Positions 1 through 64,000 of a stretch of 64,000 nucleotides of DNA are shown here, piece by piece. Every line of letters starts with the position of its first letter. Position 1 is the stretch's first letter. Source of the DNA: Arenicola marina (taxonomy: Eukaryota; Annelida; Polychaeta; Arenicolidae); assembly GCA_964019135.1 (NCBI GenBank), contig OZ025252.1, positions 3,240,823 through 3,304,822 on the forward strand, written 5' to 3'. The notes under the pieces are model-generated. The model worked only from the letters and a program-made list of their open reading frames with translations. It did no database searches and was not told the origin of the DNA. Both the position numbers and the translations under genes were made by a program.

Positions 1-470
1 TAGCACGCGGTAGTATCCCGTAGCACGGTCTGCACCAAGCTGTAGCACGCGGTAGGAACCTGTAGCACGGTCTGCACCAAGCTGTAGCACGCGGTAGGAA
101 CCTGTAGCACGGTCTGCACCAAGCTGTAGCACGCGGTAGCATCCCGTAGCACGGTCTGCACCAAGCTGTAGCACGCGGTAGGAGCCTGTAGCACGGTCTG
201 CACCAAGCTGTAGCACGCGGTAGCATCCCGTATCACGGTCTGCACCAAGCTGTAGCACGCGGTAGGAACCTGTAGCACGGTCTGCACCAAGCTGTAGCAC
301 GCGGTAGGAACCTGTAGCACGGTCTGCACCAAGCTGTAGCACGCGGTAGCATCCCGTAGCACGGTCTGCACCAAGCTGTAGCACGCGGTAGGAACCTGTA
401 GCACGGTCTGCACCAAGCTGTAGCACGCGGTAGCATCCCGTATCACGGTCTGTTCCAAGCTGAGGCCACG
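1..470. repeat. 42-bp minisatellite, about 11 copies, in intron 3 of gene copy A
   Basis: A 42-bp unit containing TAGCACGCGG and TAGCACGGTCTGCACCAAGC repeats head to tail from the window edge to about 470. Two unit variants (TAGGAACCTG and TAGCATCCCG between the shared blocks) alternate irregularly. The array probably continues to the left. Sequence from about 640 on aligns with intron 3 of copies B and C, so the array sits inside intron 3 of copy A. The frame open on the - strand is only a product of the repeat period (42 is divisible by 3). Confidence 0.93.
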
Positions 471-827
471 CGGCTAAAAGCTAACGCTCCTCTTCGCTTT
501 ACACCCGTCAGTTTCAATCTGGCCGACTTAACTAATGAACCGCGTCAAAACCGCTTTCCACTCTTTGGTGAAGTGACTTTTGCTGTCAGAGAGCACCCTC
601 ACCCCCCCCCCCCCCCCTCTTGTAGTGTGGATAATTTCTCGGGAACAAATTCGGACCCATAATCGAGAACAAAGTGTGACCGAATTAAAGTGTAGTTTGT
701 AATATTGTGAAACGGCTTTAGAAGTCAAAGTCTAAAATATTCGCTATGTTAAACATGACTTTCAACTGTACAACTCCTGAGCATTTTACCCGTAGATAAG
801 CTATAACGTTACTTCGGTCTGTTGCAG
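471..827 (+). other. Remainder of intron 3 of gene copy A
   Basis: No coding sequence seen. A run of C lies at about 600-618. From about 640 to the acceptor at 826-827 the sequence is alignable by eye with intron 3 of copy B (ending 15,132) and copy C (ending 30,055), including a shared block with ACCCGTAGATAAG just before the acceptor. Exons 1-3 of copy A therefore should lie left of the window. Confidence 0.75.
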
Positions 828-3800
828 CCCCCCAGCGGCTGATAATGACTTCGCCATCTTCTTGTGCGGCTTCACCGGCTTGACCAATACGGTGTCCACA
901 CTGCACACCATCAATCCGAACCAGCCAATCATATATGCCGTAAGTAGGTCAATGCCATGCCACTGCGCATGCGTCATACATACTGCAACTGCTGATTATG
1001 TTAATTATAAGATTACAACAAATTAAAGCGTCAATAACTTAACAGCACGTGAATCGGTGGTACGACTCCCGATGTGGTTAGTTATGTGTGGTCGCAGGAT
1101 AAAGATCCCATGTCCTACTTCGGAAAGAGTAGAGGCTTACCCCCCGGGGACGTGGCACCGCTCTTCTGCAATTGATGCGATATGAGCAGAATTGGTTAAA
1201 CCATCCTGAATATATATATATATATATATATACCATCATTGGTATTGCAGGATGATCCCGAACAGGAGTCCAGGTCGGAAGACGACTCCGTTGCCTACAC
1301 GTGGCGCCAGTACCTGGACAATCCGGATAACCCGGAGAAGATTCTGGAGTTTCCTCAGGCCAAGGTAAAACCATCGACTTGGGTACTGCTATACGCATAC
1401 AACTTTTCGTGGATTAAAGTCAGGGGAGCATAGTCACATCAGTTAGGTATGTATGTAGTCCATTGCCCGAAATACTGGTTTGTGTATATATTATAAACCC
1501 ACAGCATATTATAATATAGCCTCTCTATACGCTATATTAATATCACTATAACAATATGTAAACAAGCGAACGAGTGGGGCCCCCTGAGCCTCATATTCAG
1601 ATTGGTTAAAGTAACTGACTATGATCTATGATTTTTGTTTGCAAAAAGAGCAATTATGGGAAAGACAACATTTTTCTACCTTTATAATGGTTACTGTCAT
1701 CATTAATTAAATGGCAACATAAATTGTACGGTCCCCCACGTGGTCCATTGTTTACCTGTTGTTGCAATGGTAATTTAATTGCTAATACTGCTAATACAAA
1801 GCGACTGAACCGTTTGGGGCAAAAATATATAATATGGAATCTCGACTAGGGGGCAGTTCGTGCCATGGATACCCTGCAGCAGTGGGGAACGGCCAACGTT
1901 CCCGGCTCCAACTTCCAGAACTTCATGGTCGGCGGTGGATCAAAGGTCAGTGACTAGTAACAGTAGGGATCTGGAAAGGGGGTCCAAGGTCCAGTGTCGA
2001 TTTTTTTTATATTCTCTGTGTCGAATGTCGATTTTTCACGACGTTCCATGTCGTTTGTTTTTCTAAAATGTCACTATCTGTGTCCAAGTCACTATTTCAG
2101 ATCCTCAGTGTCGGAATTTGGGGATCGATTTTTAAATATGCCTGTGTCGCATGTCGCCATTTACACCTTCCGGATCCCTGACAGTAACCTCCAATTCATA
2201 ATCTTGTTGTTCATGATCTAGTCCTTTAAATAGTCCGATGGTAGGCTACCAGATGGTAGGCGGTCGTATTTGTCAGGCGAGTGATAAAGCTTGTCTCTCG
2301 TGTTGACAGAGAGGCTGGGCCTCTTGGATGGCTGCCCTCGGCGATCGACGCGTGAAGGCGGTGGCCCCTCTAGTCATCTCCATCCTCAACACGCAGCTAG
2401 TGAGTATCAAATGGTCGCCATATACGCGGCCGTGTGACAACACCTCCCTTTCCACAGCAGTTTAAAGCTGCGCATACAGCGGTATTGCATCTACATTATG
2501 ATTTAAAAAAATGCAACGTTGTGGACACCCTGTCTGACTGTGTACATGTAAGTTGAAGAAAATTAAACGCGTTATTATGTGTTATGATGTAAAAAAAAAA
2601 CTGTTATAAAATGCAAATTGAGATGACGTAGTACGCAAGAAAGCCACACATTTCCACATGAGATGCATTAAATTAGTCAGAGAACGTGGTTTAACAACAT
2701 GTCCGGTTATGTATGGCACAATATATGTTGCTGTATATTTAAGCTGTATATGTTGTCAAATGGATAGGAAAAGGGATGATTTTCTGAAAGTAATGCTTAG
2801 TCAACGATGGGTTCTCGCCCAGGAAAAGGGGTTTATCGCGCCAGAAAATTAGGCTCTTGTCGTGAATCTCGAGTTTCTCGAATTATTGATACAAAGAGCT
2901 TCCCACCATATGCCACCGTATTCAGTATTAAAGCCGAGACGCCGATAATTCTTTACGTCAACGTTTATGATGTCTACCTTCAGAACTTCCACCACTCATA
3001 CGAGAACCTCGGCGGCTGGTCGTTCGCCATGGCGGACTACTGGGAGAAGAACATCACCAAGGCCATTGATACCCCAGAGGCCACCAGCCTCTTCGAAAAC
3101 GTCGACCCCTACAGTGAGAAGCTCCACCTTACTATCACTTTCCTCGACTAAACGTTAGATAGAAAATATCTATAAATGTCAAACCCCTATGGGACGGCCT
3201 ATGCAATTATTGGGATGCAGTATCTGTACCGTTCATTGAATATAACACATACAGTGCTAGTGCAAACAGATATTGACATGTAAATGCTCATAGAGCAAAT
3301 TTCTACTGTAATAATGAAATTATAAGTAAGTATGTGTTATAATTAATTGAACATTGTTTTATCCTATGAGAGGTAAAGAAAGACATTATGTTAAGACAAT
3401 AATATTAATTTCAAGTTGCTGTTTTGAAGTATAAAACGTTTCTCACGGGAAATAACATCTATCTTTGCTTTGAGAATCCCTAAAACACAAACTTCTCTCA
3501 AATCCAGGTTACCGTGCGAGGCTGGACATGCCGAAGCTAATTGGTTGTGCTACTGGCGATGAGTTCTTCAGTCCTGACGATTCCTATGACTTCTTCGACG
3601 GTCTCTCCTACCCCAAATACATGCTGTACGTCTTAACGCGAGGCTGGTTCCAATATACGCCGGTTCCACAGTGCCATTTGTACAACATGTATGTGACATA
3701 AAATTTCAAAAATATGGCGTATGAAGACAATTGAATCCCATTTCGGTATATTGTTGCATATTTGCCTATTCATCATTCACGTTGTTAAATTGAAACAAAA

Positions 3801-6800
3801 CGCTTGTTTTTATGCTACTAAATAACGAAATCCTGTCATATATGCCTTATATTAAAGTTCAGTCATGTATACAATGGTATTATTTTTCCAGGATGCTGCA
3901 GAACGCTGAGCATACATTGTTCGGCAAGTACAGACGAATTTCGAAGGCCATAGCTGCCGTGTGGATGGCCCGTCTCCGGGTATGCCGCTCACTGCAGTGA
4001 CAACCACCCTACGCCTTTGACCATTGTCGGGGGTCTCCATGGTGTAGTGGTTAGCCCACTATACCGCAGATCCGGGGGCCACCCTGGTGTAGTGCTTAGC
4101 GTACTATACTGCAGATCATGGGGCCTCCTTGGTGTAGTGGTTAGCCCTCTATACCGCAGATCCGGGGGCCTCCTTGGTGTAGTGGTTGGCCCACTATACC
4201 GCAGATCTGGGGGCCACCCTGGTGTAGTGGTTAATTAGCCCACTATACCGCAGATCCGGGGGCCACCCTGGTGTAGTGCTTAGCGTACTATACTGCAGAT
4301 CATGGGGCCTCCTTGGTGTAGTGGTTGGCCCACTATACCGCAGGGTCTCCTCGGTGTAGTGGTTAACCCACTATACCGCAGATCCGGGGGCCTCCTTGGT
4401 GTAGTGGTTAGCCCACTATACCGCAGATCCGGGGGCCACCCTGGTGTAGTGGTTAGCCCACAATACCGCAGATCCGGGGACTTCCTTGGTGTAGTGGTTA
4501 GCCCACTATACCGCAGATCCGGGGGCCTCCTTGGTGTAGTGGTTAGCCCACTATACCGCAGATCCGGGGGCCTCCTTGGTGTAGTGGTTAGCCCACTATA
4601 CCGCAGATCCGGGAACCTCCTTGGTGTAGTGGTTAGCGTACTATACCACAGATCAATGGGTCCTGGGTTCGAATCCGGGCCTGGGTACCTAATCTGGGGC
4701 GTGCTCCATCCACTCTTCCTTCAGCGCCCCTTGGTCCAGTTTAGCTATTATTTGCAGGGCGAAACGTGTCACATCATGTAGATGCATTTTACGCTACACC
4801 CTGAAGTTTGTGTTAAGGCTAACTATAGCAAAATATCAATTAGGTTAACTGGACTGTAACCACTATATTTGTACGCCAATTAAAAATCCCCATTCCGTTT
4901 CTCGCAGGGTCTGACCATGCCGCAGCTGACCTGGGTTATGAGTGAGGTGAGATTCTTGTCTCTCATAATTATACCTTTGTATGTAAACGTGAATTTACGT
5001 CGCCTCTTTAATAGGATTCTCTTATGAATATATTGCAGATTGCATGGATCAGACAGTAGTTTATCTGGTTTCTTGGTTGGCATGGCAAAGCAAGAAAAAT
5101 AGTTTGTGTAATCAAAGAGCAAAGCCATTTCTTGATTACGTTCGCTTGGTTACTGAAAGATTGAAGCTTCTATCGGCGTGAAAAATATAACAATATCCAT
5201 ATCAAATACAAATAGCATAATTACAGGAACATGTAAAGGTATTACATGCCTGGTTGTTGGCATAAAGCCAACAGGACCATTCTGGACTCCTTACAGGCAA
5301 CCCATGTTGGCTACCTGGCCAATTCCGTGTCAATCGGGCTATTGTTATCGGACTCCGTTTGTTGCTATATCCTCCTTATACCAAAGTCTCTTATCATTGA
5401 GTTTGACTGATATCTACATGTGGCAGTCTTGATGCTTCTTGGTCAAACGATGGCTTTACTCTTGGCGCTGAAGTGTTGACGGCCACACTGTCCTTCCAAT
5501 GTTTCTGCAACAGTGGTTTATATTGTTACCTTCAGACGCCGACAGGGGGCCGCCTCGACTTGACGACTGACACCGTGCCCTCCGATGTCGTTGCCTACTA
5601 TGGTGACAACCACGATGACGTCAGGTCAGGGGCGGATAAATTCCATTGATTTTAATGTTTTTACAAGAGGGTTATCTTTATTCCAATATTTACGTCATGG
5701 GCTTCTTGCGATCATTCGGGCGTTAAAGTGATCAAGGAATATATATATGTGATATATGCATATGTGATATTGATATATTACCTATCAACGCGCACTCATA
5801 GCACTGTGTTCTTCGCATCATATGTAATTTTATAACTAAGCAAATAAAAAAGACAAGCAGGCGAAAAAGAAGAGAAAGAGGTCGTACATTGAATTCCTTG
5901 GCTTAGATCTGAGAAATGCCCGTCGAAGGAAGTTTATATCGCGACCCCCGCAATGTTTTACTTCCTCAATGCCAGTCATCTATGAAACTCAATAGGTCGA
6001 TGGACAGAGAACAAGCATATATTTTAAACTGTTATTGTTGTTTCTAGGAGAGATTTCCGTGTAGTATCTATTGAGCCCGGAGATATTCTGCAGCCGACTG
6101 GATGGAGAAACATCTCCACAGAGATTGTCAAAGTGGTAATTACTTATTGGCACTTCTCGTGCGTCACGCTGTCTCTACACACCTCACTTTTAGAGAAAGT
6201 GCATTAGAAAACTGGTACATAATTCGGTGCTTCCCTCTAGAGAGCCATTTCGTAGTTTATTGGGGAATTACGCTTCCATCAGGTAGGTCGCAATTATCAA
6301 ATTTTAAATTGCCGCTCCCAGCAGCCAATCTTTCATGCCACCCATCCCACTTTGCAAACCCTTCGTCCTCTTTAGGCATCACACTCAGATATATTAGGTT
6401 TTTGTCATGTCGTGAAAGCAGTTGTGTCTGGGCAGCGGTAATTCTGTAACTTCATGTAAAGCAACGTGCAAAACAGACAGCTGACACCGCATAACAAAGA
6501 TCAGAAATATATATTAGTCTGGCGATATGGAGTGATTGTAATCCAGCTCAGACGTTGCCCTTCACGTAAACTTGTTTTTCTTCCAGGACGATTACAATTA
6601 TTACATCGAGCTTGAGCGCTCGCCGAATGCTACGTTCAGAGGCTTCTTTTTCAACGTGAGTCACGTGACCGATAGGCCGGGGGGTGAAGCGATCACGGGG
6701 TAATATGAATCATGGAGGGAAACTGCAGTCATATGGGTTAACTAGAGTCATGGGGGGTAACTGGAGTCATGGAGGTTAACTGGAATTATGGAGGGTAACT

Positions 6801-7704
6801 GGAGTCATGGGGTGTAACTGGAGTCATGGGGGCTAACTGGAATTATGGAGGGTAACTGGAGCGATGCAGGGTAACTGGAGTCATGGGGTGTAACTGGAGT
6901 CATGGGGGCTAACTGGAATTATGGAGGGTAACTGGAGCAATGCAGGGTAAATGGAGACATGGAGGGTAACTGGAGTCATGGAGGGTAAGTGGAGCCATGG
7001 GGGGTATACTGAACTCATGGAGGGTAACTGGAGTCATGGAGGGTAAGTGGAGTCATGGAGGGTATACTGGACTCATGGAGGGTAACTGTCGAGTCATGGG
7101 GGGTAATTAGAGTCATGGGGGCTAAATGGAATTATGGAGGGTAACTGAAACCATGGAGGGTAAATGGAGACATGGAGGGTAACTGGAGTCATGTAGGGTA
7201 ACTGAAACCATGGAGGGTAAATGGAGACATGGAGGGTAACTGGAGTCATGTAGGGTAACTGAAGTCATGGAGGGTAACTGAAGACGTGGCGGGTAACTAC
7301 CAAGGGGTCACGGAGGGTAACTGGAGTCGTTGAGGGTAGCTGGAGCCATGAAGGGTAACTGGAGTCATAGAGGGTAACTGGAGCCATGGAGGGTAACTGT
7401 AGTCATGAAAGGTAACTTGACTCATCAAGGGTAACTGGAGTCATGAACGGTAACTGGAGTCATCAAGGGTAACTGGAGTCATGGGGGGGTAACTGGATCC
7501 ACAGAATCTGAATCCGGCGCTTAAAAAACATGACCATAGACCTAAGTGCTCACCAGCTGATTAAATGTCGTCATTTTCTAGGTCTATTTCCCATTCCCCG
7601 ATGCGGAAATTGAGTACGATGTCACAACAGAAGTGAACATCATCCCTTGGACGCGTCCCTTCCCGCCTTGTGTCGGGGAAGGATGCTATGGGAAACTCGT
7701 CTAA
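828..7704 (+). CDS. AprA/PhoPQ-related secreted alpha/beta-hydrolase-like protein, copy A (3' part, exons 4-15)
   Basis: First of three tandem paralogs; related to Dictyostelium AprA and bacterial PhoPQ-activated pathogenicity-related proteins (PF10142 family, recognised by motif). Exons seen: 828-939, 1251-1364, 1850-1945, 2310-2399, 2984-3113, 3508-3625, 3892-3979, 4908-4946, 5536-5624, 6048-6135, 6587-6655, 7582-7704 (TAA). All have AG/GT borders and phases equal to copies B and C, with no internal stop. Family motifs in order: INPNQPIIYA, SEDDSVAYTWRQYL, FMVGGGSK|RGW (nucleophile elbow, Ser), IGCATGDEFF (Asp), QNAEHTL (His). Exons 1-3 (signal peptide and N-terminus) are outside the window. 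The product is inferred to be secreted. Intron 3 contains a 42-bp minisatellite, intron 4 an (AT)n tract at about 1208-1233, intron 10 a SINE array, intron 14 a minisatellite. Substrate or receptor cannot be told from sequence. Confidence 0.9.
4032..4790 (+). repeat. tRNA-derived SINE with its 5' (A-box) part expanded into about 14 tandem 45-bp units
   Basis: About fourteen 45-bp units, each with the Pol III A box TGGTGTAGTGG, run from about 4032 to 4660. Only the last is followed by a B box (GGTTCGAATCC, near 4668) and a SINE tail ending around 4790. The A and B boxes match the tRNA promoter consensus, so the element is tRNA-derived. It lies in intron 10 of copy A. The same SINE sits in intron 10 of copies B (two units) and C (degenerate), so insertion came before gene duplication and the array grew only in A. 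Open frames across it are repeat artefacts. Confidence 0.88.
6715..7495. repeat. 19-bp minisatellite in intron 14 of copy A (subfamily 1)
   Basis: About 40 variants of GGAGTCATGGAGGGTAACT fill most of intron 14. Unit variants include AATTATGG and ACATGG forms. The same intron carries minisatellites in copies B and C. The array starts about 60 bp after the exon 14 donor and ends about 85 bp before the exon 15 acceptor. Confidence 0.93.
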
Positions 7705-7740
7705 TATTGGCCGCGGGAGGCGCCACTGTCCCGTGACTTC

Positions 7741-7746
7741 AATAAA
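7741..7746 (+). promoter_or_regulatory. Polyadenylation signal of copy A
   Basis: AATAAA 37 bp after the stop codon, inside a 3' block shared by all three genes. Confidence 0.75.
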
Positions 7747-7879
7747 GACATAATAAGGAAAACCCAGAATAGCTTGGCTTAAGTTTGTTGAAACCTGAAC
7801 AAGCGTCTTTACGCTGGCAATTCCATTCACTTCACATTATAGCTCTGTTTCAACATTTTAGGGTCTATAATTTCGGATA

Positions 7880-9035
7880 AAGTAAAGGAAGCCGCCAGCC
7901 TGGCCTCTAACGCTGCTTTACCGATTCATATAATACCCAAGTGTGTATCCTCCAAAGTACAGAATTTTCCGTCATGTCTGTAGCTCACAATAAAATTTAG
8001 AAGTGACCGCCATCCACGATTTCGCCGCTTAACCAGGCGTAAGCCCTTTTTGGAGGTCTTTTCCGTGAAACACTAAGATACTGGTCTACTGCGCGGCTTG
8101 CAACTGCAGCAATTCATCCGTAAATCGCGGCCTTGATCTCTCGTTTTGCGCGTTTCCCCTGAAGGCTACCTCTACTGTGAAGACTTCCTTGATGGCATGG
8201 TACTTTATTTACTGAATGATGTGACAATAGCTACCACCGCTGGTGCTTCCATCTAGTGAGCCATTTGCGAAATATATTGCAACGATGCCACGAGATATCG
8301 TCAGACAGATCTACAGAAATACGTTGAATAAGCCCCGCTCAGGCTTGCGTCCTGTTTGCTTAAAGGGAACCGCCAGGCTGGCCTTTAACGCTGCTTTACC
8401 GATTCATATAATACTCAATTGTCTATCCTCCAAATTACAGAATTTGTTCGTCCTATCTATAGCTCACAATAAAATTTAGAAGTGCCGCCGGGCATGATTT
8501 CGCCGCCTGCCCAGGCGGCAGCCCTTTTGGAGGTGTTTCCGCGCTTGACCAATCAGGAGGCGATACTCTAATTTATTCAAACCGGAAATTGCGCCCATTG
8601 TGTGAGCAAAACAAGAGAGCGTGATCATCGCTAATCTAAATAGCTGCGATTCTAACTCCAATCATGGCACTGTTGCGGAGTCAATCGTCGCAAGACGTAT
8701 ATCAATTGGTTTGGACGGTACTTTTCTATGAAACACTAAGATCTTGCGCTGCTGCGAGGCTTGGAACTGCCGCTGTTCATCTGTAAATCGCGGCCCTGGT
8801 CTCTCTCTCTGCGAGTGACAACGCAAGGCGGTGCCACATGAATAGTCACAATACGCGTCACTGCTCCCGGCAAAATGGCGCTCTGCTTGACATTGCTGTG
8901 GGCGGGTTGCCTTAATTTTTTTCTCCTTACCAGTCGGCCGAAACGAAGCGTTAACACTCGCCAATTGAATTTGAAGATGTAAAATTTCGGTGAAGATCGC
9001 GATTATATTAGGTTGGACACCCGCTTTAATAGTGA
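7880..9035. repeat. Two copies of a dispersed repeat downstream of copy A (7880-8165 short; about 8355-9035 long)
   Basis: Both copies share blocks such as CTTTACCGATTCATATAATA, CTCACAATAAAATTTAGAAG and GAAACACTAAGAT. The first lacks an internal part of the second. The homologous flank of copy B (about 23,700-23,770) has no such sequence: there, flanking sequence runs straight into the part seen at 9035. So the long copy, at least, is an insertion after duplication. No coding capacity or clear terminal repeats seen; family unknown. Confidence 0.65.
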
Positions 9036-9564
9036 GCATGAAATTGACAATCATAGCCGATGGTAGTTACAAGTGAGAAGTATTTATCTCTGAAACTGAC
9101 AAGAAATTGACACACTGCTTTGTTGGTCAGACTTGTTTGTCCGACATAACGCACGTGGAAGACCCTTGATCACCACATGATTGGATAAAAGCAACAGTGA
9201 TGTCAGTGAATGATTGACAGGCTGGATTGGTCTATTGGGGGGGCGGGGGGGGGCGGGCACAGAAGGCCGTGGTTAGGTTGTGTGAACTTGTGTAATTGAA
9301 CAGATATGTAACCATGTCAAACCGAGTAGCTCGAGATGGAGTGGACTAGGGCGGGGAAAGCGGGAAGGGGTTGGATAGGAGGTAATATATACCCACATTA
9401 TAGGCTTATCAACCTGACGCTCTTTAGCATAAATATACTGCTATTTTAAACACATTTTGGAGAGTGTCGGTTGTTTTTCGCGTGGTCAGATCCTTGTGGG
9501 AATAGATGCGTCATAGTTGTCAGGATGGGATTTCATTTAACTTAGGTTAAAAGGTTCGCTCAAG

Positions 9565-9930
9565 GCGAAACAACATGTACACCTATACATGTTGGGAAAC
9601 AACATGTAGGCCTTCACCTATAAATGTTGGGAAACAACATGTACACTTATAAATGTTGGGAAACAACATGTACACCTATGCATGTTCGGAAAAAACATGT
9701 ACACCTATACATGTTGGGAAACAACATGTAGGCCTTCACCTATAAATGTTGGGAAACAACATGTACACTTATAAATGTTGGGAAACAACATGTACACCTA
9801 TGCATGTTCGGAAAAAACATGTACACCTATAAATTTTGGGAAACAACATGTACACCTATAAATGTTGGGAAGCAACATGTACACCTATAAATGTTGGAAA
9901 ACAAGATGTACACCTCTACCTGTTGGGGGA
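9565..9930. repeat. 29-bp palindromic minisatellite with a 4-unit higher-order repeat
   Basis: About 12 units of 29 bp (one variant 35 bp) built around ACATGT...ACATGT, so each unit is itself a weak inverted repeat. A block of four units (29+35+29+29 bp) is repeated once more. The corresponding flank of copy B (about 23,980-24,030) has about two units and copy C about one, so the array expanded only here. Confidence 0.88.
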
Positions 9931-10060
9931 CGTTTATATCGAACAGTTTGTCCTTCACCTTGTTAGCTTCAGCTCAGATAATACAAACATCTGTCGTTTT
10001 GTCCTTGTAGACATCGTGCACGGTAATGTTTTGAAGGTCACGAGGTTGCTAGCTCTCGTT

Positions 10061-10161
10061 AATGACATCTACAACTGGGTCACGATCGATTTCTACAATA
10101 TGACTGCCATCGGCTGCAATGCGCTTGTCCCCAATGTGACGTCACACAGGTGGAAGACACT
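10061..10161 (+). pseudogene. Exon 2 relic of the AprA-like gene, downstream of copy A
   Basis: Translates to IDFYNMTAIGCNA...NVTSHRWKT, matching the second half of exon 2 of copies B and C (IDFYNMSQLGCNAHVLNVTSHRW). The 5' half of the exon and the splice donor are lost (donor GTGAG of B is TGCGTT here). No exon 3 follows. It is a fragment of a fourth, older copy. Confidence 0.8.
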
Positions 10162-12780
10162 GCGTTCATTTTGATTACGCGCTGTATAATTTAAGTATGT
10201 TTCTAATCAAACTACATGTATGTGGTCAAAGACTGGTTCAGATGTGAGATTGTATGATAAGGTTACGACAGGTCTTTGTCTTCCCTTTCCTATTGGCAGG
10301 GCATGTGAAGAATCATCTGCACTTAACCAGAGCGGTGCAAAACTTTCTTATATCAATGCAAAGCATGTACTTCACCTACTGTAAACTACTGTGTATGCCC
10401 CGTAGACACTTAATTTCTGAGAATTGTGCACTGAGTTGTGGACGGCACGAACAAAGTATAAAATCACGTCGGGTATTTTTACACCATACACATCCTGATT
10501 CTTGTGCAAAGAGTAGTTATATGCTTACGGGACTAATGAAATTATATTGATAGGTTTTCAGTCTAGTTATTTTTGGCAATGTGAGCTTAAACCGTCCGAC
10601 CGAAACCCCCAAAGGTCCTGATATTGTTTTGATATTTTATTTGTTTTTTTGTATAGTGGATTAATATCGTGATATCGAAAAGAAAAATGCTCGCAAGATC
10701 GAGAAACGGTCACATAGACATAGTACTCGCTAGATGGCGCCACGGTGATCCCGCGTAGGCTCCCACCTTAAGGTTATGTCACAATCGTTCTAAATATGTT
10801 CGTATAGGAAATTCAATTGCGATAGTCAAATTTGACGCGGGCGATAGCTTTAGCGGGCTCCTTTTAATCATCATGATATTGATTACAGCGTCCGGCAGCG
10901 AAGGGTAGATAGACTACATTGCCTACAATGCGATGGCATTCAAACTGGAGGACATGGTACAAATGAGAGAGAAAATGAGAGAGAATTATTTGCAAATGAA
11001 ACATTACACGATAATATATTCCACCATAAATAGGTCTTCGGTTATATACAGCTGTCACAGCTTGGTGGCGTTCGCTTCTCTAGCTTAGTTCCAATCGCGA
11101 CTGTACAAGTGTTGACACATAACTTTAGATTATTGAATACAGCGCGCACATTTAGAGGGCCATATTGTAACTGCAAGGTGGTCAGTCAGAAGGCAACCCA
11201 AAGTAAAATTTTACACCTACATAATGATGTGCAAAATCGTATGAAATATCGGCTTGGATAACATTGTTTGACGATGTGACTGTTATACGAAATACGAACT
11301 AGATATGTCATCATATGTTAACAGGAAATATGTCCGAAGTTCGGTCATGCATTAGTACAAAAGAAAACCACACTTGTTTTAGGCTTAACAACATGCCCTG
11401 TTATTTATTGCATCCAAGATGTGCGTTCGTATACACCAAGAACCTAAATACACCAAAAACCTAAATACACCAAGAACCTAAATACATCAGTTTCACAGGG
11501 AAAATGTTGATTTATGTGTTGAATGTCCATATTCATTAATTCAACAACTGTATCGATAATGTTCAGATTTTGCTTTTGCTACGTGGAATTACTTATAAAT
11601 TTACATATAGCGATACCTGTTACGCATATGCTCGGCAGCGAGTATTTTGTTGTTAACAGATTGAAATGGTATAGACCATAGGCACACACAACAGTAGTAT
11701 AAGAAGTATATTTCAGTATTTTTCTTAGTCTTGTACAACACAACAAGCATACGGTATAACAAAGACAACAGCCACTCGCTATAGCAATAACAACAGTCAC
11801 TCACTATAACAAAGAGAACAGCAACTCGTTATACCAAAGACAACAGTCACTGATTATAACAACGACAACAGCCACTCTTTATACCAAAGACAACAGCCAC
11901 TCGTTATAGACAACGGTCACAAGCGGACTGACCTGCTGGTTTGACTGCCTTACTCGATGTACATCATGCCAGCATCCTTTTAAACGAAATCTACAGGTAT
12001 ATGGACCAGCAGGTGGTGGAACTAAATTGGATTTTATGGAATTCTGCTGTCCAGTCAGAACAAAAAAACGTGATAATTCAATTAATTCGTGGATTTTGCT
12101 GCAGAAATATATTTTTTAGATTTGGACAATAACATATTCGCGGCGATGGTTGCTTGCTCCTCATATTGATGACAATGGTATTAATTTCGATTAATTAATT
12201 AAGGATACATATATACACAAATTAACAGTATTAAATTGTAATAACAAGCGATTACACACATATGTGTAAAACAGTAGTGGAATTACTCGGAAGGGTCCTG
12301 AGGGGAGGGAATATCTATTCCGATCTCCGCGATTGGCATCCAGGAATTCAAGGAGATTCGCGATTAGCTGTTGGCAATTTTGGGGGATCGTTTCCGTACA
12401 GATCCTGGTTCAACGCGAAGACCCTTTCCTTATTTACCGCGATCCGTTATAGCAGTCTGCGAATTCCTCGATATTCGCGATATCACTTTTAAGGTGTGTT
12501 TTTTTCGCACCCGGTCTTGAACGCCCTCATCTTGGAGATTTGATATTGCTCTCCTGTTTTCTTGGGGATTCGCGATTCAGAGGGGATATACCCTCCCCCC
12601 GTGTAGGCGTTCGGCCGTACCCATCCCCAGTCGGCCTGTCCTGCTACCAGTGGAAGCACGGCCAGTGAGATCCACACCGTTGTTCTCAGGAGTCCAGCTA
12701 TCTTGGTCAGAGAAAATGAGTCTTCTCCCAATACAGAGAAACACATGACACTGACAGAACCACAGTGTCTACTTGCTTAT
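10162..12780. other. Spacer between copies A and B with small tandem repeats
   Basis: No gene recognised. Contains 17-18-bp CACCAAGAACCTAAATA repeats (about 11,429-11,487) and about six 25-bp units with ACAACAGCCACTCG (about 11,763-11,925). 10,190-10,610 aligns with the spacer after copy B on both sides of a large insertion there (24,250-24,600 and 27,060-27,130), and 12,090-12,290 aligns with 27,407-27,600, showing that the spacers are duplicated together with the genes. Confidence 0.6.
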
Positions 12781-12980
12781 CGTGTTATCACTTGTTGGTT
12801 TGAAACTCGAACAGAAACCCTATCCTGACCTTGAGAAAGAAATAGTTATCTTACAAGAGCAGAAGGCCAAGTGTCAATATAATCTCATAAAGTTTATCGA
12901 AGGGTGAGATGGATATCGTCGGGGCTCTCGCTGCTTGTAGTTCATTGCCTTGGCTGACAAGGCGGAGAACAGACCCCAGG
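12781..12980 (+). promoter_or_regulatory. Conserved 5' flank/5' UTR of copy B
   Basis: About 200 bp directly upstream of the start codon align well with 28,508-28,719 upstream of copy C (shared GAAACTCGAACAGAAACCCT, AAATAGTTATCT, CAGAAGGCCAA, GACCCCAGG before ATG), while sequence further upstream does not. An AT-rich CAATATAAT lies about 105 bp before the ATG and could be a weak TATA-like site. Transcription start not determined. Confidence 0.5.
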
Positions 12981-15900
12981 ATGAAGCAGACAACACAGAG
13001 TGTGGGGGCCATTTTGTTTCTTGCCTGTTTGGCGCTTTCGCAAGCTGCCAACTGGACCTGGGTAAGCGACATGCGAGGTCTGATGCTGGGCCTGTCTCGC
13101 CGTAATCTGTACTTATGTCAAGGAGTTTATATGGCTAAGTGGCAATAGCGATATGGATATTAGACCTTAACGAACATAATATCGTAATCAGTAATCGGTA
13201 TTTAGATATTAATAAATTATAAAAACATTATGCAGAAATTTAAACACAGCTAGTACGGAATAGATGTGATTGCAAATCCGATTTGAGTATTTTTTTTTAA
13301 ACAATTCCGCCCGTTTCACCTATGCCTGGCACTTCGTCACTGTAGGTGGCATATAAAACGACTCTATTGTTCTGTCACCACGATATATCTAAAGGTCGTA
13401 TAAGCTTTATGACCTGTAACCTTTCAGGATGACGTCACTCCCCTTGACGAGTACCTGGCTCGCCCTGACGACATTTTCGGTTGGGAGGTTATCGACTTCT
13501 ATAACATGTCGCAATTGGGCTGCAATGCGCATGTCCTCAATGTGACGTCACACAGGTGGATGACACGTGAGTTAATCCACCATTTATTGTAAATGCACTG
13601 ATGTTCGTCCACGCTCTTCCAGTTTCCATTCATATCAATGTAATACGGCCTACGGCACACAACAACAGTAACGGATCACTGATGTGCTGGCTGGCAGCGA
13701 TGATTTTATTGGTCTATAAATGGCAAACGAGACAAAGAACACGTGGTTACATAAAATGTAGAGAATACCTTGTAAAAACCCTCGTAGTTTACAAGGTAGC
13801 ACAGATACCACTGATAACTGGCAATTAATAAAAGATAATAAGTCCTGTCCAATATAACAGAGATGAAACGCATATGCCACCTCAATTACCGATAATTGAC
13901 AATTGATAACACCCTATAAATACTATAATTCATCCAAAACGTGAGCAACTTTAACAGTCTACTGGTAATTAAAGCAACACGTACCTATAAAAGGCCCTAT
14001 CCTGTCGTGCCCTCTCCACGCCACACAAGAGAAGGTTCCAGCTCACTGGAGCCTTTGTGGCGGCCGCACCCGGTCTGGTGAGGACTGAGTTGAGAGGGAC
14101 GAGAAACCCGCGCGCACCGGCTTATATAGGGAGGAAACTCACTCCCGACATGCTTTGCTCTGACCTAATTATGACGTTTGGCGGCAGACACTCCCATAAA
14201 CAAATCGTTACGTAAAACCAGAGAACACTAAATGGTTAGGTAATAATATCTGCGGGAAGGATATTTCACTCCGTTACATCAATACCAAATCAACGCTCAA
14301 AAATTGCCCGTGTCTACCGGGCCGCACCATATCAGGTGGTTGATACAGAATTCGGAACGAATTTAACCACGATCGACTGGGGTTGGGTTTGGGGTAATGT
14401 GGGCAGTGGAAGGGTCGAGGGGGTTCTCTGTTATGACCTCATTAAGGCCATTTCGGGCACAATTTGCAAGTGTCTCCGTAACTGAATTATATAACTGTCG
14501 TTTCGACGTAATATTTAATTGGTTTTTCTTTGTTTTCCTTCTTTTTCTTAAGCTGAGCACAGCGACAGGCACATCTGGTTCCACTTCCAGCTGATCTTCT
14601 TGCCCCTGGATGAACCGGACTTCACCGACTCCGCCTTCCTCTTCATCGAGGGTGGTAAAACCAGCTCAGGGTGCGTATGCTTGTACAAATACTGGACAGT
14701 GAATCAGTCCGACTTGAGAAAGCGAGGCCTGTTATGCCTAGGGTTGTTAATGGACCATTTGACCGTGGGGCAAAAATGTCCACGTATTCTCCTAGCATAG
14801 AGAAATTGGGATAATTTTCCGTCTAATGTGGGTCACTTCAGGCCGGGAAGCACCTGACCGACAATCGGGGACAAACTCCGACCTATAATCGGGAACATAG
14901 CAGATGACGAAGACACCCTCCCCGCTAACCAGAGAGATATGTGACAAAACATAATTTGAAAACATTTGTGAGGAAAAGTGTAGTTTGTAATGTAGTGAAG
15001 CGGCTCTGAAAATCAAACTTTGTCAAAAGTTGTTTAAACTAGTAGCTATGTAAAATATTACTGTACAAGTTCTGCAAGATATGCTTATGAGCATTTTACC
15101 CGTAGATAAGTTATTATGAAGTTCTGTTGCAGTCCCCCAGGGCCTGACAATGATTTCGCTAAATTCTTGTGCGGCTTCACCGGCTTGACCAATACGGTGT
15201 CCTCGCTGCACACCATCAATCCGAACCAGCCAATCATATATGCCGTAAGTAGGTCAATGCCATGGTTACTGCGCATGCGGCATAAACGCTGCAACTGTTG
15301 TCTGTGTTAATTATAAGATTACAACCAATTAAAGCTCCAGTGACCTAACAGCACGACAATCGGTTGTACGGGTCCCATTGTGGTCAGGTATGCGTGGTCG
15401 CAGGATAAAGATCCCATGTCCTACTTCGGGAAGAGTAGGGTCCCCCCGGGGACATGGCGCCGCAATTGATGCGATCTGAGCAAAATTGGTTAAAGCATCC
15501 TGAATATACAACCAACCAACCATCATTGGTATTGCAGGATGATCCCGAACAGAAGCCCAGGTCGGAAGACGACTCCGTTGCCTACACGTGGCGCCAGTAC
15601 CTGGATAGTCCGGATACCCCGGAGAAGATTCTGGAGTTTCCACAGGCCAAGGTAAAACCATCGACTTGGGTACTGCTATGCGCATACAACTTTTCGTGGA
15701 TTAAAGTCAGAGAAGCATAGTCACATCAGTTAGGTATGTATGTAGTCCAATGCTCGGAATACTTTTTTGTTTATATATTATAAACCCATAGCATATTTTT
15801 GTGAAAAATACTAACCTGTTTATCACCATACGTCATATTAATAGCATGGCTTCAACAACAAAACGTGAACCAGCGGGGCCGGCTGAACTATATATTCAGA

Positions 15901-18900
15901 TAAGTTAAAGTAACTAAATATGATGTTTTGGGGGGCAAAAGGAGCAATCACGGGGAGAACCCCATTTTTTTACCTAAATACGGGTTACGGGCATCAGTAA
16001 TTAAGTGGCCACAAAATGGTCCAATGTTTATCTTGTGTTTAAATAGTAATTTTAACTGCTAACAAATGCTGCAATGACAATTGCCAAGTTATTACTGCTT
16101 GTCATGAGTGATTGAACCGTTTCTGGGAAAAATATGAAGATATGAAATCTCGACTAGGGGGCTGTTCGTGCCATGGATGCTCTGCAGCAGTGGGGAACAG
16201 CCAACCTTCCCGGCTCTAACTTCCAGAACTTCATGGTCGGCGGTGGATCAAAGGTCAGTGACCAGTAACAGTAGCGGTCTGGAAAGAGGGGTCCAGGGTC
16301 CAGTGTCGATTTGTGTTTCATTCTCTGTGTCGAATGTCGATTTTTCACGACGTTCCATGTCGTATCTGTCCCCCTCTCACGATTTCAGGTCCTCAGTGTC
16401 GGAATTCGGGGATCGACTTTCAAATATGCCTGACTGTGTCGCATGTCGCCAATTACACCTTCCAGATCCCTGACAGTAACCTCCAATGCATACTCTTGTT
16501 GTTCATGATCTGGTCCTTTAAATAGCCCGATGGTAGGCTACCGGATGGTATTTGTCAGGCGAGTGATAAAGCTTGTTTCTCGTGTTGACAGAGAGGCTGG
16601 GCCTCTTGGATGGCTGCCCTCGGCGATCGACGCGTGAAGGCTGTGGCCCCTCTAGTCATCTCCATCCTCAACACGCAGCTAGTGAGTATCAAATGGTCGC
16701 CATATACGCGGCCTCGTGACAACACCTCCCTTTCCACAGCAGTTTAAAGCTGCGCATACAATTTTGCATCTACCTTATGACTTTAAAAAAGAAATGGAAC
16801 GTTGTGGAAATATTGTCGATGAAAGTGTTAACTAGATGAAAAATGTAAAACAAATGTTGTAATATGTAAATTGTGATGACTGAGGTACACAAGAAAGCCA
16901 CACTTAAGATAGTGGTTTAACAACATGTCCCGTTATTTATTACACACTATATGTATACTTACATGCTAAGAATATAAATACGAAAGTTCTAGTGAAAACG
17001 TGTTTTAAGTTCCTCAAGAAAAATATAGCTGTATATTTAAGCTGTATACGTTGCTAAAGGGATAGTAAATACTTTGCTAAAGGAATAGGAAATACGTTGC
17101 TAAAGGGATAGGAAATATGTTGCTAAAGGGATAGGAAATATGTTGCTAAAGGGATAGGAAATATGTTGCTAAAGGGATAGGAAATATATTTGTATGTTTT
17201 TCAGAAAGTAATGCCTAGTCAACGATTGGTTATCGCCCCCAGGAAACGGAGTTTCTGGAGACAAAAAGTAGTCTCTAGCCAAAAATTCGTGAATCTCGTG
17301 TTTCTCGAATTATTGATACAAAGAGCTTCCCACAATATGCCACCGTATTCAGTATTGGAGCCGGGGCGCCGATAGTTCTTTACGTCAACGTATATGATGT
17401 CTACCTTCAGAACTTCCACCACTCATACGAGAACCTCGGCGGCTGGTCGTTCGCCATGGCGGACTACTGGGAGAAGAACATCACCAAGGACATTGATACC
17501 CCAGAGGCCACCAGCCTCTTCGAAAACGTCGACCCCTACAGTGAGAAGCTCCACCTTACTATCATCGATTAAACGTTATTTAGAAAGCTTTAAAAAAAAA
17601 CTCAAACCCCTATGGGACGGCCTATGCAATTATTGGGATGTAGTATCTGTACCGTGCATTGAATACACAACAAATACAGTGCTAGTGCAAGCAAATATAT
17701 CAAAATGCTCATAGAGGAAATTGCTATTGTAATAATGACTTATATGCAAGTATTTGTTGTAATGAATTGACCATAATTTTAACTTATAAGAGGTAAAGAC
17801 GTTTATGAAGACAATAATATTCATTTCTGTTCTATCTCTGCCAATGAGAAGCCATAAAACCCTAACCCTAAGACTTCTCTCATATCCAGGTTACCGTGCC
17901 AGGCTGGACATGCCGAAGCTAATTGGTTGTGCTACTGGAGATGAGTTCTTCAATCCAGATGATTCCTATGACTTCTTCGACGGTCTCTCCTACCCCAAAT
18001 ACATGTTGTACGTCTTAACGCGAGGCTGGTTCCAATACACGGTGGTATTCCACGCGTCCGTTAGTACAACATGTATATGTGATATAAGATAAGAAAGATA
18101 TGGCGCATGAAGACAAGTGCATCTCATTTTGGTACATTGCTACATATTTGCATATTCATCATTGAAGTTGTTAAATTGAAACAAAACGCTGGTTTTTATA
18201 CTACTAAACAAGGAAATCCTGTCGTATATATACGTTATATTAAAGTTCAATCATGTATACCATGGTATTATCTTTCCAGGATGATGCAGAACGCTGAGCA
18301 TACATTGGTCGGCAAGTACAGACGAATTTCAAAGGCCATGGCTGCCATTTGGATGGCCCGTCTCCGGGTACGCCGCTCACTGCGCTGACAACCAAACCAC
18401 GCCTTTGGCGGCCATTGTCGAGGGCTTCCCTGGTGCAGTGGTTAGCGTACTATACCGCAGGTCTGGGGGCCTCCCTGGTGAAGTGCTTAGCGTACTATAC
18501 CACAGATCAATGGGTCCTGGGTTCGAATCCTTGCCTGGGTACCTAACCTGGGGCATGTTACCTCCACTCTTCTTTCATCGCCCCTTTTCGCCTGGTTTAG
18601 CCTTTGTTTGCACCCACGTGGCCTGAAGCGTCAATTCATATCACTCGGGCCGTTGTAGATAACCATGGTCATAGGCAGTAGATAACTCACCATTCCAGTT
18701 CAATAACGTCTACAGTTGCAATGCCTGAGAATGGACCATCCTGAACATTTTACAAAATATATTCGGGTCTGTTGCAAGGTGAAACGTTTTACATAAGGTA
18801 GATATACTATTTCCGCTACACCCTGACGTTGATGATAAGGCTAACAATAGCCAAAAATATCAATTAAGTTAACTAGACTGTAACCATTAGACGTGTACGT

Positions 18901-21900
18901 CAATTCTAATTTCTCATTCCGTTTCTCGCAGGGTCTGACCATGCCGCAGATGACCTGGGTCATGAGTGAGGTGAGATTTTATTGTGTCTTATAATTATAT
19001 ATGTCTATATGAGCGTGTATGAACGTCGTCTCTTTAATTGTATTCCCGTATGAATACAGATTGCAGATTGCAGGGATCAGACAGTAGATTATATGCTTTC
19101 TTGGATATAGCAATGCAAAGCTAGAAAAAATAGTTTGTGTAATCAAAGTGCAAACCCATTCCTTGATTACGCCCGCATGATTATTGAAGATGGATGCTTC
19201 TATCGGCTTCACAAATAGAACACAACCCATATAAATACATTTAATGGTACTGCCTGTTTTTTGGACTCAAGCAGTCTGTCGAGTGCCAGACAAATTATGC
19301 TGGATCTCTCAAGCTGTTTATGGTACGGCCAATTCAGTGTCAATCGGTTTATTTTGCTGTGGCTCTGTTTTCTGCTATTACCGCCTTGACCAAAGTCTCT
19401 TATCATTCAGTTAGACTGATATCTACATGTGGCAGTCAGGATGCTTCTTAGTCAAACAGATGGCTTTACTCCCTGGCGCTGAAGTGTTGGCGGCCACACT
19501 GTCCTTCCACTGTTTCTGCAAGATTGGTTTATATGGCTACCCTCAGACGCCGACAGGGGGCCGCCTCGACTTGACGACTGACACCGTGCCCTCCGATGTC
19601 ATCGCCTACTATGGTGACAACCACGATGACGTCAGGTCAGAGGCGGATGAATTCCATTGATGTTGATGTTACTACAGGGTTACCTTTGTTCCAATATTTA
19701 CATCATGTTTTTACAAGATGGTTACCTATAACTATATAATTCCAATATTTACATCACCGGCTTCTTGAAGTCATTCGGGCGTCAAAATGATCACGGAATA
19801 CATATGTGATATATGCATATATGATATTGATATATTACGTATCAACCCTCAATAGACAATGATACTATGACCCACTCGTTGTACTGTTCTGCGGGTTCTA
19901 TGTAATTGTATCAATAAATAAAGACAATAAATAATCAAAAGGACAAGGAGAAGAAAAAGAAGAGAAAGAGGGTGTATATATGCTAATGTTTCCCTTTGCT
20001 CGAATTCCTTGCTTTAGATCGATGTAATAGCCTTCGAAGGTAGCTTATATCGCGCCCCGCCCAATGTTTTAATTTCTTCATGCACGTCATCTATGAATCC
20101 CAATAGGCTGATGGACAGAGAACAACCATGTGTATATTTTAAACTGTTATTGTTGTTTTCAGGAGAGATTTCCGTGTAGTATCTATTGAGCCCGGAGATA
20201 TTCTGCAGCCGACTGGATGGAGAAACATCTCCACAGAGATTGTCAAAGTGGTAATTACTTCTTGACACTCTTATAAGTCACACCGCCTCTACACACTTCA
20301 CTTTTAGAGAAAGTGCATTGGAAAAACTGGTACACAATTTGTAGTGCTGCCTTCTAGTGAGCGATTTCGTGGTTCACTGGTGAAATGCACTTCCATCTAG
20401 TGGGTCATTTGGCAAAAACTATGGCAACGATGCCGCGCAAAGATTCCGCCTGGGACACAGAGGTTTGTAAATAATTTGGTGCAGCCCTCTAGTAAGCTAA
20501 TGAACTGCGCTTCCATCTAGTGGGTCATAATTATCAAATTTCCAATTGCCGCTCCCAGAAGCCCATTGTTCATACCACATATTCCACTTTGCAAAACCTT
20601 CGTTCTTGAGACATTTTCACACTCAGCTATATTAGGTTTTTGTCATGTGGTGAAAACAGATTGTGTCTGGGCAGTGGTAAATCTGACGTATGCTGACATA
20701 GCGTAAAAAAGTCCAGAAATATATCTTAGCCTAGCGGTATGGAGTGATTGTACGGCCGATCAGACGTTGTCCCTCACGTAAACTTGTTGTTTTTCTTCCA
20801 GGATGATTACAATTATTACATCGAGCTTGAGCTCTCGCCGAATGCTACGTTCAGAGGCTTCTTCTTCAACGTGAGTCACGTGCCCGCTAGGCCGGGGGTG
20901 GAGCGATCACAGGGGATAATTTGAACAATGGAGGATAACTACAGCCATGGAGGGTAACTGGAGTCATAGGGGGTAACTGGAGCCATGGAGGGTAACTGGA
21001 GCCATGGAGGGTAACTGGAGCCATGGAGGGTAACTGGAGTCATAGAGGATAACTGGAGTCATAGGGAGTAACTGACGTCATGGAGGGTAACTGGGGTCCT
21101 GGGGAGTAACTGGAGTCATGGAGGGTAACTGGAGCCATGGAGGGTAACTGGAGTCATGGAGGGTAACTGGAGTCATGAAGGGTAACTGGAGCCATAGATG
21201 GTAACTGACGTCATGGAGGGTAACTGGAGTCATGGAGGGTAACTGACGTCATGGAGGGTAACTGGCGTCATGGAGGGTAACTGAGGTCATGGAGGGTAAC
21301 TGGAGTCATGGAGGGTAACTGGAGTCATGGAGGGTAACTGGAGTCATGGAGAGTAACTGGAATCATGAAGGGTAACTGACGTCATGGAGGGTAACTGGCG
21401 TCATGGAGGATAACTACAGCCATGGAGGGTAACTGGAGCCATGGAGGGTAACTGGAGCCATGGAGGGTAACTGGAGCCATGGAGGGTAACTGGAGCCATG
21501 GAGGGTAACTGGAGTCATGGAGGGTAACTGGAGTCATGAAGGGTAACTGACGTCATGGAGGGTAACTGAGGTCATGGAGGATAACTACAGCCATGGAGGA
21601 TAACTACAGCCATGGAGGGTAACTGGAGCCATGGAGGGTAACTGGAGCCATGGAGGGTAACTGAAGCCATGGAGGGTAACTGGAGCCATGGAGGATAACT
21701 ACAGCCATGGAGGGTAACTGGAGCCATGGAGGGTAACTGGAGCCATGGAGGGTAACTGGAGCCATGGAGGGTAACTGGAGCCATGGAGGGTAACTGGAGT
21801 CATGGAGGGTAACTGGAGTCATAGAGGGTAACTGGAGTCATGAAGGGTAACTGACGTCATGGAGGGTAACTGAGGTCATGGGGGGTAACTGGAGCCATGG

Positions 21901-23366
21901 AGGGTAGTTGGAGTCATGAAGGGTAACTGGAGCCATGGAGGGTAACTGGAGTCATGAAGGTTAACTGGAGCCGTGGAGGGTAACTGGAGTCATGAAGGGT
22001 AACTGACGTCATGGAGGGTAACTGAGGTCATGGAGGGTAACTGGAGCCATGGAGGGTAATTGGAGTCATGGAGGGTAACTGGAGCCATGGCGGGTAACTG
22101 GAGTCATGAAGGGTAACTGACGTCATGGAGGGTAACTGAGGTCATGGAGGGTAACTGAGGTCATGGAGGGTAACTGGAGCCATGGAGGGTAACTGGAGCC
22201 ATGGAGGGTAACTGGAGTCATGGAGGGTAACTGGAGCCATGGAGGGTAACTGGAGTCATGGAGGGTAACTGGAGCCATGTAGGGTAACTGGAGTCATCAA
22301 GGGTAACTGACGTCATGGAGGGTAACTGGAGCCATGAAGGGTAACTGGAGCCGGAGGGGTAACAGGAGCCATGGAGGGTAACTGGAGCCATGGGGGGTAA
22401 CTGGAGCCATGGAGGGTAACTGGAGCCATGGAGGGTAACTGGAGTTATGGAAGGTAACTGGAGCCATGAAGGGTAACTGGAGCCATGGAGGGTAACTGGA
22501 GCCATGGAGGGTAACTGGAGCCATGGAGGGTAACTAGAGTCATGGACGGTAACTGGAGCCATGAAGGGTAACTGGAGTCATGGACGGTAACTGGAGCCAT
22601 GAAGGGTAACTGGAGTCATGGAGGGTAACTGGAGCCATGGAGGGTAACTGGAGTCATGGACGGTAACTGGAGCCATGAAGGGTAACTGGAGTCATGGAGG
22701 GTAACTGGAGCCATGGAGGGTAACTGGAGCCATGAAGGGTAACTGGAGTCATGGAGGGTAACTGGAGCCATGGAAGGTAACTGGAGTTATGAAGGGTAAC
22801 TGGAGCCATGGAGGGTAACTGGAGTTATGAAGGGTAACTGGAGCCATGGAGGGTAATGGATCCACAGAAGCCGAATCCTGCGCTATGAGAGCAAGTTGAA
22901 GCAATAACAGTTAACAATCGTCGTAGCTAACCAAGACCGTGGGAACTAACCAAGGCTATGGAAGCTAACCAAGGCTATAAGAGCTGACTAAGGCTATGGA
23001 AGCTAACCAAGGCTATGGAAGCTAACCAAGGCTATGGGAGCTAACCAAGGCTATAGAAGCTAGCCAAGGCTATAGAAGCTAGCCAAGGCTATGGAAGCTA
23101 ACCAAGGCTATGGGAGCTAACCAAGGCTATGGAAGCTAACCAAGGCTATGGGAGCTACCAAGGCTATGGGAGCTACCCAGGTTCGTGGTCGCTCACCATA
23201 ACCATAAGTGCTCACCAGCTGAATAAAGGTCATCACTTTCTAGGTGCTGTTCCCCTTCCCCGATGCAGAAATAGAGTATGATGTCACAACAGAAGTGAAC
23301 ATCATCCCTTGGATGCGCCCCTTCCCGCCTTGTGTCGGGGAAGGATGCTATGGGACACTCGTCTAA
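12981..23366 (+). CDS. AprA/PhoPQ-related secreted alpha/beta-hydrolase-like protein, copy B (complete, 15 exons, 497 aa)
   Basis: Exons: 12981-13061, 13428-13566, 14553-14670, 15133-15244, 15538-15651, 16158-16253, 16592-16681, 17411-17540, 17890-18007, 18280-18367, 18932-18970, 19547-19635, 20163-20250, 20802-20870, 23244-23366. They sum to 1494 nt with every phase matching; all introns are GT-AG. Residues 1-22 form a signal peptide (hydrophobic ILFLACLALS, then QAANW). Motifs: DDVTPLDEYLARPDD (28-42), TSHRWMTPEH, LFIEGG, INPNQP, SEDDSVAYTWRQYL, GGGSKRGW with Ser219 as likely nucleophile, GCATGDEFF with Asp311, NAEHTL with His340. Sequons NWT, NMS, NVT, NIT, NIS and NAT suggest a secreted glycoprotein. 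By family, members include the proliferation repressor AprA of Dictyostelium; enzymatic activity and role here are inference. Upstream AUG at 12,909 in frame is disfavoured because it would bury the signal peptide. Confidence 0.94.
13590..14425. mobile_element. Unclassified insertion of about 0.8 kb in intron 2 of copy B
   Basis: Intron 2 is 986 bp in B and 187 bp in C; the 3' part of both aligns (from about 14,425 and 29,325). The extra B sequence has no long ORF. It contains TATA-like boxes (CCTATAAAAGGC near 13,985; CTTATATAGGG near 14,122) and a hairpin GGTTCCAGCTCACTGGAGCC (about 14,034-14,055). Termini and target duplication were not identified, so the class is open. Confidence 0.45.
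17050..17190. repeat. 23-bp minisatellite in intron 7 of copy B
   Basis: About six units of GTTGCTAAAGGGATAGGAAA plus ATAT. Copies A (about 2752-2775) and C (about 32,437-32,460) have one related unit each, so the array is specific to copy B. Confidence 0.88.
18421..18640 (+). repeat. tRNA-derived SINE in intron 10 of copy B
   Basis: Two A-box units (TGGTGCAGTGG, TGGTGAAGTGC) followed by B box GGTTCGAATCC near 18,520 and a tail alignable with the copy A element (CTTTCATCGCCCCTT versus CTTCAGCGCCCCTT). Same intron position as in A and C. Confidence 0.85.
20925..22857. repeat. 19-bp minisatellite, about 100 copies, intron 14 of copy B (subfamily 1)
   Basis: About 1.9 kb of GGAGCCATGGAGGGTAACT and close variants (GTCATGG, GACGTCATGG, ACAGCCATGG). 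Because the period is 19, all frames read the same peptide rotated, which yields long false ORFs of the MAPVTLHGSSYPPWLQLPS type on the - strand. Confidence 0.95.
22925..23185. repeat. 19-bp minisatellite, about 13 copies, intron 14 of copy B (subfamily 2)
   Basis: Units of GGCTATGGAAGCTAACCAA. It has the same period as subfamily 1 and aligns with it at about 12 of 19 positions (shared ATGGA..G.TAAC), so the two probably diverged from one array. The same subfamily fills intron 14 of copy C. Confidence 0.9.
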
Positions 23367-23402
23367 TATTGGCCGCTGGAGGCGCCACCGTCCCGTCACT
23401 TC

Positions 23403-23408
23403 AATAAA
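23403..23408 (+). promoter_or_regulatory. Polyadenylation signal of copy B
   Basis: AATAAA 37 bp after the stop codon, same spacing as in copy A. Confidence 0.75.
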
Positions 23409-24167
23409 GACATAATAATGAAAACCCAGGATAGCTTGGCTTATGTTTGTTGAAACCTGGTAATTCCATTTACTTCACAACTCACGTTTTGAAATATAAT
23501 TACGGATAGGTTCAGAAAAACACTCGACGGCATGGTATTTGATTTACTGAATGAAGTGACAATAGCTACCATCGCTTGTGCCGCCATCTAGTGAGCTAGT
23601 TGCGAATTATGTTGCAACGATGCCACGAGATATCGTCAGAGAGATTAACATCAATGGGTTGAATAGACCGATCCACACTCTAAGCCCCGCCCACACTAAG
23701 CCCCGCCCACACTAAGCCCCGCCCACGCTTGATTCTTTTTTTCTTAATCGTGAGTACGAAATTGACAATCGTTGCTGATGGTAAGTACAAGTGAGGCAAT
23801 ATATACCTACATAATAAGCTTATCTGACGCTCTTTAGCATAAATATACTGCCCTTTTAAACGTATTTGAAGATTTTCAGTTGTTCTTCGAATGGTCAGGT
23901 ATTTGTGGAAGTAGATGCGTTCTGGTTGTCAGAATGAGATTGCATTTAATTAAGGTTCAAAGGCTCGCGAAAGGCGAAACAACACGGATACCTATAAATG
24001 TTGGAAAACAAGATGTACAAATCTACCTGTTGGTGGACGTTCATATCGAACAGTTTGTCCTTCACTTTGTTAGCCTTAGCTCAGATAATACAAACATCTG
24101 TCGTTTTGTCCTTGGAGACGTCATCAACTGTAATGTTTTGAATGTCTCGAGGTTGCTAGCTGCCAGT

Positions 24168-24241
24168 TGCTTCTACAACATGTCTGCCATCGGCTGCAAT
24201 GCGCATGTCCTCAATGTGACGTCACACAGGTGGATGACACG
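24168..24241 (+). pseudogene. Exon 2 relic of the AprA-like gene, downstream of copy B
   Basis: Reads CFYNMSAIGCNAHVLNVTSHRWMT, the second half of exon 2, followed by GTGCGT where the donor is expected. The sequence before it aligns with the flank before the relic after copy A (GAACAGTTTGTCCTTCAC, GATAATACAAACATCTGTCG). It belongs to the duplicated unit. Confidence 0.82.
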
Positions 24242-24615
24242 TGCGTATTTATTTTTATTGCGCGCTGTATAATTTATGTATGATTCTAATATCATAATAC
24301 ATGTATGTGGTCAAAGATTGATTATATGGTTCGGATGTGAGGTCGTATGATTAGGTTATCTATTGGGGTGCCGCCATGTCTTCCCTTTCCTATTGCTAGG
24401 ACGTGAGAAGGACATCTGAACTTAACCAGAGCGGTGCAAAACTGTTGTATGCAAAACATGTACTTCACCTGCTGTAAATTATCTGTGTATGTCGGGTAGA
24501 CACTTAATTTCTGAGAATTGTGCACTGAGTTGTGGACGGCACGAAAAAAAGTATAAAATCACGTCGGGTATTTTCACCTATTTTTTTTATTATGACAGAA
24601 ACAATAACGCTGTAC

Positions 24616-27054
24616 TACGGAAGCGTAGTTAGGACATGGATGAAAAAAATATTAATCCGTCCGGACAAAATATTAATCCGTCCGGACGAAATAATAATCC
24701 GTCCGGACGAAATAATAATCCGTCCGGACAAAATAATAATTTGTCCGTACAAAATAATAATCCGTCCGGACAAAATAATAATTTTTCAGGACAAAATAAT
24801 AATCCGTCCGGACAAAATAATAATTTTTCAGGACAAAATAATAATCCGTCCAGACAAAATAATAATCCGTCCAGACAAAATAATTAATTCATCCCTTCGG
24901 AGAACGCGTATGGTCGAGATGAAGCGTCCTCTTGTGGCATGCCAAGTTACTGCCACTTGGCGAAGTGTGGCGTTTTGGTGGCGGTGAATTTCCACGTGGT
25001 TACCACGTGGTCACCACGTAAAACCTGAATTTGGGCATGCGTGCAGCTGCTCATTGGGTTGCATCAAAAACTTTTTTTTCAGGCTTTCAAGATAGGTGGG
25101 GAGGGTCCACCCCCCCGGCGCTAAAGGGGGAGATACGCGGGTGCCCCTTATTTGATGCCTGAGAGAGCGGACATACGGAAGCCTCTTAAAATTAGGGCCA
25201 TGCATTCGTTAAATGCGTTGAAATCATTTATTCCCGGTTGAAATCATTCACTCCCGGTTGAAATCATTTATTCCCGGTGTATATAATTTACTCCTAGTTG
25301 AAATCATTTATTCTTGGGTAAAATCATTTATTCTGAGGTAAAATCATTTATTATTGGTTAAAATCATTTATTCTTGGTTAAGCTCATTTAGGCTATTCTT
25401 GGTTAAAATCATTTATTCTTGGTTAAAATCATAATTCATTTCCGGTTAAAAACATTTATTCCCGGTTCCGGTTAAAATAATTTAATCCCCCATTTAAATA
25501 TATCCCTAAAGAGCGGATATTTATTTGAAACTTGCGACCGGGTAGGGGGAGGGTTTGCCAGCCGGATCGAGCGGAATTGGTGGTAAAACGCCCGATCGAG
25601 TAGGTTTGCGCGGGGAAGAAAAAAAGAGTGGGGGACTTTAACGCGGAACCCCCCACACCTAGTGATGTACGTATTAAGTAACCCCCCACACCTAGCAATG
25701 TATTAAGTAACCCCCCTTCCCCCAAGAGATTTTTATGCAGATTTATAACCACGTGGCAATGTTTTCACCTGCGCGATAACGAGGCTCCGTATTTTCACCT
25801 ACTACGCATGCGCACCAAAATTGTGACGTCAGGCCATTTCTATGAATTCCCGCGTTGACGAAACACTTGAAACCCTTTTTCGCTACCCCGTGACATTGTC
25901 GCAAAATATTCGTTATGGAAGGCCGATGAAATATTATTTGGTCACTTTTTTGCAACTGGATAACTTTTTGATGTTCCTACACAACGGCACCGTTGGCAGT
26001 TGCTGGTCTGTTGGGTATGCTAGGAAACGCAGACATAATCATAACATTTCATCTTAGTGCAGTGGGGGCAACAAACTGGGTTTTCACTCAAACTATAACG
26101 CGCGGGCTAGGAGGGGGAAGGGGGGTTACTTAATACATTGCTAGGTGTGGCGGGTTCCGCGTTAAGGCCCCCCCCCCTTTTTTACCGCGAAAACCTACTC
26201 GGCGTTTTACCACAAAATTCCGCTCGGTCCGGCTGGCAGAGCCTCCCCCCACCCGGTCGCAAAAACCCCCCCACCCGGTTTTCAAAAAACTATCCGCTCT
26301 TTAGGGATATATTTAAACCGGGAATACATTATTTTAACCGAAACCGGGAATCAATGTTTGTAACCGGAACCGGGAATAAATGTTTTTAACCGGAACCGGG
26401 AATAAATGTTTTTAACCGGAACCGGGAATAAATGTTTTTAACCGGTAATCAATTATGATTTTAACCAAGAACAAATGATTTCAACTAGGAATAAATTATA
26501 TACACCGGGAATAAATGATTTAAACCGGGAGTAAATGATTTCAACCGGGAATAAATGATTTCGACGCATTTAACGAATGCATGGCCCTAATAGGCTTCCG
26601 TATGTCCGCTCTCTCAGGCATCATTTAAGGGGCACCCGCGTATCTCCCCCTTTAGCGCCAGGGGGGCGGACCCTCCCCACTTAACTTGAAAGCCTGAAAA
26701 AAATGTTTTTGATGCAACCCAATGAGCAGCTGCACGCATGCGCAAATTCAGGTTTTACGTGGTGACCACGTGGTAACCACGTGGAAATTCACCGCCACCA
26801 AAACGCCACACTTCGCCAAGTGGCAGTAACTTAGTATGCCACTAGAGGACGCTTCATCTCGACCATACGCGTTCTCCGAAGGGATGAATTAGTTATTTTG
26901 TCCGGACGGATTATTATTTTGTCCGGACAAATTATTATTTCGTCCGGACGGATTATTATTTTGTCCGGACAAATTATTATTTTGTCCGGACAAATTATTA
27001 TTTCGTCCGGATAAATTAATATTTTTTCATCCATGTCCTAACTACGCTTCCGTA
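24616..27054. mobile_element. Foldback-type element with about 1-kb inverted arms, between copies B and C
   Basis: Left arm (about 24,616-25,735) is repeated in inverse at about 26,105-27,054; both ends read TACGGAAGCGTAGTTAGGAC. Each arm holds two internal tandem arrays: 21-bp units around TCCGGACAAAATAATAAT, and about 20-bp units around AAATCATTTATTCCCGG. Between the arrays are matching unique blocks, including ACCACGTGG palindromes. The central 370 bp has no ORF of note. Flanks are CTGTAC and CTATAC, a possible imperfect target duplication. The homologous spacer after copy A (about 10,480) lacks the element. No transposase, so non-autonomous. The 21-bp period gives a false NNNPSGQ heptad ORF. 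Confidence 0.88.
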
Positions 27055-27199
27055 CTATACACATCCTGATTTTTGTGCAAAGAGTACTCAGGCTAGTTTT
27101 TTTTTTGCAATGTGAGCTTGAACCGCGCTACCGAAACCCTCTACATGGGAACTCATGGGAAATACATAGGAAGCATTGTCAAAAAAAAAGTAACGCGGC

Positions 27200-27397
27200 T
27201 CGGCTTCAAGGCCAATTGGTCGGATAAACGAGAGAAATTGGCACTTTGGTTGCAGAAAGGCCGTTTCGGTGTCGGATTCAAGCGATTGTCGGATTAAAGA
27301 GGGCAATTAGCATTGTGAAAATCTGTTATATATCGAACTGTGTCGGATAGCAGGATTTCCGGATTACCGGGTGACGGATAAACGAGGTCTGACTGTA
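27200..27397 (-). mobile_element. Possible remnant of a Tigger/pogo-like element end
   Basis: The right border, read on the - strand, is TA then CAGTCAGACCTCGTTTATCC, resembling Tigger termini (CAG...ACCTCGTTT) with TA target. Internal GTCGGATAAACGAG and GTCGGATTAAAGAG motifs recur. The other end was not found; assignment is by resemblance only. Confidence 0.4.
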
Positions 27398-28089
27398 AGT
27401 CGTGGATTTTGCTACAGAAATATGTTGTATACGTGGGACAATAGCATTTTCGCGACGATGATGACTTGCTCCTCATATTGATGACAATTAACTTTGATTA
27501 ATTAATGAAGGACATAAATATATATAAATTACCAGTTTTAAGCTTAAGTGATAACAGGCGATTACATATATATGGGTAAAACAGTAGTGGAATTACTTAC
27601 AAATGTCCTGACTTGTAAGCGTTAAAGTCTTCGTGCCACGATTTTGTCTTGCTCGGAGTTAACTGGGTTTAGGGAAGATATACAAATAACGATTTGTCTT
27701 AATGGGAGTTTACATTTAGTTATTCCACGATATCACTATAGACGCGTTCGTCAAAGTAGCAAAAGTGAGATCAGGCGGGGTTATTTCTTGGAGCATTGCA
27801 TCTGGACGTTATTTGAAAATTCCCCAATGATGTCACAAGATTGACAGGTGAGCTTTGATGCAGTTCGTTGACATCTGTGGTCGAGGGCGTGTATTATTGT
27901 TATGGTTGAGTGCGTTTCGCTGAGTTCAAGCCAACGAGCAGAGAGAATCTGAGTTTCAATATAAAAGCACATGCGTTTGCATTCCCCTTTGACGTCACTT
28001 TCCTTCTACTATTTGGGGCGTTACAGCTCGATAACATAAGCGAGGAAGCAGCAGATTAATATGAGCTAAAGTTGTTTTGGCGTGGCACG
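27398..28089. other. Spacer upstream of copy C
   Basis: 27,407-27,600 aligns with 12,092-12,290 in the spacer before copy B. 27,600-28,089 has no match in the window and no gene that I recognise. Confidence 0.5.
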
Positions 28090-28460
28090 AACACTTTAAT
28101 TCGGTCTTCCTGAGGAAGAAAGCGGGTGGACCTTTGCTATATGTTGAGCGGTTGCGCGGTATAGCTTTAGAAGTTTACAAGATTATCAACAAGATTGAGC
28201 GGTCACCTTCTTGACATGAAGCATTTAAGTCAAAGTAATTATGCGTTGAAAAATGAACCAACTCTATGTATACCACGCGTTAAGATAACAGCCTATGACC
28301 AAAATTTAATGAAGTATCGAGGCAGCAAGTTATGGAATATGCTCAGCAAAGAAACAAAGTTAATGAAATATGCTAAGGAATTCGAAACAATGCTGTCAAC
28401 CTCGGATGTGTTCATGTGTCACTGTAATTCGTGCACATTGTGCAACATAGGTAACGGATA
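28090..28460 (+). pseudogene. 3' fragment of a non-LTR retrotransposon ORF
   Basis: First segment reads LLYVERLRGIALEVYKIINK, the second (28,195-28,461) NYALKNEPTLCIP...YRGSKLWNML...FETMLS, ending in CHCNSCTLC. This is the typical C-terminal tail of many animal LINE reverse transcriptases (LP-L-R---AI-V-KI; R-----P--R-----S--Y-G---WN-LP; cysteine-rich end). There is a stop and shift between the two segments near 28,190, and the RT core is absent, so it is a 5'-truncated relic. It lies in the C spacer only. Confidence 0.6.
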
Positions 28461-28507
28461 AGGTTCAAATAGGTGATAGAATGGTTGATATTTATTATCA
28501 TGGATAT

Positions 28508-28719
28508 TGTGTTATCATATGTTTGCTTGAAACTCGAACAGAAACCCTCTCCATTAGTGAGCATGCAGGAAGAAGAAATAGTTATCTAACCAGAACAGAA
28601 GGCCAACTGTCAATATATTCTCATGAAACTTTATCGCAGGGTGAACTTGATATTATCGGGGCTTTCGCTGATTGTAGTTCATAGTTCATTGGCTGACAAG
28701 GCGGTGGACAGACCCCAGG
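28508..28719 (+). promoter_or_regulatory. Conserved 5' flank/5' UTR of copy C
   Basis: Counterpart of the block before copy B; shares GAAACTCGAACAGAAACCCT and the GACCCCAGG context just before the ATG. A CAATATATT lies about 105 bp upstream of the ATG at the position of the TATA-like site in B. Confidence 0.5.
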
Positions 28720-31700
28720 ATGAAGCACACAACACATACTGTGGGCGCCATTTTGTTTCTTGCCTGTTTGGCGCTTTCGCAAGCTGCCAACTGGAGCTGG
28801 GTAAGTGACATGCGAGGTGTGATGCTGGGTCTCCCTAATTTGTATTTATACCAATGAGTGTAAAAGACTAAGTGGCAATATAGCGAAATGGATATTAGAT
28901 CTTTTCGTACAGAATATCGTAATAATTAATCGATATTTAAACATTAATAAATTACAAACTCATTATGCAAAAATGTGAACACAGCTAGTACGGAATAGAT
29001 GTGATTGCAAACTAGATTTAAATATTTAAAAAAAAAACACATTACTCTAGGTACCATAGTGCGGCTCGGTTGTGTTGTCACTACAATATATCGGAAGGGT
29101 CACATAAGTTTCATGACCTTTGACCTATCAGGATGACGTCACTCCCCTTGACGAGTACCTGGCTCGCCCTGACGATGACATTTTCGGTTGGGAGGTTATC
29201 GACTTCTATAACATGTCGAACTTGGGCTGCAATGCGCATGTCCTCAATGTGACGTCACACAGGTGGATGACACGTGAGTTAATATCCACCAAAGTGATCT
29301 ACTGCTATATGTTATGCTTCAATTATATTTTCTGACCTCATTAAAGTGATTTCGAGCGAAATTTGCCAGTGTTACCATAACTAAATTATGGCTCTATTGT
29401 TTCAACGTAACATTTATTATGACTCGTTCATTTTCTTTGTTTACCCTTTCCTCTTTTCAGCTGAGCACAGCAACAGGCACATCTGGTTCCACTTCCAGCT
29501 GATCTTCTTGCCCCTGGATGAACCGGACTTCACCGACTCCGCCTTCCTCTTCATCGAGGGTGGTAGAACCAGCTCAGGGTGCGTATGCTTGTAGAACTAC
29601 TGGACAGTGAATCAGTCCGACTTGAGAAAGCGAGGCCTGTTATGCCTAGGCTTGTTAATGGACCATTGTGACCCTGGGACAAAAAAATCCACGTAATCTC
29701 CTAGCATAGAGAAATGGGGATAATTCTCTGTTTAATGTGGGTCACTTCAGGCCGGGAAGCACCTGACCGACAATCGGAAATAAACTCTGTACCTATAGTA
29801 CCTATAGTCGGGAACATAGCAGATGACGAAGACACCCTCCCCGCTAACCAGAGAGATCTGTGACAAAACATAATTTAAAAACATTTGTGAAGAAAAGTGT
29901 AGTTAGTTTGCAATGTAGCGAAGCGGCTCTGAAAATCAAACTTTGTCAAAAGTTGTTTAAAATAGTAGCTATGTAAAATATGACCATACAAGTTCTGCAA
30001 GATATGCTTATGAGCATTTTACCCGTAGATAAGTTATTATGAAGTTCTGTTGCAGCCCCCCAGGGCCTGACAATGAATTCGTTACCTTCCTGTGCGGCTT
30101 CACCGGCTTGACCAATACGGTGTCCTCGCTGCACACCATCAATCCGAACCAGCCAATCATATATGCCGTAAGTAGGTCCATGCCATGGTTACTGCGCATG
30201 CGGCATAAACGCTACAACAGTTGCACATGTTAATTATAAGACTAAGCTGATAACAACGCAAAAAAATACAACCAAAGTGCCACATGGCTTAATTTTAACA
30301 TTTGGATGCAAAATTATTTTAAGTGAACAACGCCAAACCAAGTTTAGGTCCCATTATTGTCGTATGTTTACCTTTATGTCTATGTCATGGAGAAACCGAA
30401 GCACATATCCATGAATACAATATATCCCTTCGACATCAGAATTATCTGTGTCTCTAGTATTGCAGCTCACCTATCCACATTGCACTCATCTACAACCTCC
30501 CACATAGGCCTACTCCACATGCATGTTATACGTGTCCATAAAAATGAACAGGTCGGGCCTATGTTTTTGCAATTGGTTTATCAGTCCGACTTGAGAAAGC
30601 GAGGCCTGTTATGCCTAGGCTTGTTAATGGACTATTGTGACCCTGGGACAAAAATATCCACGTAATCTCCTAGCATAGAGAAATGGGGATAATTCTCTGT
30701 TTAATGTGGGTCACTTCAGGCCGGGAAGCACCTGACCGACAATCGGGAATAAACTCTGTACCTATAGTACCTATAGTCGGGAACATAGCAGATGACGAAG
30801 ACACCCGCCCCGCTAACCAGAGAGATCTGTGACAAAACATAATTTAAAAACGTTTGTGAAGAAAAGTGCGTGTTTAGTGTTTTCATGGAAATAAACTAGT
30901 ATATTTTATTGGAGTGTATTCTAATTTATGAAACTTCAATAGATAACTGTTTACCTTGAATAGAAAAGTAACCCTTTAACGGGTATACTGTTATCATGTG
31001 ATGATGTATTATGTTAAAAGAATATGTTTACATATCATGAACATCCTTTGGCCAGCACGCGTTACGAGTTGCGCATGATTTCTCATTGGCATTGCAGGAT
31101 GATCCCGAACAGAAGTCTAGGACGGAAGGCGACTCAATTTCCTACACGTGGCGCCAGTATCTGGACAATCCGGATAACCCCGAGAAGATTCTGGAGTTCC
31201 CCCAGGCCAAGGTAACTTACTGGGTATTGTAATGTTCATACAGCACTTACCACTGGTGGATTATTATTAAAAGATTCTGGAGTTCCACCAGGCCAAGGTA
31301 ACTTACTGGGTATTGTAATGTTCATACAGCACTTACCACTGGTGGATGATTATTAAAAGATTCTGGAGTTCCCCCAGGCCAAGGTAACATACTGGGTATT
31401 GTAATGTTCATACAGCACTTAACACTGGTGGATGATTATTAAAAGATTCTGGAGTTCCACCAGGCCAAGGTAACTTACTGAATACTGAAATGCAAATACA
31501 ACATACAGTATATTAAGCCCAAGAAGCCAGTCCAAAGATTAAAGTCAGAGCAGTATATAGTCACTTCAGTCCATTGCACAATAGACCGGTTTGTTTATAT
31601 ATTATAAACCCATGGCATATTTTGTTCGAAACAATTGCCTTTCTATCGCCATACTTAATATTAATTTTACTGTTTCAACAAAATGTGAATAAGTGAGGGG

Positions 31701-34700
31701 CCGCCTGAACTATATATTCAGATTAGTTAGAGTAACTGAATAATATGTATGAATTTTGTTCCAAAGTGACTACCACGGGGAACACCACAGTTTTCAACCT
31801 AAATAAGGGTCGTTCAATGTTGACCTTAAATGCCAACACATGCCTCAATGATGGCTGTCTAAAGTATGACTTGAATCTCCATCTAGGGGGCAGTTCGTGC
31901 CATGGATGCCCTGCAGCAGTGGGGAACAGCCAACCTTCCCGGCTCCAACTTCCAGAACTTCATGGTCGGCGGTGGATCAAAGGTCAGTGACCAGCAACAG
32001 TAGGGGTCTCAAAGGGGGGATCCAGTGTCTGTTTTTCAAAATGCTCAGCGTCGAACATCGATTTTTTGCGACGTTCCGTGTCGATTTTTTAACTATATTT
32101 GTCGCGTGTCGCCATTTACCCCATTCAGACCCCTAAAAGTAAACGCCAATATATAATCTGGCTGTTCATGATCTAATCCTTAAAATAGTCCGATGGCAGG
32201 CTGCGGAATTGTTGAAAAAGTTGATGCTTGTCTCTCGTGTTGACAGAGAGGCATGGCCTCCTGGATGGCTGCCGCGGGCGACCGAAGGGTGAAAGCCGTG
32301 TCCCCTCTAGTCATCTCCATTCTCAACACACAGCAAGTGAGTGAATATCTAGTATCATTTACTGCTACTCGGCCGTGTAGCAACAGCTTTCTTTCCATGG
32401 CTGTTTAAATACTAACTGGATATTTTACCTGTATACGTTGCTACAGGGATAGGAAATATATTGGGTAATTATATGTCGCACATCAATCTTCGACATAAAG
32501 GGGAAAGCGTTTCCCACCATATGCCACCGCATACCACCGTATTCAGTATTGAAGCCGGGCGCGTATGGTGCTTTGCGTGCAACTTATGATGTCTATCTTC
32601 AGAACTTCCACCACACATACGAGAACCTCGGCGGCTGGTCGTTCGCCTTGGCGGACTACTGGGAGAAGAACATCACCAGGGATCTTGATACCCCGGAGTT
32701 CACGAGCCTCTTGGAAAACGTCGACCCTTATAGTGAGAGACTCCACCTTGCAGTCACTTTCCTCGATTAAACATTATGTAGAAATTTCTAAAAATATCAT
32801 ACCCCTGTGGGACGGCCTAAAGTATGCGAATATTGGGATGTAGTATCTGTACCATTCATTGAATACATAACAAATACAGTGCTAGTGTAAACAGATATAT
32901 CTAAATGCTCATAGAGGAAATTTCTACAGTAGTAATCACTTATAAGTAAGTATTTGTTATAATTAATTGACCATACTTTGATCTTATGAGAGGTAAATTC
33001 ACACTTTTTATTAAGAAGATAATATTCATTTCAAATAGCGGTTTTGAAGTATAAAACATTTCTCACGGGAAACCACATCTATCTTTGCTTTGAGAATCCC
33101 TAAAACCCAGACTTCTCTCATATCCAGGTTACCGTGCCAGGATGGAAATGCCGAAGCTAATTGGTTGTGCTACTGGCGATGAATTCTTCGGTCCCGATGA
33201 TTCCTACGACTTCTTCGACGGCCTCTCCTACCCCAAATACATGTTGTACGTCTTAACGCGAGGCTGGTTCCAATACACGGTGGTATTCCACGCGTCCGTT
33301 AGTACAACATGTATATGTGATATAAGATAAGAAAGATATGGCGTATGAAGACAAGTGCATCCCATGCTGGTACATTACTACATATTTGCATATTCATCAT
33401 CACAGGATGTTACAGAACGCAGAGCATACGTTGATCGGCAAGTACAGACGACTTTCGAAGGCCATGGCTGCCATGTGGATGGCGCACCTCCGGGTACGCC
33501 GCTCACTGCAGTGACAACCAAACCACGCCTGGTGCAGTAGTTAGCTTACGAATCCGGGCCCAGGCACCTATTCTCGGGGCATGTTTCATCCATTCTTTCT
33601 TCTTCGCCTCTTGGCCCAGTGGGCACACAAATAGCCTGAAACGCAGATTCATAGAATTTAGACCATTGTCGGAGACTCGACCGTTCATAACATTTTACAA
33701 AATATACTTCATGTAGATGCATATATCTTCATGTAGATGCCTTTTGCGTTACACATTGACGCTGTTGATAAGGCTAACAATAGCAAAAATGTCAATTAAG
33801 TCAACTAGACTGTAATCACTAGATTTGTACGTCAATTATTCCTTTTCTCGCAGGGTCTGACCATGCCGCAGCTGACCTGGGTCATGAGTGAGGTAAGATT
33901 ATAATGCGTCTTAAACATTTATCTCTGTATATGAACGTGTATTAACGCTGTCTCTTCGTATGAATACAGATTGCAGGAATCTGACAGTAGTTTATCGTGT
34001 TCTCTGGGTTAGCATGGTAAAGCAAGGAAAATAGTGTGTGCTTATAAACGTGTAAACGTATTCCTTGATTACGCTCGCATTGTTACTGGAAGATTGAGGC
34101 TTCTATCGGCGTGAAAAATAGAACAAAATCCATAAGGACCATTTTGTCGAGTGACTCGTGCCAGACAGATCATGCTGGCTACCTCAAGCTCTTTATGTCA
34201 AGACCAATTCAGTGGCAATCGTTTTTTTTTGCTGTGGCTCTGTTTGTTGCTATATCCGCCTTGACCAAAGTCTCTTATCATTGAGTTTGACTGATATCTA
34301 CATGTGGCAGTCTTGATGCTTCTTGGTCAAAAGATGGCTTTACTCTTGGCGTTGAACTGTTGACGACCACACTGTCCTTCCAATGTTTCTGCAAGAGTGG
34401 TTTATATTGTTACCTTCAGACGCCGACAGGGGGCCGCCTCGACTTGACGACTGACACCGTGCCCTCCGATGTCATCGCCTACTATGGTGACAACCACGAT
34501 GACGTCAGGTCAGAGCCGGATGAATTCGATTGCTTTTGATATTTTTACAAGAGGGTTACCTTTATTCCAATGTGTACTCACTGGTTTCTTGAAATTATTC
34601 GGGCGAAACCATTCGATCAAGGAATACATATGTGATATATGTATATATGATATGTATATATTAAGTATCAACGCTCAATTGAAAATGAGGGACTCACTCA

Positions 34701-37700
34701 TAATACCGTGTTCTTCGGGTTATATGTAATTGTATCAATTAATAATCAAGAGGACAAGCAAAAGAAGAAGAAGCAGAAGGGAAAGATATACGCTAATATT
34801 CCCCTTTACTCGGATTGCGTGGCTTAGATCTAATTAATACCCTTCGCAGAAAGTTTATATCGCGCCACGCTATGTTTTAAATCCTTCATGCACGTCATCT
34901 ACGCAAGACCAGCGGTTGGCGAAAAGAATAACCATGTATATATTTTAAACTGTTATTGTTGTTTTCAGGAGAGATTTCCGTGTAGTATCTATTGAGCCCG
35001 GAGATATTCTGCAGCCGACTGGATGGAGAAACATCTCCACAGAGATTGTCAAAGTGGTAAGTACTTATTGGCATTTCTCGTGCGTCACGCTGTCTCTACA
35101 CACCTCACGTTTCGAGATAGCGCATTGACAAACTGGCACACAACTTGTAGTGCTGCCCTCTAGTGATGATGAAATGCGCTTCCATCTAGTAGGTCATTTG
35201 CCAACAATATGCAAGGCTGGCGTGCAAAAACATGAATTCTGAGATGAGTATGTAGCGGAGATGTAGCTCTGATCAACACTGGTTTGGCCTTGGTTAATGT
35301 ATTGCGATCTCCTGCAGTTCGTGAATAAGGCAATCGATTACGCCCTTGACGCGGCCTCGCTCGCTGGTTCAAGATGAATATAGAATTCAGGTTCACAATA
35401 CATGACATTTTGAATCCGATTTATTTATTCGAATATGATCGATTGAAGCAATTATTTACTGAATTCTGAAATTATGTTTAGGATAAAACTCCTGGGGGGG
35501 GGGGCACTACATTACTAGAGAACATTTGGAGAGTGAGAGAAAAGTGAGCGGTTTTGTCATTGAGAAAGAATTTTTTGGTTAAAAAAGGCATCTAAAATAG
35601 ACACTGACAGAAAGTTTTGGTTCAAAATGGATCTAAAATAGACACTGACAGAAATTGTTGGTTCAAAATGCATCTAAAATAGACACTAACACAAATGTGT
35701 GATTAGAAAGGCATCTAAAATAGGCACAGACAGAAATTTGTTGTTAAAAAAGGCATCACAAATAGACACTGACATTCATGACAAATTGTTTGAAGGTTAA
35801 TCATTTGAACACGTTTGATATCAACTGAACTATATAGTCAAGAACTGCAATTTTGAGAAAGATCAGATAGGTACATCGAGAGAAATTGTAGATTTATGCT
35901 CTTGATGTTGAGAGCATACGGTCATTTGGGCGGCATATATGCATACACCTAACTATATGTACGGGATAAAACTATATTAGATTGTTATCATGTGGTGAAG
36001 ACAGATTGTGTCTGGGCAGTGGTAAATCTGTAGCTTCATGTTAAGGAATATGAAAACCGGATAGCTCATATAGCATAACCAAGTCCAGAAATATATGTTA
36101 GCCTAGCGATATAGAGTGATTGAACTCCCGATCAGACCCCTCATGTAAACTTGTTTTTCTTCCAGGATGATTACAATTATTACATCGAGGTTGAGCTCTC
36201 ACCGAATGCTACGTTCAGAGGCTTCTTCTTCAACGTGAGTCACGTGACGGATAGGCCGGGTGGGGGGGGTGGAGTTAAAGATTGCTATAGCTAACCAAGG
36301 CCATGGGAGCTAACCAAGACTATGGAAGCCAACCAAGACTATGGTAGTTAGCCAAGGGTATGGGAGCTAAGCAAGGCTAATGGAGCTAACCAGGGCGGTG
36401 GTAGCTAACCAAGGCTATTCAAGCTAACCAAAGCTATGTGAGCTAACCAAGGCTATTGGCGCTAACCAAGGCTATGTGCGCTAACCAAAGCTATAGGAGC
36501 TAACCAAGGCTATGGAAGCTAACCAAGGCTATGGCAGCTACCCAAGGCTATGCAGCTAACCAATGCCATGGGAGCTAACCAAGGCTATGGCAGCTAACCA
36601 AGTCTATGGCAGCTAACCAAGGCCATGAGAGCTAACAAAGGCTATGACAGCTAATCAAGGCTATGGGAGCTAATCAAGGCTATGGCAGCTACCCAGGGTG
36701 GTGGTAGATAACCAAGGCTATGGGAGCTGCCAATACCATGGGAGCTACCTAAGGCTATGAGAGCGACCAATAGTATGGGAGCTACCCAAGGCTATGGGAG
36801 CTACCAAGGCTATGGCAGCTAACCAATGCTATGGCAGCTAACCAAGGCCATGAGAGCTAACCCAGGCTATGGGAGCTAACCAAGGCTATGGGAGCTACCA
36901 AGGCTATGGCAGCTAACCAATGCTATGGTAGCTAACCAAGGCCATGAGAGCTAACCAAGGCTATGAGAGCTAACCAATACTATGGGAGCTACCCTAAGCT
37001 ATGGGAGGTACCAATATTATGGGAGCTAACCAAGGCTATGGTAGCTACTCAAGGCTATGGCAGCTAAGCAAGGCCACGAGAGCTAACCAAGGCTATGGAA
37101 GCTAACCAAGGCTATGGCAGCTACCCAGGGTGGTGGTAGATAACCAAGGCTATGGAAGCTACCAATACTATGGGAGCTACCCAAGGCTATGAGAGCGACC
37201 AATAGTATGGGAGCTACCCAAGGCTATGGCAGCTACCAAGGCTATGGCAGCTAACCAATGCTATGGCAGCTAACTAAGGCCATGAGAGCTAACCAAGGCT
37301 ATGGGAGATAACCAAGGCTATGGAAGCTACCCAAGGTGGTGGTAGATAACCAAGGCTATGGGAACTACCAATACAATGGGAGCTACCCAAGGCTATGAGA
37401 GCGACCAATAGTATGGCAGCTACCCAGGGTTATGGGAGCTAACCAAGGCTATGGCAGCTAACCAAGGCTATGGCAGCTACCAAGGCTATGGCAGCTAACC
37501 CAGGCTATGTGAGCTACCAATATTATGGGACCTACCTAGCCCTGACGCATGGCCCTCACGACCTCAACCCTAACGGGGGTGTAAGGGCCATGCCATACAC
37601 ACGGTCAAAACAGTAGCATTGCATCACCCAGCTCGCTTCGATGAATGATTTTCGATTATGACGACGAACCTACCTCTCCTAATCGGCTCGACCCTCTTCT

Positions 37701-38459
37701 TTAGACATTACTTGGACCATAGGATGCATTCATTTTAAAGTTTGCTCTCTACTTCTTGCACATCAATGATATTTTCGTCGGTCGTTAACGGTTACCCTCC
37801 GTGCCGCTTCAAATTCAAATTTCTAGGCGGTTGCCGCGGCTCGTTTGTTGACATCAGGTAATACACCCGACAGTCTCCGTATGGCGGCGCCACTAATTCT
37901 CGTTGTGTGTCTATAGTCGTGCCTGCGTTTTTGACGCAACTAGCGGCGCCCCCATGCGGATGATATCTGTTTTATTGCCTGGTCAAATTTGAAGCGTCAG
38001 AGAGGAAAGCCGTTAACAACCGATGAAAATATCATTCATGTGCAAGTAATGGAGAGCAAACTTTAACATGATTGCATCCTAGGGTCCAAGTAATGTGTAA
38101 AGAAGAGGTTCGCGGCGAGTTAAAGAGGTAGGCTCGTTGTCATAATCGACAATTATTCATCGAAGTGAGCTTGGTTATGCAATACTACTTTTTTAACCAT
38201 GTGTATTGCTTGACCCTTCTGCCTATCAGCTTGTTGTCAGAAGGGTCAAGTTCACTGGGCTAGGACCTACCCAGAGTCGTGGTAGCTAACCATAGCCATA
38301 AGTACTCACCAGCTGAATAAATATCATCATTTCTAGGTGCTGTTCCCCTTCCCCGATGCGGAAATAGAGTATGATGTCACAACGGAAGTGAACATCATCC
38401 CCTGGATGCGTCCCTTCCCGCCTTGTGTCGGGGAAGAATGCTATGGGACACTCGTCTAA
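28720..38459 (+). CDS. AprA/PhoPQ-related secreted alpha/beta-hydrolase-like protein, copy C (complete, 15 exons, 498 aa)
   Basis: Exons: 28720-28800, 29132-29273, 29461-29578, 30056-30167, 31098-31211, 31887-31982, 32247-32336, 32603-32732, 33128-33245, 33406-33493, 33854-33892, 34420-34508, 34969-35056, 36166-36234, 38337-38459 (TAA). Total 1497 nt, one codon more than B (an extra Asp in exon 2, LARPDDD). Signal peptide and sequons as in B (NWS near the N-terminus). Likely triad residues are kept (GGGSK, GDEFF, NAEHTL), but the residue two after the nucleophile-elbow Arg is Met (SKRGM) where A and B have Trp, and exon 9 reads RMEMPKL for RLDMPKL. Introns carry copy-specific repeats: an intron 3 duplication in intron 4, an 86-bp tandem at the exon 5 end, a degenerate SINE in intron 10, a 41-bp tandem in intron 13, a 19-bp minisatellite and a MITE in intron 14. 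Confidence 0.94.
30580..30868 (+). repeat. Duplicated intron 3 segment inserted in intron 4 of copy C
   Basis: About 289 bp nearly identical to 29,611-29,899 (both start ATCAGTCCGACTTGAG and end TTTGTGAAGAAAAGTG), placed 969 bp downstream in the same orientation with exon 4 between. Near identity suggests a recent event. Confidence 0.88.
31185..31480 (+). repeat. 86-bp tandem repeat containing the end of exon 5 and its splice donor, copy C
   Basis: Units begin at 31,185, 31,271, 31,357 and 31,443, each with AAGATTCTGGAGTTCC, then CAGGCCAAG and the donor GTAACTTACTG (GTAACATACTG in the third unit). The first unit is the real exon 5 end; the other three lie in intron 5 as decoy donors. Copies A and B have a single unit. 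Confidence 0.92.
33528..33690 (+). repeat. Degenerate tRNA-derived SINE in intron 10 of copy C
   Basis: Retains TGGTGCAGTAGTTAGCTTA (A box) joined directly to ACGAATCCGGGCCCAGGCAC (B-box half), with the middle lost, then the tail seen in A and B (CTTCGCCTCTTGGCCCAG). Same place as the SINE in A and B. Confidence 0.75.
35577..35777. repeat. 41-bp tandem repeat in intron 13 of copy C
   Basis: Five imperfect units sharing CATCTAAAATAGACACTGAC. Not seen in intron 13 of A or B. Confidence 0.85.
36283..37540. repeat. 19-bp minisatellite, about 65 copies, intron 14 of copy C (subfamily 2)
   Basis: Units of AAGGCTATGGGAGCTAACC with many small deletions and variants (CAATACTATGG, CATGAGAGC). Larger blocks of several units recur in it (for example the GGTGGTGGTAGATAACC-bearing block near 36,700, 37,130 and 37,330), a higher-order structure. 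Confidence 0.93.
37549..38250. mobile_element. MITE-like element with about 230-bp inverted repeats and hairpin ends, intron 14 of copy C
   Basis: About 37,595-37,865 is matched in inverse at about 37,970-38,205 (for example CTTCGATGAAT and ATTCATCGAAG; GTTTGCTCTCTAC and GGAGAGCAAAC). Outside these arms each end has its own hairpin: ATGGCCCTCAC/GTGTAAGGGCCAT on the left, CTTGACCCTTCTG/CAGAAGGGTCAAG on the right. No ORF. It interrupts the minisatellite; intron sequence like that in B resumes after it. Superfamily not determined. Confidence 0.8.
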
Positions 38460-38502
38460 TATGGACCGCGGGATGTCGAGGCGCCACTGTCTCAGCATTT
38501 CA

Positions 38503-38508
38503 AATAAA
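38503..38508 (+). promoter_or_regulatory. Polyadenylation signal of copy C
   Basis: AATAAA 44 bp after the stop, in the shared 3' block. Confidence 0.75.
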
Positions 38509-38509
38509 G

Positions 38510-39284
38510 ACATAATAATGAAAACCCAGAATAGCTTGGCTTAAGTTTATTCAACCATGAACAAGCGTTTTCACCCTGGTAATTTCATTTACTTCACATT
38601 ATAATTCATATTTTAACAACCAGATGTGTTCATGCGGGCATATAATTTATGAATAAGTTCAGAAAAACGCTCGATGGCATGGTACTTTATTTACTGAATG
38701 ATGTGACAATAACTACCACCGCTTGTGCCGCCATCTAGTGAACCATTTGCGAAATATATTGCAACGATGCCACGAGATATCGTCAGAGAGATTAACATAA
38801 ATGCGTTGAATTAGGGGGGGGGGGGTGGTGCGGTCACAGAAGGCAGTGGTTGGATTGTGTGAACATGTCTAAGTGAATAGATCTCTAACCATGTTAAACC
38901 GAGTAACTCAAGTTGGAGTGGAAAGCGGGAAGGGGTTGGACAGAAGGCAATATATGCCCACATTATAAGCTTATCAATAAATACAGGGGCCTACTGCAAT
39001 TTTGAACACATTTTGGAGAATTTCAGTTCTTCGTCCCGTTATCAGATACGGGGTGGAAGTAGAAGCCTTTTTTTTGATGGGATTTAGTTTAATGAATGTT
39101 AAAAGGTTCGCTGAAGGCGAACCAATGCGTACGGCTAAACCTGTTGGTGGACGTTCATATATGTCGAGCAGTTTATCCTTCACCTTGTTAGCCTCAGATA
39201 ATACAAACAGCTGTCGTGTTGTCCTTGGAGACGTCATCAAGGTTATAAAGGCCAAGAGGCTACTAGCTGTGAATCGAATTTTAA
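38510..39284 (+). other. Duplicated 3' flank of copy C
   Basis: Aligns with flanks of A and B (GGCATGGTACTTTATTTACTG; GATAATACAAACAGCTGTCG). It stops just where the exon 2 relic should start, because an insertion or replacement begins near 39,285. No gene. Confidence 0.65.
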
Positions 39285-40060
39285 ATGTCAGCAGGCATTA
39301 ATAACATTCACTCACGTACTTCCAAGCGTTTTACTCGCACTAGGGATCTAGGGTTGGGGGTGTTAGAGGGATGGCTCCCCCCCCCCCCTCCCCCGCCCCT
39401 ACATGGGAACTTGAGCATTGACGACAAAAGTCAGGCTTTCCGCTGCAATAGATGGCAAAGTGACATTCTGACACCCCAGTGGTGGATCCAAGCAAGGCGA
39501 AGTCAAGGACTGTTAAATTCGAAAAAATTTTATGACCTTTAGTGAGGAGGAATGCCGTTTTGTGCCTCAAATTAGCGAAACACCCCACTCCCCCCCCCCC
39601 CCCACCTCCGGTCATTTTCACACACACATCCTTCGAGCATCGAGCCGCCACCCCGGTGGCAATCCCCCTTCCCAAATTTCTAGATGCAACCTTGCCCCAG
39701 TTGACTGTTTGAGAAACGTAACTTCATTGTTCCCTTCATGTTAATGCTCGTACATGTAATTCACTTTTTCCGTCCAAATTTTTTTTTTCTCCCTGGGATT
39801 TTAAGGAACATTGCTATGAAATTATTCTCACTGTGCAGTCAGACCCACGAACATTTGACCACAAGTTCTATCTATACCTTTGGTAATCTATCTATACCTT
39901 TGTCCTTTCTGTTTTTATGAAGTGACCCCCCAGCATTGCCAAACAGTCCAATGTTTATATTGACCAGGGTCTCCTGTCTGTTGTCACTCACCTGTTTCAC
40001 GACTTGGGACAGAACGTCTCTGCCGCCTGTGGAAATGTGGTATTTTCATGTAGAATTTAT
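39285..40060. repeat. Unclassified interspersed sequence replacing the exon 2 relic after copy C
   Basis: Contains C-runs (39,378-39,391; 39,589-39,604) and a CAGTGGTGGATCCA motif often seen in dispersed invertebrate repeats. Duplicated flank sequence (ACATGTATGTGGTCAAAGA) resumes at about 40,085 as at 10,210 and 24,298. No ORF with recognisable product. Confidence 0.45.
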
Positions 40061-40822
40061 GTATGATTTTAATATCAAATCAAAATACATGTATGTGGTC
40101 AAAGACTGCTTGTATGATTAGGATTGACATCGTGTGATATGCTTCCGACAGGTCGTTGGTTCAATCATTGCATTCATTGCACCACAGTGACAGTCTGGCT
40201 CTCTATCTGGCTCTCTATCGACATACTCAAATCAGTCTCAATCATACCGGCCATTGCATTTGTTCAGCCTGACAGTCACCGTTCTAGTTGTATCAACTAA
40301 ATATACACGGTGGCGCTACGCAAGCTCCGCTTTTACCGCTGCTGTCGGCCGGGGGCAAATCAGCTGTAATTTTCTGCAACATTATAGTTTTCGACCATCA
40401 AACATAAAAATAAAGAGCTTTGCGTATACAGCAAAACACATTTTGTACCCTTTCGAAAAAGTTATAATTGTGACAGAACTCTTTCTTTTCATCACCTGAT
40501 TTCAGGCGTTATTAGGCATAGGCTGGGTCCCAGCTCTAATTTGTAGAAATGCGCGACGCATTTTCCCTATCAATCTGCGCAGCGCCGCCCTGGCGAGCGA
40601 GTGTGAAAATGCATTCAGGACGTAGGCGACAACAGAGATATAATGGAGCCCTAGCGGAGTGAGTCGAAGGCAGAGAGTGTATATATGTGTGTATATGATA
40701 TAAATAGCCATCGTTCTATCATGGCCCCTGGAAGGGGGGGGGGCACTGTTATACGCATCTTGTGGGGTTCACGGGGTGCCCCTTGATGCCTGAGGGAACG
40801 GAGATTTGTGATGAACAAGATA

Positions 40823-41416
40823 GGGTAGGGTGGGGCAAGACGCCCAGGTGGGGTAAAACGCCCATGCCCAAAATAACCCAGACGCGCATGTTTCGGAAGA
40901 TTAAGAGTGACGCATACGTGTCACGTGATCATATCCGAACGTCTTCTGGAAGCGTGGGGTCGAGTATGCAAAAATAAGTATAACATTGACAATTTCCCAT
41001 TATGACCTCCTTTTTTGTAAAATTGCTCGAGAATTATTGGCTCACCATAGCTGACTTATCAGGAATCAGGTCTGATTACCAGGTCAGTCACAATAACAAG
41101 ATTATAAACTGTAACGATGTGTCTGGGAATTTTTGCGATAATTGCATAAAGGCGGGCTATACATATATTATTCACCTATATCATGACTTGAAAAACAGGG
41201 CGTTTTGCCCCACGCCGGGGGCAAAACGCCCTAAAATGGAATTTTATCATTTCGTTTTCCACGCCTTACTGCTAATATTTACAAAGAAATCCATGTATCA
41301 TTAACGTAGAGCCATGCGTGATGAAGGTCTCGGACGTTATCTAGATTTGCTCGTATCATACTGAAAATAAATATGGCGCATCTTGCTTAAGGTAGGCGTT
41401 TTGCCCCACTCTACCC
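40823..41416. mobile_element. MITE of Tc1/mariner-pogo type, 594 bp, flanked by TA
   Basis: Terminal inverted repeats GGGTAGGGTGGGGCAAGACG and, inverted at the right end, GGGTAGAGTGGGGCAAAACG, each next to TA. In the middle (about 41,198-41,231) the same motif forms a 14-bp-stem hairpin (GGGCGTTTTGCCCC / GGGGCAAAACGCCC). No coding sequence. TA target and end type fit the Tc1/mariner-pogo group. Confidence 0.8.
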
Positions 41417-41504
41417 TACCCCTATCGAGCGAATAGTTGGAAAGTTGGGGGGGGGGGGGGGCTCTGAAAATGTGTGTTCATAGGGCCATATCACCGCTAT
41501 CCAC

Positions 41505-41597
41505 TCAGGACCCATCCAGGAATGTCATTGTGACGTAAGCATGATTATGATAATGTGGCCGTCACTGTGTCAACATCGGTTGCCAGGGTGACAGGCG
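41505..41597 (+). repeat. Dispersed repeat, first member
   Basis: About 93 bp (AGGACCCATCCAGGAATG ... GTGACGTAAGCATGATTAT ... GTCACTGTGTCAACAT) recurring at 43,738-43,830 with about 90% identity by eye. Family unknown. Confidence 0.75.
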
Positions 41598-42247
41598 GAC
41601 GCTATGGTCACATATTAATATTTGTAAATAAACGGTGATCCAAAGGTGATCCCGTGCACATTCAGATTACTCATCATCTATAAAGCACGCTTCCGCTATG
41701 AACCTAATGAGGTGTCGCTCTGCTTATTTCTAATAACAGATAAGCCTTAGAAGCGTATTCATAAGCATGGAGCTTCTATTACACCTTGTCTTGTATTAAC
41801 GCTCTGGGGACGAAATCTGGCTGGTTTTGGTGTGGGCTCTCCATGGATATAGGAGACCAGCCAATGGATTAACATTAAAATGAAGCCCTCTCGACATAGC
41901 GCCCAGCTGTCTGTGGTTACCTTTATGTCACTACAACTGAATTTGGATTATATAACGCTTATCTGCCTGATAATGATATGGTGGACCGTAAAAGCAGAAT
42001 ATCAGATGTTTACAGAGTGACGATCATCATTTTGTCACATAATTTTTGAAGACCGCGCGATCGTAAATATTGCCCATGAAGGGTAAAGGCAAGAACGGCT
42101 GTCTTCAAACTGAAAACATCGCCCAGATGGGGGAGACGTCTTGGAAAGCTAAGTAGTAGAAGTAGTGATGTACTTAAGCTGGCTACTAAAATAAAAATAA
42201 TAACAGATTTTAACATGTCGCTATTTCAATATACCGTAATAAGCATT

Positions 42248-42283
42248 ATTACTGACAGAAGTTAAAATCTTCTGTCAGTATAC
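42248..42283. repeat. 12-bp perfect hairpin
   Basis: TACTGACAGAAG and CTTCTGTCAGTA separated by TTAAAAT. No gene close by; may be part of a decayed element. Confidence 0.6.
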
Positions 42284-43737
42284 TGCTAAGCTTATGTCTG
42301 GTTTGTAAATATGTTCGTGTTTGTTATGACGAAAATCGTCATATAGATCTAGCACTCCCTTCTGTTAGTCGGTGCGTCTGTGTCTCTGTCCGCATGATAA
42401 CTGTCGAAAGTTTATAGCTATCGCCGTCAGACTTTGACTCCATGGTACCGACGGATAAAAGTAAGACCAAGTTCGTTAACGGGCGACATCGGTCAAAGGT
42501 CAAGGTCACAGTGATTTTCAGAAAATAACCCGTAGAACGCATCTATCTCAGTTAATATTACAGTTACAGACGTCTGGTTATATTTAGAATGTGTACATCA
42601 TATTTTGCACCTGGATACGCTGTTAATCCCTTAATAATTTATCCAGAAAATCCCGGTTTGGATTAAAATGCGCAGAGAAACGACCCCCACGCATGAGCTG
42701 TCAGCCATGTGTCATTTTAGTCGCAACGGAAACTCTTCGGACAACGAAATTTCCCGTTTATAAGAAAATATTCACTGATTCGAAGAAAAAAATACTTTCT
42801 GTGTGAACTTCAAATCGGGACCTAATAAGTGTATGGCAACTCACATTTCCTGAGACACTTTCAAATAAACTATAAGAAAATGTTGCTTTGCTGCACTTCG
42901 AAGCAGCCGATCGGCTTGATGGCGCCATTCACTGTTTACTGTGACGTCACTGGGCGATACCATTTACATCTTTGTAAGGGGTCATAGGTTTGAATTCCTT
43001 TGTAGTGTTTTATCATTCTCTCTGTTTTTAAGCATTGACGCATACCTAAAGTGACCCAGAGGGAACTTGAAATCAGTTTAGTATCAATTGAGGCTAAACT
43101 TGGATTCATTGCGCGAAAGCAAACGCCTCCTGCAAATATTGGTACAGCAGATCCACTACCCCCTGACCATTGCATTCCACCTCGGTACCCTCGTCAAATG
43201 ACACGATGGACTTTGCCAACCTGACCTAGATTTTGAACCAATCAGGTGGCAGTTGGATGACCTTTATATTTGCGAGACTGACAAGAGAATGATAAAAACC
43301 ACATCGTCTGCTCTATTAAATAGCATGGCAGGTCATGTATTGTGAGGATGGGAATCGAACTGCAGATCGGATAAACAATTGTTCAGACAGACCCCAGTTC
43401 ATAGGTAAGGAATATGCATAGATTTCGTCCTCAACTCGTAGAGTAAACAAATAATTCGCAAATTTCGATGTCCGGAGAGTGCCCGTTTTGACTGTAGACG
43501 TCCATTTTTTTTAGCCTTGTTTGCTTGTCCGCAAGCTGTAGGGTGCACGGTTACATGAACAGATGTTATATTGCACCAAGTGATAGATATGAGCAATTGT
43601 GAGGCTAAGTTCGTTGACGGTTGTTTGTAGGTCAGGGGTCACAGTGATTTTTTCAAAATAAAACGCGAGTAAAATTATTTAGAGACGTCCCATTAGTGTC
43701 ATAATGTGCCACCCAATCAACCGCTTTCGATACTCCT

Positions 43738-43830
43738 TAGGACCCATCCAGGAATGCCGTTGTGACGTAAGCATGATTATAATAATGTTGCCGTCACTGT
43801 GTCAACATGGGTTGCTACGGTGACCGGCGT
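43738..43830 (+). repeat. Dispersed repeat, second member
   Basis: Same 93-bp block as 41,505-41,597; the flanking sequence is not shared, so it is a dispersed repeat and not a larger duplication. Confidence 0.72.
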
Positions 43831-44731
43831 CTTACATTGCTGCATGGGTCCGGTAAGTGTCATGCGGTTGACCAAACCACGCATCGACAACGTCCGCATG
43901 AATGATTAAATACGTCACGGATTTACTATGCCGACAAAATACTACTTATCTAACAAGAAAGTGGAAAAGTAGTCGGCGTATGACAGATGACGACCACATT
44001 TGATGCACTATTTGACGGTAGGGTACATCCGTCGAATGTCGGCCACCTTTTTTCACCAGTCCCAGTTTGAGAAAGTCTCTGAAGGCAAATCACTGTGGCA
44101 ACTGGAAAAAAATAAGCCTCTGTGCCGGGGAAGACCTTTATTGACCTAGATATCTGTTTTTACGTCATTTTTATTTATTCTAAATACAGAAATCGGCGCA
44201 TGTATGTGATAAACCATGAGTGGGGTAATGCCGTCAGAGGGTGGGGCAATGTCGACCACCTCCTTTATTTTTAACAAAATGCCATAGAGAGGCCCACATA
44301 AGGCTCATATTGCAATAATAATCATAAAATCAATAATAGTAAATACAATAATGATTCAATTAATAGTAATCATGAGCTAATGCACCAGGACACTTGCATT
44401 TATAATGATGCATGCTCATCGCAAGGTTCAGCATATGTACACAAATATTATCACAATCTTTTGAAGATTGATATTATACCTTGTTTTATAAATCCACTCC
44501 TGCCAAATAATAATGACTCGTAACATAATAGAAACAAGTTCTGGGTGATTCAATCAAGTATTTGATGTGGAGGCATATGTGAACTACAAGTATAATATAG
44601 TCATTTCTTTGAACAAAATGTAACAATATAGAGCTGATTAGCATATATTGTCAGAAGTAATGTACGCTAGAATTCACACTATGATTATTTTTTTATAAGT
44701 GAGGCTTGGTATTGCCGACAGCTTGTAGTGG

Positions 44732-45168
44732 TTAAAAGTAATAGTTATGGAAGATGTGATCGTATTCATTTAGGAGAAATTTGAGTCCTTTGAACCAGGA
44801 TTCAGTCACCAGATTGTTACAAGTGACAAACTCATCAGTAACTGTAACAAAATCGTTGGCTACTTGAGGAACGTAGGCAAAGATTGTGTCACTTAAATTA
44901 TATTTAGTTGCGAGCACATAGTAAAGGATGTATCTGGCATGATAAGCAAATACTGCATCCTCAAATGATTTGCAATCAGTTGATTGTGTCCGAATCAGCA
45001 TCAACTGTAACATATGAAATTGACATCCGCCACCAGGGCAATTCTTAATGACGTCCTCCATCTTCTCATTGACGTAGATGTCAGACACACTGGATGAAAT
45101 GCGAGCCCCCACATATTCTCTTCGCAACAAATGCGCAGTTACGTTGCGGCAGGCAACCTAGAAGGTGA
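44732..45168 (-). CDS. Orphan ORF/exon, unknown
   Basis: An open frame of 132 codons from its first ATG at 45,130, extendable upstream to an AG acceptor (TTCTAG before GTTGCCTGCC, about 45,166). Composition looks protein-like (MEDVIKNCPGGGCQFHMLQL, FAYHARYILYYVLATKYNL, ESWFKGLKFLLNEY), mixed alpha-helical, no signal peptide. I do not recognise the family. It lies just downstream of the Tigger transposase on the same strand and may be a last exon of an element or of a host gene cut by insertions. Confidence 0.4.
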
Positions 45169-45355
45169 TATTTATGTAACACATTAGAATTATAGGCAAT
45201 TCTTCCAGTCATCTAGCCATTTTTTCCTAAAGTACTCACATAATTAATATTTGTAGACCACTCACTCAACATTGTTACTTTGTCATGCAAATTCAGTTCA
45301 TTAAAAAAAAACTTACATTAGCAGGCCCTTCATCCAGTGCAATTATAATGGCCTA

Positions 45356-45619
45356 ATGGATACTGCACGATTGTTCTACGCAAATGCTTTGCTAAAACAA
45401 AGTAACAACTATACATTCCATCAGGAGCTACTTGACATACTTGTGGCAAATAAAAGGAACCTCAGGCACATGTACGCCTTCTATGCTGATGCCAACGGGG
45501 ACGCAACTGACATCCATCCATTCCAGACACCTGGAACACTCAACCCACGTTTGCAAATCATGTACACCCAGATGTGGAATGTAGCACACAGAACATGTGT
45601 TCTTGTGGCTAATCTATGA
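45356..45619 (+). CDS. Orphan small ORF, unknown
   Basis: 87 codons on the + strand (LLDILVANKRNLRHMYAFYA ... FQTPGTLNPRLQIMYTQMWN). The composition is plausible for a protein, but no family is recognised, no splice context is evident, and its end overlaps the end of the Tigger ORF on the other strand. Could be chance. Confidence 0.25.
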   Translation: MDTARLFYANALLKQSNNYTFHQELLDILVANKRNLRHMYAFYADANGDATDIHPFQTPGTLNPRLQIMYTQMWNVAHRTCVLVANL

Positions 45620-47473
45620 ATTTTGTTTCGACTTTTTCAGGTTTTTCTTTTTCTCAGTTTCGAGAAGTTTCAGTTCACGCTTCAATTCACGCTGTATTTT
45701 CCTTTCCTCTTTCTCTGATTCTTTCTTTTCTTTTTCGGCTGCTTTCTGGATTTTTTTGTTAATCACATCACTGCTCGTTAAGAGCCTGTGCGAAGTAATG
45801 GCATTGGACTTTTTTTTGGTCACGGCTTGGGTACTTTGCGGAAGGTCAAAGATGCTGTCAATGACGGAGGACCATTCAGTACTCAGGTCCAAATCGGATT
45901 CAGATTTCTTGGTCTCTAACAATTCCAGGCCCCCTTCCACCAGACTTTCGAGAAGCATACTTGCATTCCCATTACCCACTAGTTCATCGAACGTAACCGA
46001 AGACCGGTCGCTGACGGCAGTTGGATACGTCGCATTGGCTAGGCGACCAACAGGTCCTGACTGACCGGAGAGGGCAGCCGTTGAGGGGGCGAAGCTCCAC
46101 GTGGCCGAAGGACCAACGGATCCTGACGGACCGGGGAGGGCAGCCGTAGATGCGGCGGCACTCAAGGTGTCCGAGGGACAAACGGATCCTGACGGACCGG
46201 GGAGGGCAGCCGTAGATGGGGCGACACTCAAGGTGGCCGACGGACCAACGGATCCTGATGAACCGGGGAGGGCAGCCGTGAATGCGGCGGCATTCAAAGT
46301 GGCCGACGGACCAACGGATCCTGACGGCCCGGGGAGGGTAGCCGTAGATGCGGCGGCACTCAAGGTGGTCGAGGGACCAACGGATCCTGACGGACCGGGG
46401 AGGGCAGCCGTTGAGGGGGCGAAGCTCCAGGTGGCCGAGGGACCAAGGGATCCTGACGGACCGGGGAGGGCAGCCGTAGATGCGGCGGCACTCAAGGTGG
46501 CCGAGGGACCAAGGGATTCTGACGGACCGGGGAGGGCAGCCGTTGAGGGGGCGAAGCTCCAGGTGGCCGAGGGACCAAGGGATCCTGACGAACCGGGGAG
46601 GGCAGCCGTAGATGCGGCGGCACTCAAGGTGGCCGAGGGACCAAGGGATTCTGACGGACCGGGGAGGGCAGCCGTTGAGGGGGCGAAGCTCCAGGTGGCC
46701 GAGTGACCAAGGGATCCTGACGGACCGGGGAGGGCAGCCGTTGAGGGGGCGAAGCTCCAGGTGGCCGAGTGACCAAGGGATCCTGAGGGACCGGGGAGGG
46801 CAGCCGTTGAGGGGGCGAAGCTCCAGGTGGCCGAGGGACCCACGGGTCCTGACGGACCGCGGAGGGCAGCCGTTGAGGGGGCGAAGCTCCAGGTGGCCGA
46901 GTGACCAAGGGATCCTGAGGGACCGGGGAGGGCAGCCGTTGAGGGGGCGAAGCTCCAGGTGGCCGAGGGACCCACGGGTCCTGACGGACCGCGGAGGGCA
47001 GCCGTTGACGGCGCGGAGGCTCCCTCGGCTGGAGTATCATACGCCTGGCATGGGCGGAATAAGGCTTGTGGCAAAGCCGAGGGATTGAAGGGATAAATCC
47101 CACAAGCTTTAAAGCCACTTTTCATGTTTCCCTCTGTTACAGCTTGCTGGTATGCCTCGTTGAAGAGACTTGGCCATGAGGCTTTCGACACAACGTTGTT
47201 TGCATCCTTGGACAGGAATTCGGAGCATGCCCTATTGTATTGGGACTTGAGGGGGCCAAACACACTTTTGTCCAATGGCTGCAGATGTTGCGTCGTGTGG
47301 GGAGGAAGCGCCAAGACATGTATCCCCGCCTCCTTGGCAGCCTGCAACAGCCCGAGTGTCTCATGACTGCTGTGGCTGTCTAACACGAGCAGTTGCGGAC
47401 GCTGAGGCCCACAGTTAGGCAGGAAGACTTTGGCGAACCACTCTTCTCCCAACAAGTCCACCATCCAGGCCTA
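45614..47473 (-). pseudogene. pogo/Tigger-type DDE transposase, 3' half with a 22-residue repeat tract
   Basis: The open frame (616 codons from ATG 47,464) starts in the middle of a DDE_1 domain: LLVLDSHSSH holds the second catalytic Asp and QPLDKSVFGPLK the third-Asp region, then FKACGIYPFNPSALP. The N-terminal CENP-B/HTH part and the first catalytic Asp are missing; a LINE adjoins at about 47,600. An AG acceptor or stop (TATATAG) precedes the frame. After the DDE domain come 15 repeats of 22 residues (STAALPGPSGSLGPSATWSF type, residues about 150-480), then an acidic stretch and a basic coiled-coil tail (KEKKESEKEERKIQRELKRE) rich in Lys. Inactive as a transposase for lack of the 5' half; domestication is possible but unsupported. 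Confidence 0.8.
46040..47010 (-). repeat. 66-bp in-frame minisatellite inside the Tigger ORF
   Basis: Fifteen 66-bp units, each 22 codons, kept in frame. Units come in two kinds ending in ATWSF or ATLSA, partly alternating, showing duplication of two-unit blocks. The opposite strand is also open over this tract because the unit lacks stops there; that + frame is a shadow. Confidence 0.92.
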
Positions 47474-47599
47474 TATACTTTTCGCCGCACGTCCTATTGT
47501 AGCGTAACCTGTAAATCTAATATCAATGCAGTTGTTGGTCTAAAACCCTTTCACCGACCTATTTGTGCCTTGGAGCTTGGAGCGTCGGTAGATCAGTGT

Positions 47600-50500
47600 T
47601 GACGAAGCCAATAGGCGGCTGGTGTTCTGAAAGACACTTTCCGGCAACTCCAGCAACCGAACTGGCTCCGGAGGTACTGACATATGTCATCCCTCTGGAC
47701 GAAGCCCGCTAGGTTGAAAGAGGCGCGTTAGATGCTAGGCATGCTAGGGGACTGCACCCTGACCGAAAACAGTTCCCAGCACACCGTAATGGTGAGCACC
47801 ATGACACTGCCTTGTGTGTCAGGCTTGGGAAAGTCAAAGGCTAATTTAGGGAGTAAACCCTAAAAACAAAATCTGGAGCTGGAGTCCCAATAGGCGGCTG
47901 GTGTTCTGAAACACACCTTCCGGCAACTCCTGCAACCGCACGGGCTCCGGATGTACTGCCATCTGTCATTCCTCCAGACTAGGCCCGCTAGGTCGAGAGA
48001 GGCGAGTTAGATGCTGGGCTTATGCCTGAAATTCGTGCCCAGGCTACTGCAGCACAGCATGGAGAGTATACTTCATCTTTGCACCACCGCAGAAAAAAAA
48101 CAAGGGAGGCAACAGTTAACGGGTTATAAGCTATGCTCGACTAGCGTAGAGCATCAATTGGCGCCATGGGTTGCCTCTAACGGTGGGAAGGGTTATTTAA
48201 CCCTACTGGCCAGTTACCGCCCGCCTCAAGCTGAGCAGCCCTGACCCGCCACGTCTGCCTGCCTCATAGGGTGCGTGGGGCTACAAGTTATACATAATCT
48301 TGGCAAGCAGACGTAAACATAGTACCAAACAAAACACAAAGCAAAAAATTGACATCACTCCACCGACAATGCTCCTAAGACAGCGCTGATTGATGGAAAG
48401 CTTGAGAAAATAATCGCCCTACAGGAGACGCGATTGGCTGACGCAAGAGGGAGGGAAGTCATAAATCAGGCGCCAAAGGGCGATCATTGATTCTTTCTCG
48501 GGGATTTTAACGCACGCGTTGGGCACGACCATGGGTCTTGGCCGAGTTGCATAGAAAATTTTGGCGTTGGAAATATTAACGAACATGGACAACGTCTATT
48601 GGTGCTCTGCGCGCAGAGCGAACTCTGTATCACAAACACTGTTTTTCAATGTAGTTTCAGGCATAAGGTGCCATGGCGCCACCCAAGGTCAGGCCATTGG
48701 CATCAGCTAGATCTGATCCTGACAAAACTGCGATATTCGTCCCGTGTCCTAAACACACGAGCGTATCACATTGCAGATTGCGATAACGATCACTCGCTTG
48801 TCGGGAGCAAGGTAATGATTTCCCCTAGAAAAATCTACCAATCACGGATTGACTCGGCACGCAGGACAGCGACAAGCGTCCTCATTTTCTGCAGACGCTG
48901 CCAGCTAATCAGCAATCTTCTGATGTAGAAGAATGATGGGGCACTCCGCGCTCTGCCATTTACGGCGCTGCGATGACAGCTTTCGGAAAAAATAAAATCT
49001 GAGGACAAGGACTGGTTCGCTGGTCACTCAGCAGAGATGGAACCAGTTATCGAAGCCAAAAATGAAAAGCACATACAACACAATCAAAATCCGACAAACA
49101 CGTCTCTGTTACAGCTGAGGCTGGCGAGAAACGCAGTACAAAAAACTGCGCGTTATAGACCGTTCCAGAAACCCCAAGCGACATATATCGTCAAAAATAG
49201 ACACTGCGTGTTACGGGTTAGAAAACAGATTATCGCATGCGTTAACCATGCATGCCTATGGAGTTCTGGTTCAGGAGCCCGGCTTCAACGTTTTTTTGCC
49301 AGGGATAGGCAAATATTCAAAAAAGGCATAGAACCAATTTTGATTGGTTCTATGACATTGATCCTCACAGAACCAACAAACAAGATGTCTCTATAAACTT
49401 TCCTGAAAGTATTACATTATATAATGGAAGCACAGCATATATTTCACTATTAACAGTCCTGTCTGTTAAGCTTCCCGTTCGACATTCCTGTTTTCTACGC
49501 CACAAGGCTCGAGCCACTCCAGTGCACTCAGATTTGCATTGACAAGACAATGACAGCGACGGTCAAGTTGATGGCTTTCTAACAAGTTATAATCGGTACA
49601 CATCTGGTACCAAGTTATATATTCTGTACAATATATTCCTGCATTAGATTTTTAATATATCTAGACAAAATAGATGCCAGAACGATCCTTATTTCCGCAC
49701 TGAAGAACATCAGCAAACCGGGCATATGGCCACTTTCCTGCTACGCACAGCGTGGTGACAGTGTTTTCAGTCGCCGGTTGGCATTTATATCAGCTGTTTT
49801 CTCGGCTTTTATGCCTCCATCTTAAAATGATATTATTTGATAGTCAAGATATTTATCTGTACTAATTGGGTTTTTGTTTTCAGAAAACACTCTGGTAACT
49901 TGATGATGAACGGTTAAAAAGTATGCAGCTGTAAGTCAGTACTCGCCTTTTACATGACATGCAGCGCAGAGCGAGCTAGAGTTCCCCCGATACAATGTCT
50001 ATTGCGCCAATCAATACTGGACAAACCTCTGTGAGGAGATCCACCAGGCTTCAGATAGGTAATATGCGGGCAATGTACACCGGCATAAAGAAAGCCACTA
50101 AAACAGCCCCCTTAAAGTCACTTGATGGCGAGATGATTACAGATCGTAGCAAACAGATGTCTCGCTGGGTGGAACACTATGTCTCATGGTACGCGCACGA
50201 GTCATGTATCGACAACTACCCCGACAGCCGGTCATGAACGATCTGGACAGCAAATACCGCGGAATATTACTCTTAAGCATTACTGGTAAACTCTTCACCA
50301 GAATTGCCTTAAAGAGACTGCAACAGCTTGCGAACAGAGTGTATCCTGAAGCGCAGTGCGGTTTCAGAGCCGAACGATTCACTGTCGACATGATATTCTC
50401 GTTGCGTCAACTCCAGGAGAGCAGCACAAGCCCCTCTACCTTGCTTTTGTTGATCTTCCAAAGGCTTTTGATACTGTCAGCAGATCTGGGTTGTACAAAA

Positions 50501-51290
50501 TCTTGGAGTCTATTGGCAGCGCACGCAGACTACTTAACCTTATCCTCTCCTTTCATGAACACTCGTTCAGCACAGTACAGTTCGACGGAGCTACGTCCGA
50601 GAGCTTCCAAGTCAGAAATGGCGTGAAGCAGGGTTGTGTTCTTGCACCAACTTTATTTTGGCATTCCTTTCTCTATGATCTTTTCGCACGCATTTGATGA
50701 GGATGCGAAGGGTATTTACCTGCACACCAGATCAGATGGGAAATTATACAACCTTTCCTGATTGCGTCCAAGCGGGGGCGTTTTCTAACAAGGGAACTGC
50801 TATATTTGCTGACGACGCAGCTCTGGTTGCGCATTCTGAAAGCCAGCTGCAGAGACGCATGGATCGACTCTCAACGCGTGTGCTTTATTCGCTTTGACTA
50901 TTAGTGTTAAAAAAACAGTCGTGCTGAGCCAAGGGGCTATCACACCATCAATGAGTACCCTAAATAACATGCCTTTAGAGGTGGTGAACAAGTATTGTTA
51001 CCTGGGAAGTGCCGTTACGGATAATATATCCCTGGACGAGGAAATAAATACTCGAATTGGGAAGGCAGCCACCACCTTTGGTAGGTTAAACAAACGTGCT
51101 TGGAAAAATTCAAAACTAACCATTCGCACCAAAATGCTATAGGGCGTGTGTTCTAAGTAACCTGCTGTATGGCAGCGAAAGGTGGACTACATATTGTGGC
51201 CAAGAAAGAAAGTTAAATAACTTCCATCTTCGTTGCCTGCGAAACATTTTAGGCATTTCTTCGCAAGACAAGGTAACAAATGTTAGCCAG
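47600..51290 (+). mobile_element. Decayed EEP-RT LINE (craniofacial development protein 2-like type)
   Basis: 5' end: two tandem about 278-bp monomers (CAATAGGCGGCTGGTGTTCT at about 47,609 and 47,887). Endonuclease: ALQETRLADARG (48,415), then after a deletion FLGDFNARVGHDHGSWPSCI, WRHPRSGHWHQLDLIL and DCDNDHSLVGSK (to 48,810). Linker: DWFAGHSAEMEPVIEAK (49,015) and GNMRAMYTGIKKATKTAPLK (50,060). RT: YRGILLLSITGKLFTRIALK, CGFRAER, FVDLPKAFDTVS, NGVKQGCVLAPTLF, FADDAALVAHSE; then NKYCYLGSAVTDN and a LINE tail to about 51,290. Several frameshifts and stops (for example near 48,470, 50,430, 50,690 and 50,895) and a non-LINE stretch at about 49,160-49,970 show it is dead. Confidence 0.85.
49160..49970. 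repeat. Foreign stretch within the LINE, with a hairpin
   Basis: LINE coding similarity stops after NAVQKTAR (about 49,155) and resumes near 49,975, where the family would have only about 15 residues. The 0.8 kb between has no recognised gene; it holds a perfect hairpin CATAGAACCAAT TTTG ATTGGTTCTATG at 49,327-49,354. Likely a nested insertion; ends not defined. Confidence 0.5.
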
Positions 51291-52540
51291 GGCCAACCTA
51301 CCAATAGTCCAGGCGATTTGTGAGAAAATACAAAATTTTGTCATAAAAGCATGAAATTCGCCACACGGCCACATAACACTCTCGGGAATATTTTTAGACA
51401 TGGAACCATGGCGAATTCAGCTTTTTGGTGAATAAGTCCTGACTCGAGCTGCTGCCATTTTGTACCGCCAGTATGGGAAATTGCATTTTGGTGAATAAGT
51501 TTACAACCAAGCATGCTAGTGCAGTGTTTTTGGTGTTGACACCCATATTTGTATGGTCAGCCATTATTGTTGTGGCATCTAAAATATCGTGCGATTGTCC
51601 TGACTCGAGCTGCTGCCATTTTGTTCCGCCATTACCGAAAAGCGCATTTGTACGCATATGTTCACAACCAAGCATGTCGGTGTGGTATTGTATGTGTAGG
51701 CACCTATATTTTCATGGTCACTGGATATTATCTTGACCAACAATATACCAAATCATCGTATTTACCAATTTACGCGCTCGTTTTACACTGACATTCTCAA
51801 AAATCACAGGTAAACGAGATTTTCATGGTCATGATATTTGATGTGGCGCTGATGGTGTACCACCAGCTACAAGAAAAACGACAGCTTAAACAGCGTGTTC
51901 GAGTGACATCTTGGCTTTATTAAAACCAAGCTATTAAACTATCTGCCATAACATTAATTTGGGAATTCCATAAAACCAGGTACGTTTTATTATTTTAGGG
52001 TAGTGAATTAAATATGTCTTATGTATCATTATAACGAAACAATTCACGACTTTGCTGTGTGACAAATACTTAAGAAACCGTTTGCGTAGATTTTACCTTG
52101 AGCTAAGGCTTTAATTGCTATCCACCTTTAGACGTCCTGGATTACAAACTTTAAGACAGGTGTAAATACATGCACGTACGTATCTCGTGCATGGCTGCTC
52201 ATAGCCTGAACACTTATCCATCAGATCATCAAACGATACGAGGAGTCGCACTCCCCATTAAGGTCACCCACCGGACGTTCCGATGAGACGATAAGAAATC
52301 TGTAACTATCTGCCACATTAAGACTAAACCCGAATAAACATGCATTCTGCCAGTGCTATATGTCGAAGAATGGACAGTTACAAAAGGCTTAACTAGTGGT
52401 ACCGTCCAGAATCTATCATTTGCTACACTCACAAGATTCATTCGTTCACACACCAAAGTCAATACACACGCATAATGCAGCTTGTTTGCTGTATATCTTG
52501 TTTGCTTGTTTGCTGCATATCTGAATAACGTAACAATAAA
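51291..52540. other. Spacer without recognisable gene
   Basis: Two direct repeats of a block with GACTCGAGCTGCTGCCATTT (about 51,441 and 51,602) followed by related sequence. Otherwise nothing recognised. Confidence 0.5.
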
Positions 52541-52547
52541 TAAGCTT

Positions 52548-55500
52548 TCAACGTTGGCAGTCACCACCGCATTTGCATAAAGCTGTGCACTTTAGCGCCG
52601 CTTTCAGACAGCGGCATGAACTTCTGCATCCTTTCGTGCACCCACAGCACAATAGTGCACGCGACGATTGACTCCAAATTGGTTCCCAGCGGACTGGGTT
52701 GGACCACCCCCAGTCACCCGGAGACGGCAGATCGGGGGCTGCCTGCAATGCCTGACCCCAGCAGTATCCGCCTTGATACACGGCTCTTCTTGTATGCTGT
52801 ATTAGAGCATCTTTGTTTCCCATGCTGCCTTCTTGCCTCTGGTGGAGAATGAAGATACCGTATCACACCCTGTGTATGCATGAAACATGGGGAGCGCCTT
52901 CGATCTATCAGGACCCAAGCAGTCAGCAATCGCGTGAGCAGATATGTATCTTATGGGTTTACCGGTTCCGAGTGCAATCCATAGTTCTTTGACGTTAAGT
53001 ACGTGAACGTGAGCAACAGCCAGAACAACAACGTCCGAGTCTACCGTTCGCAAGAGGACCGTCTCAAATCCCTGATTTACAGCATCAGCCGCATGAAGCA
53101 ACAATCTCGTATCAGCCTCTTCGTGGTTGCATGGCTCCAGTTGGCCAGTATTTCGTTCATGGTTGCATAGAACACTGGGTCCATGCGTGGTGACAACATG
53201 CTTGTCAGTAACAATCTGCGCCACATGTCTTGCAAGAAATGCAAACAGCTCAGATTTGTTTTCGTCAACGCGAAGATATTGATTCCACTTGGCCGGTAGG
53301 CAGGTGGATCCCTGCACCTTCACTCTCGTACCCATTCCCCCGCAATGTTCTCGTGTGAGGTTTCGGGCTATTTCCAATGTAACGGTCTCACACCATGTCG
53401 ACCCGACTAGCCCTTCGGATTTGACCATGGATGTATGGCAGAAAGACTTGAGACACGTATTCGTCAAACGTTTTGGCAGCAGCTGGCCTCAACATGTTGA
53501 CTACTGCTGCGCCATCTAGGATGATCACATCTGTGTTGGGGATATCATTGCCGGTATCTTCATAGTATTCGGGGCACCCCAGGAGGTCAGACTTATTTCC
53601 GAGACGCATATTTCCATTAACTGACAGTGACGGAAGGCAGGCTTGATTTTCATGCCTGAAAAATTCGGCCAAATCTCCATCGCGTGTCTGGCAGGCGATA
53701 TACAGTCGCGAAAACAATGCGCTAATTCATTCTTTAAACATGAAATTTGCATTTTGGTCCTCGATCTTTCTTTCACGACTGAAAAGAGGCAGCTTGTTTC
53801 TTTTGATGCGATCAGCGATGAGCTTCGTACCAAGAAGCCGTTCTGCTACAAAAGCATCATATTGATCTTGTCCAATCTTTTCAGCTTTTTTAACCGCATC
53901 CACCACACCTTGATCCATGATTTCCTTACTGTCTAGCTTATAGAGATCGCCACTCTCTTCCACGAATGGGTTCCCAAGGTCGTCCATGACATCAACGAGT
54001 GATCTTACCTGTTCAACGAATATCGACTGGTGTTTCGATCCCTTGTGATAATGTTTATCGTTGCAGGCTATGCGGTTACAGTCTATGGTTGCGTCAAATT
54101 CAGAGATCACTCTGGCGACTTCTGGTCCGGCAACAGTCCAGCGCCGGAGAAGCTCTGGGTTTTGGGTCAGACCAACGGCCCCGGCATCTCCCTTCACTGC
54201 AGCGTTGATCATGTGCCTGATCAATGGCCATGGATGAAAATTCTCTTCGCGTCTTCTACACCGTAAAATTGCCCGAAGAAAATTCCTTGGCTACGTCCAC
54301 GTGCACAATAGGAAGACTTGCCATATCCTGCACATGAACTGGTAGCCAACGTGCGTAATTGGTACGGTCCATGGTGAAGCACCATGGCGCGAGTTTCGTC
54401 AAGCAGTCCGTATGAAGGACAAAGTTAGCTTCTCGAAGAGATCGCACGTAAAACAGATAAGACGTTCCAGTTGAAAAGTGATGTACCAGAAGTAAAACTG
54501 TGGATGCTCCTCCTTCTTCAGGACACACCAGTCGTCGATGGAAGCGGCTTCACCAGGCGTTATTTCTGGCACATACTGGTTGTAAGCCTTGGTCAGAAGG
54601 ATGTACAGGGCAACGGCCATTACTTGGTGTGCATTTCTGGTGCGCGTGACATGTGACGCTTTCAGAAAGGACTCAGCTGTTCCCGCAGAAGCAATGTTTG
54701 CTTGGACTAGAGCTTCCACCCATCCACTCTCTTCTAACCAGTCCCCAATAATCTTCAGGCCGGCCATTTCAATATGTAGTCCGCCCAATATTATCACAAA
54801 TTTCTCCTCGCCGTGACTTGCTGGCCAGTTCCACTGTATCTGTTTGGCGATGCTGTAGAGAGGCTGATCCATAGTGAGGACAAGAACTTGACCTGGATTT
54901 AGTTCTTGCACTGCCCTCCGAACGACGTCCATAGAATGGCGTATCATGGCTACTGACTTTGACTCGTCCGGAAATAAAGGCAAAAGTGCTGAGATGGCTG
55001 GTATATATTCCTGTTTGGGTAATTTGCTCGCGTGATACGCAGACCAGGAAATGTTCTTGTTGGAATCAGTTCCTAAGATGCCGTTTCGTGCAGACTGCAG
55101 CCATCTGAAGCCAACGTGTAAAAAACAATAATATAACTTAATGACCAAGCTTGAGGATTAGGTCGTGTAATGTTACACGATAAGGCATCGTAGGATTATC
55201 GCTTTTTCATGATTATTTTGACTTTATATGCATTAATAGAACGTCTTTTTTATTGCATAATAACTAACCTGGTTTCTGCTTTCAGTGCCTCAGTTAGTGT
55301 ACGACCATTGGCCTCGATCGGACCTGGCAGTCCGGGAATTGTCGTGAATGAATCTGGGAGTTCAGCAACTCGTCTTGTCGTAGACGTCGCTTGGAGATGG
55401 CAGGGTTCCGCGCGGTCAATACCGTTGTTTCCCTTCTTGAGGTGCTGGAATAGTGACATGCCGGTCCCATGGAATGAACCAGTAGCTGATGTGGAGCTGG

Positions 55501-56885
55501 GATTATGGTCAATATTGTCAACCGCTGCTGTTGTGAACAAACTGCCCCGGAGATTGGCCGGACACACCGTGTGTACCCGGTTATACTGGTCACAAACCCT
55601 GTTTCCCATGGCCGTGGTAATACTCATTACTTTGTCGAATGAGATGAGTCCTAGCTGAAATAGAGTATCCACAAGGTCACGTCTGCGGGTCTTAGCGTGA
55701 ACTGTAAGTCCCACATAAATTAGCAAGGGCGTTTCGCGATCTTTTGCTTGATGTGTACAGCTGCTCTCAGAACGTCGTCGCATGTGGCTATTAGCCTGCA
55801 GTAGCTGGGCTATACTGAGTGCTGCTTGGGAAATACCAGCGGACTGTGACGCTATGCCCGGACCATCCCGAATCATGCCTACCAGGGCCAATAGCGATGC
55901 CGGAACAGAACTTCTCTGGCAGTCGGACTCGAAAGACCCTGTAAACATCGTCTTCATCTCAAGCATGTCCTTACGCACAATATATGCTGCTTTGATCAGA
56001 CAAATAGCTTCGTCGCCGAAATCGTCTTCAAAAGATTTATTTAATGCATGACCGATATCATTGTCGCACACTATTAGAACATTTCGCCCTTGTTTGTGGT
56101 CGCTCATTTCGGGGAACTGACGCAGTATACGAGTCTTCAACTGCGTAACCTTGAATCGATGGTAGATTCCTTGTTTGTGCAGACGAGCATAGTACAAATT
56201 CTTCAAGTCTGCTAGCTTAAAGATAGACACTGTATCTGCAGCCGCAAACTTTTCCTCCATGTAAGTTATTAGTTCTGCAAAAGCTATGCTATCCTTAACT
56301 TCAGTTTTGGCACGATCATCTCGTTTATCAAAAGATTCCGTTTTATTATAATAAGACGCCAAACATGGTGCAGGGTAATTTGCTCCGATTGCAACCATAT
56401 CTCCCGCACTGAGTTTCGCAAGCACTCTATGATCTTGTAATTTCTGTGCGCCCTGCCTGACGCGTTTGCCCAGACGAATTGTAGAAGCTGCGTGCAACGA
56501 TTTTGACGGTGACATCTTCTCACGGAAGAAACATATATCCTCGTCTGACGTCCTTGTATGTCCATCGCTCAATCGGGTATATTTTCTCGACGATGTCTTA
56601 CCTTCATCAGCATGATAAAGGGTTGTGGTTTGCCTTTTCTTTGCCCTCTTGAGTTTGGTGTTATTAAATTTCAGATGACAAGATTTATGCCATGATGGCT
56701 TGATGCTGCTGAAGTGTAATTGCCATACCCTCACCATCGTCTAGTCTGCGTAGGTCTAATGGTACCGGAAGTGTGTTCAGCAGTTGAAAATGTTGCACGT
56801 TGTCCGAGAATGTCTGGTATCCGACGCCTTTAACTTTGTCGTTGCGATCGCTTCGCGCTGGACACTGTAGGCGCTCATGTGTCAC
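52548..56885 (-). pseudogene. Broken member of a high-copy invertebrate family with PIN/FEN-like motifs and a cysteine-rich (CXC-like) tail
   Basis: Read leftward, conserved blocks appear in the order known for this family (annotated as uncharacterised in many marine invertebrates; from memory). N-terminal CPARSDRNDKVKGVGYQTF, SWHKSCHLKFNNTKL; LQDHRVLAKLSAGDMVAIGA; AVDNIDHNPSSTSATGSFHG; DRTNYARWLPVHVQDM; NAAVKGDAGAVGLTQNP; IILDGAAVVNMLRP; WNQYLRVDENKSELFAFL; CNHEEADTRLLLHAADA, VLLRTVDSDVVVLAVA, ALPMFHAYTGCDTVSSF (acidic residues like a PIN/FEN nuclease); end RAVYQGGYCWGQAL, CCGCTKGCRSSCRCLKAAL, TALCKCGGDC. One GT-AG intron (55,105-55,268) fits in phase, so it is not a retrocopy. It looks broken in roughly five places. 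Whether the family is mobile or host-derived is unresolved. Confidence 0.7.
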
Positions 56886-57650
56886 TGTTTGACAAACGAT
56901 ACCTGATCCAATCAGTTGTCTGCAACTGCCTTAACACTGTATGTTGACTTTGTGCATTCAAAGGCGTGCTTGCCATGACTTTACCATCTTCACAACTATG
57001 TCTATCGACAATGTTAATGATCACAAACTTTCAAAATTCCATTATTCACGGTTCACTAAATGCAACATAGTAGACAAACCGTCGAACGGTTGTCATGGTT
57101 ACGGTATTTTAATTGTGTTACAAACAAAGAATGGTTGGTTACTATTACCGGTTGCTGGGCTGCATGTATGTGTTGCTTAGGTACAGGAAATTTTATTGTG
57201 TATGTACTATATCCTGCAAAGCCCTGTATATAGCAACATCTAGCTCTGAAATATGTCTCTCAGAGAGGGGAGTGTTTCAGGGTTAGACCTCGGCCAAATT
57301 CCACCAACAAAATTTAGAGTGACATTTGGACTATGTAGGGTTTAAATCAGGAACAGTCATGGAGAATGAGTTATTAGCTTTCGTGGAAATTGGGGCCTGA
57401 ACGGATATGCTAGCGTATAACCTATTGCAGGACCAGAAGTCTATTACTATAGAGCAAATATAAAGTCAGTCATAAATGCCGTAGACACACGTTTTGGCCC
57501 ATATTTTCCGCGAATTTGCCTCGATCACTCTCAAAACCACTGACGTGAGAAAGCAATACTAGACCATTTTAATGATACTAAACTTACGTTTGTACTGCGA
57601 TGTTATCCTTTTTTAAGACACAAACAATATTTCTTCATGCTGACACTCCA
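56886..57650. other. Spacer without recognisable gene
   Basis: AT-rich sequence between the pseudogene and the first composite-element copy; nothing recognised on either strand. Confidence 0.5.
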
Positions 57651-57654
57651 TTGG

Positions 57655-57870
57655 TTTGTGTGCACCGTTTCGTCTTGTATCTCGAGGGGTTAGGGGCTCC
57701 ATTGCGCCCAGACTTGAGCTCAAGTCATTTATGTCACCCAAAACGTTGTTTTAATCCCGATCACCTGGTGCTGGAGCCTATCGGTGTTAATAACCAGAGA
57801 AAAACATGCAAATGTGAGTTACGATGTTTTGGCCATGGCGTCAAATATGTTTATTTCAGTGAGTGCTTCG
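57655..57870 (+). pseudogene. His-Cys-box (I-PpoI-like) nuclease, C-terminal half, element copy 1
   Basis: Reads CVHRFVLYLEGLGAPL, SSSHLCHPKRCFNPDHLVLE and NNQRKTCKCELRCFGHG, close to the zinc-binding loop of His-Cys-box homing endonucleases (I-PpoI has SHLCHNTRCHNPLHL with N--R--C downstream; PF05551-type). The N-terminal half present in copy 2 is absent: similarity between the copies starts abruptly at 57,655 / 61,660. About 100 bp separate its end from the convergent transposase. Confidence 0.75.
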
Positions 57871-57963
57871 CACATTTTCTTTCAGACATTTTAGCCATTA
57901 TAATTGTTTATGTATTGGTTGTTTTAATGGATGCTAGCGCATGATTACGTAGCTATGGATTAG

Positions 57964-59795
57964 CTAATTACAAATGTTAATCCCGTAAGGGTGATCATTT
58001 GTTGGATGCATGCTAGCTGTGGAGTAGGCCGAGTCTCTCGCACATGCTGCTTTTTTTTTGTACGCGTTCCTTTTACGGCGACACCTAGCTTCTGTTGTAC
58101 GGTGGATATTTGCGTTATACTCCTCTCGTACCTGCATTTTTCTCAATGTCTTATACCCAGGCCCGTTTCCTGTTAGTTCTACGCCAGCGGCTTTGGATAG
58201 TCTAATCGTTGCTTCGGAAGAACCCAGGGAATTTACTAGAACGCGCACATGAGCACGGCCGAACACATTTCTGCTAAAGGTGTTTGATTTAGGGACTCCC
58301 TTAAACATTGTACGGTGGCTAGCTTCAGCCTTGTTAGTGTTGCTAACTGTACGCTGTCTTTCAACCATAGCCTGACTCAGCTTATAATCAATAGCCTGTT
58401 CTAAAAGAGCTTTGTCTGCTAAGGTAGGGTTAAAATAACGACCCCCGGCAAATGGCGTGGATGTTTAATATGTCGTTTGTTACATGCTAATGAGTGTTTA
58501 TGACAAAGCGAATGATCACCTGAAAAACAGACAATTATGGCCGATGCTATATCTTTAAGGGATATTTTAAGTTGTTCAGTCGATGAACTTTGCTCTTGGG
58601 CCATGGCTAGTTCTGCCGAGCTTCGTTTCACCAATGCATCCGCGAGGTCGTATACGAATGCCTGTCGCCGTTTGCCGTTTTTGCCACACATTTGTTCACT
58701 TCATTTTAAACCTATTATGCACTTCCGCCAGTTACACGATACGTGGATGGTACAATCTTGTTTGTCTACCCCAGAAGTGCAATCTAGTGATTGTAGTGCG
58801 TCTCGAACGCCACTAATTAACTTGCCGTCATTATCAGTGGTGGCTAATTTTGGAATGACGGATGAATCGGAACATAGTGTTAACGTGGCGCGTCGTGCGA
58901 GTTCTCTTTCAGCATTGCCAATAGGTTCGTGGCGCGGATAATTTCGAGAGCATTCACCAGAGTGGCCTTGTCCTAAAGTGGAACAACGTTTACATAATTT
59001 GTTTGCAATACTGTATGAAACTATCATCTGCTTAGGTTTTTCGCTTTCTATTACTGGACAGAATGCCTGTGTAGATGGTTGTCCTCTAGAACACCCCTTT
59101 AGAGGATTATTATAGCTGACGTCCGCTTGTATATTGATTGCCGCTGGCTGTCCCGGCTGTACTTCGCCAGTTTATGTTTCAGCTGCCTCAAGCTGTGTCT
59201 GTTTTCAAGCATAACGCTTTTGCTTGTCTCAACAGACATATCAGAGATCTTTTTTGCAGCCCTATGCAAGGTGTTGTCACAGAGCGTCGGGATGTCTAGG
59301 GTGGCTACAATCTCTCTAACGACATTTACTCCGACCCAGGTTTTAATCAGTTCATCATCCCAATTATTAGTCTCAAATTCACCCCATCCCGGTCCGCGTC
59401 CCTCAATCTCGGTCATGTTATGTAACGGGGCCGGAGAGGTGGAGTGATGGCAATGTGCACACTCTAACGTCTGTGTGCAACAGAGGCCTTTAGTTTTGTC
59501 TTGGGCGGGAAATCTGAAATCTGTGCTTAATCTGTCTTGTTGCGGATACATGTTGGTCGTTCCTTAGTGCTGGTCGTAGCTTGTGTGGAAGAATGACTCC
59601 ACCGGTCGTAGCCAGTTTAGCCAGACTGGCCGGAATGCGCCTTATTGGACTATTTTGGGGAGATTCATACTCGCTGGCTGCTACATATCCATCGTTTTCA
59701 AGCGATTTTTTTAAACTGGCCGTTATGCCATTATTGATTTTCTTTAAAGCCTTTCGACGCAACAATAAACCCTTGCTTTTATAATATTTAGGCAT
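57964..59795 (-). pseudogene. Mutator/Kolobok-like transposase, element copy 1
   Basis: N-terminus MPKYYKSKGLLLRRKALKKI (59,795 leftward). Second frame (59,551-59,099): zinc-knuckle-like CCTQTLECAHCHH, then NVVREIVATLDIPTLCDNTL. Third frame: ADVSYNNPLKGCSRG, LCKRCSTLGQGHSGECSRNY, ATTDNDGK (DGDSK-like acidic motif), CTIHVSCNWRKCIIGLK, DHSLCHKH; last (58,368-57,964): NKAEASHRTMFKGVPK, SNTFSRNVFGRAHVRV. Order and spacing match the Mutator-like transposase domain (PF20700) seen in invertebrates. Frame changes at about 59,520 and 59,170 are shared with copy 2; a further break near 58,430 (HLPGG to HLPGV) is private to copy 1. Confidence 0.8.
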
Positions 59796-59941
59796 GTTAT
59801 TTTTATGCTGAAAAACTTAAACTCACCAAGTCAGCAAACGACCGATACAGGGCGAGCGGGTAAGATCAGTGGGCAGCAGTCGCTTCTCACCAAAATCCGG
59901 AGATTCTGAATGGAAGACAATACTTCTTGAATACTGGTTTC

Positions 59942-60027
59942 GGTTAAGACAATAGCATCTCGTGTAGCTATGTGAACCGGTGCCGGTTAAGACAATAGCA
60001 TCTCGTGTAGCTATGTGAACCGGTGCC
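59942..60027. repeat. 43-bp direct duplication at the right end of element copy 1
   Basis: GGTTAAGACAATAGCATCTC...GTGAACCGGTGCC occurs twice (59,942 and 59,985). Copy 2 has it once before the window ends. Confidence 0.88.
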
Positions 60028-60119
60028 AAGGTAGCGTTTTAGTCTGTTCTGTCACCAGTTGAGTGGAAATAATGCTATGTACATTGGCGTTTATCGGTAT
60101 GCGAACGTTGTGCTGCGTA

Positions 60120-60385
60120 AACCCTAAGACTAACCCTGGCGCGATTGAACTGCTACCAGGAAGGTTAAGGTTATGGTTAGGTCAGGGTCAGGGTTATGGT
60201 TAGGGTTAGGGTTTAGTTAGGCTTAGGGGGGTTAAGTGCTAACGCCCACTGGACGCCTTACGAGGCTCGGCGACAGAACTGACATGGGACCGAACAATAA
60301 GATCAGTTGAGTTTCTTTTGGCTGACGCCCCCCATCGCGGCTCCGCGTTGCGACAGGACATGTTCTAGGGTTAGGGTTACCTCTA
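60120..60385. repeat. Short degenerate telomere-like (TTAGGG) tracts
   Basis: GGTTAGGGTTAGGGTTTAG near 60,198-60,216 with degenerate GGTTATGGTTAGG neighbours, and GGGTTAGGGTTA near 60,367. Too short and impure for a chromosome end; interstitial. Confidence 0.7.
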
Positions 60386-60604
60386 TTTATCGGTGATCGG
60401 TCGGCGTGCCATCGACATTTCAGCCAATCAATCAGACCAAAAAAGCACTTCAGAACGATGCACCGATGATCATTAACATGAACTACTTGACCGCCGCGCA
60501 ACGAATCGCGTCCAGTGAGCGTTGGCCACCGCGTCGCCTGGGTCCCGCCGCCGCTCGGTTCCGCCGCCGCCCCGCAAACCGCGTCCATTGGGCGTCAGCA
60601 CTAA
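60235..60604. mobile_element. Small MITE, possibly PIF/Harbinger type
   Basis: Inverted ends GTGCTAACGCCCACTGGACG and (right end, inverted) GTGCTGACGCCCAATGGACG, flanked by TAA on both sides, the 3-bp TWA target typical of PIF/Harbinger. About 370 bp, GC-rich right half, no gene. Confidence 0.65.
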
Positions 60605-61473
60605 GGCATATGCATTACGTCGTGTAACTGCGCCGTCGCTTTTCTATATATGTTCGACAAACTTTGCAGCATAACTGGGAATTGTATCTTCTGTTGAGGA
60701 TTTTTATTGCGGGTTGAAAAGAGCGAACATTTTATCTGCTTAAGGTCACACACCAATAGGTCGTGCGTAGAAAAGTATATACCGTCAAGTAGTGCCTAAA
60801 ATATGATGGTATATCAGGGTAATATGGGTAATGGTTGTTTCTTTCTTTGTGTATATTGTTTGTTTTTTTACTAATGTTTGGCCAGATTACTGCCTGTCGG
60901 ATTAATCTGTGGCGTAGTTAATCATGATTGCGGACGTTACGGGTGCGTGGTTCGGTCGACCTCATCACATGCTAGGGGGGGGGGGGGGTCATACTATGAG
61001 CTGTAGCTAAAAATATCGCACGTGAACCTGTGTTCTGTTTGTTTTTAAAATAAAGTTTGATACTTGCTCTATAATTTCCTATGGCCCATATAGTCGAACA
61101 TGGTTACCGATTTTTTTCTAGCATGGGGTTGAAAATTTGTGTTTTTGCATTACCTAACATGGGGATGGTTTCTATTGGTGTGTAACCTTAAGATAGTCTC
61201 GCCGCAATGCCGTATGCTTATGCAAAATGTGTTTTAGTAACAGTTTAATTTATTTTGTGCCATATATTATTTGATAAAAGTATTCTAAACAATGTTCTTT
61301 GTCTTTTAGCATCGACAAATTATTTAAAACGTCGCATGGTGTCTGCAGTGGCGCCATCTAGCGGGGATGAGAGGTTGCTTAGTTCACGCTGTTATTGGTG
61401 CGCGGTTGCGACAGTGGCCAGGCTCGTTGTCTTTGTGATGATTTATCTCGAATACATAATTAACTTTGTTGAT
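60605..61473. other. Spacer before element copy 2
   Basis: AT-rich, G-run at 60,976-60,988, nothing recognised. The left terminus of element copy 2 may lie here but no inverted match to the right end of copy 1 was found by eye. Confidence 0.45.
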
Positions 61474-61872
61474 ATGAATATTTTTAATCAGCAGCTCGGC
61501 GAGGGTGATCTCCTTCGTTTTAAACAGCGATTGAGTTCAAAAACGTTCGGTGTAAAAACACTGGGGTGCCATTTATGGCTTGGCGCCATTGATGTTAAAG
61601 GGTATGGAAAAATGAGGGTGAGGGTAAAAGTGGGTTTGGAGATTTTAACGCGATTAGTTTTTGTGTGCACCGTTTTGTCTTGTATCTCGAGGGGTTAGGG
61701 GCTCCATTGCACCCAGACTTGAGTTCAAGTCATTTATGTCACCAAAAACGTTGTTTTAATCCCGATCACCTGGTGCTGGAGGCTATCGGTGTTAATAACC
61801 AGAGAAAAACCTGTCAATCTGAGTTACGATGTTTTGGCCATGGCAGTGGCGTCAAATTATGTTTATTTCAGT
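61474..61872 (+). pseudogene. His-Cys-box (I-PpoI-like) nuclease, element copy 2, nearly full length
   Basis: Starts plausibly at ATG 61,474 (MNIFNQQLGEGDLLRFKQRL), then GCHLWLGAIDVKGYGKMRVR (C--W-G---GYG core of the domain). After a frame change near 61,640 it continues with VHRFVLYLEGLGAPLHPD, SSSHLCHQKRCFNPDHLVLE, NNQRKTCQSELRCFGHG, stop at about 61,872. Zinc ligands Cys, His and the catalytic-type His/Asn of the His-Me finger are present. By family these nucleases cut DNA and include homing endonucleases; its role here is unknown. The single frame change suggests a recent pseudogene or a splice not resolved. Confidence 0.78.
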
Positions 61873-64000
61873 GAGTGCTTCGCACATTTTCTTTCAGACG
61901 TTTTAGCCATTATAATTGTTTATGTATTGGTTGTTTTAATGGATGCTAGCGCATGATTACGTAGCTATGGATTAGCTAATTACAAATGTTAATCCCGTAA
62001 GGGTGATCATTTGTTGGATGCATGCTAGCTGTGGAGTAGGCCGAGTCTCTCGCACATGCTCCTTTTTTTTTTTTTACGTGTTCCTTTTACAGCGACGCCT
62101 AGCTTCTGTTGTACGGTGGGTATTTGCGTTATACTCTCGTACCTGTATTTTTCTCAATGTGTCATACCCAGGCCCGTTTCCTGTTAGTTCTACGCCAGCG
62201 GCTTTGGATAGTCTAATCGTTGCTTCGGAAGAACCCAGGGAATTTACTAGAACGCGCACATGAGCGTGGCCGAACACATTTCTGCTAAAGGTGTTTGATT
62301 TAGGGACTCCCTTAAAAATTGTACGGTGGATAGCTTCAGCCTTGTTAGTGTTGCTAACTGTACGCTGTCTTTCAACCATAGCAGGACTCAGCTTATAATC
62401 AATAGCCTGTTCTAAAAGAGCTTTGTCTGCTAAGGTAGGGTTTAGGTAACGACCCCCCGGCAAATGGCGTGGATGTTTAATATGTCGTTTGTTACATGCT
62501 GATGGGTGTTTATGACAGAGCGAATGATCACCTGAAAAACAGGCAATTACGGCCGATGCTATATCTTTAAGGGAAGTTTTAAGTTGTTCAGTCGATGAAC
62601 TTTGCCCTTGGGCCATGGCTAGTTCTGCCGAGCATCGTTTCACCAATGCATCCGCGAGGTCGTATACGAATACCTGTCGCCGTTTGCCGTTTTGGCCACA
62701 CATTTGTTCACTCAATTTTAAACCTATTATGCGCTTCCGCCAGTTACGCGATACGTGGATGGTACAATCTTGTTTGTCTACCCCAGAAATGCAATCTAGT
62801 GATTGTAGTGCGTCTCGAACGCCACTAATTACCTTGCCGTCATTATCGGTGGTGGCTAATTTTGGAATGACGGATGAATCGGAACATAGTGTTAACGTGG
62901 CGCGTCGTGCGAGTTCTCTTTCAGCATTGCCAATAGGTTCGTGGCGCGGATAATTTCGAGAGCATTCACCAGAGTGGCCTTGTCCTAAAGTGGAACAACG
63001 TTTACATAATTTGTTTGCAATACTGTATGAAACTACCATCTGCTTAGGTGTTTCGCTTTCTATTACTGGACAGAATGCCTGTGTAGATGGTTGTCCTCTA
63101 GAACACCCCTTTAGAGGATTATTATAGCTGACATCCGCTTGCCTACTTATTGCCGCTGGCTATCCCGGCTGTACTTCCCCAGATAATTATTTCAGCTGCC
63201 TCAAGCTGTGTCTGTTTTCAAGCAAAACGCTTTTGCTTGTCTCAACAGACATATCAGAGATCTTTTTTGCAGCCCTGTGCAAGGTGTTGTCACAGAGCGT
63301 CGGGATGTCTAGGGTGGCTACAATCTCTCTAACGACATTTACTCCGACCCCGGTTTTCATCAGTTCATCATGCCAATTATTAGTCTCAAATTCACCCCAT
63401 CCCGGTCCGCGTCCCTCAATCTCGGTCATGTTATGTAACGGGGCCGGAGAGGTGGAGTGATGGCAATGTGTACACTCTAACGTCTGTGTGCAACAGAGGC
63501 CTTTAGTTTTGTCTTGGGCGGGAAATCTGAAATCTGTGCTTAATCTGTCTTGTTGCGGATACATGTTGGTCGTTTCTTAGTGCTGGTCGTATCTTGTGTG
63601 GAAGAATGACTCCACGGGTCGTAGCCAGTTTAGCAAGACTGGCCGGAATGCGCCTTATTGGACTATTTTGGGGAGATTCATACTCGCTGGCTGCTACATA
63701 TCCATCGTTTTCAAGCGATTTTTTTAAACTGGCCGTTATGCCATTATAGATTTTCTTTAAAGCCTTTCGACGCAACAATAAACCCTTGCTTTTATAATAT
63801 TTAGGCATGTTATTTTTATGCTGAAAAACTTAAACTCACCAAGTCAGCAAACGACCGATACAGGGCGAGCGGGTAAGATCAGTGGGCAGCAGTCGCTTCT
63901 CACCAAAATCCGGAGATTCTGAATGGAAGACAATACTTCTTGAATACTGGTTTCGGTTAAGACAATAGCATCTCGTGTAGCTATGTGAACCGGTGCCAAG
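61660..64000. repeat. Second copy of a >2.3-kb direct duplication (first copy 57,655-60,030)
   Basis: Sequence from TTTGTGTGCACCG (57,655 and 61,660) to GTGAACCGGTGCCAAG (60,030 and 64,000) is shared in the same orientation with few differences (about 96% identical by eye), offset about 4.0 kb. The second copy is cut by the window end and may continue. Confidence 0.9.
62074..63808 (-). pseudogene. Mutator/Kolobok-like transposase, element copy 2
   Basis: Same gene as in copy 1 with a longer intact core: the frame from 63,165 to 62,074 runs ADVSYNNPLKGCSRG, LCKRCSTLGQGHSGECSRNY, ATTDNDGK, DCTIHVSRNWRKRIIGLKLS, QVFVYDLADALVKR, HPRHLPGGRYLNPTLADKAL, NKAEAIHRTIFKGVPKSNTF, SRNVFGHAHVRVLVNSLGSS, ELTGNGPGYDTLRK. 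Upstream frames: 63,808-63,503 (MPKYYKSKG start) and 63,564-63,187 (CCTQTLECTHCHH zinc-like cluster, VNVVREIVATLDIP). Frame changes near 63,530 and 63,170 are at the same places as in copy 1. A TAG stop precedes ADVSYNN in frame. Convergent with the nuclease gene about 0.2 kb away. Confidence 0.82.

Follow-up and report, generated by a model that had tools for sequence, protein, structure and literature searches.

The 64,000-bp stretch analysed here (the window; C5:3240823-3304822 of an 867-Mb assembly in 762 contigs) almost certainly carries the beginning of a decayed KolobokP DNA transposon multimer, (INT-LTDR)4; the complete form of such a transposon is LTDR-INT-LTDR (INT, internal region; LTDR, long terminal direct repeat) with a transposase gene and a nuclease gene. 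Judged by its structural features, this is a further family of the KolobokP lineage and not a new kind of element; the two-nuclease type was already published in 2022 (Kojima and Bao, PMC9587614). In the portion of that account available to us, KolobokP combines the same two genes, arranged convergently, with LTDRs of near 450 or 660 bp, occurs also as solo LTDRs and as multimers, and is present in seven animal phyla including Annelida. The host studied here is probably an annelid as well: its mitochondrial contig, in invertebrate code 5, shows the annelid gene order nad3, nad2, cox1, cox2, cox3, where cox1 was identified by Pfam and the other genes by eye.

A decayed multimer at the end of the window

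In both window copies an I-PpoI-like nuclease gene on the plus strand lies tail to tail with a PF20700 transposase gene on the minus strand, about 0.1 kb apart by tblastn (from 61868 to 61982 in copy 2). A reading made from the sequence alone, hereafter the sequence-only reading, had placed and oriented this convergent pair correctly, as confirmed by tblastn and, on copy 2, by Pfam: positions 61665-61874 score 52.2 bits against PF05551 (cut-off 27) and positions 62074-63039 score 83.6 bits against PF20700 (cut-off 26.5). No intact nuclease or transposase was found in either window copy by tblastn and the indel table, and the transposase matches of the two copies are each spread over several frames. 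The unit 1 nuclease is without its N-terminal part, the first few matched residues preceding the homology edge of the unit. The features, in window positions, are as follows.

57645..57839, plus strand: fragment of the His-Cys-box (I-PpoI-like) nuclease, unit 1 (tblastn with the C4 nuclease, 92% over 65 aa)
57656..60743, minus strand: INT of unit 1, including the TTAA at its right end (array self-comparison)
57970..59865, minus strand: Kolobok-type DDE transposase, unit 1, broken (tblastn with the C4 transposase; indel table)
60740..60743, no strand: TTAA between the INT of unit 1 and the LTDR (junction table)
60744..61187, no strand: 444-bp LTDR between units 1 and 2, with GG...CC tips (junction table; tblastn)
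60744..60759, plus strand: 16-bp inverted LTDR tip, transposase side, one mismatch to GGTTACACACCAATAG (junction table)
61172..61187, minus strand: 16-bp inverted LTDR tip, nuclease side (junction table)
61188..61191, no strand: TTAA between the LTDR and the INT of unit 2 (junction table)
61188..64000, no strand: INT of unit 2, running past the window end (array self-comparison)
61558..61868, plus strand: His-Cys-box nuclease, unit 2, frameshifted, in two frames (tblastn; PF05551; common 2-bp insertion)
61982..63878, minus strand: Kolobok-type DDE transposase, unit 2, broken (tblastn; PF20700)

Self-comparison delimits an array of four units at C5:3298478-3313809, followed by an interrupted last repeat. 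The two window copies correspond to the first two of the four units, so that the window end cuts the array; units 3 and 4 lie beyond it, to C5:3313809. Unit 1 has lost its left part, comprising the left repeat and the start of the nuclease gene, and homology between units begins at C5:3298478, where the array is truncated. About 2 kb of other DNA interrupt the last repeat, whose outer tip is near C5:3315882.

When the INTs are aligned, the four units prove 97.0 to 98.9% alike, and they have lesions in common. All four carry a 110-bp transposase deletion relative to the C4 copy, the missing codons being present in the C3:9.25M, C7 and C4:7.43M copies. An 8-bp insertion is likewise common to all four, and a 2-bp insertion that shifts the nuclease frame is common to units 2-4, unit 1 being without the place in question; both insertions are absent in the C4, C3:9.25M, C7 and C3:41.37M copies. 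Since the deletion is in every unit and the frameshift in units 2-4, the array most simply grew after both genes had been broken. On this simplest reading of the lesions, one broken copy would have multiplied into the array; gene conversion spreading the lesions among the units is a possible alternative. The common lesions suggest that an array of this element can expand even when none of its own units encodes a functional nuclease.

The gene pair at independent loci

By themselves the window copies represent one duplication, as would be expected if a chance event had once brought two unrelated genes together and a single tandem duplication had then copied both. The rest of the genome makes this explanation scarcely credible. 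A profile search of the whole genome returned 30 matches to PF20700 and 20 to PF05551, 18 of the latter over the cut-off. Eight of these 18 are convergent with a PF20700 match 622 to 732 bp away, at five loci: four are the units of the C5 array, and the others are single copies at C3:9.25M, C4:1.487M, C7:1.707M and C3:41.37M. The five loci form one family, the longest aligned stretch per locus pair being 90.6 to 95.7% identical. This recurrence at separate loci refutes the chance junction, which is also contradicted by the position of the pair inside common termini at C4 and by the publication of the gene pair for many animal families (PMC9587614, in the portion available). The pairing is thus not a single event, the point on which the sequence-only reading had been cautious.

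When the C4 transposase was used as query against 25 fetched stretches, seven genomic places matched, five of them with the nuclease. The other two are C5:2.39M, a deleted copy that retains a repeat end, and C4:7.43M, which stops inside the transposase. Among the fetched loci we found no transposase copy whose termini exclude the nuclease, the case that the sequence-only reading had set against its own proposal. At an E value of 0.001 the query had no match at the PF20700 places C9:15.41M, C6:26.38M, C10:6.27M, C7:26.37M, C4:17.72M, C1:6.89M, C20:13.78M and C3:17.787M; the comparison left out C7:3.179M, C11:23.98M and C1:6.953M. None of the copies examined has both genes intact.

Of the remaining 10 of the 18 PF05551 matches, nine belong to two tandem arrays on C20, and the tenth is a diverged copy at C3:17.795M. 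About 400 bp of the element, covering the nuclease and some 5' flank, match seven times in the C20 stretches L029 and L031; the LTDR has no match in L029 or L031, and the transposase none in L029-L031. The C20 nucleases have a His at the place of N119, as read from alignments. L029 contains no Rfam family over threshold and has nothing in common, at an E value of 1e-4, with the other C20 array, L056. The C20 arrays were considered as possible KolobokP multimers and, on these results, are treated as a captured fragment. The nuclease at C3:17.795M is 56% identical; no KolobokP transposase was found beside it in a fetched stretch that extends only 1.6 kb on the expected side.

Element ends, solo repeats and other arrays

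In the C4 element, which measures 4,572 bp as a whole, both genes are flanked by direct repeats, 469 and 473 bp long. The 16-bp inverted tips of these repeats are GGTTACACACCAATAG, and the 4-bp duplication TTCA lies outside both ends of the monomer. The proposal of a two-nuclease mobile element, together with the check suggested for it, is therefore borne out as far as the element goes: the two genes are neighbours at five loci and, at C4, lie inside common termini with a target duplication. The accompanying idea that the nuclease makes target breaks stays conjectural, and the available part of the published account does not find a strong specificity for targets (PMC9587614). The long direct terminal repeats had been missed in the sequence-only reading. 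LTDRs are 443, 444 and 446 bp long at C5, and in both C4 and C5 they have 5'-RR...YY-3' ends in the form GG...CC.

A genome-wide LTDR search gave at least 41 matches including array copies (40 of 1149 candidates scored). From the best-scoring of these we picked 18 further loci and counted their classes by eye: 10 of the 18 have an exact 4-bp duplication, every one TNNA; three agree at 3 of 4 bases, three are INT-like on one side and two are decayed. Solo LTDRs with target duplications, (LTDR-INT)n multimers and periodic tips are thus all present. A search for TTAA-preceded tips, with at most two mismatches tolerated across the 24 bases, found 556 on the nuclease side and 466 on the transposase side genome-wide, against 0 for a reversed control. 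Among the matches listed (the first 100 per tip), several runs of tips are spaced near 1.04 kb; units of this length cannot hold both genes and would presumably be non-autonomous. The multimer at C9:6.05M, the sole one of this kind that was read, has spacings of 1.06 and 1.63 kb.

The two proteins

The transposase of the C4 copy has an open frame of 669 aa. Its Kolobok-type features are a PF20700 score over the cut-off and, by eye, the C/DxxH signature (CTIH) and a CCHC zinc finger (LCKRC...GHSGEC); the residues assigned in the same way are D (ADVSY), D (TTDND) and E (TAEAIH). The best PDB match of the nuclease is I-PpoI (E value 0.0011 for the single sequence and 0.0002 for a five-sequence profile), and residues S97, H98, H110, E114 and N119 of I-PpoI are aligned in the C4 nuclease. 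In the C3:9.25M copy the nuclease frame is open for 132 aa, counted from the first Met.

Nuclease dN/dS values, all of them pairwise estimates from few sites with no formal test behind them, are 0.165 (C4/C3:9.25M), 0.226 (C4/C7) and 0.259 (C3:9.25M/C7). Against C20 they are 0.168-0.173 for C4 with three C20 copies and 0.20-0.235 for C3 and C7. Within C20, the values for two pairs, 0.29 and 0.49, reflect very few changes, and the third pair has no defined value; comparisons with the diverged C3:17.795M copy are saturated in all cases bar one (0.18).

Growth of the arrays and the role of the nuclease

To judge from the tips and the duplications, the transposase mobilizes the whole element as well as single LTDRs, using the 16-bp inverted tips and inserting at 4-bp TNNA targets. 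Recombination between direct repeats adds or removes LTDR-INT units, as the arrays suggest. The window array would have grown either by passive unequal exchange or with the aid of a nuclease supplied from another copy.

Direct repeats alone suffice for unequal exchange. We give about an even chance to growth by such passive exchange, the nuclease serving some other step such as the processing of excised circles. The order of events at C5, where growth postdates the lesions, argues for it; by itself, however, it leaves the constraint on the nuclease in this lineage unexplained. Kojima and Bao propose, besides transposition, a nuclease-induced unequal crossover (PMC9587614, in the portion available). 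Growth driven by the nuclease, cutting the LTDR or the LTDR/INT junction and acting in trans in the present array, strikes us as a serious candidate, though not one on which we would settle. In its favor, nuclease dN/dS is well below 1 between separate copies, and arrays are common: among the matches listed there are at least 21 junctions over C7:27172335-27196042 and at least 12 over C5:11921009-11933193. The frameshift in units 2-4 speaks against it, the array's own nuclease evidently being unneeded.

The junction itself has been considered as a target. The nuclease-side INT/LTDR junction, CTATCTTAAGGTTAC, agrees with the I-PpoI rDNA site, CTCTCTTAAGGTAGC, at 12 of 15 positions, the best 15-base match in the C4 element; the sequence of the I-PpoI site is in print (PMC6294500, in the portion available). 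A control drew on 60 LTDR tips with an exact TTAA-tip match (40 + 20, among the matches listed); 18 INT-edge-like flanks were set aside and 42 were scored, some of these being the two ends of one repeat. At least 12 of 15 positions agree in two of the 42 flanks and at least 11 in five. With two unrelated flanks equalling it, the resemblance of the junction is not evidence for a retained site. A genome count of CTNTCTTAAGGTNNC gave 50 occurrences against 172 for the reversed control, hence no enrichment, and we rejected the junction as a retained I-PpoI homing site on both grounds. The control likewise weakens the case for nuclease-driven growth, as does the one published family that has TATA instead of TTAA at the INT ends (PMC9587614, in the portion available).

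We consider it quite unlikely that the KolobokP nuclease still recognizes an I-PpoI-like rDNA site at its own INT/LTDR junction and adds units by self-cutting, also in trans. Were this the case, the element would cut itself, and repair against the next repeat would add a unit; in trans, the same activity would serve broken and non-autonomous copies. The genome, well assembled and rich in lone repeats and long arrays of a published two-nuclease transposon, can be used for testing the role of a captured homing nuclease.

Comparison with known systems

The family resembles published KolobokP in having a Kolobok DDE transposase and a convergent His-Me finger nuclease within INT, LTDRs of about 450 bp, short inverted tips, RR/YY ends, solo repeats and multimers, and the C4 monomer of 4,572 bp falls inside the range of the oyster KolobokP elements, 4,022-4,748 bp. 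Set against that description, as far as its available portion goes, the present case has gene-breaking lesions common to the units of one array and exact target duplications that are TNNA (PMC9587614). KolobokE, KolobokD, Kol0 and KolobokH also combine a Kolobok transposase with an accessory protein; in their case the protein is of a different kind, and in the same portion LTDRs are described for KolobokP only (PMC9587614). With I-PpoI (PDB 1A73) the nuclease shares the catalytic core, S97, H98, H110, E114 and N119 being aligned, a likeness that rests on about 33 aligned residues with the DNA-contact strand outside the comparison. Whereas I-PpoI is carried by a group I intron, the nuclease described here is carried by a DNA transposon.

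Other DNA in the array and in the window

Within the last long terminal direct repeat (LTDR) of the KolobokP array lie about 2 kb of other DNA (contig C5:3313809-3315777). This stretch, which has inverted ends (TCATAGAAATGG, read by eye) and possibly a 2-bp duplication, is probably a nested transposon. The window itself holds these open frames:

45614-47464, minus strand: open frame of 616 aa, matching DDE_1 (PF03184; E 4.9e-16)
52229-56737, minus strand: chain of open frames, the longest of 495 aa, adjoining the array

We take the first to be a pogo/Tigger-type transposase; short LTDR-like stretches occur at 47472-47499 and 43858-43923 of the window. Four frames of the chain were scanned against Pfam, and no match exceeded the cut-off.

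Related sequences elsewhere in the assembly

A diverged relative of the nuclease (56% identity) is found at C3:17794947-17795252, and the KolobokP transposase was not detected in the stretch taken out around it. Tandem arrays with a unit of about 1.75 kb, at C20:31304000-31313900 and C20:31387000-31396900, carry a nuclease fragment that sequence comparison places at about 76% identity to that of KolobokP; the same comparison gave no match to the LTDR or the transposase in either stretch. At the array's edge, one open frame bears a weak, sub-cut-off likeness to a GDSL lipase (E 0.0012). Another tandem array on this contig, C20:28228900-28233200, includes an LTDR-like piece and a second, diverged one on the opposite strand (about 65-69%).

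LTDR tips themselves recur among the matches listed in long runs, spaced about 1.04-1.06 kb apart:

C7:27172335-27196628: long tip run, 21 junctions among the matches listed
C5:11921009-11933193: long tip run
C3:20729173-20738856: long tip run

These runs are presumably non-autonomous KolobokP multimers.
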